Shown: positions 1 to 64,000 of the stretch, piece after piece
Position numbering within the stretch: the first letter of the stretch is position 1
How the letters are laid out: each line of letters starts with the position of its first letter
Assembly: GCA_019752045.1 (NCBI GenBank)
Contig: JAIEMP010000009.1
Location: forward strand, 1 to 64,000
DNA: 64,000 bases
Source: Chitinophagaceae bacterium
GTDB taxonomy: Bacteria > Bacteroidota > Bacteroidia > Chitinophagales > Chitinophagaceae
Direction: 5' to 3'
The notes under the pieces: model-generated
Database searches by the model: none
Seen by the model: only the letters and a program-made list of their open reading frames with translations
Told to the model about the DNA's origin: nothing
Made by a program: the position numbers and the translations under genes

Positions 1-92
1 CTACGCCCAACAGGATGAGCTAGAACAATGATAAAATATTCTACTTTTAACCTGTACTAAAAGGGGGGAGCCTACAGTTCGTCTGCGCCTTA

Positions 93-139
93 GTTTGTGT
101 CTCACGAACCAATTGTTTTCCGGTTCGTGAGACACAAAC
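93..139. other. 18-bp perfect inverted repeat
   Basis: Arms at 93-110 (GTTTGTGTCTCACGAACC) and 122-139 are exact reverse complements, separated by an 11-nt AT-rich loop. No T-tract follows, so it is not a textbook terminator. It could be a leader hairpin for the small gene starting at 211, an operator for a dimeric protein, or the core of a small non-autonomous element. The rest of 1-210 shows no gene that I can support. Confidence 0.6.
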
Positions 140-210
140 CGGGGAGTTGATGTGAACTAAGAAAGAATAAAATATTAAATTCATTTTCGAATAACTCAAA
201 AACAAAAACT

Positions 211-498
211 ATGAAATCAGGAACAATCGTAAAGACAAGCTTCATTTTAAGCTTTATCATTACTATTATTGGAGCATACTTGAAAATAACTCATTCAGAA
301 GGAGCTGAAGTTTTACTGATTGCAGCAGTTATTACCTCTTTAACTTTTATAGTGTCTGCAATTTATGAAGTAAGAACTTCTAAGAGAATTAACAGTAGTG
401 AAAAAACAATGTGGACGATTGCTTTTATTTTCATGAGTGGAATTGCTGGATTATTTTATCTTTTAAACAGCAGAAAAAGAATAGCTGAAAATATTTAA
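211..498 (+). CDS. small inner-membrane protein, unknown function
   Basis: A 95-residue protein with three hydrophobic stretches (about residues 8-24, 33-50 and 68-85) separated by short polar loops, ending in a basic tail. The pattern of a first helix followed by LKITHSEGAEVLLI resembles the paired-helix start of GldL-like and many small Bacteroidota membrane proteins, but similarity is too slight for a functional name. ATG at 211 is the natural start; an AT-rich leader precedes it and no Shine-Dalgarno is obvious. It stands alone, converging with the DUF2071 gene, with about 120 bp and no clear terminator between them. It is probably a real gene because hydrophobic patterning is regular along its whole length; function unknown. 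Confidence 0.6.
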   Translation: MKSGTIVKTSFILSFIITIIGAYLKITHSEGAEVLLIAAVITSLTFIVSAIYEVRTSKRINSSEKTMWTIAFIFMSGIAGLFYLLNSRKRIAENI

Positions 499-616
499 AA
501 CTCTGTACTTTTTTATTTCCTCTAAATATGTCTCCCATTAGTTGAAGTTGAACGTTTGAACAAATGCTGACGGGACATTGCGTAAACAAACATTTAAAAA
601 TTCTATTTCGATTTAA

Positions 617-1324
617 TCAAAGAATCTTCCGCTCATACACACTTACATCCGAACCTTCGGCTACAAATAATGAATCGGGCTGTTGATGATTTAAAAACGA
701 AAAATCATTGCCGTATAATTTTCCAAAATCAATTTGGTACGAAAAATCATGAACGGGATAAATATTCCAACGGGGGTGTTCTACACGATACTCTCCTGTC
801 CTTGATCCCGGTAAGGATGTATAACCCCAGTAATGTTCAAAAATAAATTCTTCTTTACTGTCTTTTATAATGGGTTGTGTATGCACAGCTGTTTCAACCT
901 GTATGCTATACTCAAATTGTTTGCCCCATTGAAATTGCAGAGAACGTTTACTGTTCAATTCAACCTTACTCTTCATAGGTGAATATGCATATTGTTCCTG
1001 ATAAATCAGTTGAGCCACCCATGTGATCATACGTTTTGGAACAAGCTCACTGATAAAAACAACACCCCGCTTGTATTCGCCGTTCTCTTTATAACGGACA
1101 TAAAACCGCAGATTGATTTCTTCGAAATTTTTATGAAACGGGAAACCAATCCCTTTTACTTTGGTATTGAGAAAATGAAATGCCACAAAACTTGCATAAC
1201 AGTTGCCTTCAAACACATCGAGCTCAACACCTATAGGCAGATGAGGTTTCAGCACTTGCTCAGGCACCACAAAATTCATCATCACTAAATTTCGCCACTC
1301 AGCTGTAAGAAAAGCTTTCATCAT
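617..1324 (-). CDS. DUF2071 (YqjF-like) family protein
   Basis: A 235-residue protein that fits the DUF2071/YqjF family over its full length: the opening TAEWRNLVMMNFVVP, the following segment LPIGVELDVFEGNCYASFVAF, and the central RFYVRY stretch are typical. The family is related to acetoacetate decarboxylase-fold proteins; no activity is established, and B. subtilis YqjF is known mainly as a gene responding to aromatic compounds. The start codon lies one base after the stop of the upstream ndh gene, so the two are almost certainly co-transcribed and perhaps translationally coupled. There are two adjacent ATG codons (MM); either could start the protein. The family assignment is firm, the role is not. 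Confidence 0.85.
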   Translation of the reverse strand: MMKAFLTAEWRNLVMMNFVVPEQVLKPHLPIGVELDVFEGNCYASFVAFHFLNTKVKGIGFPFHKNFEEINLRFYVRYKENGEYKRGVVFISELVPKRMITWVAQLIYQEQYAYSPMKSKVELNSKRSLQFQWGKQFEYSIQVETAVHTQPIIKDSKEEFIFEHYWGYTSLPGSRTGEYRVEHPRWNIYPVHDFSYQIDFGKLYGNDFSFLNHQQPDSLFVAEGSDVSVYERKIL

Positions 1325-1325
1325 A

Positions 1326-2591
1326 TTATTTTTTAGGAGCTCTGTAAAATTCTTTAAATATCAACCGCAGACTCTGATCATAAGTAACATAATTGTATAA
1401 CCAGTTGGTAAAAACAAAAAACTTATTCTTTACACCAAGGATCAGCATCAGGTGTAATCCCATCCAGATAAGCCACGCAAAAAAACCACCAAAATGCAGC
1501 TTGGGATTTGGCACATCAACCACTGCGAGGTTACGGCCAACAGTTGCCATAGCACCTTTGTCTTTATAGCTAAATTCTTTCAGTGCATTTCCTTTTTGTA
1601 GCCGTTTTAAATTTTCTGCCAGCAATGTAGCCTGTTGCATGGCAACCGGTGCGACCTGCGGATGACCATTCTTAAACGCTTCTTCTTCCATGTAAGCAAT
1701 ATCACCAATGGCAAATTCATTGTTGAGTCCTTGCACAAAATTGAATGCATCTACTTTAATCCGATTGCCTCTTGCAATTAAAGAGGGATCAATACCTCCG
1801 GGAACATTTCCTTTAATGCCCGCCGCCCAGATCACTAAAGACGAACGAATAGTTGTACCATCTTTTAACGAAACTGTGTTGCCGTCATAATTTTCGAGCA
1901 TGGCATTTGTCATAACGGTTACACCTAAGCGTTGCAAATAGTTTAAACTATCTGCACTGCTTTGTTCACTCATAGCTGCCAGAGTTTTTCCTGTTCCTTC
2001 TAACAAATAAATATTCATCTTGTTAAAATCAAGTTCAGGATAATCTTTCGGCAGAACATATTTTTTCATTTCTGCAATTGCGCCACTTAACTCAACACCT
2101 GTCGGGCCACCGCCAACAACAACAATGTTCATTAATTGTTGCAGCGTTTCCGGATCATCCGTATGCATTGCATCTTCAAAATTATGGATGAGCTTATGCC
2201 GCAACTGCAATGCTTCCACTGTCGACTTCATTGGAAAAGCATGTTGCTCTAAATCTTTATTGTTGAAGAAATTGGTTGTAGCACCTGTAGCAATCACCAG
2301 ATAATCGTAAGTGTACAAGTCTTCGTTTGTTGTGACTGTTTTGCTTGCCGTATCTATACCGGTCACCTCTCCCATCCGAATATGTACATTCTTGCTTTTT
2401 TGAAATGCTTTACGTAAGGGGAATGAAATATTCGATGCATCCAGACCCGCTGTAGCCACCTGATAAAACAAGGGTTGGAACTGATGATAATTGTATTGAT
2501 CAATGATAGTGATGTCGAAACCGGGTTTGTTGCTGAGTAATCTGGCTAAACGTAAACCTCCAAATCCGGCACCGAGTATAATGAGTTTCAT
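1326..2591 (-). CDS. ndh: type II NADH dehydrogenase (NAD(P)/FAD-dependent)
   Basis: About 421 residues. The N-terminus MKLIILGAGFGGLRLARLL is the FAD-binding GxGxxG strand-turn-helix; a second Rossmann motif, VVVGGGPTGVELSGA (about residue 160), binds NADH, and WAAGIKGN plus AIGDIAYM are characteristic of the Ndh family. It oxidises NADH and passes electrons to the quinone pool without pumping protons; C-terminal hydrophobic and amphipathic segments fit peripheral attachment to the inner membrane. I chose ATG at 2591 because it places the FAD motif directly at the N-terminus; a GTG seven codons upstream is possible but less natural. It is first in a two-gene unit with the DUF2071 gene. Confidence 0.92.
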   Translation of the reverse strand: MKLIILGAGFGGLRLARLLSNKPGFDITIIDQYNYHQFQPLFYQVATAGLDASNISFPLRKAFQKSKNVHIRMGEVTGIDTASKTVTTNEDLYTYDYLVIATGATTNFFNNKDLEQHAFPMKSTVEALQLRHKLIHNFEDAMHTDDPETLQQLMNIVVVGGGPTGVELSGAIAEMKKYVLPKDYPELDFNKMNIYLLEGTGKTLAAMSEQSSADSLNYLQRLGVTVMTNAMLENYDGNTVSLKDGTTIRSSLVIWAAGIKGNVPGGIDPSLIARGNRIKVDAFNFVQGLNNEFAIGDIAYMEEEAFKNGHPQVAPVAMQQATLLAENLKRLQKGNALKEFSYKDKGAMATVGRNLAVVDVPNPKLHFGGFFAWLIWMGLHLMLILGVKNKFFVFTNWLYNYVTYDQSLRLIFKEFYRAPKK

Positions 2592-2622
2592 TTGTTTATT
2601 GATTGAGATCACAAATTTACAT

Positions 2623-2653
2623 AATTTTCAGTATTTATTGAAAACATTAGAAA
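2623..2653. repeat. left copy of imperfect direct repeat flanking the toxin-antitoxin pair
   Basis: This 31-bp AT-rich segment matches 3450-3480 in the same orientation at 28 of 31 positions by hand alignment. It lies just upstream of ndh, outside the antitoxin gene. See the finding on the bracketed cassette. Confidence 0.55.
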
Positions 2654-2679
2654 TTTAAATTGCTTCCTTTTTTTAGACG

Positions 2680-2710
2680 TAACACGTATCTTTAAAATAA
2701 ATTAACACGT
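2680..2710 (+). promoter_or_regulatory. probable antitoxin promoter with repeated operator half-site
   Basis: TATCTTTA at 2687-2694 is one mismatch from the Bacteroidota -7 element TAnnTTTG. The octamer TAACACGT occurs at 2680-2687 and again at 2703-2710, so the two copies, 23 bp apart, bracket the -7 element. Paired sites over the promoter are usual for toxin-antitoxin autorepression; binding here is inferred. Confidence 0.35.
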
Positions 2711-2712
2711 GT

Positions 2713-2964
2713 ATGACTACAAAACTCACGTTAACACTTGAAGAAAAAGTGATCAACTCAGCTAAAAAATATGCATCCCGAAGAGGCAAAAGCCTTTCAA
2801 AAATTGTGGAAGGATATCTCAAAACCATTTCCCAGAACGATGTTTCAGAAAAAAAGCTTTTGCCAAAAGTGGCCAGATTAAAAGGCGTTATTCAGTTACC
2901 AGAAGAGTTTGACTATAAAAAGGAACTTGGAAAAGCATTAGCTGAAAAATACAAGGGATCATGA
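2713..2964 (+). CDS. DUF6364 family antitoxin
   Basis: An 83-residue basic protein beginning MTTKLTLTLEEKVINSAKKYA and continuing with GKSLSKIVEGYL, a ribbon-helix-helix-like arrangement (beta strand of alternating residues, then two helices) typical of DUF6364 antitoxins paired with PIN toxins in Bacteroidota. The N-terminal half should dimerise and bind the operator, and the C-terminal tail should neutralise the toxin. Its stop codon overlaps the toxin start as ATGA, giving translational coupling and antitoxin-first order. The GTATG context at 2711-2715 and repeated TAACACGT sites immediately upstream suggest tight autoregulation. Confidence 0.82.
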   Translation: MTTKLTLTLEEKVINSAKKYASRRGKSLSKIVEGYLKTISQNDVSEKKLLPKVARLKGVIQLPEEFDYKKELGKALAEKYKGS

Positions 2965-3383
2965 ACCTGTTTATAGATACCAATGTGCTGATTGATTATC
3001 TGGCCGATCGTCAACCATTTGCTGAACAAGCAGCTGAGATCTTTAATTGTGCAGAGCTTGGCTTAATTTCTATTCATATCTCCGCGGTTTCATACAACAA
3101 CATTTATTACATCCTCAAACGATCTTTAACGCATACCGCTACCATTAAAATTTTAGATGAGATTACCGAAATGGTTCAAATTGCTGAAGTAAATGATGTG
3201 GTGATAAAAAAATCATTGAAGTCAAATTTCAAAGACTTTGAAGATGCAATACAGTACAACAGTGCACTACTTGTTCCAAAGCTAAAAGCAATTGTATCAA
3301 GAAATATCAAAGACTTTAAGCATTCAACTGTTGCCGTTCTATCTCCAACAGAGCTGTTAGCATTAATCAATTCAGAAAAATAA
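2961..3383 (+). CDS. PIN-domain ribonuclease toxin (VapC-like)
   Basis: A 140-residue PIN-domain protein. It opens with MNLFIDTNVLIDYLADRQPF, where Asp6 and Asp12 lie in the canonical first acidic motif, and continues with KDFEDAIQYNSALL (about residue 93, second acidic cluster) and SRNIKDFKHS (third acidic motif). PIN toxins are Mg-dependent RNases that cleave specific structured RNAs, often tRNA. The length is normal and no key motif is missing, so the toxin appears intact. It overlaps the antitoxin by four bases (ATGA). The cassette is flanked by imperfect direct repeats, suggesting that it arrived as a unit between ndh and the downstream lipoprotein gene. Confidence 0.87.
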   Translation: MNLFIDTNVLIDYLADRQPFAEQAAEIFNCAELGLISIHISAVSYNNIYYILKRSLTHTATIKILDEITEMVQIAEVNDVVIKKSLKSNFKDFEDAIQYNSALLVPKLKAIVSRNIKDFKHSTVAVLSPTELLALINSEK

Positions 3384-3449
3384 AAGCAGGAAATCAGGAT
3401 CTGCCCACGCCTCGTGGACTGATCCAATTAGGTGGGATAATCTCATTAC

Positions 3450-3480
3450 AATTTTAAGTATTTAATGAAAATATTAGAAA
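3450..3480. repeat. right copy of imperfect direct repeat flanking the toxin-antitoxin pair
   Basis: Matches 2623-2653 at 28 of 31 positions in direct orientation (mismatches C/A, T/A and C/T). It lies between the PIN toxin stop and the haem lipoprotein gene. The AT-rich composition raises the chance of a spurious match, but the length and identity make common origin more likely. Confidence 0.55.
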
Positions 3481-3541
3481 AATATTATTCTAAACTGATC
3501 TAATCACTTCTTACATTAGTTCTATCAAATTATTATTGCTT

Positions 3542-5041
3542 ATGAAAAAGGCTCTTTTATTGATTTGTACTTTTCTCCTCATTCTTCTTGCCTGTACAAC
3601 TGAAAAAAAGCACTCTTTTTTAACAACAGATAATATTCGCTCACAAACATTCAACATTAACCCTACAAAAGAAAACAGGATTGTTGGAATACGTGGCGGC
3701 AGCTTTACTATTCCTGCTGGGGCGTTTGATGGAACAGAGTCGGTTGTTATTGAACTGAAAGAAGTATACGCACCTATTGAAATATTAGCAGCCGGTTTAA
3801 CAACCGAATCTAATGGTGAGTTATTAGAAAGTGGAGGTATGTTTTACATCAATGCAAAAAGAGATGGCAAAGTACTTGAGCTGAAAAAAGAAATTAAGGG
3901 CTCAATACCCGCAGATTATATCAACGATTCAATGAAATTATTTAAAGGTGAAGTTGAAGAAAATGAAAATGTGAATTGGATTGATCCTGTTCCGCTCTAC
4001 AGTCAACCCGATTCGAATAAAATCTGTATCGAAGCTGGCAAGCAACTGTTTCAAACGAATTGCACTTCATGTCATGATATTTTTAAAAAGTTAACCGGCC
4101 CTGCTTTAGCAAATACAGATAAAAAATATACAAGACAGGATTATTACAAATTAATAAGAAACCCTGCTGCGTTTGGGAAAGAAAATGATTATTTCGCTTG
4201 CGAGATAAAAGCATATAGTGGGGTTTTGATGACGGGCTTTCCTGATTTACATGATCAGGAAATTGACTGTATGATCGAATATATCAACAATGAAGCTCAA
4301 AAAAGACCTGATCTTATAATTGAAACAGACAGCAGTTTTTGGGGAAGCGAAGGATGTAATGTGAAAGATGTGTCTACCAATTTTCCCTGTGGATTGAGGA
4401 AAATTTATATCGACACGGTTCCAAAAACAATTGATTTCAACTTGCCTTCCCTGCATGATGAAGCCGGCAAAGATATAACAGATGATTCGCTGTATAAACC
4501 AACTGACGAGTTAGAAGATCGTATGCGCAGAGGTTTTGGCGACTACACTCCAACAACCGAAAACGATCGCTACTCCTTCAGCATCAAAACACTTGGATGG
4601 TTTAATATTGATGCATACTATCAGCCATTAAAGGGAACAAGCATTGTTGATCTATTTGTTGATACAGATTTCGAAGAAGAAGAAAAGCTGGAAATTCATG
4701 TATTCCTTCCGGCAAAAAAATTATTAACTGTTGGCGTTTACCATGCAGAAGACGGACTTTTTCATTTCGAAAAATATAAAGGTCAAATTCCTATGTATTT
4801 AAATGACAAAGCTGTTGTGTTTGCTGTTACTTCCATTGGAAAAAAACTGTATTATGGAATCAGTTCATTTAAAGTAAAGAAAACCCAAACAATTAAACTT
4901 AAAATAAAAGAAACCGACGAAGAGACGCTGGATAAGGCTTTTCGAAAAATGAATATTGACGGTATTGATCTTGACGTTATCACCAAAAAAGAAATCGTTG
5001 TAGAAATTCCTTGCAATGATTCAACACATTCACCCAAATGA
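3542..5041 (+). CDS. haem c-binding lipoprotein with N-terminal ZU5-like domain
   Basis: A 499-residue lipoprotein. The signal peptide ends at the lipobox LLAC, lipid-bearing Cys18. Residues about 45-135 (RGGSFTIPAGAFDGTESV) resemble the beta-rich ZU5-like domains common in Bacteroidota surface lipoproteins. Residues about 163-250 form a single cytochrome c domain: Cys174-x-x-Cys177-His178 binds haem covalently and Met230 in LMTGFPDL is the likely sixth ligand. The C-terminal half is beta-rich without a recognised family. It is probably anchored in the periplasmic or outer leaflet and might shuttle electrons or couple a redox state to an envelope structure; that role is inference. ATG at 3542 was chosen since it starts the MKK signal sequence. 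Confidence 0.78.
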   Translation: MKKALLLICTFLLILLACTTEKKHSFLTTDNIRSQTFNINPTKENRIVGIRGGSFTIPAGAFDGTESVVIELKEVYAPIEILAAGLTTESNGELLESGGMFYINAKRDGKVLELKKEIKGSIPADYINDSMKLFKGEVEENENVNWIDPVPLYSQPDSNKICIEAGKQLFQTNCTSCHDIFKKLTGPALANTDKKYTRQDYYKLIRNPAAFGKENDYFACEIKAYSGVLMTGFPDLHDQEIDCMIEYINNEAQKRPDLIIETDSSFWGSEGCNVKDVSTNFPCGLRKIYIDTVPKTIDFNLPSLHDEAGKDITDDSLYKPTDELEDRMRRGFGDYTPTTENDRYSFSIKTLGWFNIDAYYQPLKGTSIVDLFVDTDFEEEEKLEIHVFLPAKKLLTVGVYHAEDGLFHFEKYKGQIPMYLNDKAVVFAVTSIGKKLYYGISSFKVKKTQTIKLKIKETDEETLDKAFRKMNIDGIDLDVITKKEIVVEIPCNDSTHSPK

Positions 5042-5151
5042 TCTACCGCTGTGGTTACAGTACTCACCAACCACTGTTCTCTATACAAGAAAATTATAAA
5101 ACTATTTTTAGTTTGCTTTTCAGAATATCAATTTCACTCTTTCAAAAAGTG

Positions 5152-5233
5152 TGGCTAAAGCCGGTACATATAAAACACATAACCCCGGCCTTAAGACCGG
5201 GGTTATGTTCAAGAATGATAAAGGCTTTAGCCA
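5152..5233. repeat. nested palindromic intergenic repeat (REP/MITE-like)
   Basis: Two concentric inverted repeats: outer arms TGGCTAAAGCC (5152-5162) and GGCTTTAGCCA (5223-5233), and inner arms CATAACCCCGG (5178-5188) and CCGGGGTTATG (5197-5207), all perfect. An 82-bp folding unit of this design between genes resembles REP-type palindromes or miniature non-autonomous elements. It lies 13 bp past the serA stop and may also terminate serA transcription. Confidence 0.65.
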
Positions 5234-5245
5234 TGATTAATAAAC

Positions 5246-6484
5246 TCAATACACCATCCGCACCTTAATGGTTTCTTTTACTTCTTTCAACAATTCAACT
5301 GCCTTCTTTGAAAGACTGCGATCAACATCCAGTACCACATAACCAATTTGGTCGTTAGTTTTTAAATACTGACCAACAATGTTGATGTTGTGTTTGCTTA
5401 ACTGTGTATTGATCTGACTCAACACACCCGGTACATTTTTATGAATATGCAAAATGCGATGTGTGCCTTCCTGCATGGGCAATGCCAGTTCAGGGACAGT
5501 GTGCGATCCGATAGTGATTCCTTTTTCAAGGTATTGCACCAGCTTGTTGCTGACATCTTCACCAATATTCTGTTGTGCTTCTTCTGTGCTTCCGCCAATA
5601 TGCGGTGTTAAAATTACATTAGGTAAATCCTGTAACGGTGTTTGAAAACGATCACCGTTTTTTTCAGGCTCCCATGGAAACACATCAATGGCAGCACCTG
5701 AAAGATGTTTATCTACAAGTGCCAACCGCAATGCATCCAAATCAACCACCTCTCCCCTTGCATAATTTAACAGGATGGCTCCTTTTTTAAACTGCTTCAG
5801 TGTGGTTTTATTAATCAGGTTTTTTGTTTGACTGGTTTCTGGTACATGCAGCGTAACAATATCAGCTTTACGTAACAGGTCTTTTAAATGTTTACACTGT
5901 ACAGCATTTCCCAACGGAAGTTTTGTTACCACATCATAATACATCACTTTCATACCAATGGCTTCGGCCAATACACTTACCTGGCTCCCGATATTACCGT
6001 AACCGATAATGCCCAATGTTTTTCCACGCAGTTCATAACTTCCTTTGGCATCTTTGTTCCAGATACCTTCATGTGCCGCTTTGTTTTTATCAATAATTCG
6101 GCGGATCAGTAAAATGCTTAGTCCAATCACCAGCTCTGCCACACTGCGTGTATTGCTGTATGGCGCATTCATCACCACCACACCTTTTGCAGTAGCTGCT
6201 TTTAAATTCACCTGATTTACACCAATACAAAAACAACCGATGGCCTGCAGTTTATTGGCTGCCTCCAAAACTTTTTGTGTGATTTGTGTTTTTGAACGGA
6301 TGCCAAGCAGGTGTACATCTTTAATTTCTTTGATGAGTTCTTCCTCACTCAACGCACCGTTTAATTTTTTTACGCTTGCATACCCATTGTCTTTTATATG
6401 CTGCACTGCTGTTTCACTGATATTTTCCAGCAGCAGAATATTGATCTTTTCTTTGGGATAACTCGTAGTCTTTTTTTCTGCCAT
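5246..6484 (-). CDS. serA: D-3-phosphoglycerate dehydrogenase
   Basis: A 412-residue enzyme matching the SerA type with a C-terminal ACT domain. The NAD-binding motif is LGIIGYGNIGSQVSVLAEA (about residues 157-175); the catalytic Arg lies in NYARGEVVD and the catalytic His in TPHIGGSTEEAQ. Residues about 340-412 form the ACT domain (HKNVPGVLSQINTQL), which in this family binds serine and gives feedback inhibition. It oxidises 3-phosphoglycerate to 3-phosphohydroxypyruvate, the first step of serine synthesis. The length equals the E. coli-type short enzyme. It is monocistronic here, transcribed divergently from the beta-lactamase-fold gene; a good -7 element lies at 6514-6521. Confidence 0.95.
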   Translation of the reverse strand: MAEKKTTSYPKEKINILLLENISETAVQHIKDNGYASVKKLNGALSEEELIKEIKDVHLLGIRSKTQITQKVLEAANKLQAIGCFCIGVNQVNLKAATAKGVVVMNAPYSNTRSVAELVIGLSILLIRRIIDKNKAAHEGIWNKDAKGSYELRGKTLGIIGYGNIGSQVSVLAEAIGMKVMYYDVVTKLPLGNAVQCKHLKDLLRKADIVTLHVPETSQTKNLINKTTLKQFKKGAILLNYARGEVVDLDALRLALVDKHLSGAAIDVFPWEPEKNGDRFQTPLQDLPNVILTPHIGGSTEEAQQNIGEDVSNKLVQYLEKGITIGSHTVPELALPMQEGTHRILHIHKNVPGVLSQINTQLSKHNINIVGQYLKTNDQIGYVVLDVDRSLSKKAVELLKEVKETIKVRMVY

Positions 6485-6513
6485 ATATTATTGAATGTCT
6501 TAATATTGCAGCA

Positions 6514-6521
6514 CAAATATA
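6514..6521 (-). promoter_or_regulatory. probable serA promoter -7 element
   Basis: On the minus strand this is TATATTTG, a full match to the Bacteroidota TAnnTTTG element; a TTTT (weak TTTG) sits 19 bases upstream. It would give a leader of about 20-25 bases before the serA ATG. Confidence 0.45.
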
Positions 6522-6552
6522 GTTGACCAAACCTCAACGGAAAAACCAAGAT

Positions 6553-7719
6553 ATGATCTTATTCAGGAAACGAACGTTCCTTATTTTATATGCAGCAGCT
6601 CTTACAGGCTGCGGTTCATCGGCCGATCAGCCTGCTGTGTATGGAGAGTCCTTATTGATTCAACAGAAAAAGACGTCAACCATTTCTCAAAAAGAAAAAG
6701 AAAGACTCACAAAAATTGTTGCCGGTTTTTATGATACAACACTTGGCAATACCGGTTTTAACGGGGCCTTTCTTGTTGCAAAAGCCGGCAATATTATTTT
6801 TGAGAAATACGCAGGCAGTGCACATCTCGGCAAACAGGATACTATTCTTGCATCTACTCCTTTTCATATTGCATCCACCACCAAAACATTTACAGCAATG
6901 GCTGTGCTGAAATTGGTAGAAGAGGGAAAATTACAACTCACTGATTCTTTACAAAAATTTTTTCCTCAATTTCCTTATCCGGGTATGACGGTGAAGATGC
7001 TTTTATCGCAACGCAGCGGCATACCCAATTATGGATATTATCTGGAAAAAATTAAATGGAACAAGGATGTAAAGTTGACCAATGCAGATGTACTCTCAAC
7101 ATTGATTGAATTTAAACCCGATCTGCAAAACACTCCCAACAAACGTTTCAATTATTGTAATACCAATTTTGTATTGCTGGCTTTGATCATTGAAAAGGTT
7201 TCAGGAAAATCTTATGCCGATTACCTGCAGCAAACTTTTTTTACACCGCTACAGATGACGCATACAAATCTGTTTAACCGGAATGATTCTGCAACCGTAA
7301 CTCCTTCTTATATGTGGAATGGCATACAGGAAGCATTTACTCATCTTGATCTTACTTATGGCGATAAAAATATTTACAGTACTGTTACTGATCTGTTGAA
7401 ATGGGATCAGGCATTGTATGGCACAGAGTTGTTTCAACAGTCAACACTCGATTCGGCCTTTCAACCGTACAGTTTTGAAAAACCGGGCATTCATAATTAC
7501 GGACTGGGCTGGAGAATGTATACATTGCCCAATGATAAAAAGATCATTTATCATAACGGATGGTGGCATGGCAACAATGCAACATTTTACCGTGTCATCA
7601 GCGATTCAATTACCATCATCATCCTGGGAAATAAATTTAACCGCAACATTTATCGTGTAAAGCCACTCATTGAAGCACTTACTCCGCTGCGGTTCAGTTA
7701 CGATGAGGCACAGGATTAG
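6553..7719 (+). CDS. serine hydrolase lipoprotein, beta-lactamase/PBP4-like fold
   Basis: A 388-residue lipoprotein (lipobox LTGC, Cys20) of the class C beta-lactamase-related family (Pfam Beta-lactamase). The catalytic triad motifs are all present: Ser108-x-x-Lys111 in HIASTTKTFTA, Tyr201-x-Asn203 in FNYCNTNF, and HNGWWHGN replacing the KTG box near the C-terminus. Members include D-aminopeptidases, esterases and carboxypeptidases as well as true beta-lactamases, so substrate cannot be told; antibiotic hydrolysis should not be assumed. ATG at 6553 gives a clean lipoprotein signal; a TTG ten codons earlier is unlikely. The gene stands alone and is followed by intergenic repeats. Confidence 0.88.
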   Translation: MILFRKRTFLILYAAALTGCGSSADQPAVYGESLLIQQKKTSTISQKEKERLTKIVAGFYDTTLGNTGFNGAFLVAKAGNIIFEKYAGSAHLGKQDTILASTPFHIASTTKTFTAMAVLKLVEEGKLQLTDSLQKFFPQFPYPGMTVKMLLSQRSGIPNYGYYLEKIKWNKDVKLTNADVLSTLIEFKPDLQNTPNKRFNYCNTNFVLLALIIEKVSGKSYADYLQQTFFTPLQMTHTNLFNRNDSATVTPSYMWNGIQEAFTHLDLTYGDKNIYSTVTDLLKWDQALYGTELFQQSTLDSAFQPYSFEKPGIHNYGLGWRMYTLPNDKKIIYHNGWWHGNNATFYRVISDSITIIILGNKFNRNIYRVKPLIEALTPLRFSYDEAQD

Positions 7720-7834
7720 TGTGATGGTTGTACACTTGGTGCAACCAAAGTTTGTACCACAAAGAACACAAAGGAGGCGAAAAGAACACAAGGCATTTTA
7801 CATGATAACTTACAAGATGGCTATCAAAATCTAA

Positions 7835-7898
7835 ACCCCATCGGGGTGAATATGTCAGTAGAAAAAATCAAACAACAAGGTTTGAGCTCCGTAGGAGC
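7835..7898. repeat. short palindromic intergenic repeat unit
   Basis: Two compact palindromes, ACCCC-ATC-GGGGT (7835-7847) and GCTCC-GTA-GGAGC (7886-7898), sit 38 bases apart in an otherwise featureless 195-bp gap. The motif pair resembles a family of intergenic repeats I recognise from Bacteroidota genomes. The segment just before it (about 7755-7790) is made of degenerate ACAAAG/AACACAAGG units, another common dispersed repeat type. Confidence 0.5.
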
Positions 7899-7913
7899 GG
7901 CATATAAAAAATG

Positions 7914-8978
7914 CTAATCAGGAAACCGGTGTTTTCTGTTGGGCAACAGATTTTCTCTGCTCCATTCAATTTTCTGCAAAAAAGGTTTGCGGCGAACCCG
8001 GCAATCTGCAAGTAAACAATGCTCACAGCTTAATTCAATACAAGGATCAGTATGGATAAAAAACTCAATGCTCCCTTTTTGAAACTGTTCGTTCAACATT
8101 TGATCCATTGCTGTTATTTCTGCATGTACCTGATCTAAAGAATAATAATAAGGCATGGTAACATGACAATCCACATGATAAAAGTGACCATAGCGTTGTA
8201 CCCGTAGATTGTGCATATCAATCCATGCAGGTTGGCGATGTTGTTTTAAAATGTTCACCAGTTCATCCACTATTTTCATATCCACTTCATCCATCAATCC
8301 ACGGACAGATTTGTTCATGAGTTTAAATCCGGTAAAAATAATTACTGCTGCAGCAATGGCCGATGCCAGTGGGTCTATCCAGGTGTAGCCGGTAAAAAGA
8401 ATCAGTACAATTGCAACAATAACAGCAATGCTGGTATAGCTGTCGGTTAAGATATGCTTGCCGTTACCGGTTAATGTAAGATTATTCAATTGTTTTCCTT
8501 TCTGCAGCAAAAAATAACCCAGTAAAAAATTGGCCAACCCACCTGCTGCGGTAAGCCACGCCCCCGTACCTAACTGATGCACAGGAATAGGGTTAAAAAA
8601 GTAAAGTCCTGCCTGTATCAAAATACCAAACCCTGCAATAAGGACCATGGCACCTTCAAAACCAATGGATAAAAATTCAATCTTTCCATGACCATACGGG
8701 TGTTCCGTATCTCTCGGTTTATTTGATAAATAAATACTGTACCATGCAAAGGCAGATGCCACCACATTAATGATGGACTCCAATGCATCAGAAAGGATGA
8801 GTAAAGAATGAGTAAGGAAATAAGCGACAAACTTTACAAGGCATATTACTGTGCTGATGATAAAAGAGAGGCGTATAAACGAAAATTCCTTTTTATTCAA
8901 AACTGAATTGATTTGCGGAACGAATATATCACTCTTTACCTGTTTACCACTGCACAACCGCAAGACAGTAAAAACCAT
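7914..8978 (-). CDS. cation diffusion facilitator (CDF) metal transporter
   Basis: A 354-residue CDF-family protein with six predicted membrane helices between about residues 33 and 220. Conserved family sites are SDALES in helix 2 (about residue 63), the loop HPYGHGKIE (93-101) and His175-x-x-x-Asp179 in helix 5. The cytoplasmic C-terminal domain (HVDCHVTMP) is followed by a Cys cluster, Cys313, Cys318, Cys321 and Cys326, which is absent in E. coli YiiP but, to my knowledge, common in Bacteroidota members. CDF proteins export Zn, Fe, Mn, Co or Cd from the cytoplasm by proton antiport. Metal choice is not predictable here. Monocistronic, with repeats downstream. Confidence 0.9.
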   Translation of the reverse strand: MVFTVLRLCSGKQVKSDIFVPQINSVLNKKEFSFIRLSFIISTVICLVKFVAYFLTHSLLILSDALESIINVVASAFAWYSIYLSNKPRDTEHPYGHGKIEFLSIGFEGAMVLIAGFGILIQAGLYFFNPIPVHQLGTGAWLTAAGGLANFLLGYFLLQKGKQLNNLTLTGNGKHILTDSYTSIAVIVAIVLILFTGYTWIDPLASAIAAAVIIFTGFKLMNKSVRGLMDEVDMKIVDELVNILKQHRQPAWIDMHNLRVQRYGHFYHVDCHVTMPYYYSLDQVHAEITAMDQMLNEQFQKGSIEFFIHTDPCIELSCEHCLLADCRVRRKPFLQKIEWSRENLLPNRKHRFPD

Positions 8979-9032
8979 TTATCATCCTAATTTCTTTACT
9001 CAACACAAAATGCAGCTTGCGTGAGAAACAAA

Positions 9033-9065
9033 TTGTCTTTTTTTAGTCATTATTTCCTAATTTGC
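9033..9065 (+). promoter_or_regulatory. possible promoter of the SusC/SusD operon
   Basis: TTG at 9033-9035 and TAATTTGC at 9058-9065 are spaced 22 bases apart, near the Bacteroidota TTTG-N19-21-TAnnTTTG arrangement. The match at the -7 element is partial. It would give a leader of roughly 15 bases before ATG 9083. Confidence 0.3.
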
Positions 9066-9082
9066 TTCGACCAAACTTAATC

Positions 9083-12000
9083 ATGATTATGAGAAAAATT
9101 CAACGCTTGCTTGCTGCATTGTTCTGTATGCTCATCAGCATAGCAGCCACTGCACAGGATCAAACAATCAGTGGTGTCATCCGTGATGCTGCAGATAATT
9201 CCCCACTCCCAGGTGTATCTATCAGGATCAAAGGTTCCAGAACAGGTACAACAACTGCCGCCAACGGATCATACAGTATAAAAGCTAAAAAAGGACAAAT
9301 ACTTGTTTTCTCCTTTCTGGGTTTTAAATCTGTTGAGGTAACTGTCGGTGATAATACCTCTGTTAATCTCAATTTAACTGAGTCTGCCGACAGGCAGGAA
9401 CTCAGTGAAGTAGTGGTAACAGCGATGGACATTAAGAAAAACCCCCGTGAATTAGGTTACGCTGTTCAAGGAGCTACAGGTAAAGAAATTCAGGAAACCC
9501 AGCGTGAAAATTTTGTAAACGCATTGCAGGGCCGTATTGCCGGATTAACCATCACTCCAACAAATGGTATTGCGGGAGCTTCTTCCAGTATTGTATTACG
9601 TGGTTTTAACTCCTTATCATTGAGCAATGAACCTTTATTTGTTGTTGACGGGATTATTCTTGACAACCAAACCATTAACGAAACAAGTAACCAAGGAGCG
9701 CTTTTAGGATTAGCAAGTGACAGGCCTAACCGTACAAATGACTATCAAAACCGTATTGCAGATATAAATCCAAATGACATAGAATCCATTACTGTATTAA
9801 AAGGTCCTGAAGCCACCGCTCTTTATGGAAGCCAGGCAAGCTCAGGAGCTATTATTATTACAACAAAGAAAGGTGCAAATAATCAGGGGAAAATGAAAAT
9901 CTCGTATGATAACAGTTTCAGATTTTCTGAAATAACCCGCTTCCCATCAATTACCGATAAGTTTTTAGCTGGTAATAACGGTACAGAAGACCGGATTTTT
10001 ACCTACTATGGGCCTCAGAATCCCAATCCAAATGCATCATTAGTGTATAGAAATATTGATGCTTTTTTCAGAACAGGTTTTGCACAAACACATAATTTAA
10101 GTGCTGAGTATGGAAAAAAGAATACTAGTTTTCGTTTATCAGGCTCCTATCTTGATCAGGAAGGCTCCGTTCCGTATAACCAGTTTACACGTTATAATCT
10201 TCGGTTAACGAACAATACAAAGATTGGCAAGTATGTTGAGATTTCTCCTTCCATAGCATATACCTATTCAAATAATACAAAACCAATCAGAGGAGCAAAT
10301 GGCTACCTTAACAATTTGATGGTTTGGCCAACACAGTTTGACATATCAAATTTTGAAACATCAACCGGAGATAAGTTATTGATTTATACAACTGACCCAA
10401 ACGCTGAAATTGACAACCCGATCTGGAATGCAAAAAACAGTAACTCTAAGGAACAAACAGGTCGTTATATTGCTTCAATGGGAGTTAATATTAATCCTGC
10501 AAAATGGATTTCTATACAAGGTCGTTTTGGATATGATACTTATAGAACTACCGGAAGTGTTTTTTTACACCCAAAGTCAAGATTGACGAACAATTCTTTA
10601 CTTGGATCGCTTGATAATTATTACAGAAACTATTACGGATATAATCATACAATAAATGCAACTTTTAAAAAGTCAATTGGCAAATTTAATGGGCGTTTGA
10701 TGATTGGTACAATGTGGCAGGATTATAAAACCGAGATGTATGCCGTTACAGGTAATAGAATAAGTGATTTTAATAGAAGAGACAGCAACAATACAGATCC
10801 TATTACCAGGCGTCGTTTAAACAGAGCAGTTTTATTTGGAGACTATAACTATGTTTTAAACCGGCAGCTGGCAAATTTTGGCGAAGCACAAATTAGTTAT
10901 GACAATAAGATCTACTTAACCTATTCGCACAGATTTGAAACGGCTTCTATTTTACCTGAAAAAAGCCGAAATTATAATTATCCCGGTGCCAGTTTAAGCA
11001 TGATCATGACCGATATCATCCCGGGATTAAGAAACGAAAAAGGGCTGAAATACTGGAAGCTGAGAGGATCTTATGCTCAAACGGCACGACTGAGCGCACC
11101 ATACTCCAACCAGGCGGTATATAATGCTGTAACAAGTAGTGGCAATGGCTTCGCATTGGGCTTTGATAATTTTAATCCTGATCTTTTTCCCGAAAGACAG
11201 CAAACATTTGAAATTGGCTCTGAATTTCGTTTTCTCAAAGAGCGTTTAACAGTGGATGTTACTTATTATAATACACTGGTTAAAGACCAGATTACAGAAA
11301 AATTCAGAACAAGCTATGCAACCGGTTATGTACTGTCTACATTTAACACCGCAACTACAAGAAACGAAGGTGTTGAAGTTGTATTAACAGCTAAACCAAT
11401 TCAGAACAGAAACTTCTCCTGGAATATGACAGTGAATTTTAATAAAATGTGGAATATCATTTTATCGTTGCCTGATCATATACGCAATGCAGACTTTTAT
11501 ATTTCAGATACATGGCTGGTGGGCAATATGCGTGCTGGTGTTAAACAAGGTTATCCAACAACAACCCTTACCGGTTTTGGATATGCCCGGAATAACAAAG
11601 GCGACATTCTTATAAACCCGGGTACAGGTTTGCCCATTATTAACCAAGACTTTTTAATCAGAGGAGACCGTAACCCTGATTTTACAACTGGTATTTTAAA
11701 CTCATTGCGTTATAAAAATGTAAGCCTCTCCTTTTTGTGGGATCTGAAAGTAGGTGGTGATATTTTTAACGGTACAGATTTGTTCCTTACCCAGGCGGGC
11801 AGAAGTATAAGAACAGAAGACAGGCTGGTACCAAGAGTGATCAAAGGAGTGTTACAGGATGGCTTAGAAAACAGCGCCAACCCCACAAGAAATAATATTA
11901 CGGTTACTCCTTATTATCAACAAGCTTATTATACCACATCAATGCCTGAAGAAGAGTTCATTGAAAGAAATATTAACTGGCTCAGGTTAAGGGATGTTAC

Positions 12001-12229
12001 ACTCAATTATACATTCCCTACCGGAATTTTAAGTAAGCAGAAATTATTTAAAACCCTGAGTGCATTTATAACCTGTAACGACCTTGTATTAATTACAAAC
12101 TATACCGGAGCTGATCCGGCTGTGAATGGTAATACTGCAGGTACAAGAGGAGTTGGTGCCTTTGGTTTTGATTATGGCAATCCTGCTATTCCGGTTAGCA
12201 TTAATATTGGGCTCAGAACATCCTTTTAA
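9083..12229 (+). CDS. SusC/RagA family TonB-linked outer-membrane receptor
   Basis: About 1048 residues with a Sec signal peptide ending ATAQ. An N-terminal carboxypeptidase-regulatory-like domain (SGVIRDAADNSPLPGVSI) is followed by a plug domain with the SusC signatures LNLTESADRQELSEVVVTA, DGIILDNQTI and ALYGSQASSGAIIITTKKG, then a beta-barrel ending in a terminal Phe (LRTSF). It imports a bulky nutrient across the outer membrane with TonB energy, capped by the SusD-like lipoprotein encoded 18 bases downstream. No glycosidase, sulfatase or sensor accompanies the pair, so substrate is unknown and may be a peptide or other non-glycan. ATG 9083 or 9089 (MIM) could be the start. Confidence 0.93.
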   Translation: MIMRKIQRLLAALFCMLISIAATAQDQTISGVIRDAADNSPLPGVSIRIKGSRTGTTTAANGSYSIKAKKGQILVFSFLGFKSVEVTVGDNTSVNLNLTESADRQELSEVVVTAMDIKKNPRELGYAVQGATGKEIQETQRENFVNALQGRIAGLTITPTNGIAGASSSIVLRGFNSLSLSNEPLFVVDGIILDNQTINETSNQGALLGLASDRPNRTNDYQNRIADINPNDIESITVLKGPEATALYGSQASSGAIIITTKKGANNQGKMKISYDNSFRFSEITRFPSITDKFLAGNNGTEDRIFTYYGPQNPNPNASLVYRNIDAFFRTGFAQTHNLSAEYGKKNTSFRLSGSYLDQEGSVPYNQFTRYNLRLTNNTKIGKYVEISPSIAYTYSNNTKPIRGANGYLNNLMVWPTQFDISNFETSTGDKLLIYTTDPNAEIDNPIWNAKNSNSKEQTGRYIASMGVNINPAKWISIQGRFGYDTYRTTGSVFLHPKSRLTNNSLLGSLDNYYRNYYGYNHTINATFKKSIGKFNGRLMIGTMWQDYKTEMYAVTGNRISDFNRRDSNNTDPITRRRLNRAVLFGDYNYVLNRQLANFGEAQISYDNKIYLTYSHRFETASILPEKSRNYNYPGASLSMIMTDIIPGLRNEKGLKYWKLRGSYAQTARLSAPYSNQAVYNAVTSSGNGFALGFDNFNPDLFPERQQTFEIGSEFRFLKERLTVDVTYYNTLVKDQITEKFRTSYATGYVLSTFNTATTRNEGVEVVLTAKPIQNRNFSWNMTVNFNKMWNIILSLPDHIRNADFYISDTWLVGNMRAGVKQGYPTTTLTGFGYARNNKGDILINPGTGLPIINQDFLIRGDRNPDFTTGILNSLRYKNVSLSFLWDLKVGGDIFNGTDLFLTQAGRSIRTEDRLVPRVIKGVLQDGLENSANPTRNNITVTPYYQQAYYTTSMPEEEFIERNINWLRLRDVTLNYTFPTGILSKQKLFKTLSAFITCNDLVLITNYTGADPAVNGNTAGTRGVGAFGFDYGNPAIPVSINIGLRTSF

Positions 12230-12247
12230 TTTTTTTAAATTAAGGTT

Positions 12248-13891
12248 ATGCAAAACATAAATAAATATTTCATTCTTACATTATTGCTTACAGGCATGTT
12301 TACATCCTGTAAGAAAAAAATACAGGAAGCCTATCTTAATCCAAATGCTCCAACAGAGGTAGCCGTTGAAGTTGCCCTCCCTCCAATCATCTCTTCTATG
12401 ATTGGGAACAGTGCAGGACACGGAGCAATTAATGATGCAAGGTTTGCCGGTTCTTACGTACAGTATTGGGGCAACTCAGTGCAGTCTACAGTAGAAAATT
12501 CACAATCACAGTACGATCGTATGGGTGGTACAAGTGGTGCAAGTGATAATGCTGCTTCTCAATGGCGTTCTCATTACTACGATATTGGCCAGAACTGTAT
12601 GAATATGATTGCAAAAGCAAAAGCAGAAGAAAAATGGGATTATGTTGGAGTTGGTCAGGCCATTTTTGCCTGGAGCTGGTTGCAGTTAACAGACTATCAT
12701 GGTGAGGTTATTCTAAAGCAGGCATTTGATGTTCAACGGTTCACATTCAATTTCGATAAAGAGGAAGATGTATACCTGTTTGTAAGAAATTTATGTAAAG
12801 AAGCCTTGGTTAATTTAAATAAAACCGGTGGTGCTGTTAGCCAGGCCAATCTTGCAAAAGGGGATGCATTTCTCTATAACGGCGATGTAAACAAATGGAA
12901 GAAATTTGTAAATGCAGTTCTAGCCCGCACCTATCTGCACCTTTCAAACAAATCGAATTTTGTTTCTCAATATGCAGATTCGGTTATCTATTATGCAGAT
13001 CGCTCTGTTATTACAAATGCTGATAACCCTTATGTAAAATTTTTAGCTACCGGCATCAGTGCTAACTCCAACTTTTATGGCCCTTTCAGAAACAACATAA
13101 GCGGATTAAGACAAGGAAAATATATAGCCGATATTATGTCTGGCAGATTACCAGTCTTTAGTGGTGTTGCTGATCCCCGTGCATGGTATATTCTCAAAAG
13201 AAATCTGAACAACACATTTTTAGGTGTTCCGGTTTACAGAGGTGTAGCGGGTATTTCATCTGCAAATGATCGTCCGCTTAATTTTTGGGGCGGCCCAAGT
13301 GCTTCCACACTTGCTCCTGTTCTTGATACAGGCTGCACTTATATTTTCCGTAATGCGGCCCCAATGCCTGTTCTTACAGCATCGGAAGTTTTATTCATGA
13401 AAGCGGAAGCTGCCTATAGAAAAGGAGATAAAAATACAGCACTTACTGCTTATACCGATGCTATCAGAGCAAGTTTTGATATGCTGATGAACGACTACCC
13501 ACAAAATATTATTGCAGGAAGACAATTAACTACTGCAATGCGTGATGCATTTGTTGCAAACGTTAATGTTGTTCCTACTGCAGCTAACTTAACGCTATCT
13601 CATATAATGATGCAAAAGTATGTTTCTTTGTTTGGGTATGGCGCACTGGAAACATGGGTGGATATGCGACGTTATCATTATACAGATGGGGATGAAAACA
13701 GTTTACAGGTTTACAGAGGATTTGCTCCTCCATCAGGAACAGATTTATATCCAAACAATAACAACAAGCTCGTTTATCGTGTACGTTACCGTTATAATTC
13801 TGAATATGTGTGGAATCTGGATGAAATAAAACGTTTAGGGGCCGATGCTATTGACTGGCATACAAAAGAAACCTGGTTTTCAAAACCATAA
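12248..13891 (+). CDS. SusD/RagB family outer-membrane lipoprotein
   Basis: A 547-residue surface lipoprotein; the lipobox is GMFTSC with the modified Cys about residue 21. The segments DARFAGSYVQYWGN, LQLTDYHGEV and SEVLFMKAEAAYRKGDKNTALTAY are typical of the SusD-like nutrient-binding family (SusD-like_2 type), with TPR-like helices that pack on SusC. It lids the SusC barrel and captures substrate. It is the second gene of the SusC-SusD-DUF4397 operon, 14 bases before the next gene. The subfamily is often found in units lacking carbohydrate enzymes, fitting the neighbourhood; the ligand is unknown. Confidence 0.92.
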   Translation: MQNINKYFILTLLLTGMFTSCKKKIQEAYLNPNAPTEVAVEVALPPIISSMIGNSAGHGAINDARFAGSYVQYWGNSVQSTVENSQSQYDRMGGTSGASDNAASQWRSHYYDIGQNCMNMIAKAKAEEKWDYVGVGQAIFAWSWLQLTDYHGEVILKQAFDVQRFTFNFDKEEDVYLFVRNLCKEALVNLNKTGGAVSQANLAKGDAFLYNGDVNKWKKFVNAVLARTYLHLSNKSNFVSQYADSVIYYADRSVITNADNPYVKFLATGISANSNFYGPFRNNISGLRQGKYIADIMSGRLPVFSGVADPRAWYILKRNLNNTFLGVPVYRGVAGISSANDRPLNFWGGPSASTLAPVLDTGCTYIFRNAAPMPVLTASEVLFMKAEAAYRKGDKNTALTAYTDAIRASFDMLMNDYPQNIIAGRQLTTAMRDAFVANVNVVPTAANLTLSHIMMQKYVSLFGYGALETWVDMRRYHYTDGDENSLQVYRGFAPPSGTDLYPNNNNKLVYRVRYRYNSEYVWNLDEIKRLGADAIDWHTKETWFSKP

Positions 13892-13905
13892 AAAATATTA
13901 ACAAC

Positions 13906-14703
13906 ATGAAACTATACTATATTTTAGTTGTATTTATCTGCCTTTCAGCATTGGCTTGCGAAAAAAAGGTAAATTATAATGCAGACATTACATATACTGA
14001 TGCGGGCAACTTTACTTATGTAAAATTCATCAATGCATATCCATATGCCACGCCGAGTTTTGCCTCACCTGCAAATGGCCCTACTGTTCAACTGGCTTAT
14101 AATGGAATTCAGTTTTCAGCAACACCAATTGCATTGGGCGGGTCTTACCCAACAAGTCCCGGTTATGCTTCAGTTGACAGGGGTATTGCTGCATTAGATA
14201 TGTTTGTGAGAATGTCAACAGGAATACCTCCAGCCACAGTAAGAGATTCTTTTCTCTTTTCATCAATAGTACCCTTTGCAAAAGGAAAATATTATTCCTA
14301 TTTCTTTGCAGATTCTATTAACAACAGCAACAGACGGGTGCTTGTAACAGAAGACGATATCAGGGAGCCTGGTGGTCGTAGTTTATACAGAATGAGATTT
14401 GTAAATTTATTGGCAAATATGCCATCAGGTACCCCAACACTTGATCTTTATTCAGCAAGAAGTCAAACGGTTATTTTCTCCGGCATTCCCGCCAGAGGCG
14501 TGACTCCTTTTATTGAATTACCTGTACAGGGACTTAATACTCCCGACACTTTGCAGATACGTTATGCAGGCAGCCCTACAGCAATTGCAACATTAAATAC
14601 TGTTGCGCTGCAGGGGCAAATTTCTTTTACAGTTTTTGCCAGAGGTATGGTTGGTGCAACAGGAACAAGAGCACCGGCAATTTCAACTTACAGAAACCGC
14701 TAA
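13906..14703 (+). CDS. DUF4397 domain lipoprotein
   Basis: A 265-residue lipoprotein (signal ending LSALAC, Cys18). The segment YVKFINAYPYATP opens a DUF4397 domain, followed by a second beta-rich repeat beginning YRMRFVNLLANMPSGTPTLDLYS, so two DUF4397-like modules are visible. These domains occur in Bacteroidota surface lipoproteins encoded next to SusCD pairs and probably act as accessory surface-binding modules. It is the last gene of the operon; a strong intrinsic terminator follows about 20 bases after its stop. Its product probably joins the SusCD complex or presents ligand to it, but that is inferred from position only. Confidence 0.82.
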   Translation: MKLYYILVVFICLSALACEKKVNYNADITYTDAGNFTYVKFINAYPYATPSFASPANGPTVQLAYNGIQFSATPIALGGSYPTSPGYASVDRGIAALDMFVRMSTGIPPATVRDSFLFSSIVPFAKGKYYSYFFADSINNSNRRVLVTEDDIREPGGRSLYRMRFVNLLANMPSGTPTLDLYSARSQTVIFSGIPARGVTPFIELPVQGLNTPDTLQIRYAGSPTAIATLNTVALQGQISFTVFARGMVGATGTRAPAISTYRNR

Positions 14704-14723
14704 TACCTCATTGTTTCCATTAT

Positions 14724-14758
14724 CAACAAACCCTTTCTAAAAAAGAAAGGGTTTGTTG
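14724..14758 (+). terminator. intrinsic terminator after the SusCD-DUF4397 operon
   Basis: A perfect 15-bp stem (14724-14738 with 14744-14758) has an A5 loop and is followed by TATTTTGT. It ends the operon and lies directly ahead of the next gene's ATG at 14780, separating the two transcription units. Confidence 0.8.
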
Positions 14759-14779
14759 TATTTTGTACCTGCAATCATT

Positions 14780-17233
14780 ATGAAGTATATTTTAGTATTC
14801 TCTTTTCACATCATTTTTTGTACTGTAGTTACAGCTCAAAAAAACGACACAGCCCTTGCAAGACTGATCGTAAATCTCCGACATTTTTACGAGCTCAACC
14901 CATTTGAAAAAAGTTTACTGCAAACCGACAAGTCTTTTTATCAACCGGGAGAAGCTCTCTGGTTTTCAACAAGACTAACGTTGCGTGAAACGCCATCTAC
15001 TCTAAGTAAAATTGTTTACACAGACATAAGTGATGAATATGGTACGATTTATCATAAGGGTATGTGGAAAGCTGAAAACGGGTATGCAAACGGCAATTTT
15101 TACTTACCAGATACTTTAAAAACAGGAATCTATCGTATTCGCAGTTATTCTCTCTGGATGCTGAATCAACCCGCAACAATAAGCGAACAGTATTTTTTTG
15201 TGTTAGGAAAAAAAGACCTGAGTAAATCATTTGTTGCTGCTGCAGCAAAGTTCAACGTATTATTTTTTCCCGAAGGAGGTCAGTTAGTTGCCGGAATCAG
15301 TAATAAGGTTGCTTTTCAATTAACAGGGGAAGATGGCTTACCAGTACAGCAAGTATCTGCCCTGAAAATAACTGATGCTGAGGAACAAACGATTATTGCC
15401 TCCCCTTTCTTTCAGAATGGTGTTGGTTTTTTTGAGTTTGTTCCGGAGAAAAAAAAATTATACCTGTTAAAAATTAAAAAGAATCTAAATGTTACAGAAA
15501 ATTTTCAATTACCAGCTGCGGCAGATGATGGTATTGTTTTGAAAGTAAACAATCTGTCCCCTACTAAACTTTTCATTGGTACTGAAGCAACAGAAACATT
15601 TATCAATAAACACAAAAAAATAATCATCCTTGTGCAACAGGATGGCAAAGTAGCCTATATAAATGAATTTAACCTGGAAGATCAGCAAAATGCAACTGTA
15701 ATCAACAAAAAAAATCTTGCTAACGGGCTGGTGCATGTTACAGCCTTTGATGAAAAGCTAAACCCTCTTGCAGAAAGATGGATACTGAATGAACAAAGCC
15801 AGTTATCGAAACTTACTTTAACTACATCCGCTGCAAATGCACAGCCAAAAGCAGTCAATACATTTGAATTGCATTTTACCGGAACAGATACACCGCATTT
15901 ATCCTTATCTGTTATACCAGCCGATTTGCCCATGCCTGGTTTTGTGTACCCAATCAATGCTGAGAATTATTTCTATCTTCAATCAAATTTAAAGCAACCC
16001 CGATTTAGCCTAAGCTGGAATACAATACCAGACAGTTTAAGAAGTCTTTATCTCGATGCCATATCACTTATGCTGCATTCACAAGGCTTTAGCTGGGATT
16101 TGATCCGCTCAGACAAACAATCAGCTTTGAACTACTATTTTGAAACAGGTATTTCAATCAGGGGTATGGTTGTAAAAGAGAAAGAAACTGCTGCTTTTGA
16201 TTCAAGCAGTATCAGCATCATCACAAAAGGGGAAGATTCAACAACAATCATCTCAACTGCTAAAGTGAACAGTAAAGGATTTTTTGCAGTAAATGACCTC
16301 GATTTCTGGAAAAGAGCAACTGTTTACCTGCAAGGGGTAACAAAAGAAAAAAAGAAGCGTAAAATATCTTTTAGCCTGCAGCCTTCATATATTGACACAT
16401 TATCAAAAATTTCAACGCCTTTTTTACTTAAACCAAAACTACTGGAAGAGAAAATAATCAGCCAGCAACAGGCAGATTTCATCAAAAACTACAGTGCATC
16501 AAACCTCGGAAAGGAGTTGACTGAAATTGTAATCAAAGGAAAGAAAACCTCTAAAGAAGATTCTTTAAGTAAGCAGTATTCTTCAGAATTGTTCAGAAAC
16601 AGTGATTTCGTTGTTGTACCAAATGAAAACTTCAGCTATGCCAGTGTTTGGCAATTACTACAGGAATCTATCCCGGGCTTATATGTTTCAAGTGCTACTG
16701 CTAATGAGCCGATGGTTTCATTCAGCCGTTACACACTATCAAACGACAGAGTAGCGAATGGAGATGGATCAGCTAATTCCGTAACCGCTGTTCCGGTTGC
16801 TTTCTTCCTGAATGAAATCCCTATTGAAGTATGGGAAGTCTCTATGATCAACCCTGCAGATATTGCTTTGATCAAAGCAAACCGTTCAGCAAATGTTCTT
16901 ATTGGATCTTTTGCAGCGGCAGCCGGAGCCGAAGGCAGTATCATGATCTATACAAAAAAAAATACAGGAACAAAACTTGGGTTTGAAGCATCACCTCTTA
17001 CCGGTTACTCTTTTTCAGGAACATTTATTTCACCTGATTTCTCCAGAACCGAATTAAAAAATACCGAAGACCGTCGCACTACCCTGCTTTGGCAACCACA
17101 TGTAAAATTTGATAGCAAAGGAAAAGCTACCATTCAGTTTTACAATAACGATTACACAAAGAAATTTAAAGTTGTGGTACAGGGAATAGATAAGAGCGGC
17201 AATTTGTTTTATCTGGAAAAAACAATAGAGTAA
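14780..17233 (+). CDS. secreted MG2-domain protein with TonB plug-like C-terminal domain
   Basis: About 817 residues with a signal peptide (ending VVTAQ). An N-terminal macroglobulin MG2-like domain is seen in TDKSFYQPGEALWFSTRL through TGIYRIRSYSLWML (about residues 50-140), followed by further beta-sandwich modules. Residues about 575-750 resemble a TonB-receptor plug: TEIVIKG, VWQLLQESIPGLYV, FLNEIPIE and GSIMIYTKK. There is no beta-barrel afterwards; the protein ends in another beta-sandwich (GKATIQFYNNDYTKKF). This MG2 plus plug architecture is found in Bacteroidota, with unclear function; a surface or periplasmic tether for a receptor or protease trap is possible. The last codons are duplicated downstream. 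Confidence 0.75.
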   Translation: MKYILVFSFHIIFCTVVTAQKNDTALARLIVNLRHFYELNPFEKSLLQTDKSFYQPGEALWFSTRLTLRETPSTLSKIVYTDISDEYGTIYHKGMWKAENGYANGNFYLPDTLKTGIYRIRSYSLWMLNQPATISEQYFFVLGKKDLSKSFVAAAAKFNVLFFPEGGQLVAGISNKVAFQLTGEDGLPVQQVSALKITDAEEQTIIASPFFQNGVGFFEFVPEKKKLYLLKIKKNLNVTENFQLPAAADDGIVLKVNNLSPTKLFIGTEATETFINKHKKIIILVQQDGKVAYINEFNLEDQQNATVINKKNLANGLVHVTAFDEKLNPLAERWILNEQSQLSKLTLTTSAANAQPKAVNTFELHFTGTDTPHLSLSVIPADLPMPGFVYPINAENYFYLQSNLKQPRFSLSWNTIPDSLRSLYLDAISLMLHSQGFSWDLIRSDKQSALNYYFETGISIRGMVVKEKETAAFDSSSISIITKGEDSTTIISTAKVNSKGFFAVNDLDFWKRATVYLQGVTKEKKKRKISFSLQPSYIDTLSKISTPFLLKPKLLEEKIISQQQADFIKNYSASNLGKELTEIVIKGKKTSKEDSLSKQYSSELFRNSDFVVVPNENFSYASVWQLLQESIPGLYVSSATANEPMVSFSRYTLSNDRVANGDGSANSVTAVPVAFFLNEIPIEVWEVSMINPADIALIKANRSANVLIGSFAAAAGAEGSIMIYTKKNTGTKLGFEASPLTGYSFSGTFISPDFSRTELKNTEDRRTTLLWQPHVKFDSKGKATIQFYNNDYTKKFKVVVQGIDKSGNLFYLEKTIE

Positions 17234-17453
17234 AAACAACTTTGCCAAAGTTGTGAAAGTCTGTTTGAATATAATCAAGCAGCAACAACTTTGGCAAAGT
17301 ATATTCGCACAAAGAAATTTAAGGTAGTAGTATAGGGAATAGATAAGAGTGGCAACTTGTATTATCTGGAAAAAATAATAGAGTAAAAACAACTTTGCCA
17401 AAGTTGTGAAAGTCTGTTTGACTACAATCAGGCAGCAACAACTTTGGCAAAGT
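17148..17453 (+). repeat. 153-bp tandem duplication of a gene 3' end plus hairpin
   Basis: Copy 1 (about 17148-17300) holds the last codons of the MG2-plug gene, its stop and a hairpin segment. Copy 2 (about 17301-17453) repeats all of this at an exact offset of 153 bases (for example GAGTAAAAAC at 17228 and 17381). Copy 2 has diverged and carries an in-frame TAG, so it is a decayed, non-coding tail. Confidence 0.85.
17236..17300. terminator. hairpin region between convergent genes, copy 1
   Basis: ACAACTTTG-C-CAAAGTTGT (17236-17254) is a palindrome, and its 16-base part ACTTTGCCAAAGTTGT also pairs with ACAACTTTGGCAAAGT at 17285-17300, giving alternative folds. The same structure recurs 153 bases on. 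It sits between convergent genes and probably stops transcription from both sides. Confidence 0.55.
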
Positions 17454-17458
17454 TTACT

Positions 17459-19966
17459 TTAAAAGAATACTGCATTACACAGCATCAGCTTTCCATTTTC
17501 CCAGAAATTACGGAACATAATATCATCTGTAATATAAACAACTGAACCTCGGCCAATCGGTTGCTCGCCAAATAACAACCCATCTTTTAAACGGTCTTTC
17601 AATTTAGAACCAACAAAACCTGCAAGCTGTCCTTCTTTTTTAACAACGCCTACATTCCAACCTGCACCGGGTGTAAAGAACTCGTAAATATTGTCATCCA
17701 TCTTTAATGTATAGTAATGGCCGGGATAACCAAAAGCAAGCGGATGTGTATTGTCCAGTTCCACTTTATAAATAGAGCCGGGTGTAATATTTCTTACAAA
17801 ATCCCGTTCACGGTTTTCAAATGATTTCAATGGATCGTATGGGTCCTTACTTTTTTCCTCTTCTGTTTTCTTTGATTTTAATCCCCAATCCAAACGAGCA
17901 AAAGATGCCACAGCAGATTCCAATGCAATTACCTTTCCGCCTTTGCTGATCCAGTCTTTCAGCTGATCGGCAGCTGCTTTATCATTCAGGAAACGATAGT
18001 TGCCATCGGGCATAATGATTACATCTGTTTCCTGCCAGTTAATACGGGCAACATCGTTCAGGTTCACTAATGAAACAGGATAGTCCAGTTGCTTATCAAA
18101 GAAATGCCAGATCTCTCCTGCTGCATTTCCATTAATGTTCTCACCTGTTAACAACACTACTTTTTTCAACTTAAACGGATGTACAACATCACTTCCAAAA
18201 TCGCCACCGTTATCTACAAAACCTGTTGACACAGAATAAGCTTTTACATTCGCTGCATTGGCAGCATCAGCAACATGTTTCCATAAATTTGTTCCTGCTG
18301 ATTGATTACTTGTCTTCATCACAATCACTGAACCACGATCAAACTGCTGACCGTTGACTTCAAAAGGAACTTCGCTGTAACGAAGTGTAATCCCTTTTTG
18401 CAATAAATAACCAACTGCTTTTGCACTTTGAACGCCTTCCCATTTAATTACATAAGCATATGCGTCAGCAGCAACATTATTCACAGCAGCCGGTTTTTGA
18501 TAAGCACCCGTTCCGCTGATTTTTTCTTTTGTGGCAAACGCATTCAATCCATATGCATAAGGCAAACTCCAGGCAGTAATATCATAGGTTGCAGAATCGC
18601 TCAGTTTAGAACGTGGTTCAAACAACACCTGCACCATGGCAGAACGTGGTTGAAAAGCACTTACAACCAGGTCGCCGGTTGCAATGCTGAAACTCTCTTC
18701 TTTTCCATTAGTGTAATTATATCCTTTACCACTGCCGCTTCCTGCAGAATATTCAATTCCGTTTTTGTCGAGAAGTTGAATCAATGCATTCATACGTTCA
18801 GCATCTTTTGCCGAATTTTTTATTACATATGTTTTGTATTCACCAAAACCACCTGCTATACCACGATTGAAAAATTTCCTGAATTCAGTAATGAGTTTAG
18901 TTGCATTCAACGATGAAATTTCTACCGTACTGATGCCTGTTGTGTAATGATGTGTTGCACGATCGAGCAGTGTTAGCGTATCACCCTCTTCGGTTATTGC
19001 AGCGGCACCACCTGCCGGACCACCACCCTGTTCATAGGTCATACCTATAGCTCCGTTGTATGTGGGATAGGTATCGCCGTAAGAAGGATAAAACAAATCG
19101 AAACGGAGTTTTGTAAAGTATAACCAGTTGTTGGCATCAAAATATTTTGCATGATTTTTACCAATGGTTGTTTGAAAATCACGTTGCCATTGTGTAATTA
19201 CTTCATGAAGCGGTTCAGCTGCAGGAGCAAAATAATATGGTTCATTAATTCCCTGCTCATGAAAATCTACATGAATGTGCGGCATCCATTGATTGTATAA
19301 TTTCATCCGTTGCACACTTTCAACCTGTGTTTGCCAGGCCCAGTCACGGTTTAAATCAAAATTGTAGTGATTAGTTCTTCCACCGGGCCATGGATCACGG
19401 TGCTCTCTTGTATCCATACGGGGATTGGCTTTTACACCTACAACAGAATTAAACCAGTTAACATAACGGTCACGGCCATCCGGATTAATACAGGGATCTA
19501 AAACCACCACTGTATTCTTCATCCACTCTTTTGTTTTTGTATTGGCAGGATCAACCAAAGCAAATACAGTTAACATGGCCGCTTCGCTTGATGAAGTTTC
19601 ATTACCGTGTACATTATAACTCATCCATACAATGGCAGGGGCGTTTTCACTTGGGGTAGCTTTATCTTTTGCAAGATTGGCTAAGCGCAGATTATTCATC
19701 CGGATATTCTCCAGGTTATTCATATTTTCTTCTGTAGAAATAAACGCAACCATTAAAGGACGGCCTTCATTGGTTTGTCCATACTGCTGCAGTTTTACAT
19801 GCTTTGGCGCATTGGCAGCCACATGTTGAAAATAGCTCACTACTTTCCAATGTGGAGTATAGCGGGAGCCTACTTTATAACCAAGAAACTGCTCGGGGCT
19901 TTGCACCTGTGCATAAGAAAGAACAATTACACTAACTGCAAGAGCAAGGGAAAAAATCTTCTTCAT
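17459..19966 (-). CDS. M14 family zinc carboxypeptidase, secreted
   Basis: An 835-residue protein with a signal peptide (ending LSYAQ). The catalytic domain is M14-like: zinc ligands His120 and Glu123 in NVHGNETSSSE, Arg/Asn substrate-binding residues in DPCINPDGRDRY and FDLNRDWAW, the third zinc ligand His in HIHVDFHEQG, and the catalytic Glu in GMTYEQGG. The second half (about residues 400-835) is a GATase-like and beta-rich extension normally present in this large Bacteroidota subfamily. It probably trims peptides in the periplasm or outside the cell. Convergent with the MG2-plug gene; a -7-like element lies just upstream of its start. Confidence 0.9.
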   Translation of the reverse strand: MKKIFSLALAVSVIVLSYAQVQSPEQFLGYKVGSRYTPHWKVVSYFQHVAANAPKHVKLQQYGQTNEGRPLMVAFISTEENMNNLENIRMNNLRLANLAKDKATPSENAPAIVWMSYNVHGNETSSSEAAMLTVFALVDPANTKTKEWMKNTVVVLDPCINPDGRDRYVNWFNSVVGVKANPRMDTREHRDPWPGGRTNHYNFDLNRDWAWQTQVESVQRMKLYNQWMPHIHVDFHEQGINEPYYFAPAAEPLHEVITQWQRDFQTTIGKNHAKYFDANNWLYFTKLRFDLFYPSYGDTYPTYNGAIGMTYEQGGGPAGGAAAITEEGDTLTLLDRATHHYTTGISTVEISSLNATKLITEFRKFFNRGIAGGFGEYKTYVIKNSAKDAERMNALIQLLDKNGIEYSAGSGSGKGYNYTNGKEESFSIATGDLVVSAFQPRSAMVQVLFEPRSKLSDSATYDITAWSLPYAYGLNAFATKEKISGTGAYQKPAAVNNVAADAYAYVIKWEGVQSAKAVGYLLQKGITLRYSEVPFEVNGQQFDRGSVIVMKTSNQSAGTNLWKHVADAANAANVKAYSVSTGFVDNGGDFGSDVVHPFKLKKVVLLTGENINGNAAGEIWHFFDKQLDYPVSLVNLNDVARINWQETDVIIMPDGNYRFLNDKAAADQLKDWISKGGKVIALESAVASFARLDWGLKSKKTEEEKSKDPYDPLKSFENRERDFVRNITPGSIYKVELDNTHPLAFGYPGHYYTLKMDDNIYEFFTPGAGWNVGVVKKEGQLAGFVGSKLKDRLKDGLLFGEQPIGRGSVVYITDDIMFRNFWENGKLMLCNAVFF

Positions 19967-19983
19967 AATTTGAATTGAGTGGT

Positions 19984-19991
19984 CGAAAATA
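19984..19991 (-). promoter_or_regulatory. possible promoter of the M14 peptidase gene
   Basis: On the minus strand TATTTTCG, one mismatch from TAnnTTTG, with a T-rich -33 region 20 bases upstream. It would give a leader of about ten bases to the ATG at 19966. Confidence 0.3.
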
Positions 19992-20192
19992 CTACTTCGC
20001 TTTTTATTCTGAAAAACTGAACCGTCGTTTACATAGAAAAATCACCTCTCACATAATAGGTTGTGCAGGTGTTTTGGAGTACGGCCTAAAAAAAAACGAC
20101 CAACATAGAGTCAGCCGCTTATTATACAGTTGGTTTAAATCTGTTCACAAGATAAGCGGAGTTTCAATATTAAAAATTAATTTCGGAAAAAA

Positions 20193-21884
20193 ATGTTCAT
20201 GACCTACCGCATACTTGTCCTGCTGCTGTTGATGACGGTTCAGCTTCACGCACAAATCAATCCTTATCAATACAGCATTCAAAAAAAAGTGGAGTGTACA
20301 AATGCTGCTGTTGTAAGTGCTCACCCTTTGGCGAGTAAAGTGGGTGTGCAGATCATGAAGCAGGGCGGCAATGCGTTTGATGCTGCCATTGCCACACAAC
20401 TGGCGCTGGCCGTAGTTTATCCCGGTGCAGGAAATATTGGCGGCGGTGGTTTTTTAGTGGCCTATACCGATAAAGGAAAAAGCATTGCATTAGACTACAG
20501 AGAAAAAGCTCCCGGTGCTGCCGGCAGAGATATGTATCTCGATGCAAACGGCAATGCACAAACCAACCTGAGCCAGAACGGTCATTTGGCAAGTGGGGTG
20601 CCCGGCACTGTTGCAGGTTTGTTTACAACACATCAATACGCCAAACTTCCGTTTAAACAATTGATTCAACCAGCCATTGAATTGGCAGAAAAAGGTTTTG
20701 CCATTACTGAAGCTGAAGCAAAAAGTTTAAATGCATTGTTCGGTCAGTTGGTGCAATACAATACAAAAGCACCTGCCCTTATTAAATATGGCGGATGGAA
20801 AGCAGGCGATACACTGGTACAGAAAGATCTGGCCAATACACTTAAACGCATACGGGATTTTGGACAGAAAGGTTTTTATGAAGGCGAAACAGCACGATTG
20901 ATTGTTGCCGAAATGAAAAGAGGAGGCGGCATCATTTCATTCGCTGATCTCAAGAACTATAAAACAGCTGTACGTGAAGCCATGCTGTCGAATTATAAAG
21001 GTTATACCATCATCGGTATGCCATTGGTAAGCAGTGGCGGTATTTTAATACAGCAAATGATGGGGATGATTGAAACAAGAAATGTTGCTCAATATGGTTT
21101 TCATTCCTGGCAGGCTGTACAGTTGATGGTGGAGATAGAACGCAGAGCTTATGCAGACAGAGCTGAGTTTTTAGGCGACCGTGATTTTGTAAAAGTGCCG
21201 GTGAAAACACTCACTTCACCCGACTACTTACGGCAACGCATGGCCGATTATGATATGACTAAAGCCGGCAGCAGTAAAGTAACAACACATGGCAATGTAA
21301 ATCCGGAGAGTGAAGAAACCACGCATTTGAGTGTGTATGATAAATGGGGTAATGCAGTTTCGGTTACAACCACATTAAACGGAGGTTATGGCAGCCGCAC
21401 AGTTGTAGGTGGAGCGGGTTTTTTATTGAATAATGAAATGGATGACTTTAGTATTAAACCCGGTGTACCAAATATGTATGGCGCATTGGGCACAGAAGCA
21501 AATGCAATTGCCCCAAACAAACGCATGCTGAGTTCAATGACACCAACTATTGTGTTGAAAGATGGGAAACCTTATCTGGTCATTGGTTCGCCTGGCGGCA
21601 CAACTATTCCAACGCAACTGTATCAAATGCTGTTGAATGTACTGGAGTTTAATCTGAGTACGGAAGATGCAGTGTGGAAACCAAAGTTTCATCATCAATG
21701 GTTGCCTGATGTGGTGTATGTTGAAAAAGGATTTCCTGCTGATGTGATTGCGAAACTGAAAGCAATGGGTTATGAAATAGTTGAACGTGGAAGCATCGGA
21801 CGATTTGAAGCCATTAAAATTGTGAATAATAAAATTGAAGCAGTTGGTGATCGTCGTGGTGATGATCATGCGGAAGGATATTAA
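20193..21884 (+). CDS. ggt: gamma-glutamyltransferase (Ntn hydrolase)
   Basis: A 563-residue periplasmic enzyme with a signal peptide (ending LHAQ). It matches GGT throughout: ALAVVYPGAGNIGGGGFLVAY, LDYREKAP (gamma-glutamyl-binding Arg), SGVPGTVAG, and the autoprocessing site at Thr376 in EETTHLSVYD, where precursor cleavage frees the catalytic Thr. PTIVLKDGKPYLVIGSPGG closes the small subunit. It hydrolyses or transfers gamma-glutamyl groups from glutathione and gamma-glutamyl peptides. This is of interest because a YbdK-type glutamate ligase lies 16 kb downstream, though no direct link is shown. Start at 20193 or the ATG two codons later. Confidence 0.94.
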   Translation: MFMTYRILVLLLLMTVQLHAQINPYQYSIQKKVECTNAAVVSAHPLASKVGVQIMKQGGNAFDAAIATQLALAVVYPGAGNIGGGGFLVAYTDKGKSIALDYREKAPGAAGRDMYLDANGNAQTNLSQNGHLASGVPGTVAGLFTTHQYAKLPFKQLIQPAIELAEKGFAITEAEAKSLNALFGQLVQYNTKAPALIKYGGWKAGDTLVQKDLANTLKRIRDFGQKGFYEGETARLIVAEMKRGGGIISFADLKNYKTAVREAMLSNYKGYTIIGMPLVSSGGILIQQMMGMIETRNVAQYGFHSWQAVQLMVEIERRAYADRAEFLGDRDFVKVPVKTLTSPDYLRQRMADYDMTKAGSSKVTTHGNVNPESEETTHLSVYDKWGNAVSVTTTLNGGYGSRTVVGGAGFLLNNEMDDFSIKPGVPNMYGALGTEANAIAPNKRMLSSMTPTIVLKDGKPYLVIGSPGGTTIPTQLYQMLLNVLEFNLSTEDAVWKPKFHHQWLPDVVYVEKGFPADVIAKLKAMGYEIVERGSIGRFEAIKIVNNKIEAVGDRRGDDHAEGY

Positions 21885-21887
21885 GAA

Positions 21888-22012
21888 GAAAAACCAAAAA
21901 TCAAAAAACAAGGCACAAGGAAAACCAAAACCCAAGGAACAAGGCACAAGCGAGAAGAACCAAGAATCAAGGAATAAAGAATACGCCAACTCATAACCCA
22001 TAACCTGTAACT
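21888..22012. repeat. degenerate purine-rich dispersed repeat, copy 1
   Basis: A run of imperfect CAAGGAACAAGGCACAAG-type units leads into AACTCATAACCCATAACC-type units. The same two-part design recurs at about 61449-61575. Such stretches are common between Bacteroidota genes and look like products of repeat slippage; no coding signal is seen here. Confidence 0.5.
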
Positions 22013-22025
22013 CATAACTGATCAC

Positions 22026-22553
22026 ATGTCTCTTTCAGAACAATTTCTATCATCGTGTATCCAACGCAGCAGTTATTACAAAGAACTGGGCGATAAAACA
22101 TTTGAACAATTAGCTGAAGCTGATTTTCATTATCAACCCAACAAAGAAAGCAACAGCATCGCAATCATCATTCAACATATGGCGGGGAATATGCTCAGTC
22201 GCTTTACTAATTTTTTAACCGAAGATGGAGAAAAAGAATGGCGCAACAGAGATACAGAGTTTGAAGAACAGCTATTATCGAAAGAACAGTTACTAAAAAA
22301 ATGGGACGATGGGTGGAACTGTTATTTATCAGTTGTAAAAAGTTTAAGCGAAGATGATCTGCTGAAAACAATTACGATCCGAAGCGAAGAACTAACTGTT
22401 GTGGATGCATTGAACAGACAGCTTGCCCATTATCCGTATCATGTGGGGCAGATCGTTTATATAGGCCGTATGATCAAAGAAGATCAATGGAATACATTGT
22501 CCATTGCCAAAGGCAAATCAAACGATTTTAATACACAGATGAAAACAAAGTAA
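22026..22553 (+). CDS. DUF1572 family protein (DinB-like four-helix fold)
   Basis: A 175-residue helical protein matching DUF1572 in the DinB/YfiT superfamily. The metal-binding His triad is visible as His51 in IIIQHMAGNM and two His in LAHYPYHVGQIVYIGRM (about residues 135 and 139). Members bind Zn, Ni or Fe; some are thiol-dependent transferases or hydrolases, but many remain uncharacterised. It is followed 18 bases later by the alpha-oxoamine-synthase-like gene, suggesting an operon. No DNA-damage regulation is evident, and the name DinB should not be read as function. Confidence 0.83.
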   Translation: MSLSEQFLSSCIQRSSYYKELGDKTFEQLAEADFHYQPNKESNSIAIIIQHMAGNMLSRFTNFLTEDGEKEWRNRDTEFEEQLLSKEQLLKKWDDGWNCYLSVVKSLSEDDLLKTITIRSEELTVVDALNRQLAHYPYHVGQIVYIGRMIKEDQWNTLSIAKGKSNDFNTQMKTK

Positions 22554-22571
22554 CAAGCCCATCATCTTTTC

Positions 22572-23612
22572 ATGATCACAGTTTCTCAAATACCCGGCAG
22601 AACCACACTCATTAACAATGAAGAGTATCTATTCTTTTCAGGCTATTCTTATCTGGGTTTGGGAATGAACCAAACCTTTACTGATCTGGTAAAAAAAGGA
22701 ATTGATTTATACGGAGTCGTTTATCCATCATCACGCATTTCAAACACACAACTCGATCTCTATACTGATTTTGAACAAAAGCTGGCAAACTATACTTCAT
22801 CACAAGCGGCGGCTTGTTTTTCTTCCGGCTTTTTATCGGCACGTACAGCAACAGAAGTAGTTTGTAAACAAATGCAGGTGTATTGTATGCATCATACACA
22901 TCCGGCATCATCAGCAACACATCAACTGAAAAAAATTCCTGAAACACAAAGTTGGGATGCGTTTTTACAGGAACGTGAAGAACAGCGTGAATTTACATTT
23001 GGTCTGGTGGCAGACAGCATCAACCCTACTCCCGGGCATATCAACGACTTTTCATTTTTACATTCAACTCCTGCTGCATTCAATATCACCTTGATCATTG
23101 ATGACTCACACGGCATTGGCTGGCTGGGCAATAAAGGTGAAGGTATCTGTTCAACATTATCACTTCCCCCCAATGTTGAATTATTACTCAACTTTTCATT
23201 ATCAAAAGCATTTCATATCAATGGAGGAGCAGTTTGCGGATCAAAGAAATGGATAGATGAAGTAAGGCAGCATGTAAACTTTACTACCAGTACACCCATG
23301 ATGCCCTCGCTTGTTTATGCCTGGTTAAACAGTGAGCAGCTCTTTCTTGAACAGCGGCTTAAACTGATAGAAAATATTGAATACTTGCTAAAGCTGCTAA
23401 CAAACAATACATTTGTGGCCAACGAAGGAACTCCGGTGTTTGTTGCAGATAAAAAAGGGATTGCCTCAGAACTGCTGCAACAAAAACTGATCATTTCTTC
23501 TTTTGCTTATCCTCATCCTTACAGCAACCCCGTAAACAGGGTTGTATTGAATGCCCTCCATTTAAAATCCGACCTTGAAAAGCTTGCCCTGTTATTGGGC
23601 TCAAAAAAATAA
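22572..23612 (+). CDS. PLP-dependent alpha-oxoamine synthase-like enzyme (BioF/CqsA class)
   Basis: A 346-residue fold-type I PLP enzyme. The N-terminal SGYSYLGLG corresponds to the BioF-family NYLGL motif; DDSHGIGWLG contains Asp178 and His180 that contact PLP; Lys212 in FSLSKAFHINGGA is the Schiff-base lysine. Family members condense an acyl-CoA or acyl-ACP with an amino acid (KBL, BioF, ALAS, serine palmitoyltransferase, CqsA). At 346 residues it is shorter than BioF (about 385) and lacks biotin-pathway neighbours, so a distinct condensation product is possible. It sits in a unit with the DUF1572 gene and a porin-like gene five bases downstream. Substrate unknown. Confidence 0.82.
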   Translation: MITVSQIPGRTTLINNEEYLFFSGYSYLGLGMNQTFTDLVKKGIDLYGVVYPSSRISNTQLDLYTDFEQKLANYTSSQAAACFSSGFLSARTATEVVCKQMQVYCMHHTHPASSATHQLKKIPETQSWDAFLQEREEQREFTFGLVADSINPTPGHINDFSFLHSTPAAFNITLIIDDSHGIGWLGNKGEGICSTLSLPPNVELLLNFSLSKAFHINGGAVCGSKKWIDEVRQHVNFTTSTPMMPSLVYAWLNSEQLFLEQRLKLIENIEYLLKLLTNNTFVANEGTPVFVADKKGIASELLQQKLIISSFAYPHPYSNPVNRVVLNALHLKSDLEKLALLLGSKK

Positions 23613-23617
23613 AAATC

Positions 23618-24262
23618 ATGAAAAAATTTATCTCGCTTTTGTTGGTCATTGTCCTTTTTATGTCAGTTAGCTATGCACAGGGAATTGGAAAAATTTATTA
23701 CGGTGTAAAAGGCGGTTACAATTATGTTTTGTCTGCTTATACTGCCAGTAAAACAAATGCAGTACATGGTGGTTATGCCGGTTTTATGATGAAAATTCCA
23801 TTTGAGAACCGGTTGCATTTCAATCCGCAGATTGATATTAATTACCGTGGTATGCAGGCCGATTCGCTTCCAAAAAGTCAATTCAGTAAAGTCACCGAAT
23901 TTCAGGTGCGTGTTATGCCGTTGGTACAAATAGATTTTAAACACCCGGATGAGAATGCCAATACATTCTTTGTTCAGTTTGGTCCGTCCATTGGTTTTGG
24001 ACTTACAGGCGACCAAACAAAACAAGATGCTGCCGGTGTGCCCACCAGTGCAAAACTGAAATATGGATTTCAGGCCTATGGTAAGTATGATGCAAACTGG
24101 CATGCAGGACTTGGTTATGAAACAAACGGCGGATTGCGTTTGCTTGTAGATTATGCATATGGTTTAAGCAATATGATTAATACCGAATTTGGCCCCGTTT
24201 TAAAATATCATACCATCAGTGCAGGAGTTGGTTACTGGTTTGGAAAGAAAAAAACAAAGTAG
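23618..24262 (+). CDS. outer-membrane beta-barrel (PorT/OmpW-like) protein
   Basis: A 214-residue exported protein: signal peptide MKKFISLLLVIVLFM to SYAQ, then alternating hydrophobic strands (for example YYGVKGGYNYVLSAY, RLHFNPQIDINYRG, WHAGLGYETNGGLRLLVDY) typical of an eight-stranded outer-membrane barrel, ending in GYWFGKKKTK. It belongs to the broad outer-membrane beta-barrel/porin family proteins of Bacteroidota, of largely unknown function. It begins five bases after the alpha-oxoamine-synthase-like gene and probably shares its transcript. Confidence 0.8.
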   Translation: MKKFISLLLVIVLFMSVSYAQGIGKIYYGVKGGYNYVLSAYTASKTNAVHGGYAGFMMKIPFENRLHFNPQIDINYRGMQADSLPKSQFSKVTEFQVRVMPLVQIDFKHPDENANTFFVQFGPSIGFGLTGDQTKQDAAGVPTSAKLKYGFQAYGKYDANWHAGLGYETNGGLRLLVDYAYGLSNMINTEFGPVLKYHTISAGVGYWFGKKKTK

Positions 24263-24267
24263 GCATT

Positions 24268-24275
24268 TACTTTTG
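24268..24275 (+). promoter_or_regulatory. possible promoter -7 element for the bestrophin gene
   Basis: TACTTTTG fully matches TAnnTTTG; a TTTG at 24239-24242 lies 25 bases upstream, somewhat too far. Transcription would start about 14 bases before ATG 24296. Confidence 0.3.
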
Positions 24276-24295
24276 CAGAGCTAAAAAGCTCCTTT

Positions 24296-25183
24296 ATGAT
24301 TCAATACAACCCGAAAGACTGGTTTTTTTTTATTTTTCGTCTGCACAAGGCCGATACTATCCGCAAGCTTGCATCCATGCTTGCAACCATTGCTCTATAT
24401 TCAGCCTTTATTGCTGTTTTAGAAGTAGAAGTATTTAAGCTATCAGATAATAATCATCTCAAAAACATTCCCATCATGCACGGCATGCTGGGATTTGTGA
24501 TTTCTCTACTGCTTGTTTTCCGCACCAACACAGCATATGACCGCTGGTGGGAAGGTCGAAAACTCTGGGGTGCCCTGGTAAACAACAGTCGTAACCTGGC
24601 GTTGAAACTTGCTGCCATACTGCCGGAAGAAAATAAAGAAGACCGCATTTTTTTCAGAAGGATGATTGCATTGTTTGCTTTCAGTTTGAGAAACCATCTG
24701 TTACATGAAAGCACAAGAACAGCACTGTTTAATGAAGATGATCTGGGGCATATGATTACACCTCTTGATGCGGAAAAGCATATCCCCAACCAGATTGCTG
24801 CACAATTATTTAAAAAAGTGCATCAACTGCATAAAGCAGGTACTATCTCCGGCGATGAATTAATAGTGATGAATGCAGAACTGCAATCGTTTACAGATAT
24901 TTGCGGGGCCTGTGAACGCATCAAGAATACACCTATCCCCTTTTCTTACAGTGTCTTTCTGAAGAAATTCATTTTCTTTTACGTTATGACGCTGCCGTTC
25001 GGCTATGTCTTCAGTATGGGATATTATGTTGTTCCTGTTGTAACATTTATCTTTTACGTTTTAGCAAGTCTTGAGCTGGTTGCTGAGGAAATTGAAGACC
25101 CGTTTGGTGCAGATGCCAATGACCTGCCCACAGATAAAATAGCCAAGAATATTCAAAAACATATAGCGGAGATACTGCATTAA
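24296..25183 (+). CDS. bestrophin-family anion channel
   Basis: A 295-residue membrane protein of the bestrophin/UPF0187 (YneE) family. It opens with the typical NPKDWFFFIFRLHKADT, has helices at about 32-48 and 60-78, the conserved FRTNTAYDRWWEGRKLWG loop, and C-terminal helices followed by the signature ELVAEEIEDPFGADANDLPTD. Bacterial bestrophins form homopentameric channels in the inner membrane; KpBest conducts cations while others are anion-selective, so ion preference is uncertain. It is apparently transcribed from its own promoter and followed by the TamB gene. Confidence 0.92.
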   Translation: MIQYNPKDWFFFIFRLHKADTIRKLASMLATIALYSAFIAVLEVEVFKLSDNNHLKNIPIMHGMLGFVISLLLVFRTNTAYDRWWEGRKLWGALVNNSRNLALKLAAILPEENKEDRIFFRRMIALFAFSLRNHLLHESTRTALFNEDDLGHMITPLDAEKHIPNQIAAQLFKKVHQLHKAGTISGDELIVMNAELQSFTDICGACERIKNTPIPFSYSVFLKKFIFFYVMTLPFGYVFSMGYYVVPVVTFIFYVLASLELVAEEIEDPFGADANDLPTDKIAKNIQKHIAEILH

Positions 25184-25255
25184 AGAAGCTGATGTTATAG
25201 GATTCCCGGGCTTTTTTTGGCACTCCGTTTCGGTTTCGTTAAGATTGGTATTGAA

Positions 25256-25287
25256 TTTGCCATAACCTGCTGAATTAGTTATTTTTA
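25256..25287 (+). promoter_or_regulatory. probable promoter of the tamB gene
   Basis: TTTG at 25256-25259 and TATTTTTA at 25280-25287 are separated by 20 bases, the expected Bacteroidota spacing, with one mismatch in the -7 element. The ATG follows ten bases later. Confidence 0.4.
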
Positions 25288-25297
25288 CATCCAATAC

Positions 25298-28200
25298 ATG
25301 TTGGCCAGAAAAATCTTTAAAATACTATCCCGTTCACTTCTTGTTCTGTTGCTGCTGCTCATTGCAGTGTGGCTGCTTGTTCAAACATCCTGGGTTCAAA
25401 ACTACATTGCAGGAAGAGTATCTAAAAGCTTATCAAAAAGTCTGCAAACAGAAGTTTCTGTAAAACATGTTGATTTTTCGCTGTTTAATAAAATGCTGGT
25501 TGAGGGTGTTTTGGTGAAAGACAGGAGTAAGGACACGCTTGTGTATATTGGCCGTGCAGGTGTAAATATTACCGACTGGTTTTTTATTAAGGATAAAATT
25601 GAGCTGAAATATATTTCGCTTGAACAGACAAATGTTTATCTGCATCGCACAGATACGGTTTGGAATTACCAGTTTCTGATTGATTATTTCTCTTCACCGG
25701 GCCCTGCTGATACAACCAAAAAAGGAATTGATCTCAGTTTAAAAAAAATTGAACTGAAACAGATTCAGATCATACAAAAAGATCAATGGCGTGGACAAAC
25801 CATGCATGGTAAGATTGGCTACCTGCTTCTGGATTTCAACACATTTGATTTGAACAATAAAAAAATTGATGCTGAAGTGCTGGATATCGTTTCACCTTAT
25901 TTCAGCATTTTTGATTTTAAAGGAAACCGTCCGCCGGTAACAGCAAGATCAGAAGAATCATTTCATGAAAAGGAAATGATTGAACGGTGGAATAAAGCCG
26001 GATGGCAAATAACAGCCAAAAAAATTAATATTGAGAATGGCGAGTTTAAAAACGACCGGTCAACCAACAGAGAACCGTATACCTATTTCGACGGAGCTCA
26101 TATACAATTCAAAAACATCAAAGGATCTTTTTCCAACTTCCGGTTTATTGGTGACAGTGTGCAGACAACGATGAAAGTATCTGCAACAGAGCGCAGTGGG
26201 TTTGAACTGAAAAAAATGAATGCTGATATGATCTGGCATCCTTCGGGGATGGAGTTTAAACAACTGGATATTGAAACAAACAAAAGCCGTCTCAAAGATT
26301 ACTTTGCAATGAAGTACTCTCAGTTTACACACGACATGGATCAGTTTATAACTCATGTGGTAATGGAAGGGAATTTTGAAGACAGTGAGCTCCACAGTGA
26401 TGATATTGCTTTTTTTGCACCACAGTTAAAAGACTGGAACGATAAAATTTCAATTAAAGGAAAAGTAAGAGGAACGGTGAACCACCTCAAAGGAAATGAT
26501 GTGATCATCACCACCTTAAAACAAACAATTTTTGATGGCAATTTTACAATGGATGGGTTGCCGGATATTAATGAAACCTTTCTTGATCTCAAAGCCAACC
26601 GTCTTGAAACAAGTTACAGCGATGCAGTTGCCATTTATCCGGGAATAAAAAAAATCACTTATCCTGATCTTGCCAAAATCAACTACCTGAAGTTTAAAGG
26701 ATCTTATACAGGTTACTTCAAAGACTTTGTAACCTACGGAACAATTGAAACCAATCTGGGCAATCTGGTTACAGACATCAATCTCAAATTACCCAAAAAC
26801 AGCGAAGCGATTTATTCGGGTAAACTGAAAACAACAGGATTTGCGTTGGGAACATTTATTAAAGATCCGTTGTTTGGAAACATTGTAATGGACGGAACAC
26901 TAAAGGGAAGAGGGTTTAATCCACGCACCTTATTTGCTGAAGTTGATGGAAATATTCAATCGTTTTATGTAAACGGATACACCTACAAGAACATTGATGC
27001 AAAAGGAATTTATGAAAAACAAAAATTTGACGGAGCATTGGTTGTAAACGACAGCAACCTTGCAATTAATGTAACAGGCATCATCAACCTCAATAAAGAC
27101 ACACCTGTATATCAATTAACCGGAGATATTTATAAACTGAATTTCAAGCAACTCGGTCTTTCAAAAAACAACATCACAGTAAAGGCAAAGGTTGATTTTG
27201 ATTTTAAAGGAAAAACCATTGATGACTTTTTAGGTATTGCTACCATACAACAGGCGGTATTAACAAACGACACTTCAACAGTACTTTTTGAATACGTAAC
27301 GCTATCATCAGCAGTTGTAAACGGAACAAAACAATTGACATTGCGCAGCAATGAGGCCGATGCAACGCTTCGTGGAAAATTTACCATTCTTGATTTACCT
27401 GTTACTACTACTTCTTTTTTACACAACTATTTTCCGGCATACATACCTGTACCAAAGAAAAAAGTGCTGAACCAGGATTTTACATTTGATGTTGCTACAA
27501 AAAATATTGCTCCTTTTATTTCACTGCTCAATATTCCTGTAAGCGGTTTCGATAACAGTACCATCAAAGGCCGCATCAGTACAGTTGAAAATAAGTTTGA
27601 TATTGAAACAGTGGTACCTGCGTTTAAATACAAAGACATTGCTTTTAACTATGCACAAATAACAGGCACCGGTGATAATGCACGGCTCAACCTTTCCGGT
27701 ACATTAGATGAAGTACGTTTCACAGATAGTTTAAGTTTACCACAAACATCGTTTAAACTATCAGCAGCTAACGACACCGGCTCAGTAAATATTAAAACAA
27801 GTGCATCACAAACACTGAAAGATGCCAACCTTAATGCACGAATCAAAACCAGCAAAGAAGGGATCGGTATTATTTTTCAACCTTCTACCCTTGTTGTGAA
27901 TGATAAAATCTGGAACATAGAAAATAACAGCGATTTGTTTATTGGCCGCACAAGAATTAATTCAGGCGGCATGAGGCTTACATCCGGCACAGAAGAAATA
28001 CTTGCATATACACAACCATCGGGCACAGGCAATCATGATGATTTTATTGTAGAGCTTACAAAAGTTCACATGGATGATATCATCCCTTACTTTTTAAAAG
28101 ACCCTCGTCTCGAAGGTGCTGTATCAGGGAAAGTAGAAGTGATGAACCCTTACGGCAAAATGAGTGTAGAAGCCAATTTAACTGCAGATGGTTTCCGGTT

Positions 28201-29968
28201 GAATAATGATTCAATTGGTCAGGTAAAAATCAGCGGCAACTATAACCCGGAGAATGGAGACATTAATACAGAAATTATTTCTGATAATCCGTTAAACGAT
28301 TTTATCAGTTCAGGAAAAGTAAATATAAAAGATCCGAAAAACCCGACCATTGATCAGGTGCTGGATATTAAAGAAGCACAGCTAAGTTTACTGGATAAAT
28401 ATCTTTCCATCATTACTACCGACATGAAAGGTTTTGGTAATGGACAAATACGTATTAAAGGCAACGCCAACAAACCTGAACTGATTGGTAAAGTAAAACT
28501 CACTGATGCTTCTTTTGTGCTCGAATACACCAAGTGCCGTTATACAATAAAAGACGGAACTGAAATAAATTTTGCAGAGGGCATGATTGATTTTGGAGCC
28601 ATCAGTATTAAAGATACCTCCAACCGTGGCGCAATATTCTCCGGAAAATTATATCACCGGTTTTTTAAAGACATGAGGTTTGATATGGACTTCAAAACAA
28701 CGGATCCCAAACGTGGAATGCTGGTGCTCAACACAAAGAAAAAAGACAATAGTTTGTTTTATGGTACTGTTGTTGCAAATGCAAGCGGCAGTGTAAGTGG
28801 CCCGGCAGATGACATTGTACTAAAGCTTCGTGGAGAACCAACAGACAGCTCCCGTGTATTTTTACCAACTTCCGATTCAAGAGTAACCGGTACTGCCGAC
28901 TTTATTGTATTCAGAAAGTATGGAACAGAAATGAAAGTTGAATCGGAAGTAAAAGCAACTTCAAGTTTACTGGTTGATCTGGATATAAAAGCCAATCCGC
29001 TTGCAAAAATTGATTTAATCCTTGATGAAGTAACCAACGACGTTATACAGGGACAGGGAAATGGATTTCTCAATATTCGTGTAGGCACTTACGAACCAAC
29101 TACCATTAACGGCAGGTATGATATTACCAAAGGAAAATACACGTTTAACTGGCAGGCGCTGATTAAAAAACCTTTTGACATCAACCGTGGAAGCGTAGAA
29201 TGGAAAGGAGATCCGTATAACGCCGAAATAAATATTGATGCCAACTATGAAGTAAAAGACATAACGCTCCCTGCAGATTTAGCCAGAGGTTGCAGCAATA
29301 GTATTTACAACATTAATGTAGTTGGAAATTTATCCGGCACACTGAAAGACCCTAAAATTAATTTCAGACTGGAATTACCACAAGGCCACCCCTGCCGTAA
29401 TAATCTGTTAACTGTAAATGGTCTGCAGCAATTGCTTAACAACCCGAATGAATTAAATAACCAGGTGTTTTCATTATTATTCTTTGGCCAGTTTCTTTCC
29501 AGTTCATCCAGTTCAACAGCAGGTAATAATATTGGCGGTGGTGTAATTAACAGCGCTGCAGGTACCATTTCAGAATTCATCGCACAACAGGTTACATCAG
29601 GTTTAGGTAAGGTATTAAAAACCATTCCCGGCATCAACAAACTTGATTTAGATCCTTATGTAACGTTTACAACAGGTACCACTTCCGAAGCAGGTGGTTA
29701 TTATGGCCGGGGCAGTTTTGGTCTTACACGTAGATTGCTGAATGGAAAACTCGTTTTAAAAGCCGGTGGTTCTGTATTGGTGAATACAGGGCAGGCAACT
29801 GCATTACAGAACAGCAATCAGCTTACACCCGATATTACATTGGAATGGTTGATTACTTCCGATGGTAAACTCCGTTTAATTGGATTTTCACGCAGTACTT
29901 ATGACATTCAATGGCAGAGTTCACGGAGAACGGGCATCAGCTTTTCGTATGTTCGTGATTTTGAGTAA
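25298..29968 (+). CDS. tamB: TamB-like AsmA-family envelope lipid/OMP transport protein
   Basis: A 1556-residue protein with one N-terminal membrane anchor (residues about 8-28, rich in Leu) followed by a very long beta-strand-rich region and a C-terminal DUF490/TamB domain (about 1150-1556; RGSVEWKGDPYNAEINIDANY, LNNPNELNNQVFSLLFFGQFL). This is the bridge-like AsmA/TamB class, predicted to form a hydrophobic groove across the periplasm from inner to outer membrane, implicated in phospholipid transport and outer-membrane assembly. No tamA lies next to it here; in Bacteroidota it is usually separate. The length is normal for the phylum. It meets ribBA tail-to-tail with three bases between stops. 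Confidence 0.92.
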   Translation: MLARKIFKILSRSLLVLLLLLIAVWLLVQTSWVQNYIAGRVSKSLSKSLQTEVSVKHVDFSLFNKMLVEGVLVKDRSKDTLVYIGRAGVNITDWFFIKDKIELKYISLEQTNVYLHRTDTVWNYQFLIDYFSSPGPADTTKKGIDLSLKKIELKQIQIIQKDQWRGQTMHGKIGYLLLDFNTFDLNNKKIDAEVLDIVSPYFSIFDFKGNRPPVTARSEESFHEKEMIERWNKAGWQITAKKINIENGEFKNDRSTNREPYTYFDGAHIQFKNIKGSFSNFRFIGDSVQTTMKVSATERSGFELKKMNADMIWHPSGMEFKQLDIETNKSRLKDYFAMKYSQFTHDMDQFITHVVMEGNFEDSELHSDDIAFFAPQLKDWNDKISIKGKVRGTVNHLKGNDVIITTLKQTIFDGNFTMDGLPDINETFLDLKANRLETSYSDAVAIYPGIKKITYPDLAKINYLKFKGSYTGYFKDFVTYGTIETNLGNLVTDINLKLPKNSEAIYSGKLKTTGFALGTFIKDPLFGNIVMDGTLKGRGFNPRTLFAEVDGNIQSFYVNGYTYKNIDAKGIYEKQKFDGALVVNDSNLAINVTGIINLNKDTPVYQLTGDIYKLNFKQLGLSKNNITVKAKVDFDFKGKTIDDFLGIATIQQAVLTNDTSTVLFEYVTLSSAVVNGTKQLTLRSNEADATLRGKFTILDLPVTTTSFLHNYFPAYIPVPKKKVLNQDFTFDVATKNIAPFISLLNIPVSGFDNSTIKGRISTVENKFDIETVVPAFKYKDIAFNYAQITGTGDNARLNLSGTLDEVRFTDSLSLPQTSFKLSAANDTGSVNIKTSASQTLKDANLNARIKTSKEGIGIIFQPSTLVVNDKIWNIENNSDLFIGRTRINSGGMRLTSGTEEILAYTQPSGTGNHDDFIVELTKVHMDDIIPYFLKDPRLEGAVSGKVEVMNPYGKMSVEANLTADGFRLNNDSIGQVKISGNYNPENGDINTEIISDNPLNDFISSGKVNIKDPKNPTIDQVLDIKEAQLSLLDKYLSIITTDMKGFGNGQIRIKGNANKPELIGKVKLTDASFVLEYTKCRYTIKDGTEINFAEGMIDFGAISIKDTSNRGAIFSGKLYHRFFKDMRFDMDFKTTDPKRGMLVLNTKKKDNSLFYGTVVANASGSVSGPADDIVLKLRGEPTDSSRVFLPTSDSRVTGTADFIVFRKYGTEMKVESEVKATSSLLVDLDIKANPLAKIDLILDEVTNDVIQGQGNGFLNIRVGTYEPTTINGRYDITKGKYTFNWQALIKKPFDINRGSVEWKGDPYNAEINIDANYEVKDITLPADLARGCSNSIYNINVVGNLSGTLKDPKINFRLELPQGHPCRNNLLTVNGLQQLLNNPNELNNQVFSLLFFGQFLSSSSSSTAGNNIGGGVINSAAGTISEFIAQQVTSGLGKVLKTIPGINKLDLDPYVTFTTGTTSEAGGYYGRGSFGLTRRLLNGKLVLKAGGSVLVNTGQATALQNSNQLTPDITLEWLITSDGKLRLIGFSRSTYDIQWQSSRRTGISFSYVRDFE

Positions 29969-29971
29969 GGG

Positions 29972-31171
29972 CTATTTTAAAATCTCATGTCCTAATTTAT
30001 CTCGTTTTGTCTCCAGGTATTTTTTATTGTGCGGATTGGGTGTAATGCGAATGGGAACAGTCTCTACTATTTCAAGACCATAACCCAGCAAACCTGCTCT
30101 CTTTTTGGGATTATTGCTGATGAGTTTCAGTTTACTCACATTGAGTGTGCGGAGTATCTGTGCACCCACTCCATAATCTCTTGCATCCATCGGCAAGCCA
30201 AGATGCAGGTTGGCTTCAACTGTATCCATTCCTTCTTCCTGCAGTTTGTATGCTTTCAGTTTATTAAAGAGTCCAATTCCTCTGCCCTCCTGATTCATGT
30301 ATAACACAACGCCCTTCCCTTCTGCTTCAACCATTTCCATAGCACTATGCAATTGTTCACCACAATCACATCTCAGTGAACCGAGAATATCTCCGGTAAA
30401 ACAAGATGAGTGCACCCGAACCAACACAGGTTCATCAGATTTCCATTCTCCTTTTATTAAAGCAAGATGCTCCTGTCCGGTTTCTTTTTCTTTGAATGCA
30501 ATCAGCTTAAAATGACCAAAAGCGGTTGGCATTTCTACCCTTACAATTTCTTCAATTAATGAATCAGTCTTCAGTCTGTATTCAATCAAATCTTTTATGG
30601 AAATAATTTTTACGCCAAACTGTTTTGCAATCAGCTCTAATTGGGGTAACCTGGCCATAGTTCCATCTTCATTCATAATCTCCACCAAAACCCCTGCGGG
30701 TTCTAAACCCGCCAGCCTCGCCAGATCAATAGTAGCTTCGGTATGTCCCGTTCTGCGAAGCACACCTCCTTTTTTTGCACGGAGGGGAAAAATATGCCCC
30801 GGCCTGGCTAAATCTTCCGGTTTTGTATCGGGATGAATTAATGCCTGAATGGTTTTAGAGCGGTCTTGTGCCGAAATGCCGGTGCTGGTTCCCTGTCCGA
30901 TCAGATCAACTGAAATGGTAAAAGCCGTTTCGTGTAAAGATGTGTTGGAAGTTACCATTGGCTCCAGATTCAATTCCCGGCAACGATCATCGGTTATGGC
31001 AGCACAGATCAAACCCCTCCCGTTTTTACTCATAAAGTTGATTACTTCGGGTGTAACATGCCGGGCGGCAATAATGAAATCACCTTCATTCTCCCTGTCC
31101 TCATCATCTACAACAATGAGCATTTTACCTTGTCTGATATCTTCAATTGCACTTTCGATGGAATCCAGCAT
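29972..31171 (-). CDS. ribBA: bifunctional DHBP synthase / GTP cyclohydrolase II
   Basis: A 399-residue fusion enzyme of riboflavin synthesis. Residues 1-200 are RibB ([15 protein letters not shown] with acidic metal ligands; [17 protein letters not shown]), converting ribulose 5-phosphate to dihydroxybutanone phosphate. Residues about 205-399 are Rib[21 protein letters not shown] gives the three zinc cysteines and [16 protein letters not shown] the catalytic region, converting GTP to the pyrimidine precursor. All key residues are present in both halves. It stands alone, divergent from the Oar-like receptor gene; no FMN riboswitch could be recognised upstream in the 190-bp gap. Confidence 0.96.
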
Positions 31172-31363
31172 GCAGTCTTTTTTTGAGTGGCAAAGTTAGC
31201 TGAAATATGAGGGTTTTAATCAATGTTGCAACAGAATTTAGGAACTGTAAGCTCTCTTGCAGCAAGTGGTTGAAACTTTCTGTCTCTCTTTACGAATTGT
31301 TAATATTTCTTTGATTGTTGTAGACAAGTTTGTCGTTTATTTGCACCTGTAAACTTAAAGTGT

Positions 31364-34300
31364 ATGCCAAAACTCAGAAAATTACTGCTTACAACAGCAG
31401 CCGTATTCATCTCCATGTTTGTTGTTGCGCAGGTTACTACCAGTAGTATTTCAGGAATTGTAAAAGACAAGAATGGAGCACCTTTAGAAGGAGCTACCAT
31501 AACAGCTACCCACTTACCCACCGGTACTGTTTATAATACTGTTTCAAAAAAGGGTGGAATCTTCAACATCCCCAACTCAAGAATTGGCGGACCGTACAGG
31601 TTAAAAGTTGAATTTGTTGGTCAGAAAGCGTATGAAATTGAAGGCTTTTCTCTTTTACTCGGAGAGCCGTATGATATTAAGATAGATATGAGTGAAGATG
31701 TGAAGCAAATCACAGAAGTAGTGGTTACCGGCGGAAGAAGAAGAGGTGCTGTTGAAAAAACAGGAGCTTCAACTAATATTAACCAACGCTTACTTACAAG
31801 CATCCCAACCATTAACCGTTCGGTTGCTGGTTTCACAGCCCTTACTCCACAGGCAAACGGAACCAGCTTTGCAGGTAGAGATGGCCGTTATAACAACCTC
31901 CAGATTGATGGTGCAAACCTCAACAACAACTTTGGTTTAAGCAACGACCCCTTACCCGGCGGATCTAACCAGCCTATTTCGCTGGATGCGGTGGAAGAAG
32001 TTTCTGTAAATATCTCTCCCTTTGACGTTTGGCAGGGAAGCTTTACCGGCGCAGGTATTAACGTTGTAACCAAAAGTGGTACAAATACATTTAAAGGAAG
32101 TGCTTATACACTGTTCCGCACAGAAAAAATGAATGGTACAAATGCTGCTGATACTAAAATTACAGGTATCACTAAGCAAACAAATAATATTTATGGAGCT
32201 ACATTGGGTGGCCCAATTGTAAAAAATAAATTGTTTTTCTTTTTAAGTGCCGAGTATGAAATTGTTGACCGTCCGGGCATTACTTTTTCTCCAAGAGGAG
32301 GTTCCGGTTTAGGAAACGTTTCCAGTACGCCAATTGATTCGTTAAGAAAATTATCTGATAACTTACGTACAAGATACGGATATGAGACAGGTGCGTTTGA
32401 TAACTTCCCTAATTTTAAAACAGAGAATTATAAGTTACTTGGAAAGATAGACTGGAACTTAAGCCGTATTCATAAAGTAACGATGCGCTACCAGGAAATG
32501 GTAGGGTATGATGATGTTGTCACCAACAATGCATCAATCCCTAACGCATCGCCGTTTGTGCCAGCCGGAGGTACATCACGTACTGCTCTTCCAAATAACC
32601 GTTTTGGATTAAACTCTATGTCATTTGCTAACTCAACTTATGCATTCGACAATATTGTTCGTTCAGGTGCTTTTGAAATTAACAGTTCAAAAAGCGGTAA
32701 CTGGGCTAACCAGTTTATTTCAACGTTTACCAGCGTAAGCACTATACGCAGTACACCAAGTGCGCCTTTTCCGTTTGTTGACATTTTTAATGGCGCCGGT
32801 TCAAACTACATGAGTTTTGGTCTTGAGCCATTTTCTAATAACAACCAGGTTAAAAACAGAATTTTTAATATTACCAATAACTTCAAATATTATGCGGGTA
32901 AACACACCGTTACAGTTGGTGCAAGTTATGAGCAGCAATATGTAGGTAATATGTTTATGCCGGGTTCGCAAAGTCATTATGTATACAATACATTAGATGA
33001 TTTTATAAACGACCGTGCTCCTGTTTTTTACTCTTATAATTTCTCCTTGATTAAAGACAAACCTGCTGTATTCTCAGCAGAATTAAAAATCGGTCAGTTG
33101 TCTGCTTATGTGCAGGACGACATCAATGTAAACGAGCGTTTAAAAGTAACACTTGGTGTAAGAGCCGATCAGCCGGTGTATCTTGAGAGAGCTTTGGAAA
33201 ATCCAAACATCAAAGCACTTTCATTTCCTGATCAGGACGGTCGTTTAAAAAATTACAGCACTGCACAGTGGCCAAAAGCACGGGTATTGTGGAGCCCACG
33301 TATTGGATTCCGTTGGGATGCTGCAGGTGATAAGAGCATTATTATCCGTGGTGGAACAGGTTTGTTTACAGGCCGTATTCCATTTGTATGGTTAACCAAC
33401 ATGCCATCTAACAGCTTCATGTATCAGCAGGGTTCTGCTATTACAAGCTCTGCTACATTATCAGGTATTACATTTAATCCTGCTGCCGATGCTTACAAAG
33501 GTTTATTTACACCAACACAAGGTGTATTACCAAACAATGCAAATATTGTATTGATTGATCCTGAATTTAAATTCCCGCAGGTTTGGAGAACAAACATTGC
33601 TGCTGAAAAACGTTTTGCAAACGGATGGAGCGTTTCATTTGAAGGCTTATTTACAAAAGATGTAAATGCCGTTAAAATGCGCAACGCCAATCAAAAGGCA
33701 CCTGATGCACGCTTCTTAACTGCAGATAACAGACCATATTATACACAGCCGAATGTAACAGGCCGCAGATTGTATACAAACATCGGTTCAGCCATTATTC
33801 TGGAGAATACAAAGAAAGGCGGTGGTATTGCATTAACTGCGCAGTTAACCAAAACATCTAACAAAGGTTTCTCCGGTTCATTTGCATACACGTACACTGC
33901 AGCTTGGGATATTACATCAAATCCCGGATCTATTGCCAACTCAACCTGGTTAGGTAATGCAGCAGTAGGAACACAAAATGATGAAGAACTGGCTTACGGC
34001 GGAAATGCAATTCCTCACCGTTTTGTAGCTTATGTTACTTACCGTGCAGAGTACATTAAACACCTCGGAACTTCTGTTACGCTCTTTTATCAATCAAGCA
34101 ACCAGAATAACTTCAGCTTCATTACAAACGGAGATTTGAATGGCGATGGTAACAGCTCTGATCTGATGTACATCCCGAAGGATCAGTCTGAAATGAATTT
34201 TGTTGCAATTACCGGTGCAAACCCCTGGAGTGTACAGGCACAAAGAGATGCTTTTGAAAAATACATCAATGCATCACCTTACCTGCGCAAGCGCAGAGGT

Positions 34301-34639
34301 CAGTATGCAGAACGTAATGCAGCTTTACAACCATGGGTACACACTTTAAACCTCAACTTTCAGCAGGATGTGTTTACCAACATTGGTAAAAGAAAACATA
34401 CACTGCGTTTCCAGGCCGATGTGTTGAACTTTGCAAACATGATTAACAAGAACTGGGGATTACGTTTCCTCAGTACTCTCAGCGGTAACAATCCTTTACA
34501 GGTTGCTAGTGTTACAGGTGGTGTACCATCATACCGTATGACACTCGTAAACGGCCAGTTACCAACTACTCCATTCCAGATTAACCGCTCATTAGCGAGC
34601 ACCTGGAGTGCACAGCTTGGTTTCCGTTACATCTTCTAA
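31364..34639 (+). CDS. Oar-like TonB-dependent receptor with carboxypeptidase-regulatory domain
   Basis: A 1091-residue outer-membrane protein with a signal peptide (ending VVAQ). The N-terminal CarboxypepD_reg domain (SGIVKDKNGAPLEGATITA) is followed by a plug (TEVVVTGGRRRG, then VAGFTALTPQANGTSFAGRDG) and a large barrel with the Oar signatures NINVVTKSGTN-like GINVVTKSGTNTFKGS and GGPIVKNKLFFFLSAEYE, ending in LGFRYIF with the terminal Phe. The Oar family, first seen in Myxococcus, lacks a typical siderophore-receptor substrate; some members export or import proteins. It stands alone, closed by a clear intrinsic terminator. Confidence 0.92.
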   Translation: MPKLRKLLLTTAAVFISMFVVAQVTTSSISGIVKDKNGAPLEGATITATHLPTGTVYNTVSKKGGIFNIPNSRIGGPYRLKVEFVGQKAYEIEGFSLLLGEPYDIKIDMSEDVKQITEVVVTGGRRRGAVEKTGASTNINQRLLTSIPTINRSVAGFTALTPQANGTSFAGRDGRYNNLQIDGANLNNNFGLSNDPLPGGSNQPISLDAVEEVSVNISPFDVWQGSFTGAGINVVTKSGTNTFKGSAYTLFRTEKMNGTNAADTKITGITKQTNNIYGATLGGPIVKNKLFFFLSAEYEIVDRPGITFSPRGGSGLGNVSSTPIDSLRKLSDNLRTRYGYETGAFDNFPNFKTENYKLLGKIDWNLSRIHKVTMRYQEMVGYDDVVTNNASIPNASPFVPAGGTSRTALPNNRFGLNSMSFANSTYAFDNIVRSGAFEINSSKSGNWANQFISTFTSVSTIRSTPSAPFPFVDIFNGAGSNYMSFGLEPFSNNNQVKNRIFNITNNFKYYAGKHTVTVGASYEQQYVGNMFMPGSQSHYVYNTLDDFINDRAPVFYSYNFSLIKDKPAVFSAELKIGQLSAYVQDDINVNERLKVTLGVRADQPVYLERALENPNIKALSFPDQDGRLKNYSTAQWPKARVLWSPRIGFRWDAAGDKSIIIRGGTGLFTGRIPFVWLTNMPSNSFMYQQGSAITSSATLSGITFNPAADAYKGLFTPTQGVLPNNANIVLIDPEFKFPQVWRTNIAAEKRFANGWSVSFEGLFTKDVNAVKMRNANQKAPDARFLTADNRPYYTQPNVTGRRLYTNIGSAIILENTKKGGGIALTAQLTKTSNKGFSGSFAYTYTAAWDITSNPGSIANSTWLGNAAVGTQNDEELAYGGNAIPHRFVAYVTYRAEYIKHLGTSVTLFYQSSNQNNFSFITNGDLNGDGNSSDLMYIPKDQSEMNFVAITGANPWSVQAQRDAFEKYINASPYLRKRRGQYAERNAALQPWVHTLNLNFQQDVFTNIGKRKHTLRFQADVLNFANMINKNWGLRFLSTLSGNNPLQVASVTGGVPSYRMTLVNGQLPTTPFQINRSLASTWSAQLGFRYIF

Positions 34640-34660
34640 AAAACATTGTTCTGAGATATT

Positions 34661-34688
34661 AAAAAACCCGCTTTAGAGCGGGTTTTTT
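34661..34688 (+). terminator. intrinsic terminator after the Oar-like gene
   Basis: Perfect 12-bp stem AAAAAACCCGCT / AGCGGGTTTTTT (34661-34672 with 34677-34688) with a TTAG loop, ending in a T-tract. Because its A-tract mirrors the T-tract it can also serve the convergent esterase gene. Confidence 0.88.
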
Positions 34689-34731
34689 CTTTTATTACGT
34701 TTTGCGACAGTATTTAAATTGATTGCACAGA

Positions 34732-35544
34732 TTAATGTTTGTACCCCCAGCCCCATTTCAAAAATGCAGGAAAGGCTCTTGCCCATGTGGGCACATCATG
34801 TGAGCCATCTTCGAGTTGCAGATATTTGATCGCCTGATCTTTAAAACCTTTTTCTTTAAGCGCTTTTATTAAATCCATAGCGTCATCAATTGAATCAATA
34901 ATACCATTATTGTTGCGGTCTTTTTTTTCATCCATGCTTCCGGTTTGGATAAAAAATTTTTGCCACAGTGCTGCCTTACCTGACTTTACCTGGTTATGCA
35001 TGATGCGGTCGGCTTCATCGGTATAACCATCTTCATAAGCTTTCTGTCTCCACCATAATGAGGGTGAAAACAATCCAGCCTTACTGAATTCTTCCGGATG
35101 GTTCCAGACAATATCCATGGCCATTAAGCCACCCAGAGAAAACCCGGCAAAGGCTTTCTCGTTGAAATGAGGTATATGATATTTCTTACGGATAAAAGGA
35201 AGTACTTCTTCAAAAATGAACGACGTATAATCCGCTGCTTTAGCACCTCGGCCTAAATAATCAATTTGACCGGCTACGCCATATTCCATTTTTCGTTGTG
35301 GTCCGCAATGTATGCCGGCACAAAGAATGGGTTCAACCTCTTCGTAATAATAAAGTTCATTTAATATATTCTGGAAAGGCATTTTGGGAAGATCCTGTCC
35401 GTCGTTAATCAGCAGCAAGGTCATTTTCTCAGGATGTTTTACATGCGTAGGTAAATAAACATCTACCTGTACATCCCGATCCAGTATTTCTGATCTCCAT
35501 TTATTTTCTTCAAGAAGTATACTCTGCTGCTGTTCCGTTTGCAT
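34732..35544 (-). CDS. alpha/beta-hydrolase, enterochelin-esterase-like
   Basis: A 270-residue cytoplasmic hydrolase (no signal peptide) of the esterase D/Fes-like family (Pfam Esterase). The nucleophile is Ser136 in GFSLGG; His249 in DGSHDVPTW completes the triad. Between strands lies D209-R-N-N-N-G-I-I-D-S-I-D220, a perfect EF-hand-type Ca-binding loop pattern. The family cleaves ester bonds of siderophores, S-formylglutathione and similar small acyl compounds. It begins 142 bp from the divergent ATP-grasp gene, so it probably belongs to the amidoligase cluster to its right, perhaps releasing or editing its product. Confidence 0.82.
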   Translation of the reverse strand: MQTEQQQSILLEENKWRSEILDRDVQVDVYLPTHVKHPEKMTLLLINDGQDLPKMPFQNILNELYYYEEVEPILCAGIHCGPQRKMEYGVAGQIDYLGRGAKAADYTSFIFEEVLPFIRKKYHIPHFNEKAFAGFSLGGLMAMDIVWNHPEEFSKAGLFSPSLWWRQKAYEDGYTDEADRIMHNQVKSGKAALWQKFFIQTGSMDEKKDRNNNGIIDSIDDAMDLIKALKEKGFKDQAIKYLQLEDGSHDVPTWARAFPAFLKWGWGYKH

Positions 35545-35686
35545 ACGTTCAAAAATAAGTAATAAGCATTAAAATAATTTTCTAACCCTTCGTTAATCTT
35601 ACAAAATTGTGTGCTATATTGAAGGTATAATAGCTCATTGCTCCAGGTATCAGACTTCAATTTTTAATTGACAAAAAAATACAATT

Positions 35687-36640
35687 ATGAAAAAGATCGG
35701 CATTCTCCATGGTAAAGAGCGCTCATTCCCTACTGCATTTGTTGAGCGGATTAACAGGAAACAAATTGATGGAATTATGGCAGAGCCCGTATTAATTGAT
35801 AAAGTTGTACAGGGTGTTGGCAATGGCTATACGGTAATAGTAGATCGTATTTCACAGGATGTTCCGCATTACAGAGCCTATTTAAAAAATGAGGCCATCA
35901 CCGGTACAGCAGTCATCAACAATCCGTTTTGGTGGAGTGCAGATGATAAGTTTTTCAATAACTGTCTGGCTACTAAAATTGATGTGCCTGTTCCTAAAAC
36001 GGTGATCCTTCCTTCAAAAGAAAGACCCGATGATACCAGCAATGAATCGTTCAGCAACCTTGCATATCCTATGGATTGGGAAGGAATGTTTAACTATATC
36101 GGGTTCCCTGCATACATGAAACCATTTGCAGGTGGTGGCTGGAAGAATGTTTACAAACTAAACGATGCTGCAGATTTTTTTGAGAAGCATGCAGAAACCA
36201 ATCAACTGGTGATGTTACTGCAGGAAGAAATTGTGTTTGAAGAATATTACCGCTGTTATTGCATTGGCCGCAAATATGTGCGCATCATGAGCTATGAACC
36301 ACGCAACCCGCATCATTTACGTTATGTAGCCGATTTTCAACCTTCGGCTGAAAAATTACAAATGATGACCGACATTGTATTACGCATCAACAATTATCTG
36401 GGATACGATTTTAATACAGTAGAACTTGCATTACGAAATGGTGTACCTTATGCCATTGATTTTTGTAACCCTGCACCTGATGCAGATCTTGCCAGTGTTG
36501 GGGAAGAAAATTTTGAATGGGTAGTTGAGGCTGCTGCTACTTATGCCATAGAACGTGCAATGGAGCATAAAGAAGGTGCAGATAATTTAACCTGGGGCGA
36601 GTATGTAAAACGTGGAGCAAATAAAGTTCCCTTGTATTAA
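35687..36640 (+). CDS. ATP-grasp ligase, RimK/DdlB-like
   Basis: A 317-residue protein with the ATP-grasp layout: Lys145 in AYMKPFAGGGWKNV (nucleotide-binding loop), Glu180-Glu181 in MLLQEEIVFEEYY (hinge), and the metal-binding triad Glu246, Asp258 and Asn261 in TVELALRNG and AIDFCNPAPD. It joins a carboxylate to an amine or other nucleophile through an acyl-phosphate, using ATP. It heads a two-gene unit with the YbdK-type ligase (26 bases apart). An extended N-terminal domain holds RSFPTAFVERIN, the pattern of several amino-acid-ligase ATP-grasps. Substrate unknown. Confidence 0.8.
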   Translation: MKKIGILHGKERSFPTAFVERINRKQIDGIMAEPVLIDKVVQGVGNGYTVIVDRISQDVPHYRAYLKNEAITGTAVINNPFWWSADDKFFNNCLATKIDVPVPKTVILPSKERPDDTSNESFSNLAYPMDWEGMFNYIGFPAYMKPFAGGGWKNVYKLNDAADFFEKHAETNQLVMLLQEEIVFEEYYRCYCIGRKYVRIMSYEPRNPHHLRYVADFQPSAEKLQMMTDIVLRINNYLGYDFNTVELALRNGVPYAIDFCNPAPDADLASVGEENFEWVVEAAATYAIERAMEHKEGADNLTWGEYVKRGANKVPLY

Positions 36641-36666
36641 TCACATCATTTATTGAAATCATTCTC

Positions 36667-37779
36667 ATGGGTAATATCAATTATAAACAGTTTACGCTTG
36701 GTGTTGAAGAGGAATACATGGTATTTGATCCTGCAACCAGAGAACTCAAAAGTCATGAACAGCGGATTGTAACAGAAGGTCAAAAAATGATCAAGGATAA
36801 AGTAAAAGCAGAAATGCATCAGGCAGTGGTAGAAGTGGGCACCGATATTTGCATGGATATTGGTGAAGCTTTTGCAGATGTTTCGCTGTTACGCAAAACC
36901 ATCAGTGGTATTGCAGGAGATATTGGTTTGGCAGTAGGTGCAAGTGGTACGCATCCCTTCAGTCATTGGCAGGATCAGCTCATTACAGACCATGTACGTT
37001 ACAACCAGATTGTAAACGAATTGCAGGAAGCTGCAAGAAGTAATTTAATTTTCGGTTTGCATGTGCATGTAGGTATTGAAAACAGAAAGCTGGCCATTCA
37101 TCTTGCCAACTCTGCACGTTATTTTTTACCACATGTGTATGCGCTCAGCACCAACTCCCCTTTTTGGGAAGCACGGATGACGGGATATAAATCATTCCGT
37201 ACAAAAGTGTTTGATAAATTTCCACGTACAGGTATCCCTGAATTTTTCGACAGTATTGAAGCGTATGAAAATTATGTTGCATTGCTCATAAAAACCAATT
37301 GCATTGACAATGCAAAAAAAATATGGTGGGATCTGCGTGTGCATCCGTTTTTTAACACCATCGAATTTCGTATTTGTGATGTACCAATGACTGTAATGGA
37401 AACCATTGCTATTACTGCTTTGTTTCAGGCCATTACGGCCAAGCTGTATAAACTGAGAAACAAGAACATGAATTACATTCAATACCAGCGTGCATTGATT
37501 AATGAAAACAAATGGCGGGCAAGCCGTTATGGTATTGATGGATACCTCATTGACTTTGGTAAAGAAGAAGAAACCAATACAAGAGCTCTCATTTATGAAC
37601 TGCTTGATTTTGTAGATGATGTGGTGGATGAATTGGGCTGCAGGCATGCACTGAGCTATATACCGGTTATGCTGGAGCAGGGAACCGGAGCAGACAGACA
37701 ATTGAAAGTATATGAACAAACCAAGAGCATGGAGAGTGTGGTAGATTATATTGGCGGGCAGTTCCTGAGTGGAATCTGA
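36667..37779 (+). CDS. YbdK-type carboxylate-amine ligase (GCS2 family)
   Basis: A 370-residue member of the GCS2 / glutamate-cysteine ligase 2 family (COG2170, E. coli YbdK). The opening LGVEEEYMVFDP holds the acidic metal ligands, followed by HQAVVEVGTDIC, SGTHPFSHW, GLHVHVGI and NTIEFRICDVPMT, all conserved. YbdK has weak gamma-glutamylcysteine ligase activity, making gamma-glutamyl amides from an amine and glutamate with ATP. The length is the family norm. It follows the ATP-grasp gene and converges with the other two cluster genes at the 25-bp-arm palindrome, suggesting a biosynthetic role in an unknown peptide-like product. Confidence 0.88.
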   Translation: MGNINYKQFTLGVEEEYMVFDPATRELKSHEQRIVTEGQKMIKDKVKAEMHQAVVEVGTDICMDIGEAFADVSLLRKTISGIAGDIGLAVGASGTHPFSHWQDQLITDHVRYNQIVNELQEAARSNLIFGLHVHVGIENRKLAIHLANSARYFLPHVYALSTNSPFWEARMTGYKSFRTKVFDKFPRTGIPEFFDSIEAYENYVALLIKTNCIDNAKKIWWDLRVHPFFNTIEFRICDVPMTVMETIAITALFQAITAKLYKLRNKNMNYIQYQRALINENKWRASRYGIDGYLIDFGKEEETNTRALIYELLDFVDDVVDELGCRHALSYIPVMLEQGTGADRQLKVYEQTKSMESVVDYIGGQFLSGI

Positions 37780-37800
37780 TTTGTATAAATACAGCATTGA

Positions 37801-37852
37801 ATGAATGATAAGAAAGGCCGACTCAAATGAGTCGGCCTTTCTTATCATTCAT
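37801..37852. terminator. perfect palindromic bidirectional terminator
   Basis: Two exact 25-base arms (37801-37825 and 37828-37852) meet over two bases. The core GGCCGACTCA stem has A-rich flank on one side and T-rich on the other on each strand, so it can end transcription from both convergent ligase genes. Confidence 0.9.
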
Positions 37853-37858
37853 GTAAAA

Positions 37859-39052
37859 CTATTGTTCAAAATAAGCAACGGTACCTCCTACCCATTCCTT
37901 ATCCTTATTGTACCGCACACCAATCATTTTCCCTTTGCTCATCCGTGCAAGGTTAATCACAGCATGTGGCCTTGCATCACCGTCCCGCCAAACATACATC
38001 ATCCGGATTTCTACTTTGGCCGGCACATCAGGCGTTTCAATAATTTCTGCATAATTCACTTTGCGTTGAAGAATAAAATTCTCCGGATCATTAATTGCAT
38101 CAAGATCATCTTGTGTAACATCAATTTTTACACCCTGTCCGGCAAAAGAGAACAATGGTTTTAACACATAATTCTCCAAACCATCAGGAAGCTCTTTTAC
38201 TTCATTCAGGAAAAAAGTCTGAGGTACATATGGGTGGTTGATAAAAGGCAATGTGTATTTGCTGATGCGGTAAAACCAATTGGGATGCGGCAGCCATTCT
38301 ACATCCAGATACTGTGTAATATCTACAACATCTCCCAAGCTGGCTTTATTTGCTTTAAGATCATCAAAAATGATCCGGTTGTAAATACGTTTGATTAACG
38401 TCTTTACTCCATCTTTCAGATAATACAGTTTTCGTCCTTCCTGTATCAATTTGGTTAAACAAACCACTTCAATACCTGTATAATCTTTTGTACAGGAAAA
38501 ATCAATTCTGGTTTTTTGTTCTTCGGGTTTAATTTCAAGCAGGATCACTTGCTCAACCGGCAGGTCTCCAACAATTAACTCCCTTAGCATTTTTATATAA
38601 CTCTCTTTTGTATAACCGTTGAGGTATTGACTGTAATTAGATGGTACAGGAAAATGTTTTTCAACAACTTCGGGATAATAAACCTGAAAGCCATACAATG
38701 TAGGAAAGCCCTGCATCTCTATCAATTGCGGTTCAAGTTCGCCACGATCATTTTTGCACACGCCAAAATCAAATGAGATCATGTGTGAGATGGATGCTTC
38801 ATTGGGTACTTTTTCGCCGGGAGGAATTGCTTTCTCTGTTAATGCAATAAAGTTGGGATCACAGATCACATCAATAATACTTTCACATGCATCCATCAGC
38901 TTATCTCCAAATTCTTTATCAACAAATACAGGTGTTTCGCATACCCTGAATTCAATATCTCCGGGATGCAGACTGTTGAGATCGTTTAAAAAAGCTTCGT
39001 ACTTAGCTGCCGAAAAATGTGCATTAAATGTTTTACGTAAGTCCGGTACCAT
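37859..39052 (-). CDS. ATP-grasp-like ligase, possibly circularly permuted
   Basis: A 397-residue protein of no named family. It carries ATP-grasp-type elements in unusual order: an acidic motif LIEMQGFPTLYG (Glu112, Gln114) lies N-terminal, while the nucleotide-binding-like YVLKPLFSFAGQGVKI (Lys298), FILQRKV and EIRMMYVW (Glu348) plus NLARMSKGKMIG follow in the C-terminal third. Placing the metal-binding motif before the Lys-Gly loop is what a circularly permuted ATP-grasp (as in glutathionylspermidine synthetase) would look like. It is the second gene of the minus-strand pair, 50 bases after the amidotransferase-like gene. Reaction and substrate unknown; its assignment rests on motifs I can see. 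Confidence 0.6.
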   Translation of the reverse strand: MVPDLRKTFNAHFSAAKYEAFLNDLNSLHPGDIEFRVCETPVFVDKEFGDKLMDACESIIDVICDPNFIALTEKAIPPGEKVPNEASISHMISFDFGVCKNDRGELEPQLIEMQGFPTLYGFQVYYPEVVEKHFPVPSNYSQYLNGYTKESYIKMLRELIVGDLPVEQVILLEIKPEEQKTRIDFSCTKDYTGIEVVCLTKLIQEGRKLYYLKDGVKTLIKRIYNRIIFDDLKANKASLGDVVDITQYLDVEWLPHPNWFYRISKYTLPFINHPYVPQTFFLNEVKELPDGLENYVLKPLFSFAGQGVKIDVTQDDLDAINDPENFILQRKVNYAEIIETPDVPAKVEIRMMYVWRDGDARPHAVINLARMSKGKMIGVRYNKDKEWVGGTVAYFEQ

Positions 39053-39102
39053 AGAAGATCGTTTGTCTTCTAAAAATATTTGATTTTAACCAGAAAACTA
39101 AA

Positions 39103-39948
39103 TTAAACTGTAACAGGAGTCATGGAGAAAAAAGCCCTGTAAAGAAAATTAGGGAGTATATGAGAATAAGTATACAAAATTTTATCAGGATCTTCCAGAT
39201 GTTCGATCATACTCTTCCATTTTTCGAACCCGTGATTATCAATCACTGTTTTCTTTTTCTCTTCAGTTTGCAGATACATGCTCATGCCAATGGCATCTGC
39301 TTCGGGATGAAATTGTGTGCCAATCATAAACTCATTAAAGCGTACAGCCATAATTGCACGTTCAAGTGCTACATGCGGCCGGTCTTTTTCTATACACAGC
39401 AACTTTGCGCCAATAGCTTTTAAATGCTGATGATCCGGTTGTATTACCTGATAATCCCTGCTGTCTACTGCATAGAACGGATCTTTTAAACCATCAAACA
39501 CCAATTCATCATCAGCACCATTCATGAGATGAACAGGAAATACACCAAATGCAGTTGACTTACGGGCACATACCTGACCAACTTCAAAATAACGGCAGGC
39601 CAGTTGAAAAGAATGACAAATAAAAAAAACGTGCTTTTTATTTTCTTCCAGAGGATTGTCGTTCCATTTTTTGATGTTTGAAATCCAGGAGAAAAAATGT
39701 TTTTCCCACTCAGTTCCTTTGCTTTCAAGCGGACTGCCCGGACCGCCGGAAGAAATATAAACATCATAAGAAAGATCAGGCAATTCTTGTTTAGTTCTAA
39801 CATCAAACTCATCCCACACTACATTTAATTGCTGCCCTTCTGCAAACTGAAGCAGAATGTCTCTTATACAACGCATGCCCTGATTAGGAAACCCATCGTA
39901 CAGATCAAGAACCGCAACCCGAACATGTTTTGCATTGGTACCACTCAT
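39103..39948 (-). CDS. class I glutamine amidotransferase-like protein
   Basis: A 281-residue protein of the GATase1 / GMP synthase-like fold. SSGGPGSPLES gives the oxyanion-region strand; the nucleophile is Cys111 in FFICHSFQLACRYF; His214 and Glu216 in QFHPEAD complete the triad. The elbow is Phe-Ile-Cys-His-Ser where the family norm is Gly-Ile-Cys-Leu-Gly, so both glycines are replaced. It may hydrolyse glutamine to supply ammonia, cleave a gamma-glutamyl bond, or have lost turnover. It leads the minus-strand pair with the ATP-grasp-like gene and converges on the YbdK pair, forming one functional cluster. Confidence 0.8.
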   Translation of the reverse strand: MSGTNAKHVRVAVLDLYDGFPNQGMRCIRDILLQFAEGQQLNVVWDEFDVRTKQELPDLSYDVYISSGGPGSPLESKGTEWEKHFFSWISNIKKWNDNPLEENKKHVFFICHSFQLACRYFEVGQVCARKSTAFGVFPVHLMNGADDELVFDGLKDPFYAVDSRDYQVIQPDHQHLKAIGAKLLCIEKDRPHVALERAIMAVRFNEFMIGTQFHPEADAIGMSMYLQTEEKKKTVIDNHGFEKWKSMIEHLEDPDKILYTYSHILPNFLYRAFFSMTPVTV

Positions 39949-40016
39949 TGAGCAAAATTATTGAAAAATTCATGTTCCACAGGGGTTTCATCTATCCACA
40001 GATTGTGGAAACAAAA

Positions 40017-40038
40017 GCCCCCCGGATAACCGGAGGGC
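40017..40038 (-). terminator. terminator after the lipoprotein gene
   Basis: GCCCCCCGG / CCGGAGGGC arms (40017-40025 and 40030-40038, one mismatch) with loop ATAA; on the minus strand it is followed by TTTTGTTT, fitting termination of the gene ending at 40063. Confidence 0.65.
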
Positions 40039-40062
40039 CTTACCAACTGCTAATGAGAAAAA

Positions 40063-41043
40063 TTAAAGGCTGTTTAAAAAACTGATAATACCGCTTAAAC
40101 TGCTTAATTCGGGTTTAATAAATGCAACTGTTGCTGCCGATGTTTTTTCATCTTTCACTCCCAAATAATAACTGCCACCAACTTTTGAAATTGCTACAAA
40201 GGTAACTTCCTGATTAACGGGTATATTAGGGAAAGCGAAAGAACGGGTTGATACATTACCTGATAATTGAACAACTGTTCGGCTGTTTTTAAATACCATA
40301 TATACCGCCGTATTTGCATTGGAAAATAAATTTGGAACTACTGCTTTCACTTCAACTCTTGGCTGTACTGTTTCAAGTGATTTACCTGCGCTTATCCATC
40401 CTGATTGAAAGGTTTCAATGATATAACCCTTTGCTAAAGGATTGATGTTTGTTGAATCCCACAATTTCACAACTGCATTATCTGTAGCCAGCGACCAGTT
40501 AAACAATAAAGAATTTGTAACAGTTGCAGGGCTGCCATAAAAAACACTCATACCGGGTTTGGGCTCTGTATCACGGTAACGGATACTGATTTTTTTATTC
40601 CCCGCCAGTGTAACAGGTTGCCCGTTAGAAGTGAGTTTTACATGAAGAGCACCTCCTGATTCAAGGGGATACCTGCTTGCACTGGTTGTAACACCGTAAC
40701 GAATAAAGTCTCCTTTCTTTTGCAGCAACACATATTCAATCTTTAAACCACCGGTTAATGCTATGCCGTTTAAGAGAAGACCATTTAAAGGAAACATAAA
40801 CTGAACAGCATTTGCAGCGTTAACCAATGTATCAGTCATAACATTGTTCACCTCGTGCACATTAAAACTTCCTTCCAGTTGCTTCGATAAAATAAGCACC
40901 TGAGAAGAGGCTGTAATATTATTTGTCCATGCACTGTCTAATTGCTGCCCGTTATCAGGCACAAATTCATCGGTATTTTTTTTGCAGGAAGCAAAAAGTA
41001 AAATGATGAGACATACATGTGTAGCAAAAAAAATCTTCTTCAT
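40063..41043 (-). CDS. beta-rich lipoprotein, unknown function
   Basis: A 326-residue lipoprotein with lipobox FASC (Cys20) and the usual Lys-rich tail. Beyond the signal the sequence is strand-rich with repeated short motifs (VQFMFPLNGLLLNG, FAFPNIPVNQEVTFVAI, GGSYYLGVKDEKTSA), suggesting two beta-sandwich domains; no family is recognised. It lies 72 bp downstream of the Dma-like gene and may be co-transcribed with the ECF sigma unit, so it could be part of or a target of that regulatory system. Terminated by a hairpin at 40017-40038. Function not assignable. Confidence 0.72.
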   Translation of the reverse strand: MKKIFFATHVCLIILLFASCKKNTDEFVPDNGQQLDSAWTNNITASSQVLILSKQLEGSFNVHEVNNVMTDTLVNAANAVQFMFPLNGLLLNGIALTGGLKIEYVLLQKKGDFIRYGVTTSASRYPLESGGALHVKLTSNGQPVTLAGNKKISIRYRDTEPKPGMSVFYGSPATVTNSLLFNWSLATDNAVVKLWDSTNINPLAKGYIIETFQSGWISAGKSLETVQPRVEVKAVVPNLFSNANTAVYMVFKNSRTVVQLSGNVSTRSFAFPNIPVNQEVTFVAISKVGGSYYLGVKDEKTSAATVAFIKPELSSLSGIISFLNSL

Positions 41044-41115
41044 AATCTGGATTTAAACAGGTGTTTTTCAGAGTCAGCACTATTTGGAAACATCCGTATA
41101 TATTTGATGCTGCAG

Positions 41116-42594
41116 TTACCTGTATCGCTGCCTTTCACTGAATAAATTATAGCGAATTCCCAACTGCATACCTGTTGTAGAATATCGTTGATTTACAAAA
41201 CTTGCATTTTGCGTTACCGGTTTAAAATTGTAACGAAAATAAGGCTCCGCAAAAATTTGTAACCGCTCATTCATTCTTTTATACACTGCAAAACTTGCAA
41301 ATACACCTATACCGATATTGTTCCGCCAGTGATTAGGACCATTTCCTCTTGCTGTTGAAATTTTTACCGGACTGAAAGTAGTGTCTAACACTTCGCCCCG
41401 ATAAAAAGAAGTAATGTTAAATACAGGTCCGGCATTAATTGAAAAAGCAAGGATTTCAGGACTTCCAAACTCATAAGAAAAAATTACAGGTATATCAATA
41501 AATCTGTAACGGTTATAGGTAGTTCGGTAACGTGTACCAGTTTGTTCAAAATATGTTGTATCCCGGATAAATAAGGTGTCACCCGGAGCCCTGATAACTG
41601 TTCGGGTTGTAATGATTTGAGTTGTTTGTTTTTGATTTTCATTTACAATACGGAGCCGCTCATTTATTTGCGAATAATTTACACCCGCTTTTAATACAAA
41701 CTGTTCTCCTATATTTTTTGCTATTCTGACTCCTGCACTGAAACCATTGCGATTATCCTCACTTGCCCTGCGTTGAGAAATATAATTATTAAATCCTCCG
41801 GGATTTGAAAAGCTGCGCATAGTAAAATCAGGTGAACCATACACTTCCAGATACAGATCATTTCTTCTGGGTCCATTTACGCTGGGGCATGCAGGGCCAA
41901 CTGTTCTCTGTGGTACATTACCCAACCGAAAGGTTGAGAGCGAATACCGGTAAGCAGCAGGGGCTGTAAAACGCAACAGCATTTCTTTTGCATCTGTTGA
42001 TGTTGTCTGTTGCTCCATATTGCCAACAACAACATTCATCTGTTGTTTTTGAATTGAGGTTTTTTGATTGCTTTGATATCTATTTGTTACTACAGTTCCG
42101 CTATTATTTTTTATACCATTTAACTGATGACTGTCTGCTTCTTTATTTGCCGGAACTGCAGTTCCATTCTTTATTCCCTGTGGGTTTGCTGTATTTTCTT
42201 TTACTGTATTTTCTGTTGTGTTATTTATACCTTCTTTCTGATCAGTTGAATTTGTATTTGTTGTTGATTCTTCCGGATTGATTATTGTTTGTTCTTTGCT
42301 TTGTAAAGCAGGTGTTTCAGTTTGTTTGCTTTCTGTTTTCTGATGTTGTTTTGCACTCGAAACAGCGGGCTTATCTGCAGACTCATGTTTCACCACTGAA
42401 TCCCATGTTAGATAAAGCATTCCTGTGAGTCCTAAGAGGGCAACAGCAGTTAACCAGTATTTACGAAAAAAGAAAAATCCTTTTCGGTCATCTTTTTCTT
42501 TTTCACGAATACGCTCCCATACCTGCATGGGGGCACCTGAGTCGTGCTGACCCAGTTTACCTTTTACGAATTCGTCAAATAATTTATCTGTCAT
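41116..42594 (-). CDS. dual-membrane-spanning anti-sigma factor-like protein (Dma architecture)
   Basis: A 492-residue protein with four visible parts: a cytoplasmic amphipathic N-terminus (residues 1-44, MTDKLFDEFVKGKL and MQVWERIREKE, resembling the sigma-binding segment of ECF anti-sigma factors), one membrane helix (about 46-63), a long polar linker (about 66-205) dominated by Asn, Gln, Thr, Ser and Lys with almost no hydrophobic residues, and a C-terminal strand-rich domain (about 245-490; FSAGVRIAKNIGEQFVLKAGV, IDIPVIFSYEFGS, TGMQLGIRYNLF) typical of an outer-membrane barrel. Its start overlaps the sigma stop by ATGA. This matches the Dma family described in Bacteroides, which senses the outer membrane directly. 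Confidence 0.75.
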   Translation of the reverse strand: MTDKLFDEFVKGKLGQHDSGAPMQVWERIREKEKDDRKGFFFFRKYWLTAVALLGLTGMLYLTWDSVVKHESADKPAVSSAKQHQKTESKQTETPALQSKEQTIINPEESTTNTNSTDQKEGINNTTENTVKENTANPQGIKNGTAVPANKEADSHQLNGIKNNSGTVVTNRYQSNQKTSIQKQQMNVVVGNMEQQTTSTDAKEMLLRFTAPAAYRYSLSTFRLGNVPQRTVGPACPSVNGPRRNDLYLEVYGSPDFTMRSFSNPGGFNNYISQRRASEDNRNGFSAGVRIAKNIGEQFVLKAGVNYSQINERLRIVNENQKQTTQIITTRTVIRAPGDTLFIRDTTYFEQTGTRYRTTYNRYRFIDIPVIFSYEFGSPEILAFSINAGPVFNITSFYRGEVLDTTFSPVKISTARGNGPNHWRNNIGIGVFASFAVYKRMNERLQIFAEPYFRYNFKPVTQNASFVNQRYSTTGMQLGIRYNLFSERQRYR

Positions 42595-43139
42595 ACTGCA
42601 ATGCTTTTTTGCATTTTAAGAATTTCATTTTGCAAATACCTTCTTGCTTTTACCAGTTGTGATCTGGAAGTGCTGTCTTTAATGTTCAACATCACAGCTA
42701 TTTCTTCATGACTGTAGCCCTCAATTACATGCAGGTTAAACACAAGCTTGTACCCTTCCGGCAAATTATGAATCAACTTCATAATTTCTGTTTCATTAAG
42801 ATGGGTGTAGGCCGATGGTTCTAAACCACCTGCCTGCGTTGAATCGGGTTGCACCTCATCAAACTTCATTTTCTTTTTCTGGCAATATTTCAGGGCTGTA
42901 TTTACTACAATCCTTCGTACCCACCCTTCAAAAGATCCTTCGAACTTAAACTGTGAAATATTTCGGTACACTTTTATGAAAGCATCCTGCAGAATATCCT
43001 CTGCCTCCATCCGATCGGTGGCATATCGAAGGCAAACAGTAAGCATCTTACCGGCGAAGCGTTCAAAAAGCTGTCGCTGGCATTGCTCATCATTTTTGAT
43101 GCAGCCTTGAATTAATTGGTGATCGGTTAATATCAGAAT
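42591..43139 (-). CDS. ECF RNA polymerase sigma factor
   Basis: An ECF sigma factor. Region 2 is seen in MEAEDILQDAFIKVYRN and EGWVRRIVVNTALKYCQ, and region 4 in LPEGYKLVFNLHVIEGYSHEEIA followed by SRSQLVKARRYL. From the first ATG (43046) only 151 residues remain and region 2.1 would be cut, but the open frame continues upstream through DHQLIQGCIKNDEQ and RQLFERFAGKM, which is the normal N-terminus of this family. The only available start codons there are ATT (43137-43139), CTG or ATA, so I extend the gene to 43139 as a 182-residue protein with an uncertain non-canonical start. It is translationally coupled to the Dma-like gene. Confidence 0.85.
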   Translation of the reverse strand: MLILTDHQLIQGCIKNDEQCQRQLFERFAGKMLTVCLRYATDRMEAEDILQDAFIKVYRNISQFKFEGSFEGWVRRIVVNTALKYCQKKKMKFDEVQPDSTQAGGLEPSAYTHLNETEIMKLIHNLPEGYKLVFNLHVIEGYSHEEIAVMLNIKDSTSRSQLVKARRYLQNEILKMQKSIAV

Positions 43140-43199
43140 ACGGTGGTTAATTTTTATTTAAGAGATGCTCTCAAAACAGCTCTTCGCTGCCCCGCAACC

Positions 43200-43207
43200 A
43201 AAACATA
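43200..43207 (-). promoter_or_regulatory. possible promoter of the ECF sigma gene
   Basis: Minus-strand TATGTTTT (one mismatch from TAnnTTTG) with a TTTT 21 bases upstream. A start near 43193 would give a leader of about 55 bases to the proposed ATT start, leaving room for the extended N-terminus. Confidence 0.3.
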
Positions 43208-43231
43208 TTACAAAACTATTAAAAAACGAAA

Positions 43232-43253
43232 AGGGCAGCAAAAAAGCTACCCT
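43232..43253 (-). terminator. terminator after the TPR gene
   Basis: On the minus strand, AGGGTAGC pairs with GCTGCCCT (one G-U) across a T6 loop and is followed by TTTTCGTTTTTT. It separates the TPR gene (ending 43277) from the sigma-factor promoter. Confidence 0.65.
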
Positions 43254-43276
43254 CTTCTATCTCAGGAATTAAAAAC

Positions 43277-44308
43277 TTACATACCCATGTCCATCTTTTT
43301 CTGCTTCAAACTGTTTAAAGATGGGTCCATTTCAATGGCTTTATCACACAATGCCATTCCTTTATCTTTTTGCCCCATTTTCTGATAACACAAGCCAATC
43401 ATGTATAAGGAACGTGCATTTTTGTTATCAACCTGCAGTATCTGATCCCAGTTGTCAATTGCATCCTGGTACTTACCGCCTTTGTATTGCGATTCGGCCA
43501 GTGCATATCTGATAGAGATACTGCTTGGTCTTTTGTCCAAAGACTTTTGCAAATATTCAGTTGACTTTGCAAAATTGCCAATGTTCATATAACAATAGGC
43601 CACACTTTCAAAGTAATCAGCATTCTGCACCCAGCCACGTTGAGCAGCCAGTTCAAACATGGCAATCGCATTTTTATCGTCAGGAATGGCGTAGTAAACC
43701 ATCGCCATTTCAAATACATAACGTGCATTCTTCTGATCTGCATTGGCTGCTTTTTGATAATATGGGATCGCCTGCTTGTAGCGTTCCATTTCCAGATAAC
43801 TGCGGCCAATAGTATAAAACAATACTGCGTTTGAAGTATCGGTTTCGGCAGCATAGAGCAAACGGTTGATTGCCTGAGGATAATTTTCAAGATAATAATT
43901 ACTCATGCCGGCAATGTAATGCATGGGTTTGTCTTTGTGCAACTTCTCCCATTTTTCTGTAAAGCTCAGTGCATCCTGATGGCGGCCGAGATTAAAATAT
44001 AAAGTAGCCAGCTGCTGAAAAGTAGATTCATTGTTCGGATCCAAACGGTTCCAACGTGTATAAGCATCTACAGCCTGTCTGTAATTACGGCTTTCAATAC
44101 CATATTCACCCATTGCTTTTAATGCATCAATGTTTGTAGTATCCCATTTTACAGCCTGCTCAAACAAGTTCATCGCCAGTTGAATACGGCGTTCCTGTTT
44201 TGCAACATTCGCTTTCTGTAAAAATGAATTAGAACTGTCTCTGTTTTGAGAGGTGGCGTTAAAGGAGCCACTTAGAAGAAGGAGGGTAATAACATACCAG
44301 CTTTTCAT
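43277..44308 (-). CDS. exported tetratricopeptide-repeat protein
   Basis: A 343-residue protein with a signal peptide (ending NATSQ) and about eight TPR motifs between residues 25 and 330 (for example AMNLFEQAVKWDTTNIDALKAMGEYGI, AIPYYQKAANADQKNARYVFEMAMVYY, AIDNWDQILQVDNKNARSLYMIGLCYQ). It is a periplasmic scaffold for protein complexes; TPR proteins are frequent in gliding, secretion and cell-envelope assemblies in this phylum, but nothing fixes a partner here. Monocistronic, with a terminator at 43232-43253; upstream lies glgB on the same strand, 103 bp away. Confidence 0.85.
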   Translation of the reverse strand: MKSWYVITLLLLSGSFNATSQNRDSSNSFLQKANVAKQERRIQLAMNLFEQAVKWDTTNIDALKAMGEYGIESRNYRQAVDAYTRWNRLDPNNESTFQQLATLYFNLGRHQDALSFTEKWEKLHKDKPMHYIAGMSNYYLENYPQAINRLLYAAETDTSNAVLFYTIGRSYLEMERYKQAIPYYQKAANADQKNARYVFEMAMVYYAIPDDKNAIAMFELAAQRGWVQNADYFESVAYCYMNIGNFAKSTEYLQKSLDKRPSSISIRYALAESQYKGGKYQDAIDNWDQILQVDNKNARSLYMIGLCYQKMGQKDKGMALCDKAIEMDPSLNSLKQKKMDMGM

Positions 44309-44411
44309 GGAATTTGGTTTTTAGGATATTAGCAAAAATATGTATTTTAAAGATAATTACAAGAGTAGATATACTCGCATAAATCCTGCCAATATTCCGT
44401 AAAATAAGTGT

Positions 44412-46361
44412 TTATTTGAGAATGATTGCGCCCAAAGGAGGTAAATGGATGCTCAACTCATACCATTTGTCGGTTTCGTTAACCAAAGTACCTTGCAAAG
44501 TGCTGTTAAACACATCCCCGGTACCCCAATATTTTTCATTGTTACTATTGAATATTTCTTTCCACTCAGCCTTGTTCTGCAAATGAAGTTTCCAGTCTTT
44601 GCGTACCACCGGCGTCATGTTTAAGATTACAACCAGATCATCATCCGGTTTTTTCCCTTTTCGTTTAAACACAATCACAGACTCACTTCTGTGATTGAGA
44701 TCAACCCACTCAAACCCGAATTGATTAAACTGATTTTCATACAATGCCGGTTCGTTTTTCAGGAGATGACAGAGATCTTTTACACACTCTTTTACTCCAT
44801 TATGGGAGGGGAATTGCAGCAGCTCCCACTGCAGTTCGCTCTTATGATTCCACTCACTGGTGGCTCCAAATTCGTTTCCCATGAAGAGCAATTTACCTCC
44901 CGGATGCGCAAACATATAGCTGTACATGAGCCTCAGGTTGGCAAATTTCTGCCACTCATCACCGGGCATTTTATACAGCATCGGGCTTTTTCCGTGTACT
45001 ACTTCATCATGACTTAAGGGTAACATAAAATTTTCATCATAATAGTACATCATGCTGAAAGTGAACTGATCCTGTTGATGTTGACGATACAGCGGATCCT
45101 GTTTAAAATACTTTAGTGTGTCGTGCATCCATCCCATCATCCATTTCATTCCAAAACCCAGACCATCAGAAAAAGTGGGTTTACTTACACCCGGCCAATC
45201 CGTGGCTTCTTCGGCAATGGTTTGTGTATCGGGCAAATCCCGAAAGATGGTTTCATTGAGATCTTTGATAAAAGCAATAGCTTCTAAATTTCCATCACCG
45301 CCAAACTCATTAGGCTCCCATTGACCGGCCGTTCTTGAATAGTTTAACTTGAGCATCGAGGATACGGCATCGACACGTAATCCATCCACATGGTATTTTT
45401 TGAGCCAGTACATGGCACTGCTGATTAAGAAAGATTTTACTTCTCCCCTTTTGTAATTAAAAATATAACTGTTCCAATCGGGATGATATCCTTTGCGCAT
45501 ATCTGCATACTCATAAGTATGACTGCCATCGAACATAAACAAACCATGTGCATCATACGGAAAATGCGAAGGCACCCAATCAAGAATTACCCCAATACCT
45601 GCCTGGTGAAATGCATCAATCAACTGCATACATTGTTGCGGAGTTCCGTATCGTGATGTGGAAGCAAAGTAACCTGCCCCCTGATACCCCCAGCTGCCAT
45701 CATAGGGATGTTCCATTATGGGCATTAACTCAACATGCGTAAAACCCATCTCCTGCACATATGGAACAAGCTGTTCCCGAAAAAAATCATAGCTGTGATA
45801 GGTTTCTTCATCAAATTTATCAGGCCGCATCCAGCTGGCAAGATGCACTTCATAAACACTCCATGGCGCATCTAATTTATTATGCTCTTTGCGGCTTTGC
45901 ATCCATTGTTCATCGGCCCATTCATGTTCCAGTTGCCAGGTAACAGATGCAGTGTTTGGCCTTACTTCCCAAAAATTAGCATAAGGATCTCCTTTATCGA
46001 GCTTTACACCACCATAACCATGAATGTGGAATTTATATGTTTCTCCTTTTTTAACGTGAGGGATAAAGCCTTCCCAAATACCCGACTTATCTAAGCGAAC
46101 AAAAAGCGGATGGCTTTCTTTGTTCCAGTTATTAAAACTGCCAAACACAGAAACATAAGTTGCATTTGGAGCCCATACTGCAAAATAATATCCTGCTGTT
46201 TCATGTACGTCCATTAAATGAGCACCAAACAACTCGTAACATCTGTAGTTTGTTCCGTTTTGAAAATTGGCAATATCATCTCCTTCAAAACGGGAATAAT
46301 TCCAAACAGGTTTTGATGTATCAATAAAATGATAGTCTTCGTATTTTTTAGGAGCTTCCAC
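44412..46361 (-). CDS. glgB: 1,4-alpha-glucan branching enzyme
   Basis: A 649-residue GH13 enzyme with an N-terminal CBM48 domain (AVWAPNATYVSVFGSFNNW, about residue 61). The catalytic Asp331 lies in DGLRVDAVSS, Glu384 in IAEEATDWP and Asp452 in LSHDEVVHGK; EVHLASW and DWVPSHF are further GH13 conserved regions. It moves 1,4-linked chains to 6-positions, branching the glycogen made by GlgA. The start is GTG (46361); an in-frame stop seven codons upstream excludes a longer N-terminus. It is separated from glgA/glgC by the OMP/GLPGLI pair and the amylase operon but is clearly part of the same glycogen system. Confidence 0.95.
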   Translation of the reverse strand: MEAPKKYEDYHFIDTSKPVWNYSRFEGDDIANFQNGTNYRCYELFGAHLMDVHETAGYYFAVWAPNATYVSVFGSFNNWNKESHPLFVRLDKSGIWEGFIPHVKKGETYKFHIHGYGGVKLDKGDPYANFWEVRPNTASVTWQLEHEWADEQWMQSRKEHNKLDAPWSVYEVHLASWMRPDKFDEETYHSYDFFREQLVPYVQEMGFTHVELMPIMEHPYDGSWGYQGAGYFASTSRYGTPQQCMQLIDAFHQAGIGVILDWVPSHFPYDAHGLFMFDGSHTYEYADMRKGYHPDWNSYIFNYKRGEVKSFLISSAMYWLKKYHVDGLRVDAVSSMLKLNYSRTAGQWEPNEFGGDGNLEAIAFIKDLNETIFRDLPDTQTIAEEATDWPGVSKPTFSDGLGFGMKWMMGWMHDTLKYFKQDPLYRQHQQDQFTFSMMYYYDENFMLPLSHDEVVHGKSPMLYKMPGDEWQKFANLRLMYSYMFAHPGGKLLFMGNEFGATSEWNHKSELQWELLQFPSHNGVKECVKDLCHLLKNEPALYENQFNQFGFEWVDLNHRSESVIVFKRKGKKPDDDLVVILNMTPVVRKDWKLHLQNKAEWKEIFNSNNEKYWGTGDVFNSTLQGTLVNETDKWYELSIHLPPLGAIILK

Positions 46362-46538
46362 GTTACAAGGTTTTACTGATCAGTTAAAGTTTGTAAACAG
46401 TTTGCAGTAATGTGATTAAACATTTATAAAAAAACTACTGCCGTTCATATGGAAATATAACACTTTAACATCTTTTGCACACATTCTACCGCAAAAAGAT
46501 TTTATCATCGTGTACCATTATTATCATCACCAAAAGCT

Positions 46539-49307
46539 ATGATGTCACCAAAACTCATTCTGCTCTTTTGCACAGGCATATTCTGTTCTTTGCAATCCAT
46601 CAGCCAATCCAACCAAATCAAAGGATCCATTACCGACACCAGCTCCGGGAAAAAACTAAGCCAGGCAGTTGTATCACTTCTTCGTACTAAAGATTCAACC
46701 CTTGCAAAATTTACACGTACAAATGAACAGGGCAATTATGAACTGAAGAATATTCCCAACGGCAGCTATCTGTTTATCATCAGCTATCCGGGGTACGCTG
46801 CGTTTGCTGATGAAGTGGAACTGAATGGAAACACATCGCTTACAAAAGAAGTAACGATTATACCACGCAGTAAACTGCTGGAGGAAATTATCATACAACA
46901 AAAAGTAAGTGCTATCCGTATTAAAGGTGATACTACAGAATATAAGGCAGACAGTTTTAAAGTAGGGCCTAATGCCAATGTACAGGAACTGCTGAAACGC
47001 TTACCCGGCCTGCAGGTGAATGCAAAAGGAGAAATTACGGCGCAGGGACAAAAGGTAGAAAAGATACTGGTTGATGGTGAAGAATTTTTTAGCGATGACC
47101 CTGCTGTTGTATCTCAAAACCTGCGTGCAGATGTGGTAGATAAAGTACAGGTGTTTGATAAAAAAAGTGAACAGGCAGAATTTACAGGCGTAGATGACGG
47201 ACAGAAAACAAAAACCATTAATCTAGAACTGAAAGATGATAAGAAGAAAGGTTACTTTGGAAAACTGGAAGCAGGATCGGACTTTGATCGCTACAGAAGT
47301 GCAAAAGCTATGATTAACCTGTTTAAAAAGAAACAAAAGATTGCCGCATACATTACCAACAACAACACCACGTTTGAAGGACTGAACTGGAACGAGCAAC
47401 GGAACTTTGGCAGTAACACTAATAATAACATGGAAGTAACAGATGATGGCGGAATGATGTTCTGGAACGAAGGTGACGATTTCAGCAGAGGACAGGGTTT
47501 GCCGCAATCAACCACAGCCGGATTGTTATACATTAATAAATGGAATAAAGATAAAAACAGCATCAATGGCAGTTATCAGTTCAACGATCAGATGATCAAC
47601 GGCAGAAACACCAGTTTTACACAAACTATTTTGCCCGACAGCAGCTTCTCCAACAACACCATTGAAAACTTCACCAGCTCCCGCCGCAGAAATAAACTGA
47701 ATGCAACGTATGAGTGGCAGATTGATTCTACAAGCAGTTTAAAGATTAAAGCAAGCGGTTCAATAGTGAATGCACAAAGAGAAAATAAATACCTCGGCGA
47801 GTCGGTAAGTGAAGACAAGATTGTGATCAATAAAATTGACCGTACAACCACCAGCCGTACAGAAGATAAAGACTTTACTTCCGAAATCAACTGGCGAAAG
47901 CGCCTTAGTAAAAATGGAAGAACCATCAGCTATACCGGTAACTGGAGCAATAATGCAAAAACAGGAAACGGCTTTCTGCTTTCAAACACAGATTTCTTTG
48001 ATGTAAACGGACAGCCCGACCGGCAACAAATCCTTGATCAGAATAAAACCAATAATGAACGCCAGCAGGTTATTCAAAACAGCCTGATCTATACAGAACC
48101 GTTAACCAAAAAATTATTTTTAGAGTTAACCTACCGAAATGCGTTTAACCGGAACAATGCTGAACGAAACACGTTTGAGAAACCAATTGCAGGTGATAAA
48201 TACAGCTCTATTGTAGATACGTTGAGCAATCATTTTCTGTACAAGGCAGATGACCACAACGGCGGTTTCTCTTTCCGCTATACCGAAAAGAAGTATCTTA
48301 TTTCACTTGGAGCTGCTGTAGGAAGAACAAATTTTGAGCTTGAAGAATTAACAAAAAACGATACACGCAGAATAGGTTTCACCAATCTGTTACCAAGAGC
48401 AAGTATCCGCTTTACACCAAAAAAACAAAAGAGTTTTACTCTTTCTTATAACGGAACAACACAAAACCCCACCCTGCAGCAAATCAATCCGATTATTGAT
48501 AACATTGATCCGTTAAACATTACCATCGGTAATCCATTGCTGAAACAGGCTTTCAGACACAGCTTTTCTGTTAACATGAATGATTATAAAATCATCAAGA
48601 GCAGAAATTTTTATCTGTCGGGCAATTTTGCATTTACAAATAATGCCATCAGCAGTTCAAATAAAATTGATTCGGGTATACGGATTAATCAGGCCATTAA
48701 CGTAAACGGAAATTATAACGGGCAGGTTTGGACCATGTACGGCTTTGAAGTTGCCCCCTCTGTTAATTTAAATTTTAATGCAGAGGCATCAGTGAGCCGT
48801 TTTGTAAACATGGTGAACGGAGAAAAAAACATCAGCGATAATTACCGGATCGGCCTTGGAACAGGTATTGGCAAATGGAGCGATAAATGGATCAGTTTTA
48901 ATTTAAATGTAGAGCCCGCCTTTAACTTTTCAAAATCATCCATCAACAAAAGCCTTGCAACCAACTATTGGACTGTAAATGCATATCCTTATTTATCAAT
49001 GAAATTCAAGAAGCAGAAACTGTATGTTGATTTAAATGGTAACCTTAATTTTTATCAGAAAACAAGTGTATTCCAGAATCAGCGGAATGTAATGATCATT
49101 AACAGCTCCGTTAAACGCACTTTTACAAAATCGGATGCATTTGAACTGATGCTTTCAGTCAATGATCTGTTCAATCAGAACCAGGGTATTCAGCGAAATA
49201 TCAGCAGCAACTTTATAGCAGAAAACACGTTTCAGAACATACGCCGTTATGTATTGCTTACCCTTAGCTGGAACTTTACAAAAAACGGTAAACCTTCAAA
49301 TTTTTAA
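46539..49307 (+). CDS. outer-membrane beta-barrel receptor (OMP_b-brl_3 type)
   Basis: A 922-residue exported protein (signal ending SISQ) with an N-terminal carboxypeptidase-regulatory domain (KGSITDTSSGKKLSQAVVS), a plug-like section (LLEEIIIQQKVSAIRIKGDTTEY, VQELLKRLPGLQV, DGEEFFSDDPAVV) and a barrel of about 600 residues; the terminal residue is Phe (GKPSNF). In Bacteroidota this receptor-like family is repeatedly encoded next to a GLPGLI protein, as here with two bases between. Ligand unknown; peptide or metal uptake has been proposed for relatives. Divergent from glgB. Confidence 0.9.
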   Translation: MMSPKLILLFCTGIFCSLQSISQSNQIKGSITDTSSGKKLSQAVVSLLRTKDSTLAKFTRTNEQGNYELKNIPNGSYLFIISYPGYAAFADEVELNGNTSLTKEVTIIPRSKLLEEIIIQQKVSAIRIKGDTTEYKADSFKVGPNANVQELLKRLPGLQVNAKGEITAQGQKVEKILVDGEEFFSDDPAVVSQNLRADVVDKVQVFDKKSEQAEFTGVDDGQKTKTINLELKDDKKKGYFGKLEAGSDFDRYRSAKAMINLFKKKQKIAAYITNNNTTFEGLNWNEQRNFGSNTNNNMEVTDDGGMMFWNEGDDFSRGQGLPQSTTAGLLYINKWNKDKNSINGSYQFNDQMINGRNTSFTQTILPDSSFSNNTIENFTSSRRRNKLNATYEWQIDSTSSLKIKASGSIVNAQRENKYLGESVSEDKIVINKIDRTTTSRTEDKDFTSEINWRKRLSKNGRTISYTGNWSNNAKTGNGFLLSNTDFFDVNGQPDRQQILDQNKTNNERQQVIQNSLIYTEPLTKKLFLELTYRNAFNRNNAERNTFEKPIAGDKYSSIVDTLSNHFLYKADDHNGGFSFRYTEKKYLISLGAAVGRTNFELEELTKNDTRRIGFTNLLPRASIRFTPKKQKSFTLSYNGTTQNPTLQQINPIIDNIDPLNITIGNPLLKQAFRHSFSVNMNDYKIIKSRNFYLSGNFAFTNNAISSSNKIDSGIRINQAINVNGNYNGQVWTMYGFEVAPSVNLNFNAEASVSRFVNMVNGEKNISDNYRIGLGTGIGKWSDKWISFNLNVEPAFNFSKSSINKSLATNYWTVNAYPYLSMKFKKQKLYVDLNGNLNFYQKTSVFQNQRNVMIINSSVKRTFTKSDAFELMLSVNDLFNQNQGIQRNISSNFIAENTFQNIRRYVLLTLSWNFTKNGKPSNF

Positions 49308-49309
49308 AC

Positions 49310-50053
49310 ATGAAGCATCTCTTTTTTATACCTGTTCTTTTCTGTTTTTTTTCAACCGCATCTGCACAGGTAAAATTTATCAGCAGCGGACGTATAGAAT
49401 TTGAAAAAAGAGTGAACCAGTTTTCTTTTTACGATAAAGAAGATGATGAAGCACCATGGGTTATTGAAATGAAAAAAACATTTCCGAAGATGGTGAACGA
49501 AATTTACTATCTCGACTTTAATGAGCAAAAGAGTGTGTACAAACTTGCAAAAGAAAATACCGATGTAAAATATATGTGGGGTCGTAAACCCAGCGAAACG
49601 GATGTAACGGTACAGGATGTACAGAATAACCAGATCCTTGTACAGCGGGATATTTTTGAACAAACCTATTTGGTGAAAGACAGCTTAAGAACCTATGAAT
49701 GGAAGATTAGTAATGAAACCAGAACCATTGCAGGTTTTGAATGCCGTAAAGCAGTAACAAAAATCTGCGACTCTGTTTATATTGTTGCGTTTTATACCGA
49801 TGAGATTACGGTGAGCAGCGGCCCCGAAAGCTTTGGCGGCCTTCCAGGCATGATCTTAGGATTAGCAGTACCCCGTTTACAGATTACCTGGTTTGCTACA
49901 AAAGTTGAATTGAAAGAACCAACTGAAACAATGCTGAGCCCAAAACAGAAAGGAAAAACAGTTACATGGCAGGCTTATGAAAAAGACTTAAACAAAGCCA
50001 TGAAAGACTGGGGCAAGTACGGAGCAAAAGTAATGTGGACGAGTTTGCTGTAG
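49310..50053 (+). CDS. GLPGLI family exported protein
   Basis: A 247-residue exported protein with a signal peptide (ending ASAQ). The family's namesake motif is present as GGLPGMILGLAVP (about residues 182-194), preceded by AGFECRKAVTKICD with two conserved Cys and followed by FATKVEL. GLPGLI proteins pair with OMP_b-brl receptors in Bacteroidota; the function is unknown, but constant pairing suggests a periplasmic or surface partner of the barrel. It starts two bases after the receptor stop, so co-transcription and complex formation are likely. Confidence 0.9.
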   Translation: MKHLFFIPVLFCFFSTASAQVKFISSGRIEFEKRVNQFSFYDKEDDEAPWVIEMKKTFPKMVNEIYYLDFNEQKSVYKLAKENTDVKYMWGRKPSETDVTVQDVQNNQILVQRDIFEQTYLVKDSLRTYEWKISNETRTIAGFECRKAVTKICDSVYIVAFYTDEITVSSGPESFGGLPGMILGLAVPRLQITWFATKVELKEPTETMLSPKQKGKTVTWQAYEKDLNKAMKDWGKYGAKVMWTSLL

Positions 50054-50105
50054 TAATAATTTAGTTTGTAAAAAATTACAACGATTGAATAAATTCCACA
50101 AGTAA

Positions 50106-50771
50106 TTACTTCATAGTCGTTAATCCCATTTTAATTCCTAATTGAGGAGTAAACCACCTGTTATAGTTTCGTTCTTTCAGATACGGGAAATAAACAGTAT
50201 TTACTTCCCCGTTAAACGTTTCAAAATTTTCAACTTGGTAACGAAAACCGGCACCTGCATAAGCATCAATGTAAGGCCTTCGTTTTGTATTCTTTTTTGA
50301 GAGAAAATACGTTTTCCCTACAAGAAGTTTTATACAATAAACATCAATATTTTCTTTTCTGATACCATTAAAACTATACCGTTCATCTCTGTATCTGGCA
50401 GGTTTATTCTGAAACGCCCAATTTCTGTAAAACAAATCAACCTGTATAAAATGATAGCGTGTTTTTCCAAAATATCGTTTCACGTAAATCCCTGCAGTAT
50501 AAGAGTCGTATAAGTTATTATTGTATCGCCAACTATACCCTCCAGCCAATCCGCTGCCAGCAGAGCCAACTTTACCTGAGTCCTGATTACTAAAGCGATA
50601 AGCTAACAAAGTTCCGATTACTACCTTTTTATTTCCCAGTCCAAGATTTATTTCGAAATTTCTGTGAAATGTTTCCAAAGGCTTTAATCCAAACTCAACA
50701 ATAGTTTGAGCATTGATTTTTTCGGAAATCAAACTCATACCCAGAAGCATGATTACTACAATGTTTTTCAT
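50106..50771 (-). CDS. outer-membrane beta-barrel-like protein, unknown
   Basis: A 221-residue exported protein (signal ending INAQ). Alternating strands with aromatic girdles (GGYSWRYNNNLYDSYTAGIYVKR, YHFIQVDLFYRNWAF, YIDAYAGAGFRYQVENF) point to a small outer-membrane barrel or DUF-type outer-membrane protein; no named family is recognised. It lies 63 bp downstream of the SusA-like amylase on the same strand and could end that operon, though its barrel-like nature would more naturally pair with transport. Function unknown. Confidence 0.65.
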   Translation of the reverse strand: MKNIVVIMLLGMSLISEKINAQTIVEFGLKPLETFHRNFEINLGLGNKKVVIGTLLAYRFSNQDSGKVGSAGSGLAGGYSWRYNNNLYDSYTAGIYVKRYFGKTRYHFIQVDLFYRNWAFQNKPARYRDERYSFNGIRKENIDVYCIKLLVGKTYFLSKKNTKRRPYIDAYAGAGFRYQVENFETFNGEVNTVYFPYLKERNYNRWFTPQLGIKMGLTTMK

Positions 50772-50834
50772 CCACTAAAAATAAAGAAATTACTTCTATG
50801 ACTTTAAAGAGAATTAATTTTTCCTTAAGCCAGA

Positions 50835-52688
50835 TTATTTCAACTCCAGCACCAGATTATACATCGGTATAAGTGTGATTGTTTTTTGTAACTGAAACTG
50901 CTGCCCTGCTGCAATATCATGTGCAACCTGGAACCCTTTCATCCGCTCTGCAAACCGGGACAAGTCAATTGTTACCGCTTTATCGTTTGTATTCATGATA
51001 CACATGATGGTTTGCTTCTCATCATATCGGAAATAAACATACACACCGTCAATGGGATAAAACTGCATCATCTTTCCTGTTTTAATAGCGGATGATGTTT
51101 TGCGGAAGTTGGCAAACTTTTTTATGTAATTGAAAATAGAATTCTCTTTTGCTGTTCTTCCTGCAGCTGTAAATTTATTGGCTGCATCGCCCTCCCATCC
51201 GCCGGGAAAATCCTGCCGCACATAACCATCATTGGGTGATGTAAAACCAGCCATCAAAATTTCATTGCCATAATACATTTGAGGTATTCCTCTGAAAGTC
51301 ATCAACCAGGAGAAGGCAACTTTGTATTTTGCTGTGTCTTCATTCAAAACAGAATAGAAACGTGGCAGATCATGATTATCTAAAAAGATCACCTGACGCA
51401 TAGGATTTTTATAAACAAAATCCTGTGCTGCTGTTGTGTAGAGTTTATTTACTCCTTCCGTCCAGCCAAAAGGCTGTGTTAATGCAGCCTGTATACCATA
51501 AAACAATGTTTGAAAATCGGTTGTTGCCTGTAAATTACTTTTGAAAGGAATGTTATAGTTATTCTCACAAAAATAACTCTGGTTAGGAACTCCATGCACC
51601 CATGTTTCGCCAAAGATGCTGATGTTGGGATACTCTGTATACAATGCCTGATTACAACGGTTCATAAACTGCAGATCATTGTATGCATATGTATCCACCC
51701 TCCATCCATCAATACCATATTCTTCTACTGTCCAGATAGCATGTTGAATTAAAAAATTTGCAACAAAGGGATTACTGTGATCCCAATCGGGCATGGAGGT
51801 TACAAACCAACCATCCAACATGATCTTTTTATCAACTGCTGCTGCATACGGATCAAACAGGATCTGATCTTTGTAATTTGTTTGTGTGAATTTTGGCCAG
51901 CGATGAAACCATGTACTGTCGGGCTGATCACGAAACAATACATGTTCAATTCCCACATGATTGTACACCGCATCCTGAATAATCTTTATCCCTTTTGCAT
52001 GTGCTGTATTAATTAAACGTTTGTATGCTTCGTCTCCACCCAATCTCCTGTCAACACGATAATGATTGGTAAATGCATAACCATGTTCTGTACGACTGGG
52101 CATATCATTTTCAATCACCGGATTTAACCATAAAGCTGTTACACCCAAATCCTGTAAATAGTCGAGATGATTTTCAATTCCTTTCAAATCACCACCATGA
52201 CGATTGAACACGGTATCTCTTCGAAGTGTTTGATCTTTCATTCCGGCAACACGATCATTGGAAGGATCGCCATTGCTGAAACGATCGGGCATAATGAGAT
52301 ACATCAAATCCTGTGAAGTAGCACCATTGGCATAAGCCAATCCACGACCGGGGCGACGGGATTGCAGATTGAATTCAAAATTAACTGCTGCTGTTCCTTT
52401 CTTTGAACGGATACCAACTGTGCCGGGCTTTGCAGTTGGAGCAATCGTAACATCAAGTATTACATATGCCGGGTTTTTAAACTTATTCACTTTTGTAATG
52501 GTAACGCCGGGATAGGTTGTAGTAAAACCGGTATGTGTTGCAACTGCATCACCATGAATCATTACCTGAAGTTTATTGTACTTCATCCCGATCCACCAGT
52601 TGGCGGGGTAAAGATTATAACTGTTTTGTGCAAATGAAAAAGTTACAGTGATAAACAGTAACTGAATGAATAAAACTATTTTCCGCAT
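50835..52688 (-). CDS. periplasmic GH13 neopullulanase/cyclomaltodextrinase (SusA-like)
   Basis: A 617-residue exported amylase: signal peptide ending FSFAQ with no lipobox, an N-terminal cyclomaltodextrinase-type beta-sandwich (about 25-110; YPANWWIGMKYNKLQVMIHG), then the GH13 barrel with QDAVYNHVG, Asp332 in DGWRVDTY, Glu361 in FGETWVHG and the transition-state Asp in FLDNHDLPR. It cuts maltodextrins or pullulan in the periplasm to short sugars, in the role of B. thetaiotaomicron SusA, and is about the same length. It follows the SLC45-like transporter (42 bp apart), fitting degradation then import; no SusCD starch receptor is near. Confidence 0.92.
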   Translation of the reverse strand: MRKIVLFIQLLFITVTFSFAQNSYNLYPANWWIGMKYNKLQVMIHGDAVATHTGFTTTYPGVTITKVNKFKNPAYVILDVTIAPTAKPGTVGIRSKKGTAAVNFEFNLQSRRPGRGLAYANGATSQDLMYLIMPDRFSNGDPSNDRVAGMKDQTLRRDTVFNRHGGDLKGIENHLDYLQDLGVTALWLNPVIENDMPSRTEHGYAFTNHYRVDRRLGGDEAYKRLINTAHAKGIKIIQDAVYNHVGIEHVLFRDQPDSTWFHRWPKFTQTNYKDQILFDPYAAAVDKKIMLDGWFVTSMPDWDHSNPFVANFLIQHAIWTVEEYGIDGWRVDTYAYNDLQFMNRCNQALYTEYPNISIFGETWVHGVPNQSYFCENNYNIPFKSNLQATTDFQTLFYGIQAALTQPFGWTEGVNKLYTTAAQDFVYKNPMRQVIFLDNHDLPRFYSVLNEDTAKYKVAFSWLMTFRGIPQMYYGNEILMAGFTSPNDGYVRQDFPGGWEGDAANKFTAAGRTAKENSIFNYIKKFANFRKTSSAIKTGKMMQFYPIDGVYVYFRYDEKQTIMCIMNTNDKAVTIDLSRFAERMKGFQVAHDIAAGQQFQLQKTITLIPMYNLVLELK

Positions 52689-52730
52689 AATTCGTAATCT
52701 TATAAAATGTACAATCGGTTAATATAAGAG

Positions 52731-54056
52731 TTAAACAGGGTTCTTTTTTTCTTTTATAAACAGGAAGCAAATAATTGCTGCAATGATCATTAATGCCCCA
52801 CCGATCTGCACAGCAAGCAAACGGTCGTTGTTCAACACATTCCTCATTAACCAGCCAAATCCGAGTGAAGCAATAATTTCGGGCAATACAATAAAGAAAT
52901 TAAAAATACCCATGTAAATACCTACTTTTTCTTTAGGCAACGATCCGCTCAACATAGCATAAGGCATACTCAATATACTGGCCCATGCAACACCTACGCC
53001 CGTCATACTTAAGTACAACAGATATTTATTTTGCACCCAAGCAACACTTATCAAGCCAATTGCTCCTGCAAGTAAACAAAGTGAGTGTGTAAGTTTTCTG
53101 CCAAGTTTATCGGCAATAAACGGAAGTACCAATGCAAAAAGAAAAGTTACCACGCTGTAATAGGATAGTGTTAAACTTCCAAAGTCGGCACCTTCGGCAT
53201 ATACAGGATCGCTTGCATCTTTGCCGCCAAACACATTTACTGCAACAGCGGTTGTGTAGTAAAACCACATGAGAAATAATCCAGGCCATGTAAAAAACTG
53301 GACTAATGATACAATTTGCATTCGCTTGGGCATATTACGCAATGCATGCATGATTTCTTTTACACCTGCAGCCAGTCCAGCTTTTGTTTCATTCTCTTTT
53401 TTTATCCCCAGTTCTTCAGGAGAATATTCTCTGGTAGTAAAAACAGTATACATCACAGAAGCTAAAAAGAAAAATGCTCCAAGATAAAAAGACCATCTTA
53501 CATTATCAGGAATACCGCCAACAGCAGCTGTGTTTTCAAGGTTAAAAACATTCCGCATAATCCAGGGTAAAGCAGATGCAATGCTGCCACCTAAACCAAT
53601 CATTAAACTTTGCATAATAAAACCACGGTTCACCTGAGAATCGGGCAACTTATCTGTTACAAATGCACGAAATGGTTCCATAGAAACATTTCCAAATACA
53701 TCTAACACCCATAATAAACCCGCAGCCATCCATAAAACGCTGCTGTGTGGCATGGCAATTAATGCGATTGAACTTAGTATGGCGCCAATCATAAAATAGG
53801 GACGACGGCGACCCCATTTTGGATGCCATGTATTATCACTCAAATAACCAATAACGGGCTGCACTAATAAACCGGTTAAAGGAGCTGCAAGAAAGAGAAT
53901 AGGAACTTCGTCGGGATTGGCGCCGAGGTTTTCATAAATGCGCCCCATGTTAGCCCTTTGCAAATCCCAGCCAAACTGAATTCCGAAAAAACCAACACTC
54001 ATGTTGATGATTTCAACGATACTTAATCTTGGTTTAGAGACAGAAATATTCTGCAT
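52731..54056 (-). CDS. SLC45-type sugar:cation symporter (maltose/sucrose-like MFS)
   Basis: A 441-residue MFS protein with twelve predicted helices. The N-terminal LSIVEIINMSVGFFGIQFGWDLQ and the loop motif W81-G-R-R-R-P-Y87 are hallmarks of the GPH/SLC45 disaccharide transporters (plant sucrose and bacterial maltose carriers). It should import maltose or related oligosaccharides into the cytoplasm with a cation. It sits between glgC and the SusA-like amylase in the glgA operon, so it probably carries the amylase products. Length and topology are normal; no odd residue seen. Confidence 0.88.
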   Translation of the reverse strand: MQNISVSKPRLSIVEIINMSVGFFGIQFGWDLQRANMGRIYENLGANPDEVPILFLAAPLTGLLVQPVIGYLSDNTWHPKWGRRRPYFMIGAILSSIALIAMPHSSVLWMAAGLLWVLDVFGNVSMEPFRAFVTDKLPDSQVNRGFIMQSLMIGLGGSIASALPWIMRNVFNLENTAAVGGIPDNVRWSFYLGAFFFLASVMYTVFTTREYSPEELGIKKENETKAGLAAGVKEIMHALRNMPKRMQIVSLVQFFTWPGLFLMWFYYTTAVAVNVFGGKDASDPVYAEGADFGSLTLSYYSVVTFLFALVLPFIADKLGRKLTHSLCLLAGAIGLISVAWVQNKYLLYLSMTGVGVAWASILSMPYAMLSGSLPKEKVGIYMGIFNFFIVLPEIIASLGFGWLMRNVLNNDRLLAVQIGGALMIIAAIICFLFIKEKKNPV

Positions 54057-54133
54057 AGCAATCGTGCCCCATTCCCTACAAAAGGGCTTTTAATAAATGA
54101 TGTATAAAAGTAGCACCCTTCAGGGATGGGAGC

Positions 54134-55420
54134 TTAAATCACAAATCCATCGGGCAAAATAGCCCCTTTCTTTACAACCACAATTCCATCCTTCACAGTA
54201 TAAAGTGAATGATCGGTGTTGGATAAATGTTCACCGCCATTGATGCGTACATCATTTCCTATCCGGCAGTTTTTATCAATGATGGCATTTTTAATGTAAC
54301 AACGTTCGCCAATGCCAATCTTTGGAATTCCTCTTTCAGCTGCATGAAGCATCTCTTCCAGTGTTTCATAATAATCACCACCCATGATATAACTGCTTAC
54401 TACAGTTGTACCATGACCAATTCTTGTTCTGATACCAATGACACTGTTCTCTAATCTGCTTGCAAGAATAATAGAACCTTCTGCAATAATGGTACGCTCC
54501 AGTGTAGTGCCGCTGATTTTTGCAGGGGGCAACATGCGTGCACGTGTAAACACCGGACGGTCGTTATCAAACAAATTAAAATCAGGAATTTCTGCAGTGA
54601 GTGCCAGGTTGGCTTCAAAGAAAGAATAAATATTTCCAATATCGGTCCAGTAACCATCGTACTGGTGACTGATGACTTTATATTTTTCAATGGATGCAGG
54701 CATGATCTCTTTACCAAAGTCAGTTGCATCTTTATATTCTTCCTGCAACAGATCAATCAGTAATTTTTTGTTGAAAATATAAATACCCATTGATGCCAGA
54801 TAGATACGTCCCTGCCCTTTCATTTCATTTCCTGTATCACTCTCCCACTCACCTAAAATATCTTTCTTTGGTTTTTCAATAAACGAAGTGATCATATGTT
54901 CTGCATCCGCTTTCAAAATTCCAAACTCAGGTGCATCCCGTTCAGCAACAGGTATGGTTGCTATGCTGATGTCTGCGTTACGTGCCACATGATCATCAAT
55001 CATCTTTTGAAAATCCATTTGATATAACTGATCACCGGAAAGTATTAATACATAATCTGCTTCGTGTTGCTGTACATGACGTAAGCACTGACGAACAGCA
55101 TCTGCCGTACCCTGATACCATCCCGGATTATCGGGTGTTTGTTCTGCCGCAAGAATATCAACAAACGCACTGCTGAACATACTGAAGTGATAGGTATTCT
55201 TGATATGCTTGTTGAGCGATGCTGAATTAAACTGAGTTAATACAAACATACGGTTGATGCCCGCATTGATACAGTTGGAAATAGGAATATCAACCAACCT
55301 GTACTTTCCTGCAATGGGAACAGCCGGTTTACTTCTGCTTGCTGTTAAAGGATATAAACGTGTTCCTGCGCCGCCACCAAGGATTACTGCGATTGTGCTT
55401 TTTGCTGCTGACTTGCTCAT
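54134..55420 (-). CDS. glgC: glucose-1-phosphate adenylyltransferase
   Basis: A 428-residue nucleotidyltransferase: GGGAGTRLYPLTASRSKPAVP is the ADP-glucose pyrophosphorylase loop, SGDQLYQMDF holds the catalytic Asp, and a C-terminal left-handed beta-helix (GERCYIKNAIIDKNCRIGNDV) is the regulatory domain. It makes ADP-glucose from glucose 1-phosphate and ATP, the committed step of glycogen synthesis, and in this family is allosterically controlled. It follows glgA by 38 bp in the same transcript and precedes the sugar transporter, so glycogen synthesis and sugar import are co-expressed. Confidence 0.96.
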   Translation of the reverse strand: MSKSAAKSTIAVILGGGAGTRLYPLTASRSKPAVPIAGKYRLVDIPISNCINAGINRMFVLTQFNSASLNKHIKNTYHFSMFSSAFVDILAAEQTPDNPGWYQGTADAVRQCLRHVQQHEADYVLILSGDQLYQMDFQKMIDDHVARNADISIATIPVAERDAPEFGILKADAEHMITSFIEKPKKDILGEWESDTGNEMKGQGRIYLASMGIYIFNKKLLIDLLQEEYKDATDFGKEIMPASIEKYKVISHQYDGYWTDIGNIYSFFEANLALTAEIPDFNLFDNDRPVFTRARMLPPAKISGTTLERTIIAEGSIILASRLENSVIGIRTRIGHGTTVVSSYIMGGDYYETLEEMLHAAERGIPKIGIGERCYIKNAIIDKNCRIGNDVRINGGEHLSNTDHSLYTVKDGIVVVKKGAILPDGFVI

Positions 55421-55458
55421 AAGTTTAATTTATTCGTTAACTGAGTATGATTCTAAAA

Positions 55459-56874
55459 TTACTGTAAGCTCTTGTACAGATCAACATATTTCTGAACACT
55501 GCTTTCCCAGCTGAAATCAAGTTTCATCATTCGTTCTCTGGCTGCATGAAATTGTTTTTTGTTGTTGTACAGTTCAACCGCTCTCCATACAGCATTACAA
55601 ACATCACCTGTTGCTGCATTGTTAAACACAAGACCGTAACCACCATCTGCACTAATATCTTTCACTGTATCTCTAAGTCCACCTGTATTACGTACTAAAG
55701 GTACTGTTCCGTAACGCATAGCATACATTTGATTTAACCCGCAAGGCTCCACTCGGCTTGGCATTAATAAAAAATCGGCACCAGCATACATTAAGTGACT
55801 CAACGCTTCATTGTAACCGATGTATGAACTGTAATCGCCTTGCGATAAAGCGTTCATTGCGTTTAGTTGGCCTTCCACTTCCGGTTCGCCACTTCCCAAA
55901 ATGAGAAAGTTCATGCGGCGGCCGATATAATAAAAGGAGTCGCCAACAACTGCAGGTAAAAGATCAGCTGCTTTTTCCCCTACCAGCCGGCCAATAAACA
56001 CAAACAATGGTTTGTTGGGGTCAAGACCAAAAGTTTCACAGAGCTGTGCTTTGTTTTTTGCTTTGCCTTCTTCTACTGTTTCAATACTGAAATCGTGCTG
56101 AATATATTTATCTGTAGCCGGATCCCACACTTCAGCATCAATGCCATTTAGAATACCAACTGATTTTCCTTTCTCATATTCAAACAGTGCTTCTAATCCA
56201 TTACTCATGAATTTGAGTTCTTCCAGATAACTGTTGCTGACTGTGGTAACTTTTGCTGCACATTTAATTCCGCTGGCGAGTGGATTGATGCTGCTGCCCC
56301 ATTCAAGCAATCCTCTTTTCCAATCATCATAAGGAGGAAGAAAAACACTTTGTTCCCATGTCATCCATCCTTGATATTGTGCGTTATGTATGGTAATAAC
56401 TGTTGGTATTGATGCAAGATGATTGTACCTGTAACAGTATTGCATCATAAAAGGAATGAGGCCTGCATGATAATCGTGCACATGCACTACATCCGGACGG
56501 TGTTGCCAGGCAGAGAGCCAGTCTACAACTGTAATCTGAAAGGCGGTGAAGCGTTGTGTATCATCATCGTACCCATAAATTTTTTCTCTGTCGAGCAAAC
56601 CATTGATATCAACCAGGTAAAGATCAAAACCAAGTTTAGCGGTTTTCTCTTTAATGATGGTGTAATCAAAAAAATAATCGCCCAGATTAGTTGCACCTTT
56701 ATGTACTACTTCCCATTCATTGGCTGCAAGAAATTTGGTGCGGTACATAGGCATCACCACTTTGGCTGTATGCCCCGCATCCTGCAGATATTTTGGAAGA
56801 GCCCCTACCACATCACCTAAACCCCCGGCTTTGGCAACAGGATAACACTCGGCACTGACATGAAGAATTTCCAT
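55459..56874 (-). CDS. glgA: glycogen synthase (ADP-glucose type)
   Basis: A 471-residue GT5 enzyme. Lys15 in the signature PVAKAGGLGDVVGALPK binds ADP-glucose; FIGRLVGEKAADLL and the E-x7-E region MPSRVEPCGLNQMYAMRYGT complete the active site. It elongates alpha-1,4 glucan from ADP-glucose supplied by GlgC. It heads the probable operon glgA-glgC-SLC45 transporter-amylase; a promoter-like element lies upstream. Length and all motifs are normal. Confidence 0.96.
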   Translation of the reverse strand: MEILHVSAECYPVAKAGGLGDVVGALPKYLQDAGHTAKVVMPMYRTKFLAANEWEVVHKGATNLGDYFFDYTIIKEKTAKLGFDLYLVDINGLLDREKIYGYDDDTQRFTAFQITVVDWLSAWQHRPDVVHVHDYHAGLIPFMMQYCYRYNHLASIPTVITIHNAQYQGWMTWEQSVFLPPYDDWKRGLLEWGSSINPLASGIKCAAKVTTVSNSYLEELKFMSNGLEALFEYEKGKSVGILNGIDAEVWDPATDKYIQHDFSIETVEEGKAKNKAQLCETFGLDPNKPLFVFIGRLVGEKAADLLPAVVGDSFYYIGRRMNFLILGSGEPEVEGQLNAMNALSQGDYSSYIGYNEALSHLMYAGADFLLMPSRVEPCGLNQMYAMRYGTVPLVRNTGGLRDTVKDISADGGYGLVFNNAATGDVCNAVWRAVELYNNKKQFHAARERMMKLDFSWESSVQKYVDLYKSLQ

Positions 56875-56899
56875 TGATTAGTGATTAAGCAATTGTGCT

Positions 56900-56934
56900 T
56901 CAATATACCAAGACTTTGGTTTTAATGTATCAAA
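56900..56934 (-). promoter_or_regulatory. possible promoter of the glgA operon
   Basis: Minus-strand TTTG (56931-56934) and TATATTGA (56900-56907) are 23 bases apart, slightly long against the Bacteroidota consensus. Transcription would start about 20 bases before ATG 56874. Confidence 0.3.
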
Positions 56935-57005
56935 GAATAAATAATTTTTAGAAAGCTTATTTCTTTTTACTTTCAGTCTTTCCAACTAAATCACTAACGA
57001 TTGTT

Positions 57006-58769
57006 ATGACTCAAACAAAACAACCAACCAATTACGGTGCACTGGGTACACTGGTTACTGTATTTTTTTTCTGGGGATTTATTGCAGCAGGCAACAGTGT
57101 GTTTATTCCTTTTTGTAAACACTATTTTCATTTAGATCAGTTCCAAAGTCAGTTAATTGACTTTGCTTTTTATACTGCGTATTATGTTGGTGCATTAATC
57201 CTGTTGATTTATGGAGCATTTGCAGGAAAAGATCCTGTAGGTAAATGGGGTTATAAAAAAAGTATTGTGTACGGTCTGTTGTTTTCAGCCATCGGTGCAG
57301 CAGCCATGATTATTGCAGTAAATGCCAACCTGTTTACCGGCATGCTGATTGGATTGTTTATTGTTGCACTTGGTTTTTCACTGCAGCAAACTTCGGCGCA
57401 GCCCTTTTCTATTTCATTGGGCGATCCTGCAACAGGTACCAGCCGTGTAAATCTTGGTGGTGGTATTAATTCTTTTGGAACAACTATTGGTCCTATTGTT
57501 GTTGCCTTTGCATTGTTTGGCACAACGGCTGCAATTACCGACGAAAAAATTCAGGCATTGCCATTGAGTAAAGTGATTGTGTTATATACCTGTGTGGGTG
57601 CCTTGTTTATTTCCGCTGCAGCGTTGTTTTATTTTTCCAAAAAAGTACCGGCGGGAATCAATGATGAAAAAATTGAGAAAGAAAATAAAGCGTTGATTAC
57701 ACTGGTTGCAATTACCGTTCTGCTGGCGGTTTGTTTTGCCCCCGTTTTTCAGAGTTATAAAAGTGATGCAGCTCTGCAAATTGTAAAGCTTGGCGATGAA
57801 ATTACAGCCCTTACAAAACAGGCCGAAACTGTAGGTGCTGATGCTGCAACAGTTACAGCATCCATTCAACAAAAAACAGATGAAGTGACAGCATTGCGTT
57901 TACCTCTGGAGCAATACCGCATGCGCTGGCTCTTTGGTGCATTAGCAGTTGTTGTTGTTGGTTTACTGTTAGCAAACATGAGTGCAAAACGCAAAGCAGA
58001 AGGATGGGGTGCTATGAAATATCCGCAACTGGTATTGGGCATGCTGGGCATCTTTGTTTACGTTGGTGTTGAAGTAGCAATAGGCAGCAACCTCGGCGAA
58101 CTGTTGAAACAAAAAGAATTCGGCGGATATCAATCATCACAAATTGCACCGTTTATTTCCATGTACTGGGGCAGTTTAATGATTGGCCGGTGGGCAGGTG
58201 CCATCAGTGCGTTTAACTTCAGCAATGCAACCAAAAAATTACTCATGATTGTTGTTCCGTTGGTGGCCTTTGCAGTTATCATCGGTGTGAATACACTGGC
58301 ACAGTACGATATGAGCGATTTGTATTTTTATATCATCTGCGTTGCCATACAAATTGCTGCATTTTTTGTAAGTCAGGAAAAACCTGCAAGAACATTGCTC
58401 ATCTTCAGCATACTGGGTGTAATTGCAATGATCATTGGTGTAATGGCTTCAGGCAAAATTGCCATTTATGCATTTCTCAGTGGTGGTCTTTGCTGTTCAA
58501 TTATGTGGCCTTGTATTTTTTCACTGTCTATTGCCGGTTTAGGAAAGTATACCACACAAGGATCTGCTTTTTTAATTATGATGATTCTGGGTGGTGGTAT
58601 CATCCCTCCTATCCAGGGCAAACTGGCCGACTTGATTGGCATCCATCAATCATATTGGGTAGCGGTGATCTGTTTTGTTTACCTGGCACTGTTTGCTTTT
58701 CTGGTAAAAGGAATTTTAAAACGTCAGGGAATAGATTATGATGCGCAGGTAAGTGGTGGTGGACATTAA
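57006..58769 (+). CDS. FucP-type sugar:H+ symporter with coiled-coil insertion
   Basis: A 587-residue MFS protein of the FucP/glucose-galactose porter group: [16 protein letters not shown] opens helix 1, and [17 protein letters not shown] with [16 protein letters not shown] are family signatures. It is about 150 residues longer than usual: after helix 6 an extra helix (229-248), a charged coiled-coil stretch (about 253-303, [17 protein letters not shown]) and another helix (307-324) are inserted before the second half. It imports a hexose for the glucokinase encoded 34 bases downstream. The inserted part could contact a partner or sense the sugar. Confidence 0.87.
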
Positions 58770-58803
58770 ACAATGTAAATGAAATTTGAAAATATTGATG
58801 TTT

Positions 58804-59760
58804 ATGATTAAAGATTATGCAGTGGGTATAGATATTGGCGGCACCAACACAAAATTTGGTATTGTAGACCGTCATGGAATTATTCTGGAGCAGGGCCGTA
58901 TGCGTACTGATGCACATGAAAATGCAGAAGATTTTATTGAAGAACTTTATTCGCATTTAACATTAATGATTGCAAAGCATGGTGGCAATGAAAAATTTAA
59001 AGGCATTGGTATTGGTGCACCCAATGGAAATTATTATACCGGCACCATTGAATATGCACCCAACTTAAAATGGAAAGGAATTATTCCTGTTGCAGATCTG
59101 GTAGAAAAAAAGTTTGGTCTGCCAACCAAATTAACCAACGATGCAAATGCTGCAGCCGTTGGCGAAATGATGTATGGTGCGGCGAAGGGCATGAAACATT
59201 TTATTACCATTACGTTGGGTACAGGAGTAGGCAGTGGTATTGTAATTGACGGGAGAATAGTAATTGGTCATGATGGCTTTGCAGGTGAACTGGGTCATGT
59301 GGTGATACGCCCCGGCGGAAGATTGCACAAAGGTACCGGCATTCGTGGATCGTTAGAATCCTATGCATCAGCAACAGGTGTAAGAGAAACCGCCATTGAA
59401 TTTTTAACACAGGATCCGGACGCACCAAGTATGTTACGCAATTACTCCATTGATGATCTAACCAGTGAAACCGTATTTAAATGTGCAGAGCAGGGCGATG
59501 CAATTGCCAATCATATTTTTGAATTCACCGGACAAATACTGGGTGAAGCTTTGGCCAACTTTGTAATGTTCTCCTCGCCAGAAACAATTGTTTTGTTTGG
59601 TGGATTAACAAAAGCCGGCGATTTAATTCTAAAACCAACTGTACAGGCAATGGAAGCAAACCTGATACAGATTTTTAAAAACAAAGTAAAAGTAATCTTC
59701 AGCGATTTAAAAGAAGCAGACGCTGCAATACTTGGTGCCAGTGCGTTGGTGTGGGAGTAA
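58804..59760 (+). CDS. ROK-family glucokinase lacking the zinc cysteines
   Basis: A 318-residue ROK kinase. DYAVGIDIGGTNTKFGI is the ATP phosphate loop, LTNDANAAAVGE holds the catalytic Asp, and GELGHVVIRP with RGSLESYASATG surround the place where most ROK members have the CxCGxxGCxE zinc site; here it reads LHKGTGIRGS, so no Cys remains. I recall the same substitution in other Bacteroidota ROK glucokinases. It phosphorylates glucose delivered by the upstream MFS protein (34-base gap; operon). ATG 58804 places the DxGGT motif correctly; ATG 58798 is also possible. A terminator follows. Confidence 0.9.
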   Translation: MIKDYAVGIDIGGTNTKFGIVDRHGIILEQGRMRTDAHENAEDFIEELYSHLTLMIAKHGGNEKFKGIGIGAPNGNYYTGTIEYAPNLKWKGIIPVADLVEKKFGLPTKLTNDANAAAVGEMMYGAAKGMKHFITITLGTGVGSGIVIDGRIVIGHDGFAGELGHVVIRPGGRLHKGTGIRGSLESYASATGVRETAIEFLTQDPDAPSMLRNYSIDDLTSETVFKCAEQGDAIANHIFEFTGQILGEALANFVMFSSPETIVLFGGLTKAGDLILKPTVQAMEANLIQIFKNKVKVIFSDLKEADAAILGASALVWE

Positions 59761-59789
59761 ATGCAGAAAAGGAACAGCTTTATACACGG

Positions 59790-59815
59790 AAACACGGCTT
59801 TTAAAAGCCGTGTTT
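59790..59815 (+). terminator. intrinsic terminator after the glucokinase gene
   Basis: A perfect 26-bp palindrome (13-base arms AAACACGGCTTTT) followed by TCTTTTTATCTTT, 30 bases past the kinase stop. It separates the sugar-uptake unit from the Uma2 gene. Confidence 0.85.
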
Positions 59816-59833
59816 TCTTTTTATCTTTATACT

Positions 59834-60406
59834 ATGGCAGAACCGGCTGTTAAATATTACACTCAGGAAGAATATCTTGCTTTTGAACGTGAAAGCAAGG
59901 AAAGGCATGAATATTATCAGGGCGAAATATTTAACATGAGCGGCGCATCATATGAGCATAATCTGATTGAAGATAATATCAGAGGTACTCTTCATGCTTT
60001 TTTAAAAGGTAAACCCTGTCGCTCATTAGGATGCAACTTAAGAGTGCATTCTCCCAAAAACACATTGTATACCTACCCCGATGTATTGATTGTTTGTGGC
60101 GAGCCGAAGTTTGTAGATGGTCAGTTTGACACGTTGTTAAATCCATCTGTATTAATTGAAATTCTTTCACCTTCTACTGCTGATTACGATAAAGGAACCA
60201 AGTTTGAATTATACAGAGATATTGAAAGCCTGCAGGAATATGTGTTGATTAATTCCGGCAAGGTACATGTAGAATTATATCAGCGTAACAACGATCATTC
60301 ATGGATATTAACTGAATACAAATCTTTGAATGAAAGCTTTGAAATAAAAACGATCAGCAAAACAATGTTATTAGCTGAAGTATATGAAGGAATCACCTTC
60401 CCTTAA
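59834..60406 (+). CDS. Uma2 family (PD-D/E)XK nuclease-fold protein
   Basis: A 190-residue Uma2/DUF820 protein: YTQEEYLAFERESKERHEYYQGEI opens the domain, and the nuclease core is seen as TYPDVLIVCG (Asp) with IEILSPSTADYDKG (Glu then Lys-like region). Uma2 proteins have the restriction-endonuclease fold and are abundant in cyanobacteria, with unknown targets; this is the only copy in the window. ATG 59834 was chosen because the upstream in-frame extension runs through the terminator. Its stop overlaps the stop of the convergent epimerase gene, and its surroundings suggest an accessory, possibly transferred gene. Confidence 0.87.
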   Translation: MAEPAVKYYTQEEYLAFERESKERHEYYQGEIFNMSGASYEHNLIEDNIRGTLHAFLKGKPCRSLGCNLRVHSPKNTLYTYPDVLIVCGEPKFVDGQFDTLLNPSVLIEILSPSTADYDKGTKFELYRDIESLQEYVLINSGKVHVELYQRNNDHSWILTEYKSLNESFEIKTISKTMLLAEVYEGITFP

Positions 60407-61428
60407 AAATCCTGCATCAGCTGAATCCCTAAACCCGGTGCTGCACTCACTCCTACTTTCCCGTTATCATACATCAATCCCGTTGCAATATCTTCAGCAA
60501 GTAACAACGGCCCGTCCATATCAATATAATCTACCAAGGGTGCAAGATGTGCAATGGCAGCAGAGCCTACTGTACTTTCGTTCATGCAACCAATCATGAT
60601 TTTCATTTCCAGTTCTCTTGCCTTTGTTATCATTCTCAGAGCAGGTGTAATACCACTGCACTTTGTTAATTTGATATTGATGCCATGAAAGTAGCCGGCA
60701 CATTTTTCAACATCCGCTTCATACACACATGATTCATCAGCAATTAACGGAAGCGAAGACTCTTTAAACAAGACAGCCATTCCTTCCCAATTATCTTTTG
60801 CCAGAGGTTGCTCAATAAACTCCACTCCCAGTTCTTTTAACTGCGGAATTTTTTCAAGGGCTTCATCCAGTGTCCAGCCGGCATTTGCATCCACACGAAA
60901 AACAGCATCGGTATGTTTACGTAATGCAGCTACCAGTTCCACATCGCCCGGCACACCCACTTTTATTTTATAAATGGGCCATGGTTTTGCGTTCATCTTC
61001 TCAACCATTTTTTCAACGGTATCTATCCCAATGGTATAATCGCACAAAGGTGCTTTGCTGTAATCCAGATTCCAGAGCTGATACAATGGTTTATTGCGGA
61101 GTTTGCCATACATATCCCATGTGGCAATATCTAACGCACAAACAAGAAAATGATTTTGAGGAAACAGGTGATGCAGATAATGCCAGTAACGTTCCGGCTC
61201 CATGAACGCAAATTTTTCTACAAATATTTTTTTACGCTCCAGGTCTTCAATCATTTTTTCAACCGGAATATTGTAATAAGCAATAGCCGGTGCTTCGCCG
61301 TAACCTTTAGCTCCACGTGTTTCCAATTCAACAATCAGCGCAGGCTGATGTGTTTTGGTTCCTTTTGAAATCGTAAACGGATATTGAAATGGAAGTTCTG
61401 TTTTTTTATACTTGACTTGTAAAGGCAT
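60403..61428 (-). CDS. dipeptide epimerase of the enolase superfamily (L-Ala-D/L-Glu type)
   Basis: A 341-residue enolase-superfamily enzyme of the mandelate racemase group: YKIKVGV supplies a catalytic Lys, VDANAGW and EQPLAKD and ADESC the metal-binding Asp/Glu set, KLTKCSG the second Lys, and MDGPLLL near the C-terminus is typical of L-Ala-D/L-Glu epimerases. It inverts the second residue of dipeptides, commonly in reuse of murein peptides. Substrate is not certain; other dipeptides are possible. It lies between the Uma2 gene (overlapping stops TTAA) and the malQ gene, separated from the latter by a degenerate repeat. Confidence 0.87.
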   Translation of the reverse strand: MPLQVKYKKTELPFQYPFTISKGTKTHQPALIVELETRGAKGYGEAPAIAYYNIPVEKMIEDLERKKIFVEKFAFMEPERYWHYLHHLFPQNHFLVCALDIATWDMYGKLRNKPLYQLWNLDYSKAPLCDYTIGIDTVEKMVEKMNAKPWPIYKIKVGVPGDVELVAALRKHTDAVFRVDANAGWTLDEALEKIPQLKELGVEFIEQPLAKDNWEGMAVLFKESSLPLIADESCVYEADVEKCAGYFHGINIKLTKCSGITPALRMITKARELEMKIMIGCMNESTVGSAAIAHLAPLVDYIDMDGPLLLAEDIATGLMYDNGKVGVSAAPGLGIQLMQDF

Positions 61429-61448
61429 TTAGTTGTAAGATTTTTAAT

Positions 61449-61575
61449 AATGACAAGAAGAAAGGCACAAGGAGCAAGGGACAAGGAACAAGAAAGAAAT
61501 CAAGGCACAAGAATACAAGATGCAACAAACAAAACACGCCAAGACTAATAACACACCACACATAACCCTTAACTT
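61449..61575. repeat. degenerate purine-rich dispersed repeat, copy 2
   Basis: Imperfect AAGGCACAAGGAGCAAGG / GACAAGGAACAAG units followed by ACACATAACCCTTAAC-type units, the same two-part layout as at 21888-22012. No gene is evident inside it. Confidence 0.5.
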
Positions 61576-61576
61576 G

Positions 61577-64000
61577 TTACCCTCTCCCACTGGTTATCAC
61601 ATATCCATTCAACTCTTGATTAAAATCATCTTCCTGCATCAATTCTTCAAGCGAAAGATGCATTCGGTAACGCCAGTAATGTTTTGGATTGGCCGGCACA
61701 TTAATGCGTTCTTCGTTTGGATTTTCTCTGCGCAGCTTTTCACTCATCCCCAACAATTCCTGTATTTGAAACACACTCCACATAGCAGGAGAATATAAAT
61801 GTTGATTGATGATACGCTGCACAATCCATGGTTCGCAATAGAAAGGTGCCTCACCAAATTGTCCCAATTCACTGTTGTAAAATTTTTGTGTGTGTGTTCT
61901 GTCTTCTTCCCACCAGCCACGGATGGTGCTCATGTCATGCGTGCTGGGTGTAACAACACTCAAGAAAGGTGCATCGCCCGGATGAAAGAATTGTTTCTTA
62001 GGATCCTTGGGCATGCGTTGAATTTCAAGACTCAACATTCCTAATTGTTTCATTACATCCGGAACACAATCGGGCACCATTCCCAAATCTTCGCCGCATA
62101 TAAGCATATTGGTTGATCGCTTGAGATATGGCAGTTTGGCCATGGCTTCCTGTTTCCAGAAAGCATCCTGACGGCGGAAGAAATAATTAATATAGAGATC
62201 TTCCAGTTTTGCTTTTGTATCTGCATCAAAATAACTGAAGGATATTGTTGAACTCATGCTGATGCGAAAATGAAACTGCTGTGCCTGACTTCCTTCCACT
62301 TCAAAAAAGATCACATTGCTGATGCAATCGTACAATGCTTGTTTGAGACGATTGTTGAGTTCAGTTTGTTCCTGTTGTTGAAAGTATGCCTCCGTTTTGC
62401 GCTGGGTATTAAACTCTTCTTTTAATTCATACTGATCATTGTTGATCCTGTTAAGAAAGGATTTCATCAATTCTGCATCAGCTCCCATCAACTCATTTAA
62501 AACGGAATCATTAATAAATGGTTTGCATAATCGTTGATAATCGAACCATAAACCTTTTTGTCCAAACTCACTGATATGAACAGGTGTAGCGGGAACAAAG
62601 TAACCAAGGATACCTTCAACTGCATGCATGGGTATACTCCATATCCGGAAGAACCCAAGTATATGATCAATACGGAATGCATCAAAGTAATTACTCATTT
62701 GCTCAAAACGTTTGCGCCACCAGCTGAAATCATCTGCAGCCATACGTTGCCAGTTGTAAGTAGGAAAACCCCAGTTCTGTCCTTTTACTGCAAAATCATC
62801 CGGTGGTGCTCCTGCCTGCATACTCATATTGTATAATTCAGGTTCAACCCATGCATCACAACTGTTACGGTAAATGCCAATAGGTATATCGCCTTTTACA
62901 ATGATCTGATGCTGGTGTGCATATGCTGTTGCTTCTTTTAACTGCAGATGCAAATGATACTGTACAAAATAATGTAGAGCAATTTCATCGTACTGCTTAT
63001 GAGAGGGGTCTGCAAATTTCTGAACTGCTTCTTCATTGTAAACATTATGCGTTTTCCACTGACTGAAATCAGAAGTTTTGTATTTATCACGCAGATAACA
63101 GAAAGCTGCATAGGGCACCAACCAATGACGGTTGAGATCAAAGAACTCAAAGAACTTGATATCTTCGTGCATTTCATCTTTCAGTTCGTTGTACAATTCT
63201 TTAATGGCAGCCCATTTTAATTTCATCACAGCTTCATAATCCACTTCGGGCAATGCGTTGAGTTCTTTCTGTTTTTTCTTTAATGATTTTATCACATTAT
63301 GATTCGCCGATCCTGCTACCTGTTGTAAATTGATATACAAAGGATGTAATGCAAAAGCTGAAATGGCTGCATACGGATAAGAATCAATCCATGTATGCGT
63401 TGCAGTAGTATCATTTACCGGCAAAATCTGAATAAGCTTCATGTTTACTTTAACCGCCCAATCAACCAATTGTTTCAGATCTGTAAACTCTCCTGCGCCG
63501 GTACTGTTTGCTGTACGCAAACTAAAGACCGGAACAGAAACTCCTGCTCCTTTCCATGTGTTGTTGGGTAATTGTGCAAAACCATCATGCAAAATGCTGA
63601 TCTTCTTTTTACCATAGCTATCATACAAGATGCGGTTATTGCCCGACTCAAAACCAACAAAGGTTTTGGTTGCTGTATTGAAAACGCCATATTTATACGC
63701 CACCGGAAAACTTTCGCCTGACAGATTAAGTTTTACCGTCCACCAATTATTTTCAAGATTCATTAACAAAGGTGCTTCTTTACTCCAGTTGGTAAATGTT
63801 TCATTGCTGCCCGCTACACAAAGCACTTCATCGGCTTTAATCAAGGGAGCTTTTACTTTGAAAATATGTGTAACAGATTTTAATGCTTTTGATTTTACCT
63901 GTTTATGTTTTGGGAGCAACACTTCTTTGAATGGTTGCGTGTAAAAAGCATTTTCAAAGTCACCTGCATGGTTCCAGGTATCAATTAAGGTTAATTCATC
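61577..64000 (-). CDS. malQ: 4-alpha-glucanotransferase with CBM20 modules (5' end outside window)
   Basis: At least 807 residues of a GH77 enzyme; the reading frame stays open to the right edge, so the N-terminus lies beyond the window. An N-terminal CBM20 starch-binding domain (ADEVLCVAGSNETFTNW and YKYGVFN) is complete and the end of a preceding one is visible (TLIDTWN), giving the tandem CBM20-GH77 layout of plant DPE2-like amylomaltases. The GH77 core has FDAFRIDHILGFFRIW and EDLGMVPDCVPDVM, the conserved acid pair regions. It moves maltodextrin segments between chains, linking the imported maltose to glycogen metabolism. Confidence 0.93.
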   Translation of the reverse strand, partial: DELTLIDTWNHAGDFENAFYTQPFKEVLLPKHKQVKSKALKSVTHIFKVKAPLIKADEVLCVAGSNETFTNWSKEAPLLMNLENNWWTVKLNLSGESFPVAYKYGVFNTATKTFVGFESGNNRILYDSYGKKKISILHDGFAQLPNNTWKGAGVSVPVFSLRTANSTGAGEFTDLKQLVDWAVKVNMKLIQILPVNDTTATHTWIDSYPYAAISAFALHPLYINLQQVAGSANHNVIKSLKKKQKELNALPEVDYEAVMKLKWAAIKELYNELKDEMHEDIKFFEFFDLNRHWLVPYAAFCYLRDKYKTSDFSQWKTHNVYNEEAVQKFADPSHKQYDEIALHYFVQYHLHLQLKEATAYAHQHQIIVKGDIPIGIYRNSCDAWVEPELYNMSMQAGAPPDDFAVKGQNWGFPTYNWQRMAADDFSWWRKRFEQMSNYFDAFRIDHILGFFRIWSIPMHAVEGILGYFVPATPVHISEFGQKGLWFDYQRLCKPFINDSVLNELMGADAELMKSFLNRINNDQYELKEEFNTQRKTEAYFQQQEQTELNNRLKQALYDCISNVIFFEVEGSQAQQFHFRISMSSTISFSYFDADTKAKLEDLYINYFFRRQDAFWKQEAMAKLPYLKRSTNMLICGEDLGMVPDCVPDVMKQLGMLSLEIQRMPKDPKKQFFHPGDAPFLSVVTPSTHDMSTIRGWWEEDRTHTQKFYNSELGQFGEAPFYCEPWIVQRIINQHLYSPAMWSVFQIQELLGMSEKLRRENPNEERINVPANPKHYWRYRMHLSLEELMQEDDFNQELNGYVITSGRG

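Follow-up and report, generated by a model that had tools for sequence, protein, structure and literature searches.

The question raised by this locus is whether five contiguous genes, three of them encoding putative ATP-dependent ligases, form a dedicated pathway, and what such a pathway would make. The genes lie at positions 34732 to 39948 of the window (the whole 64,000-nucleotide stretch of DNA analysed).

The five genes in the window

Inspection of the open reading frames confirmed the five genes at their predicted coordinates, with no further plausible gene among them, and the family assignments of the preliminary description agreed with the Pfam, NCBIfam, and fold matches. EST1 (34732..35544, minus strand) encodes a PF00756 (Fes/enterochelin-esterase-like) alpha/beta hydrolase and is divergent from RIMK (35687..36640, plus strand), which encodes the first ATP-grasp, a RimK/LysX-like ligase. 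RIMK is followed by YBDK (36667..37779, plus strand), a GCS2/YbdK-family carboxylate-amine ligase. On the minus strand are AG2 (37859..39052), the second ATP-grasp, with the glutathione-synthetase/glutathionylspermidine-synthetase/YgiC fold, and GAT (39103..39948), a class I GATase-like hydrolase.

The 142 bases between EST1 and RIMK (35545..35686) may serve as a shared promoter region by position only, and the promoter scan of the region gave 21 promoter-like sites versus 17.4 (sd 3.9) in shuffled sequences, i.e., no excess. The convergent units are separated by a perfect inverted repeat (37801..37852) with 24-base arms (37801-37824 and 37829-37852) and a 4-base loop (-41.8 kcal/mol, z -13.3). 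The palindrome reported earlier is hereby borne out, its proposed role less so: the repeat is possibly a bidirectional terminator, a name that interprets the structure, and it carries no T tract 3', a lack that probably explains its absence from the output of the terminator scan (four terminator-like sites versus 4.0 expected from shuffles). An intrinsic terminator-like hairpin with a T tract (34661..34688, plus strand) lies between EST1 and the upstream outer membrane protein gene (31364-34639). The latter adjoins EST1 in just 4 of 80 loci (the best 80 of at least 583 AG2 loci) and was judged to be local context and not a member of the system. The protein encoded at 40063-41043 matched no Pfam family.

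Families and predicted folds of the proteins

YBDK passed the cut-offs of the GCS2 model PF04107 (196.7 versus 21 bits), NF010039 (511 versus 371 bits), and TIGR02050 (286.2 versus 176.4 bits), and it matched the PDB entry 1r8g (E 5.1e-47). The GhExE motif, the Mg/ATP signature of YbdK/GCS2 ligases according to an excerpt of PMC2588565, is present, with G12, E14, E15, and E16 invariant in 20 aligned rows. YBDK is probably a gamma-glutamyl (or similar) amide ligase; it is missing in three of the 28 genomes with AG2, so that the gamma-glutamyl step is not always required.

For RIMK all NCBIfam matches to RimK/LysX models were below threshold, with 28 bits (E 1.3e-6) against the 143.4 bits needed for the RimK family TIGR00768. 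The R2K clade ATP-grasp model PF18299 was failed as well (14.4 versus 26.2 bits), and it matched 2 of 20 aligned RIMK sequences at E <= 0.01. Judged from these scores, RIMK is an ATP-grasp with RimK/LysX likeness outside the RimK family TIGR00768. A lysine-rich basic C-terminal tail was present in 15 of the 20 aligned proteins, with AT-hook-like repeats in two genomes; the RIMK of the window is tailless.

AG2 matched no Pfam or NCBIfam family at E <= 0.1, and its fold was assigned by a Foldseek search with a structure prediction (pLDDT 90.5). At E <= 0.001 the search matched 26 PDB chains, every one of them, by title, a member of the glutathione synthetase/glutathionylspermidine synthetase superfamily; they include the glutathionylspermidine-synthase-like 3n6x (E 3.2e-14), glutathione synthetases, YgiC, YjfC, and Cp1B. 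The Escherichia coli peptide-spermidine ligases YgiC and YjfC and glutathionylspermidine synthetase (7uk8, 7uka, 7uk6, and 2io7, all in the top 20 PDB matches) share 12-18% identity with AG2 and the listed glutathione synthetases just 10-14%; the likeness to the E. coli enzymes is one of predicted fold, with no Pfam match. AG2 and RIMK represent ligase families for which no curated model scores over threshold, and they might be of use in amide synthesis.

GAT passed the class I GATase model PF00117 (36.6 versus 22.8 bits). Its residues C111, H214, and E216, which from the motif we take to be the Cys-His-Glu triad, are invariant in 24 aligned rows. The top solved fold was gamma-glutamyl peptidase 1 (E 2.4e-13, TM 0.68/0.77), but MetA (3.9e-13) and a GATase (4.4e-13) scored almost identically, and the match is therefore not specific to the gamma-glutamyl peptidase 1 group. 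Arabidopsis gamma-glutamyl peptidase 1 and DnfC (together ranks 1-3 and 9 of the fold matches) are alike to GAT by fold, at 15-18% identity.

EST1 passed the esterase model PF00756 (85.4 versus 22 bits). A function as enterochelin (siderophore) esterase was rejected, the score for NF007758 being only 37.5 bits versus a cut-off of 222. One EST1 homolog is fused to a DinB domain.

Co-occurrence and gene order in Bacteroidota

RIMK and GAT are common to the same 29 of 198 class genomes, of which 28 carry AG2, 26 YBDK, and 23 EST1; no genome outside the 29 carried AG2 or EST1, the latter counted solely at E <= 1e-30. One YBDK match (30% identity, E 3.6e-6) and one RIMK match (34%, E 3.5e-60) were dropped as non-orthologs, and RIMK fragments in two genomes were included in the counts. 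The joint presence holds also in two genomes in which the genes are unlinked, and in 5 of its 23 genomes EST1 is linked to neither RIMK nor AG2. The grouping of the five genes is far beyond chance by Fisher values, which ignore relatedness. A stronger sign of co-conservation is that seven families are mixed, with the genes present or absent nearly as one block, and that one genus includes a genome with the system and another without it. The earlier proposal that the esterase, the two ATP-grasps, the YbdK ligase, and the GATase-like protein form a dedicated system is therefore upheld by clear co-conservation in the class genomes, with amendments to the role of the GATase-like protein and to the layout. 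In a draw of phylum genomes overlapping the class sample, 92 of 296 carried AG2.

The commonest layout is colinear, with EST1 divergent from EST2, RIMK, YBDK, GAT, and AG2 in this order (13 of 27 class loci; counts from a simple longest-ORF pick, in which a few overlapping genes detected by tblastn were lost). EST2 is a second esterase of this usual operon. The cultured Niastella yeongjuensis DSM 17621 likewise has RIMK, YBDK, GAT, and AG2 in line on one strand. The divergent and convergent arrangement described previously is real in the window but is not the typical order: it is a derived rearrangement that lacks EST2.

Linkage was examined in the 80 close loci, the best of at least 583 confirmed AG2 loci, some of them on short contigs, so that linkage counts are lower bounds. 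A further 20 + 20 loci were chosen by hand from AG2 places, except for three (L201-L203) chosen for RIMK or YBDK. AG2 had no core neighbour in 14 of these 40 and may hence have a separate role of its own.

The absence of an obvious ribosomal precursor, noted earlier for the window, extends to the relatives: the 33 gaps that separate core genes in the 27 class loci hold 99 small frames (at least 20 amino acids), of which none recurred in more than two loci, and the gaps thus give no sign of such a precursor. A defence system was rejected, since no PADLOC model matched the five proteins at E <= 0.001, and so was a mobile element, AG2 and RIMK being unmatched in 72,556 plasmid records.

Putative function and competing explanations

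In four genomes, from four other families, the operon slot of GAT is filled by a protein of the M29 peptidase family; GAT was not found anywhere in these four genomes, nor was the operon-type M29 found in 36 genomes bearing GAT. This exchange suggests that GAT hydrolyses a peptide rather than supplying ammonia, and it offers a direct and cheap handle on GAT function.

The explanation that we favour, and hold to be probable, is that a small peptide or pseudopeptide, perhaps a gamma-glutamyl one, is assembled by the three ATP-dependent ligases and then trimmed or recycled by the exchangeable peptidase together with one or two esterases. This explanation builds on the observed co-conservation, families and folds, conserved catalytic residues, and GAT/M29 exchange. 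From these we infer the location, the order of steps, the substrates, and the small-molecule nature of the product. The pathway would be one of Bacteroidota and presumably cytosolic. YBDK, RIMK, and AG2, representing two folds, would link amino acids or amines one after another, with the carboxylates activated as acyl phosphates: YBDK would probably form a gamma-glutamyl or similar amide, RIMK would then extend it, and AG2, whose fold relatives use gamma-glutamyl dipeptides or polyamines, would attach a final residue or amine. GAT, or M29 in its place, may trim, deprotect, or turn over the compound by cleaving off a residue that is N-terminal or gamma-glutamyl, and EST1 (elsewhere together with EST2) may act on an ester or amide bond in the product or a precursor. 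Precedents, as far as excerpts of the two papers go, are operons combining an ATP-grasp with a COOH-NH2 ligase (PMC4431377) and a GCS2-sized ligase beside a GATase-like thiol peptidase (PMC2588565). Against this explanation, the GATase fold fits a glutaminase partner equally well, and enzymes of the RimK family also modify proteins; the carriers of AG2 that lack YBDK and the loci in which AG2 stands without other core genes or beside an amidohydrolase gene weigh against it too.

The first of these counterpoints leads to a rather unlikely alternative, in which GAT and AG2 are an ammonia-channelling amidotransferase, like the CarA-CarB and GatD-MurT pairs, and cap as a primary amide the carboxylate of an acid made by RIMK and YBDK. 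GAT and AG2 are indeed the tightest pair, together in 66 of the 80 close loci versus 14 with RIMK and 15 with YBDK, and the class I GATase domain with its invariant Cys-His-Glu residues and the solved GATases among the close fold matches are consistent with such a role. The M29 protein in the GAT slot, the rank of a peptidase as top fold match, and four loci in which AG2 occurs with RIMK and YBDK but with neither hydrolase (two of these genomes carry GAT elsewhere and two carry none) argue against it. The name class I amidotransferase given previously thus stands as a family match, but GAT is more probably a peptidase-type hydrolase than an ammonia-supplying amidotransferase, judging from the slot exchange and the predicted fold.

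RimK-type ligases modify proteins, and it is conceivable, if improbable, that RIMK and AG2 add amino acids to a protein or ribosome and that GAT or M29 strips them. The basic tails of RIMK, including the AT-hook-like ones, could dock on nucleic acid; the RIMK of the window, however, has no such tail, YbdK and glutathione-synthetase-type enzymes are known as small-molecule enzymes, and no candidate target recurs next to the operon: in the 67 loci beyond the 80 close ones, every other neighbour occurs at most five times. We give still less credence to ribosome-independent peptide synthesis docked on the nucleoid or ribosome, with RIMK held there by its histone-H1-like or AT-hook tail, or using the lysine-rich tail as an acceptor or carrier, and with YBDK, AG2, and GAT/M29 building and removing the peptide on site; if true, Bacteroidota would possess a form of peptide tagging, or a peptide metabolite, of a new kind.

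Equally doubtful is a glutathione-like thiol standing in for glutathione or bacillithiol: YBDK (gamma-glutamyl-cysteine-ligase family) and the glutathione-synthetase-fold AG2 mimic GshA-GshB, and the DinB domain fused to one EST1 is related to thiol transferases, but 187 of the 198 class genomes, including that of the window and those of all carriers, encode BshC (bacillithiol), a near-universal presence that leaves no vacancy and makes a replacement of bacillithiol unlikely, and one genome has a strong GSH-S_ATP match (E 1.2e-67) alongside the system. Most PF02955 matches in the 198 genomes (about E 1e-16 to 1e-24) may be RimK-type proteins, so that the GSH-S_ATP survey says little.

Among known systems, glutathione biosynthesis (GCS2-type GshA with a eukaryote-type glutathione synthetase) also combines a GCS2-family ligase with a glutathione-synthetase-fold ATP-grasp in one operon; the present system differs in its third ligase, exchangeable peptidase, and esterases, and in a host that has BshC. 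The fungal Cp1B (9cjn) of the NRPS-independent E-64 type pathway is, in an excerpt of PMC12568646, a glutathione-synthetase-fold ligase that couples a free acid to an amino acid; the oxygenase and the adenylating amide bond synthetase of the E-64 cluster have no counterpart among the five proteins. The exact gene set was found nowhere in the open-access literature searched, a scope outside which the 2009 amidoligase survey falls. The amidoligase operons of that survey (Iyer and others, Mol BioSyst 2009) reportedly follow the same principle, with ligases of different folds linked to a peptidase.

With this uncharacterised set in about one seventh of the sampled class genomes (29 of 198), its product would be a metabolite widespread in Bacteroidota that metabolic maps lack so far. 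Two further genes recur beside the core: a cupin gene in 19 of the 80 close loci (the best of at least 583), and an Amidohydro_3 gene in 9 of them and in four outer loci, where it abuts AG2 in place of a core gene.

Joint presence and arrangement of the core genes

For the analysis of co-conservation one set of 198 whole Bacteroidia genomes was queried with each core protein, namely an esterase (EST1), two ATP-grasp proteins (RIMK and AG2), a YbdK/GCS2 ligase (YBDK) and a GATase-like protein (GAT). Matches were obtained for RIMK in 30, GAT in 29, AG2 in 28, YBDK in 27 and EST1 in 23 genomes (E-value threshold for EST1: <= 1e-30), of which a 34% RIMK match in G035 and a weak YBDK match in G068 were left out of the counts. 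After these exclusions RIMK and GAT occurred in the identical 29 genomes; AG2 was missing from one (G118) and YBDK from three of them (G001, G142, and G166), and all 23 EST1 genomes lay inside this set. The preliminary description had treated the five genes as one dedicated pathway, and their co-conservation in relatives was borne out (RIMK, GAT, AG2, YBDK, and EST1 in 29, 29, 28, 26, and 23 genomes). Fisher values for joint presence, in which the relatedness of the genomes is ignored, were 3e-27 or smaller; a better sign of co-conservation is that seven families mix carriers with non-carriers, the core genes being present or absent almost as one block. They co-occurred even where separated on the chromosome: a single 5.1-Mb contig of G110 has RIMK-YBDK at 1.58 Mb but AG2 only at 4.77 Mb, RIMK, YBDK, and GAT are on a different contig from AG2 in G066, and EST1 is distant from both RIMK and AG2 in G001, G066, G129, G142, and G166.

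All five reading frames of the preliminary description were found in the window: EST1 (34732-35544, - strand; PF00756 hydrolase), RIMK (35687-36640, +; RimK/LysX-like ATP-grasp), YBDK (36667-37779, +; GCS2/YbdK ligase), AG2 (37859-39052, -), and GAT (39103-39948, -; class I GATase-like). The divergent EST1 and RIMK are separated by 142 bases, and the two-gene units RIMK-YBDK (internal gap of 26 bases) and GAT-AG2 (50 bases by coordinates) converge on a perfect 24-base palindrome at 37801-37852. This convergent layout had one further case (L096) among the best 80 of at least 583 AG2 loci, the 80 being titled as Chitinophagaceae and its genera, Sphingobacteriales, Bacteroidetes, or uncultured bacteria; the closest named AG2 match among those listed was from a Chitinophagaceae MAG (L110, 79%), and the genome with the window thus probably falls within Chitinophagaceae or near to it. 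AG2 was accompanied by GAT in 66, YBDK in 15, RIMK in 14, and EST1 in 10 of these 80 loci, so in these close relatives the operon is often split, with RIMK-YBDK apart from GAT-AG2. In 14 of 40 further selected loci AG2 had no other core gene nearby.

The commonest order in the Bacteroidia loci, for which a tblastn view was also used, was EST1< EST2> RIMK> YBDK> GAT> AG2> (13 of 27). EST2 is a second alpha/beta hydrolase, shorter than EST1 (24-28% identity over aligned parts; PF00756 at 29.3 bits for the one EST2 scored), and was not present at the window locus. The protein nearest to EST2 in the same genome (contig C6, 31% identity) is a doubtful stand-in, since it scored 188 bits against the EST2 profile compared with mostly 302-434 bits for operon members. 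EST1 of the window and its relatives carries a nearly invariant D-R-N-x-N-x-x-I-D-x-I-x-D stretch starting at residue 209, which may resemble a calcium-binding EF-hand-type loop. One in-frame fusion joins EST1 to a DinB/mycothiol-S-transferase-like domain (PF12867; L041:14963-16525).

AG2 fold and exchange of GAT with a peptidase

AG2 had no family match in Pfam or NCBIfam, and its family is widespread and unnamed (92 of 296 Bacteroidota genomes, a draw overlapping the Bacteroidia draw). An AlphaFold model built from 27 sequences (mean pLDDT 90.5) was compared with the PDB using Foldseek and matched a glutathionylspermidine-synthase-like protein (3n6x, E 3.2e-14), yeast and human glutathione synthetases, homoglutathione synthetase, E. 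coli YgiC and YjfC, and fungal Cp1B, with 10-18% identity to the 26 chains matched. In one source YgiC and YjfC are termed peptidylpolyamine synthetases and Cp1B joins epoxysuccinate and an amino acid (PMC12568646). In L197:8137-10740 AG2 shares one open frame of 867 aa behind a sodium:solute symporter (PF00474), possibly a transporter-ligase fusion; the corresponding frame in G444, of the same genus, has 535 aa.

The GAT model (pLDDT 93) matched best Arabidopsis gamma-glutamyl peptidase 1 (E 2.4e-13); the fold alone is not decisive because MetA (3.9e-13), Thermotoga GATase (4.4e-13), and DnfC (1.3e-12) score close to it. C111, H214, and E216 were invariant in 24 aligned rows. Four loci, from four families outside Bacteroidia (L167, L169, L170, and L173), carried a protein of one family in the position between YBDK and AG2, and the two of these proteins scored both matched Peptidase_M29 (PF02073; 64.7 and 63.5 bits). 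GAT and this M29 protein shared none of 147 loci. GAT was not found anywhere in the four genomes with operon M29, nor was operon-type M29 (63-100% identity) found in the 36 GAT-bearing genomes of the 43 searched, six of which had only M29 paralogues of <=33% identity; G202 and G198 had neither, and G352, outside the 36, had a 36% paralogue. When YBDK from 44 loci was placed in a tree, the loci with M29 did not form one clade and required at least four changes, three of them forced by well-supported branches.

From this exchange with an unrelated peptidase, seen in four genomes, GAT would be expected to cut a peptide bond. By sequence GAT falls in the GATase-like class given to it in the preliminary description, but it is more probably a peptidase-type hydrolase than an amidotransferase; a role as an ammonia-supplying subunit is hard to square with its replacement by such a peptidase.

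Proposed pathway and its setting

Protein families and folds, conserved residues, co-inheritance, and the exchange of GAT with a peptidase were observed. We propose a pathway in which YBDK, RIMK, and AG2 would link free amino acids or amines stepwise through amide bonds, GAT or M29 would take off a terminal residue, and the esterases would hydrolyse a further bond; the gamma-glutamyl chemistry, the order of steps, and the product are putative. Since YBDK is absent from 3 of the 28 AG2 genomes, the pathway may be able to replace the gamma-glutamyl step or do without it. There is precedent in principle for operons in which ATP-grasp and COOH-NH2 ligases are combined, and for a GATase-like thiol peptidase encoded next to a GCS2-sized ligase (PMC4431377 and PMC2588565). 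Operons of such kinds were reportedly listed in a 2009 amidoligase survey.

A nucleic-acid-docked version of the system, though improbable, is conceivable given the Lys-rich C-terminal tails, mostly also Ala/Pro-rich, that follow the RIMK catalytic domain in 15 of 20 aligned sequences; the window RIMK is without one. Two tails contain six (L048:4346-5716) and ten (L050:12559-14322) RGRP/RGRK units, which presumably resemble AT-hooks, and the remaining 13 are shorter and H1-like. A bacillithiol stand-in is unlikely, BshC being present in 187 of the 198 genomes, including the window's own and every carrier. The five proteins matched no PADLOC defence model, and neither AG2 nor RIMK matched any of 72,556 plasmid records.

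A ribosomal precursor, no obvious case of which was seen in the preliminary description, likewise left no sign in the 33 core-gene gaps of the 27 Bacteroidia loci, because no small frame (>=20 aa) recurred in more than two loci. Of the 67 loci outside this close set of 80, at most 5 shared any other neighbour. An Amidohydro_3 gene (assigned by Pfam for three proteins scored) lies upstream of GAT-AG2 on the same strand in nine of the best 80 of at least 583 loci (L058, L061, L066, L069, L101-L103, L107, and L125), and abuts or overlaps AG2, same strand and with no GAT nearby, in the four outer loci L178, L179, L181 (10737-12263), and L200 (6591-8060); its product is a possible further partner. 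That AG2 is accompanied by more than one kind of hydrolase fits a make-and-cut pathway and also allows an independent AG2 role. A small Cupin_2 gene (e.g., L084:9207-9524) was near the core in 19 of these best 80 loci; in 16 of the 19 its computed position was downstream of AG2, often directly so, with both genes on one strand.
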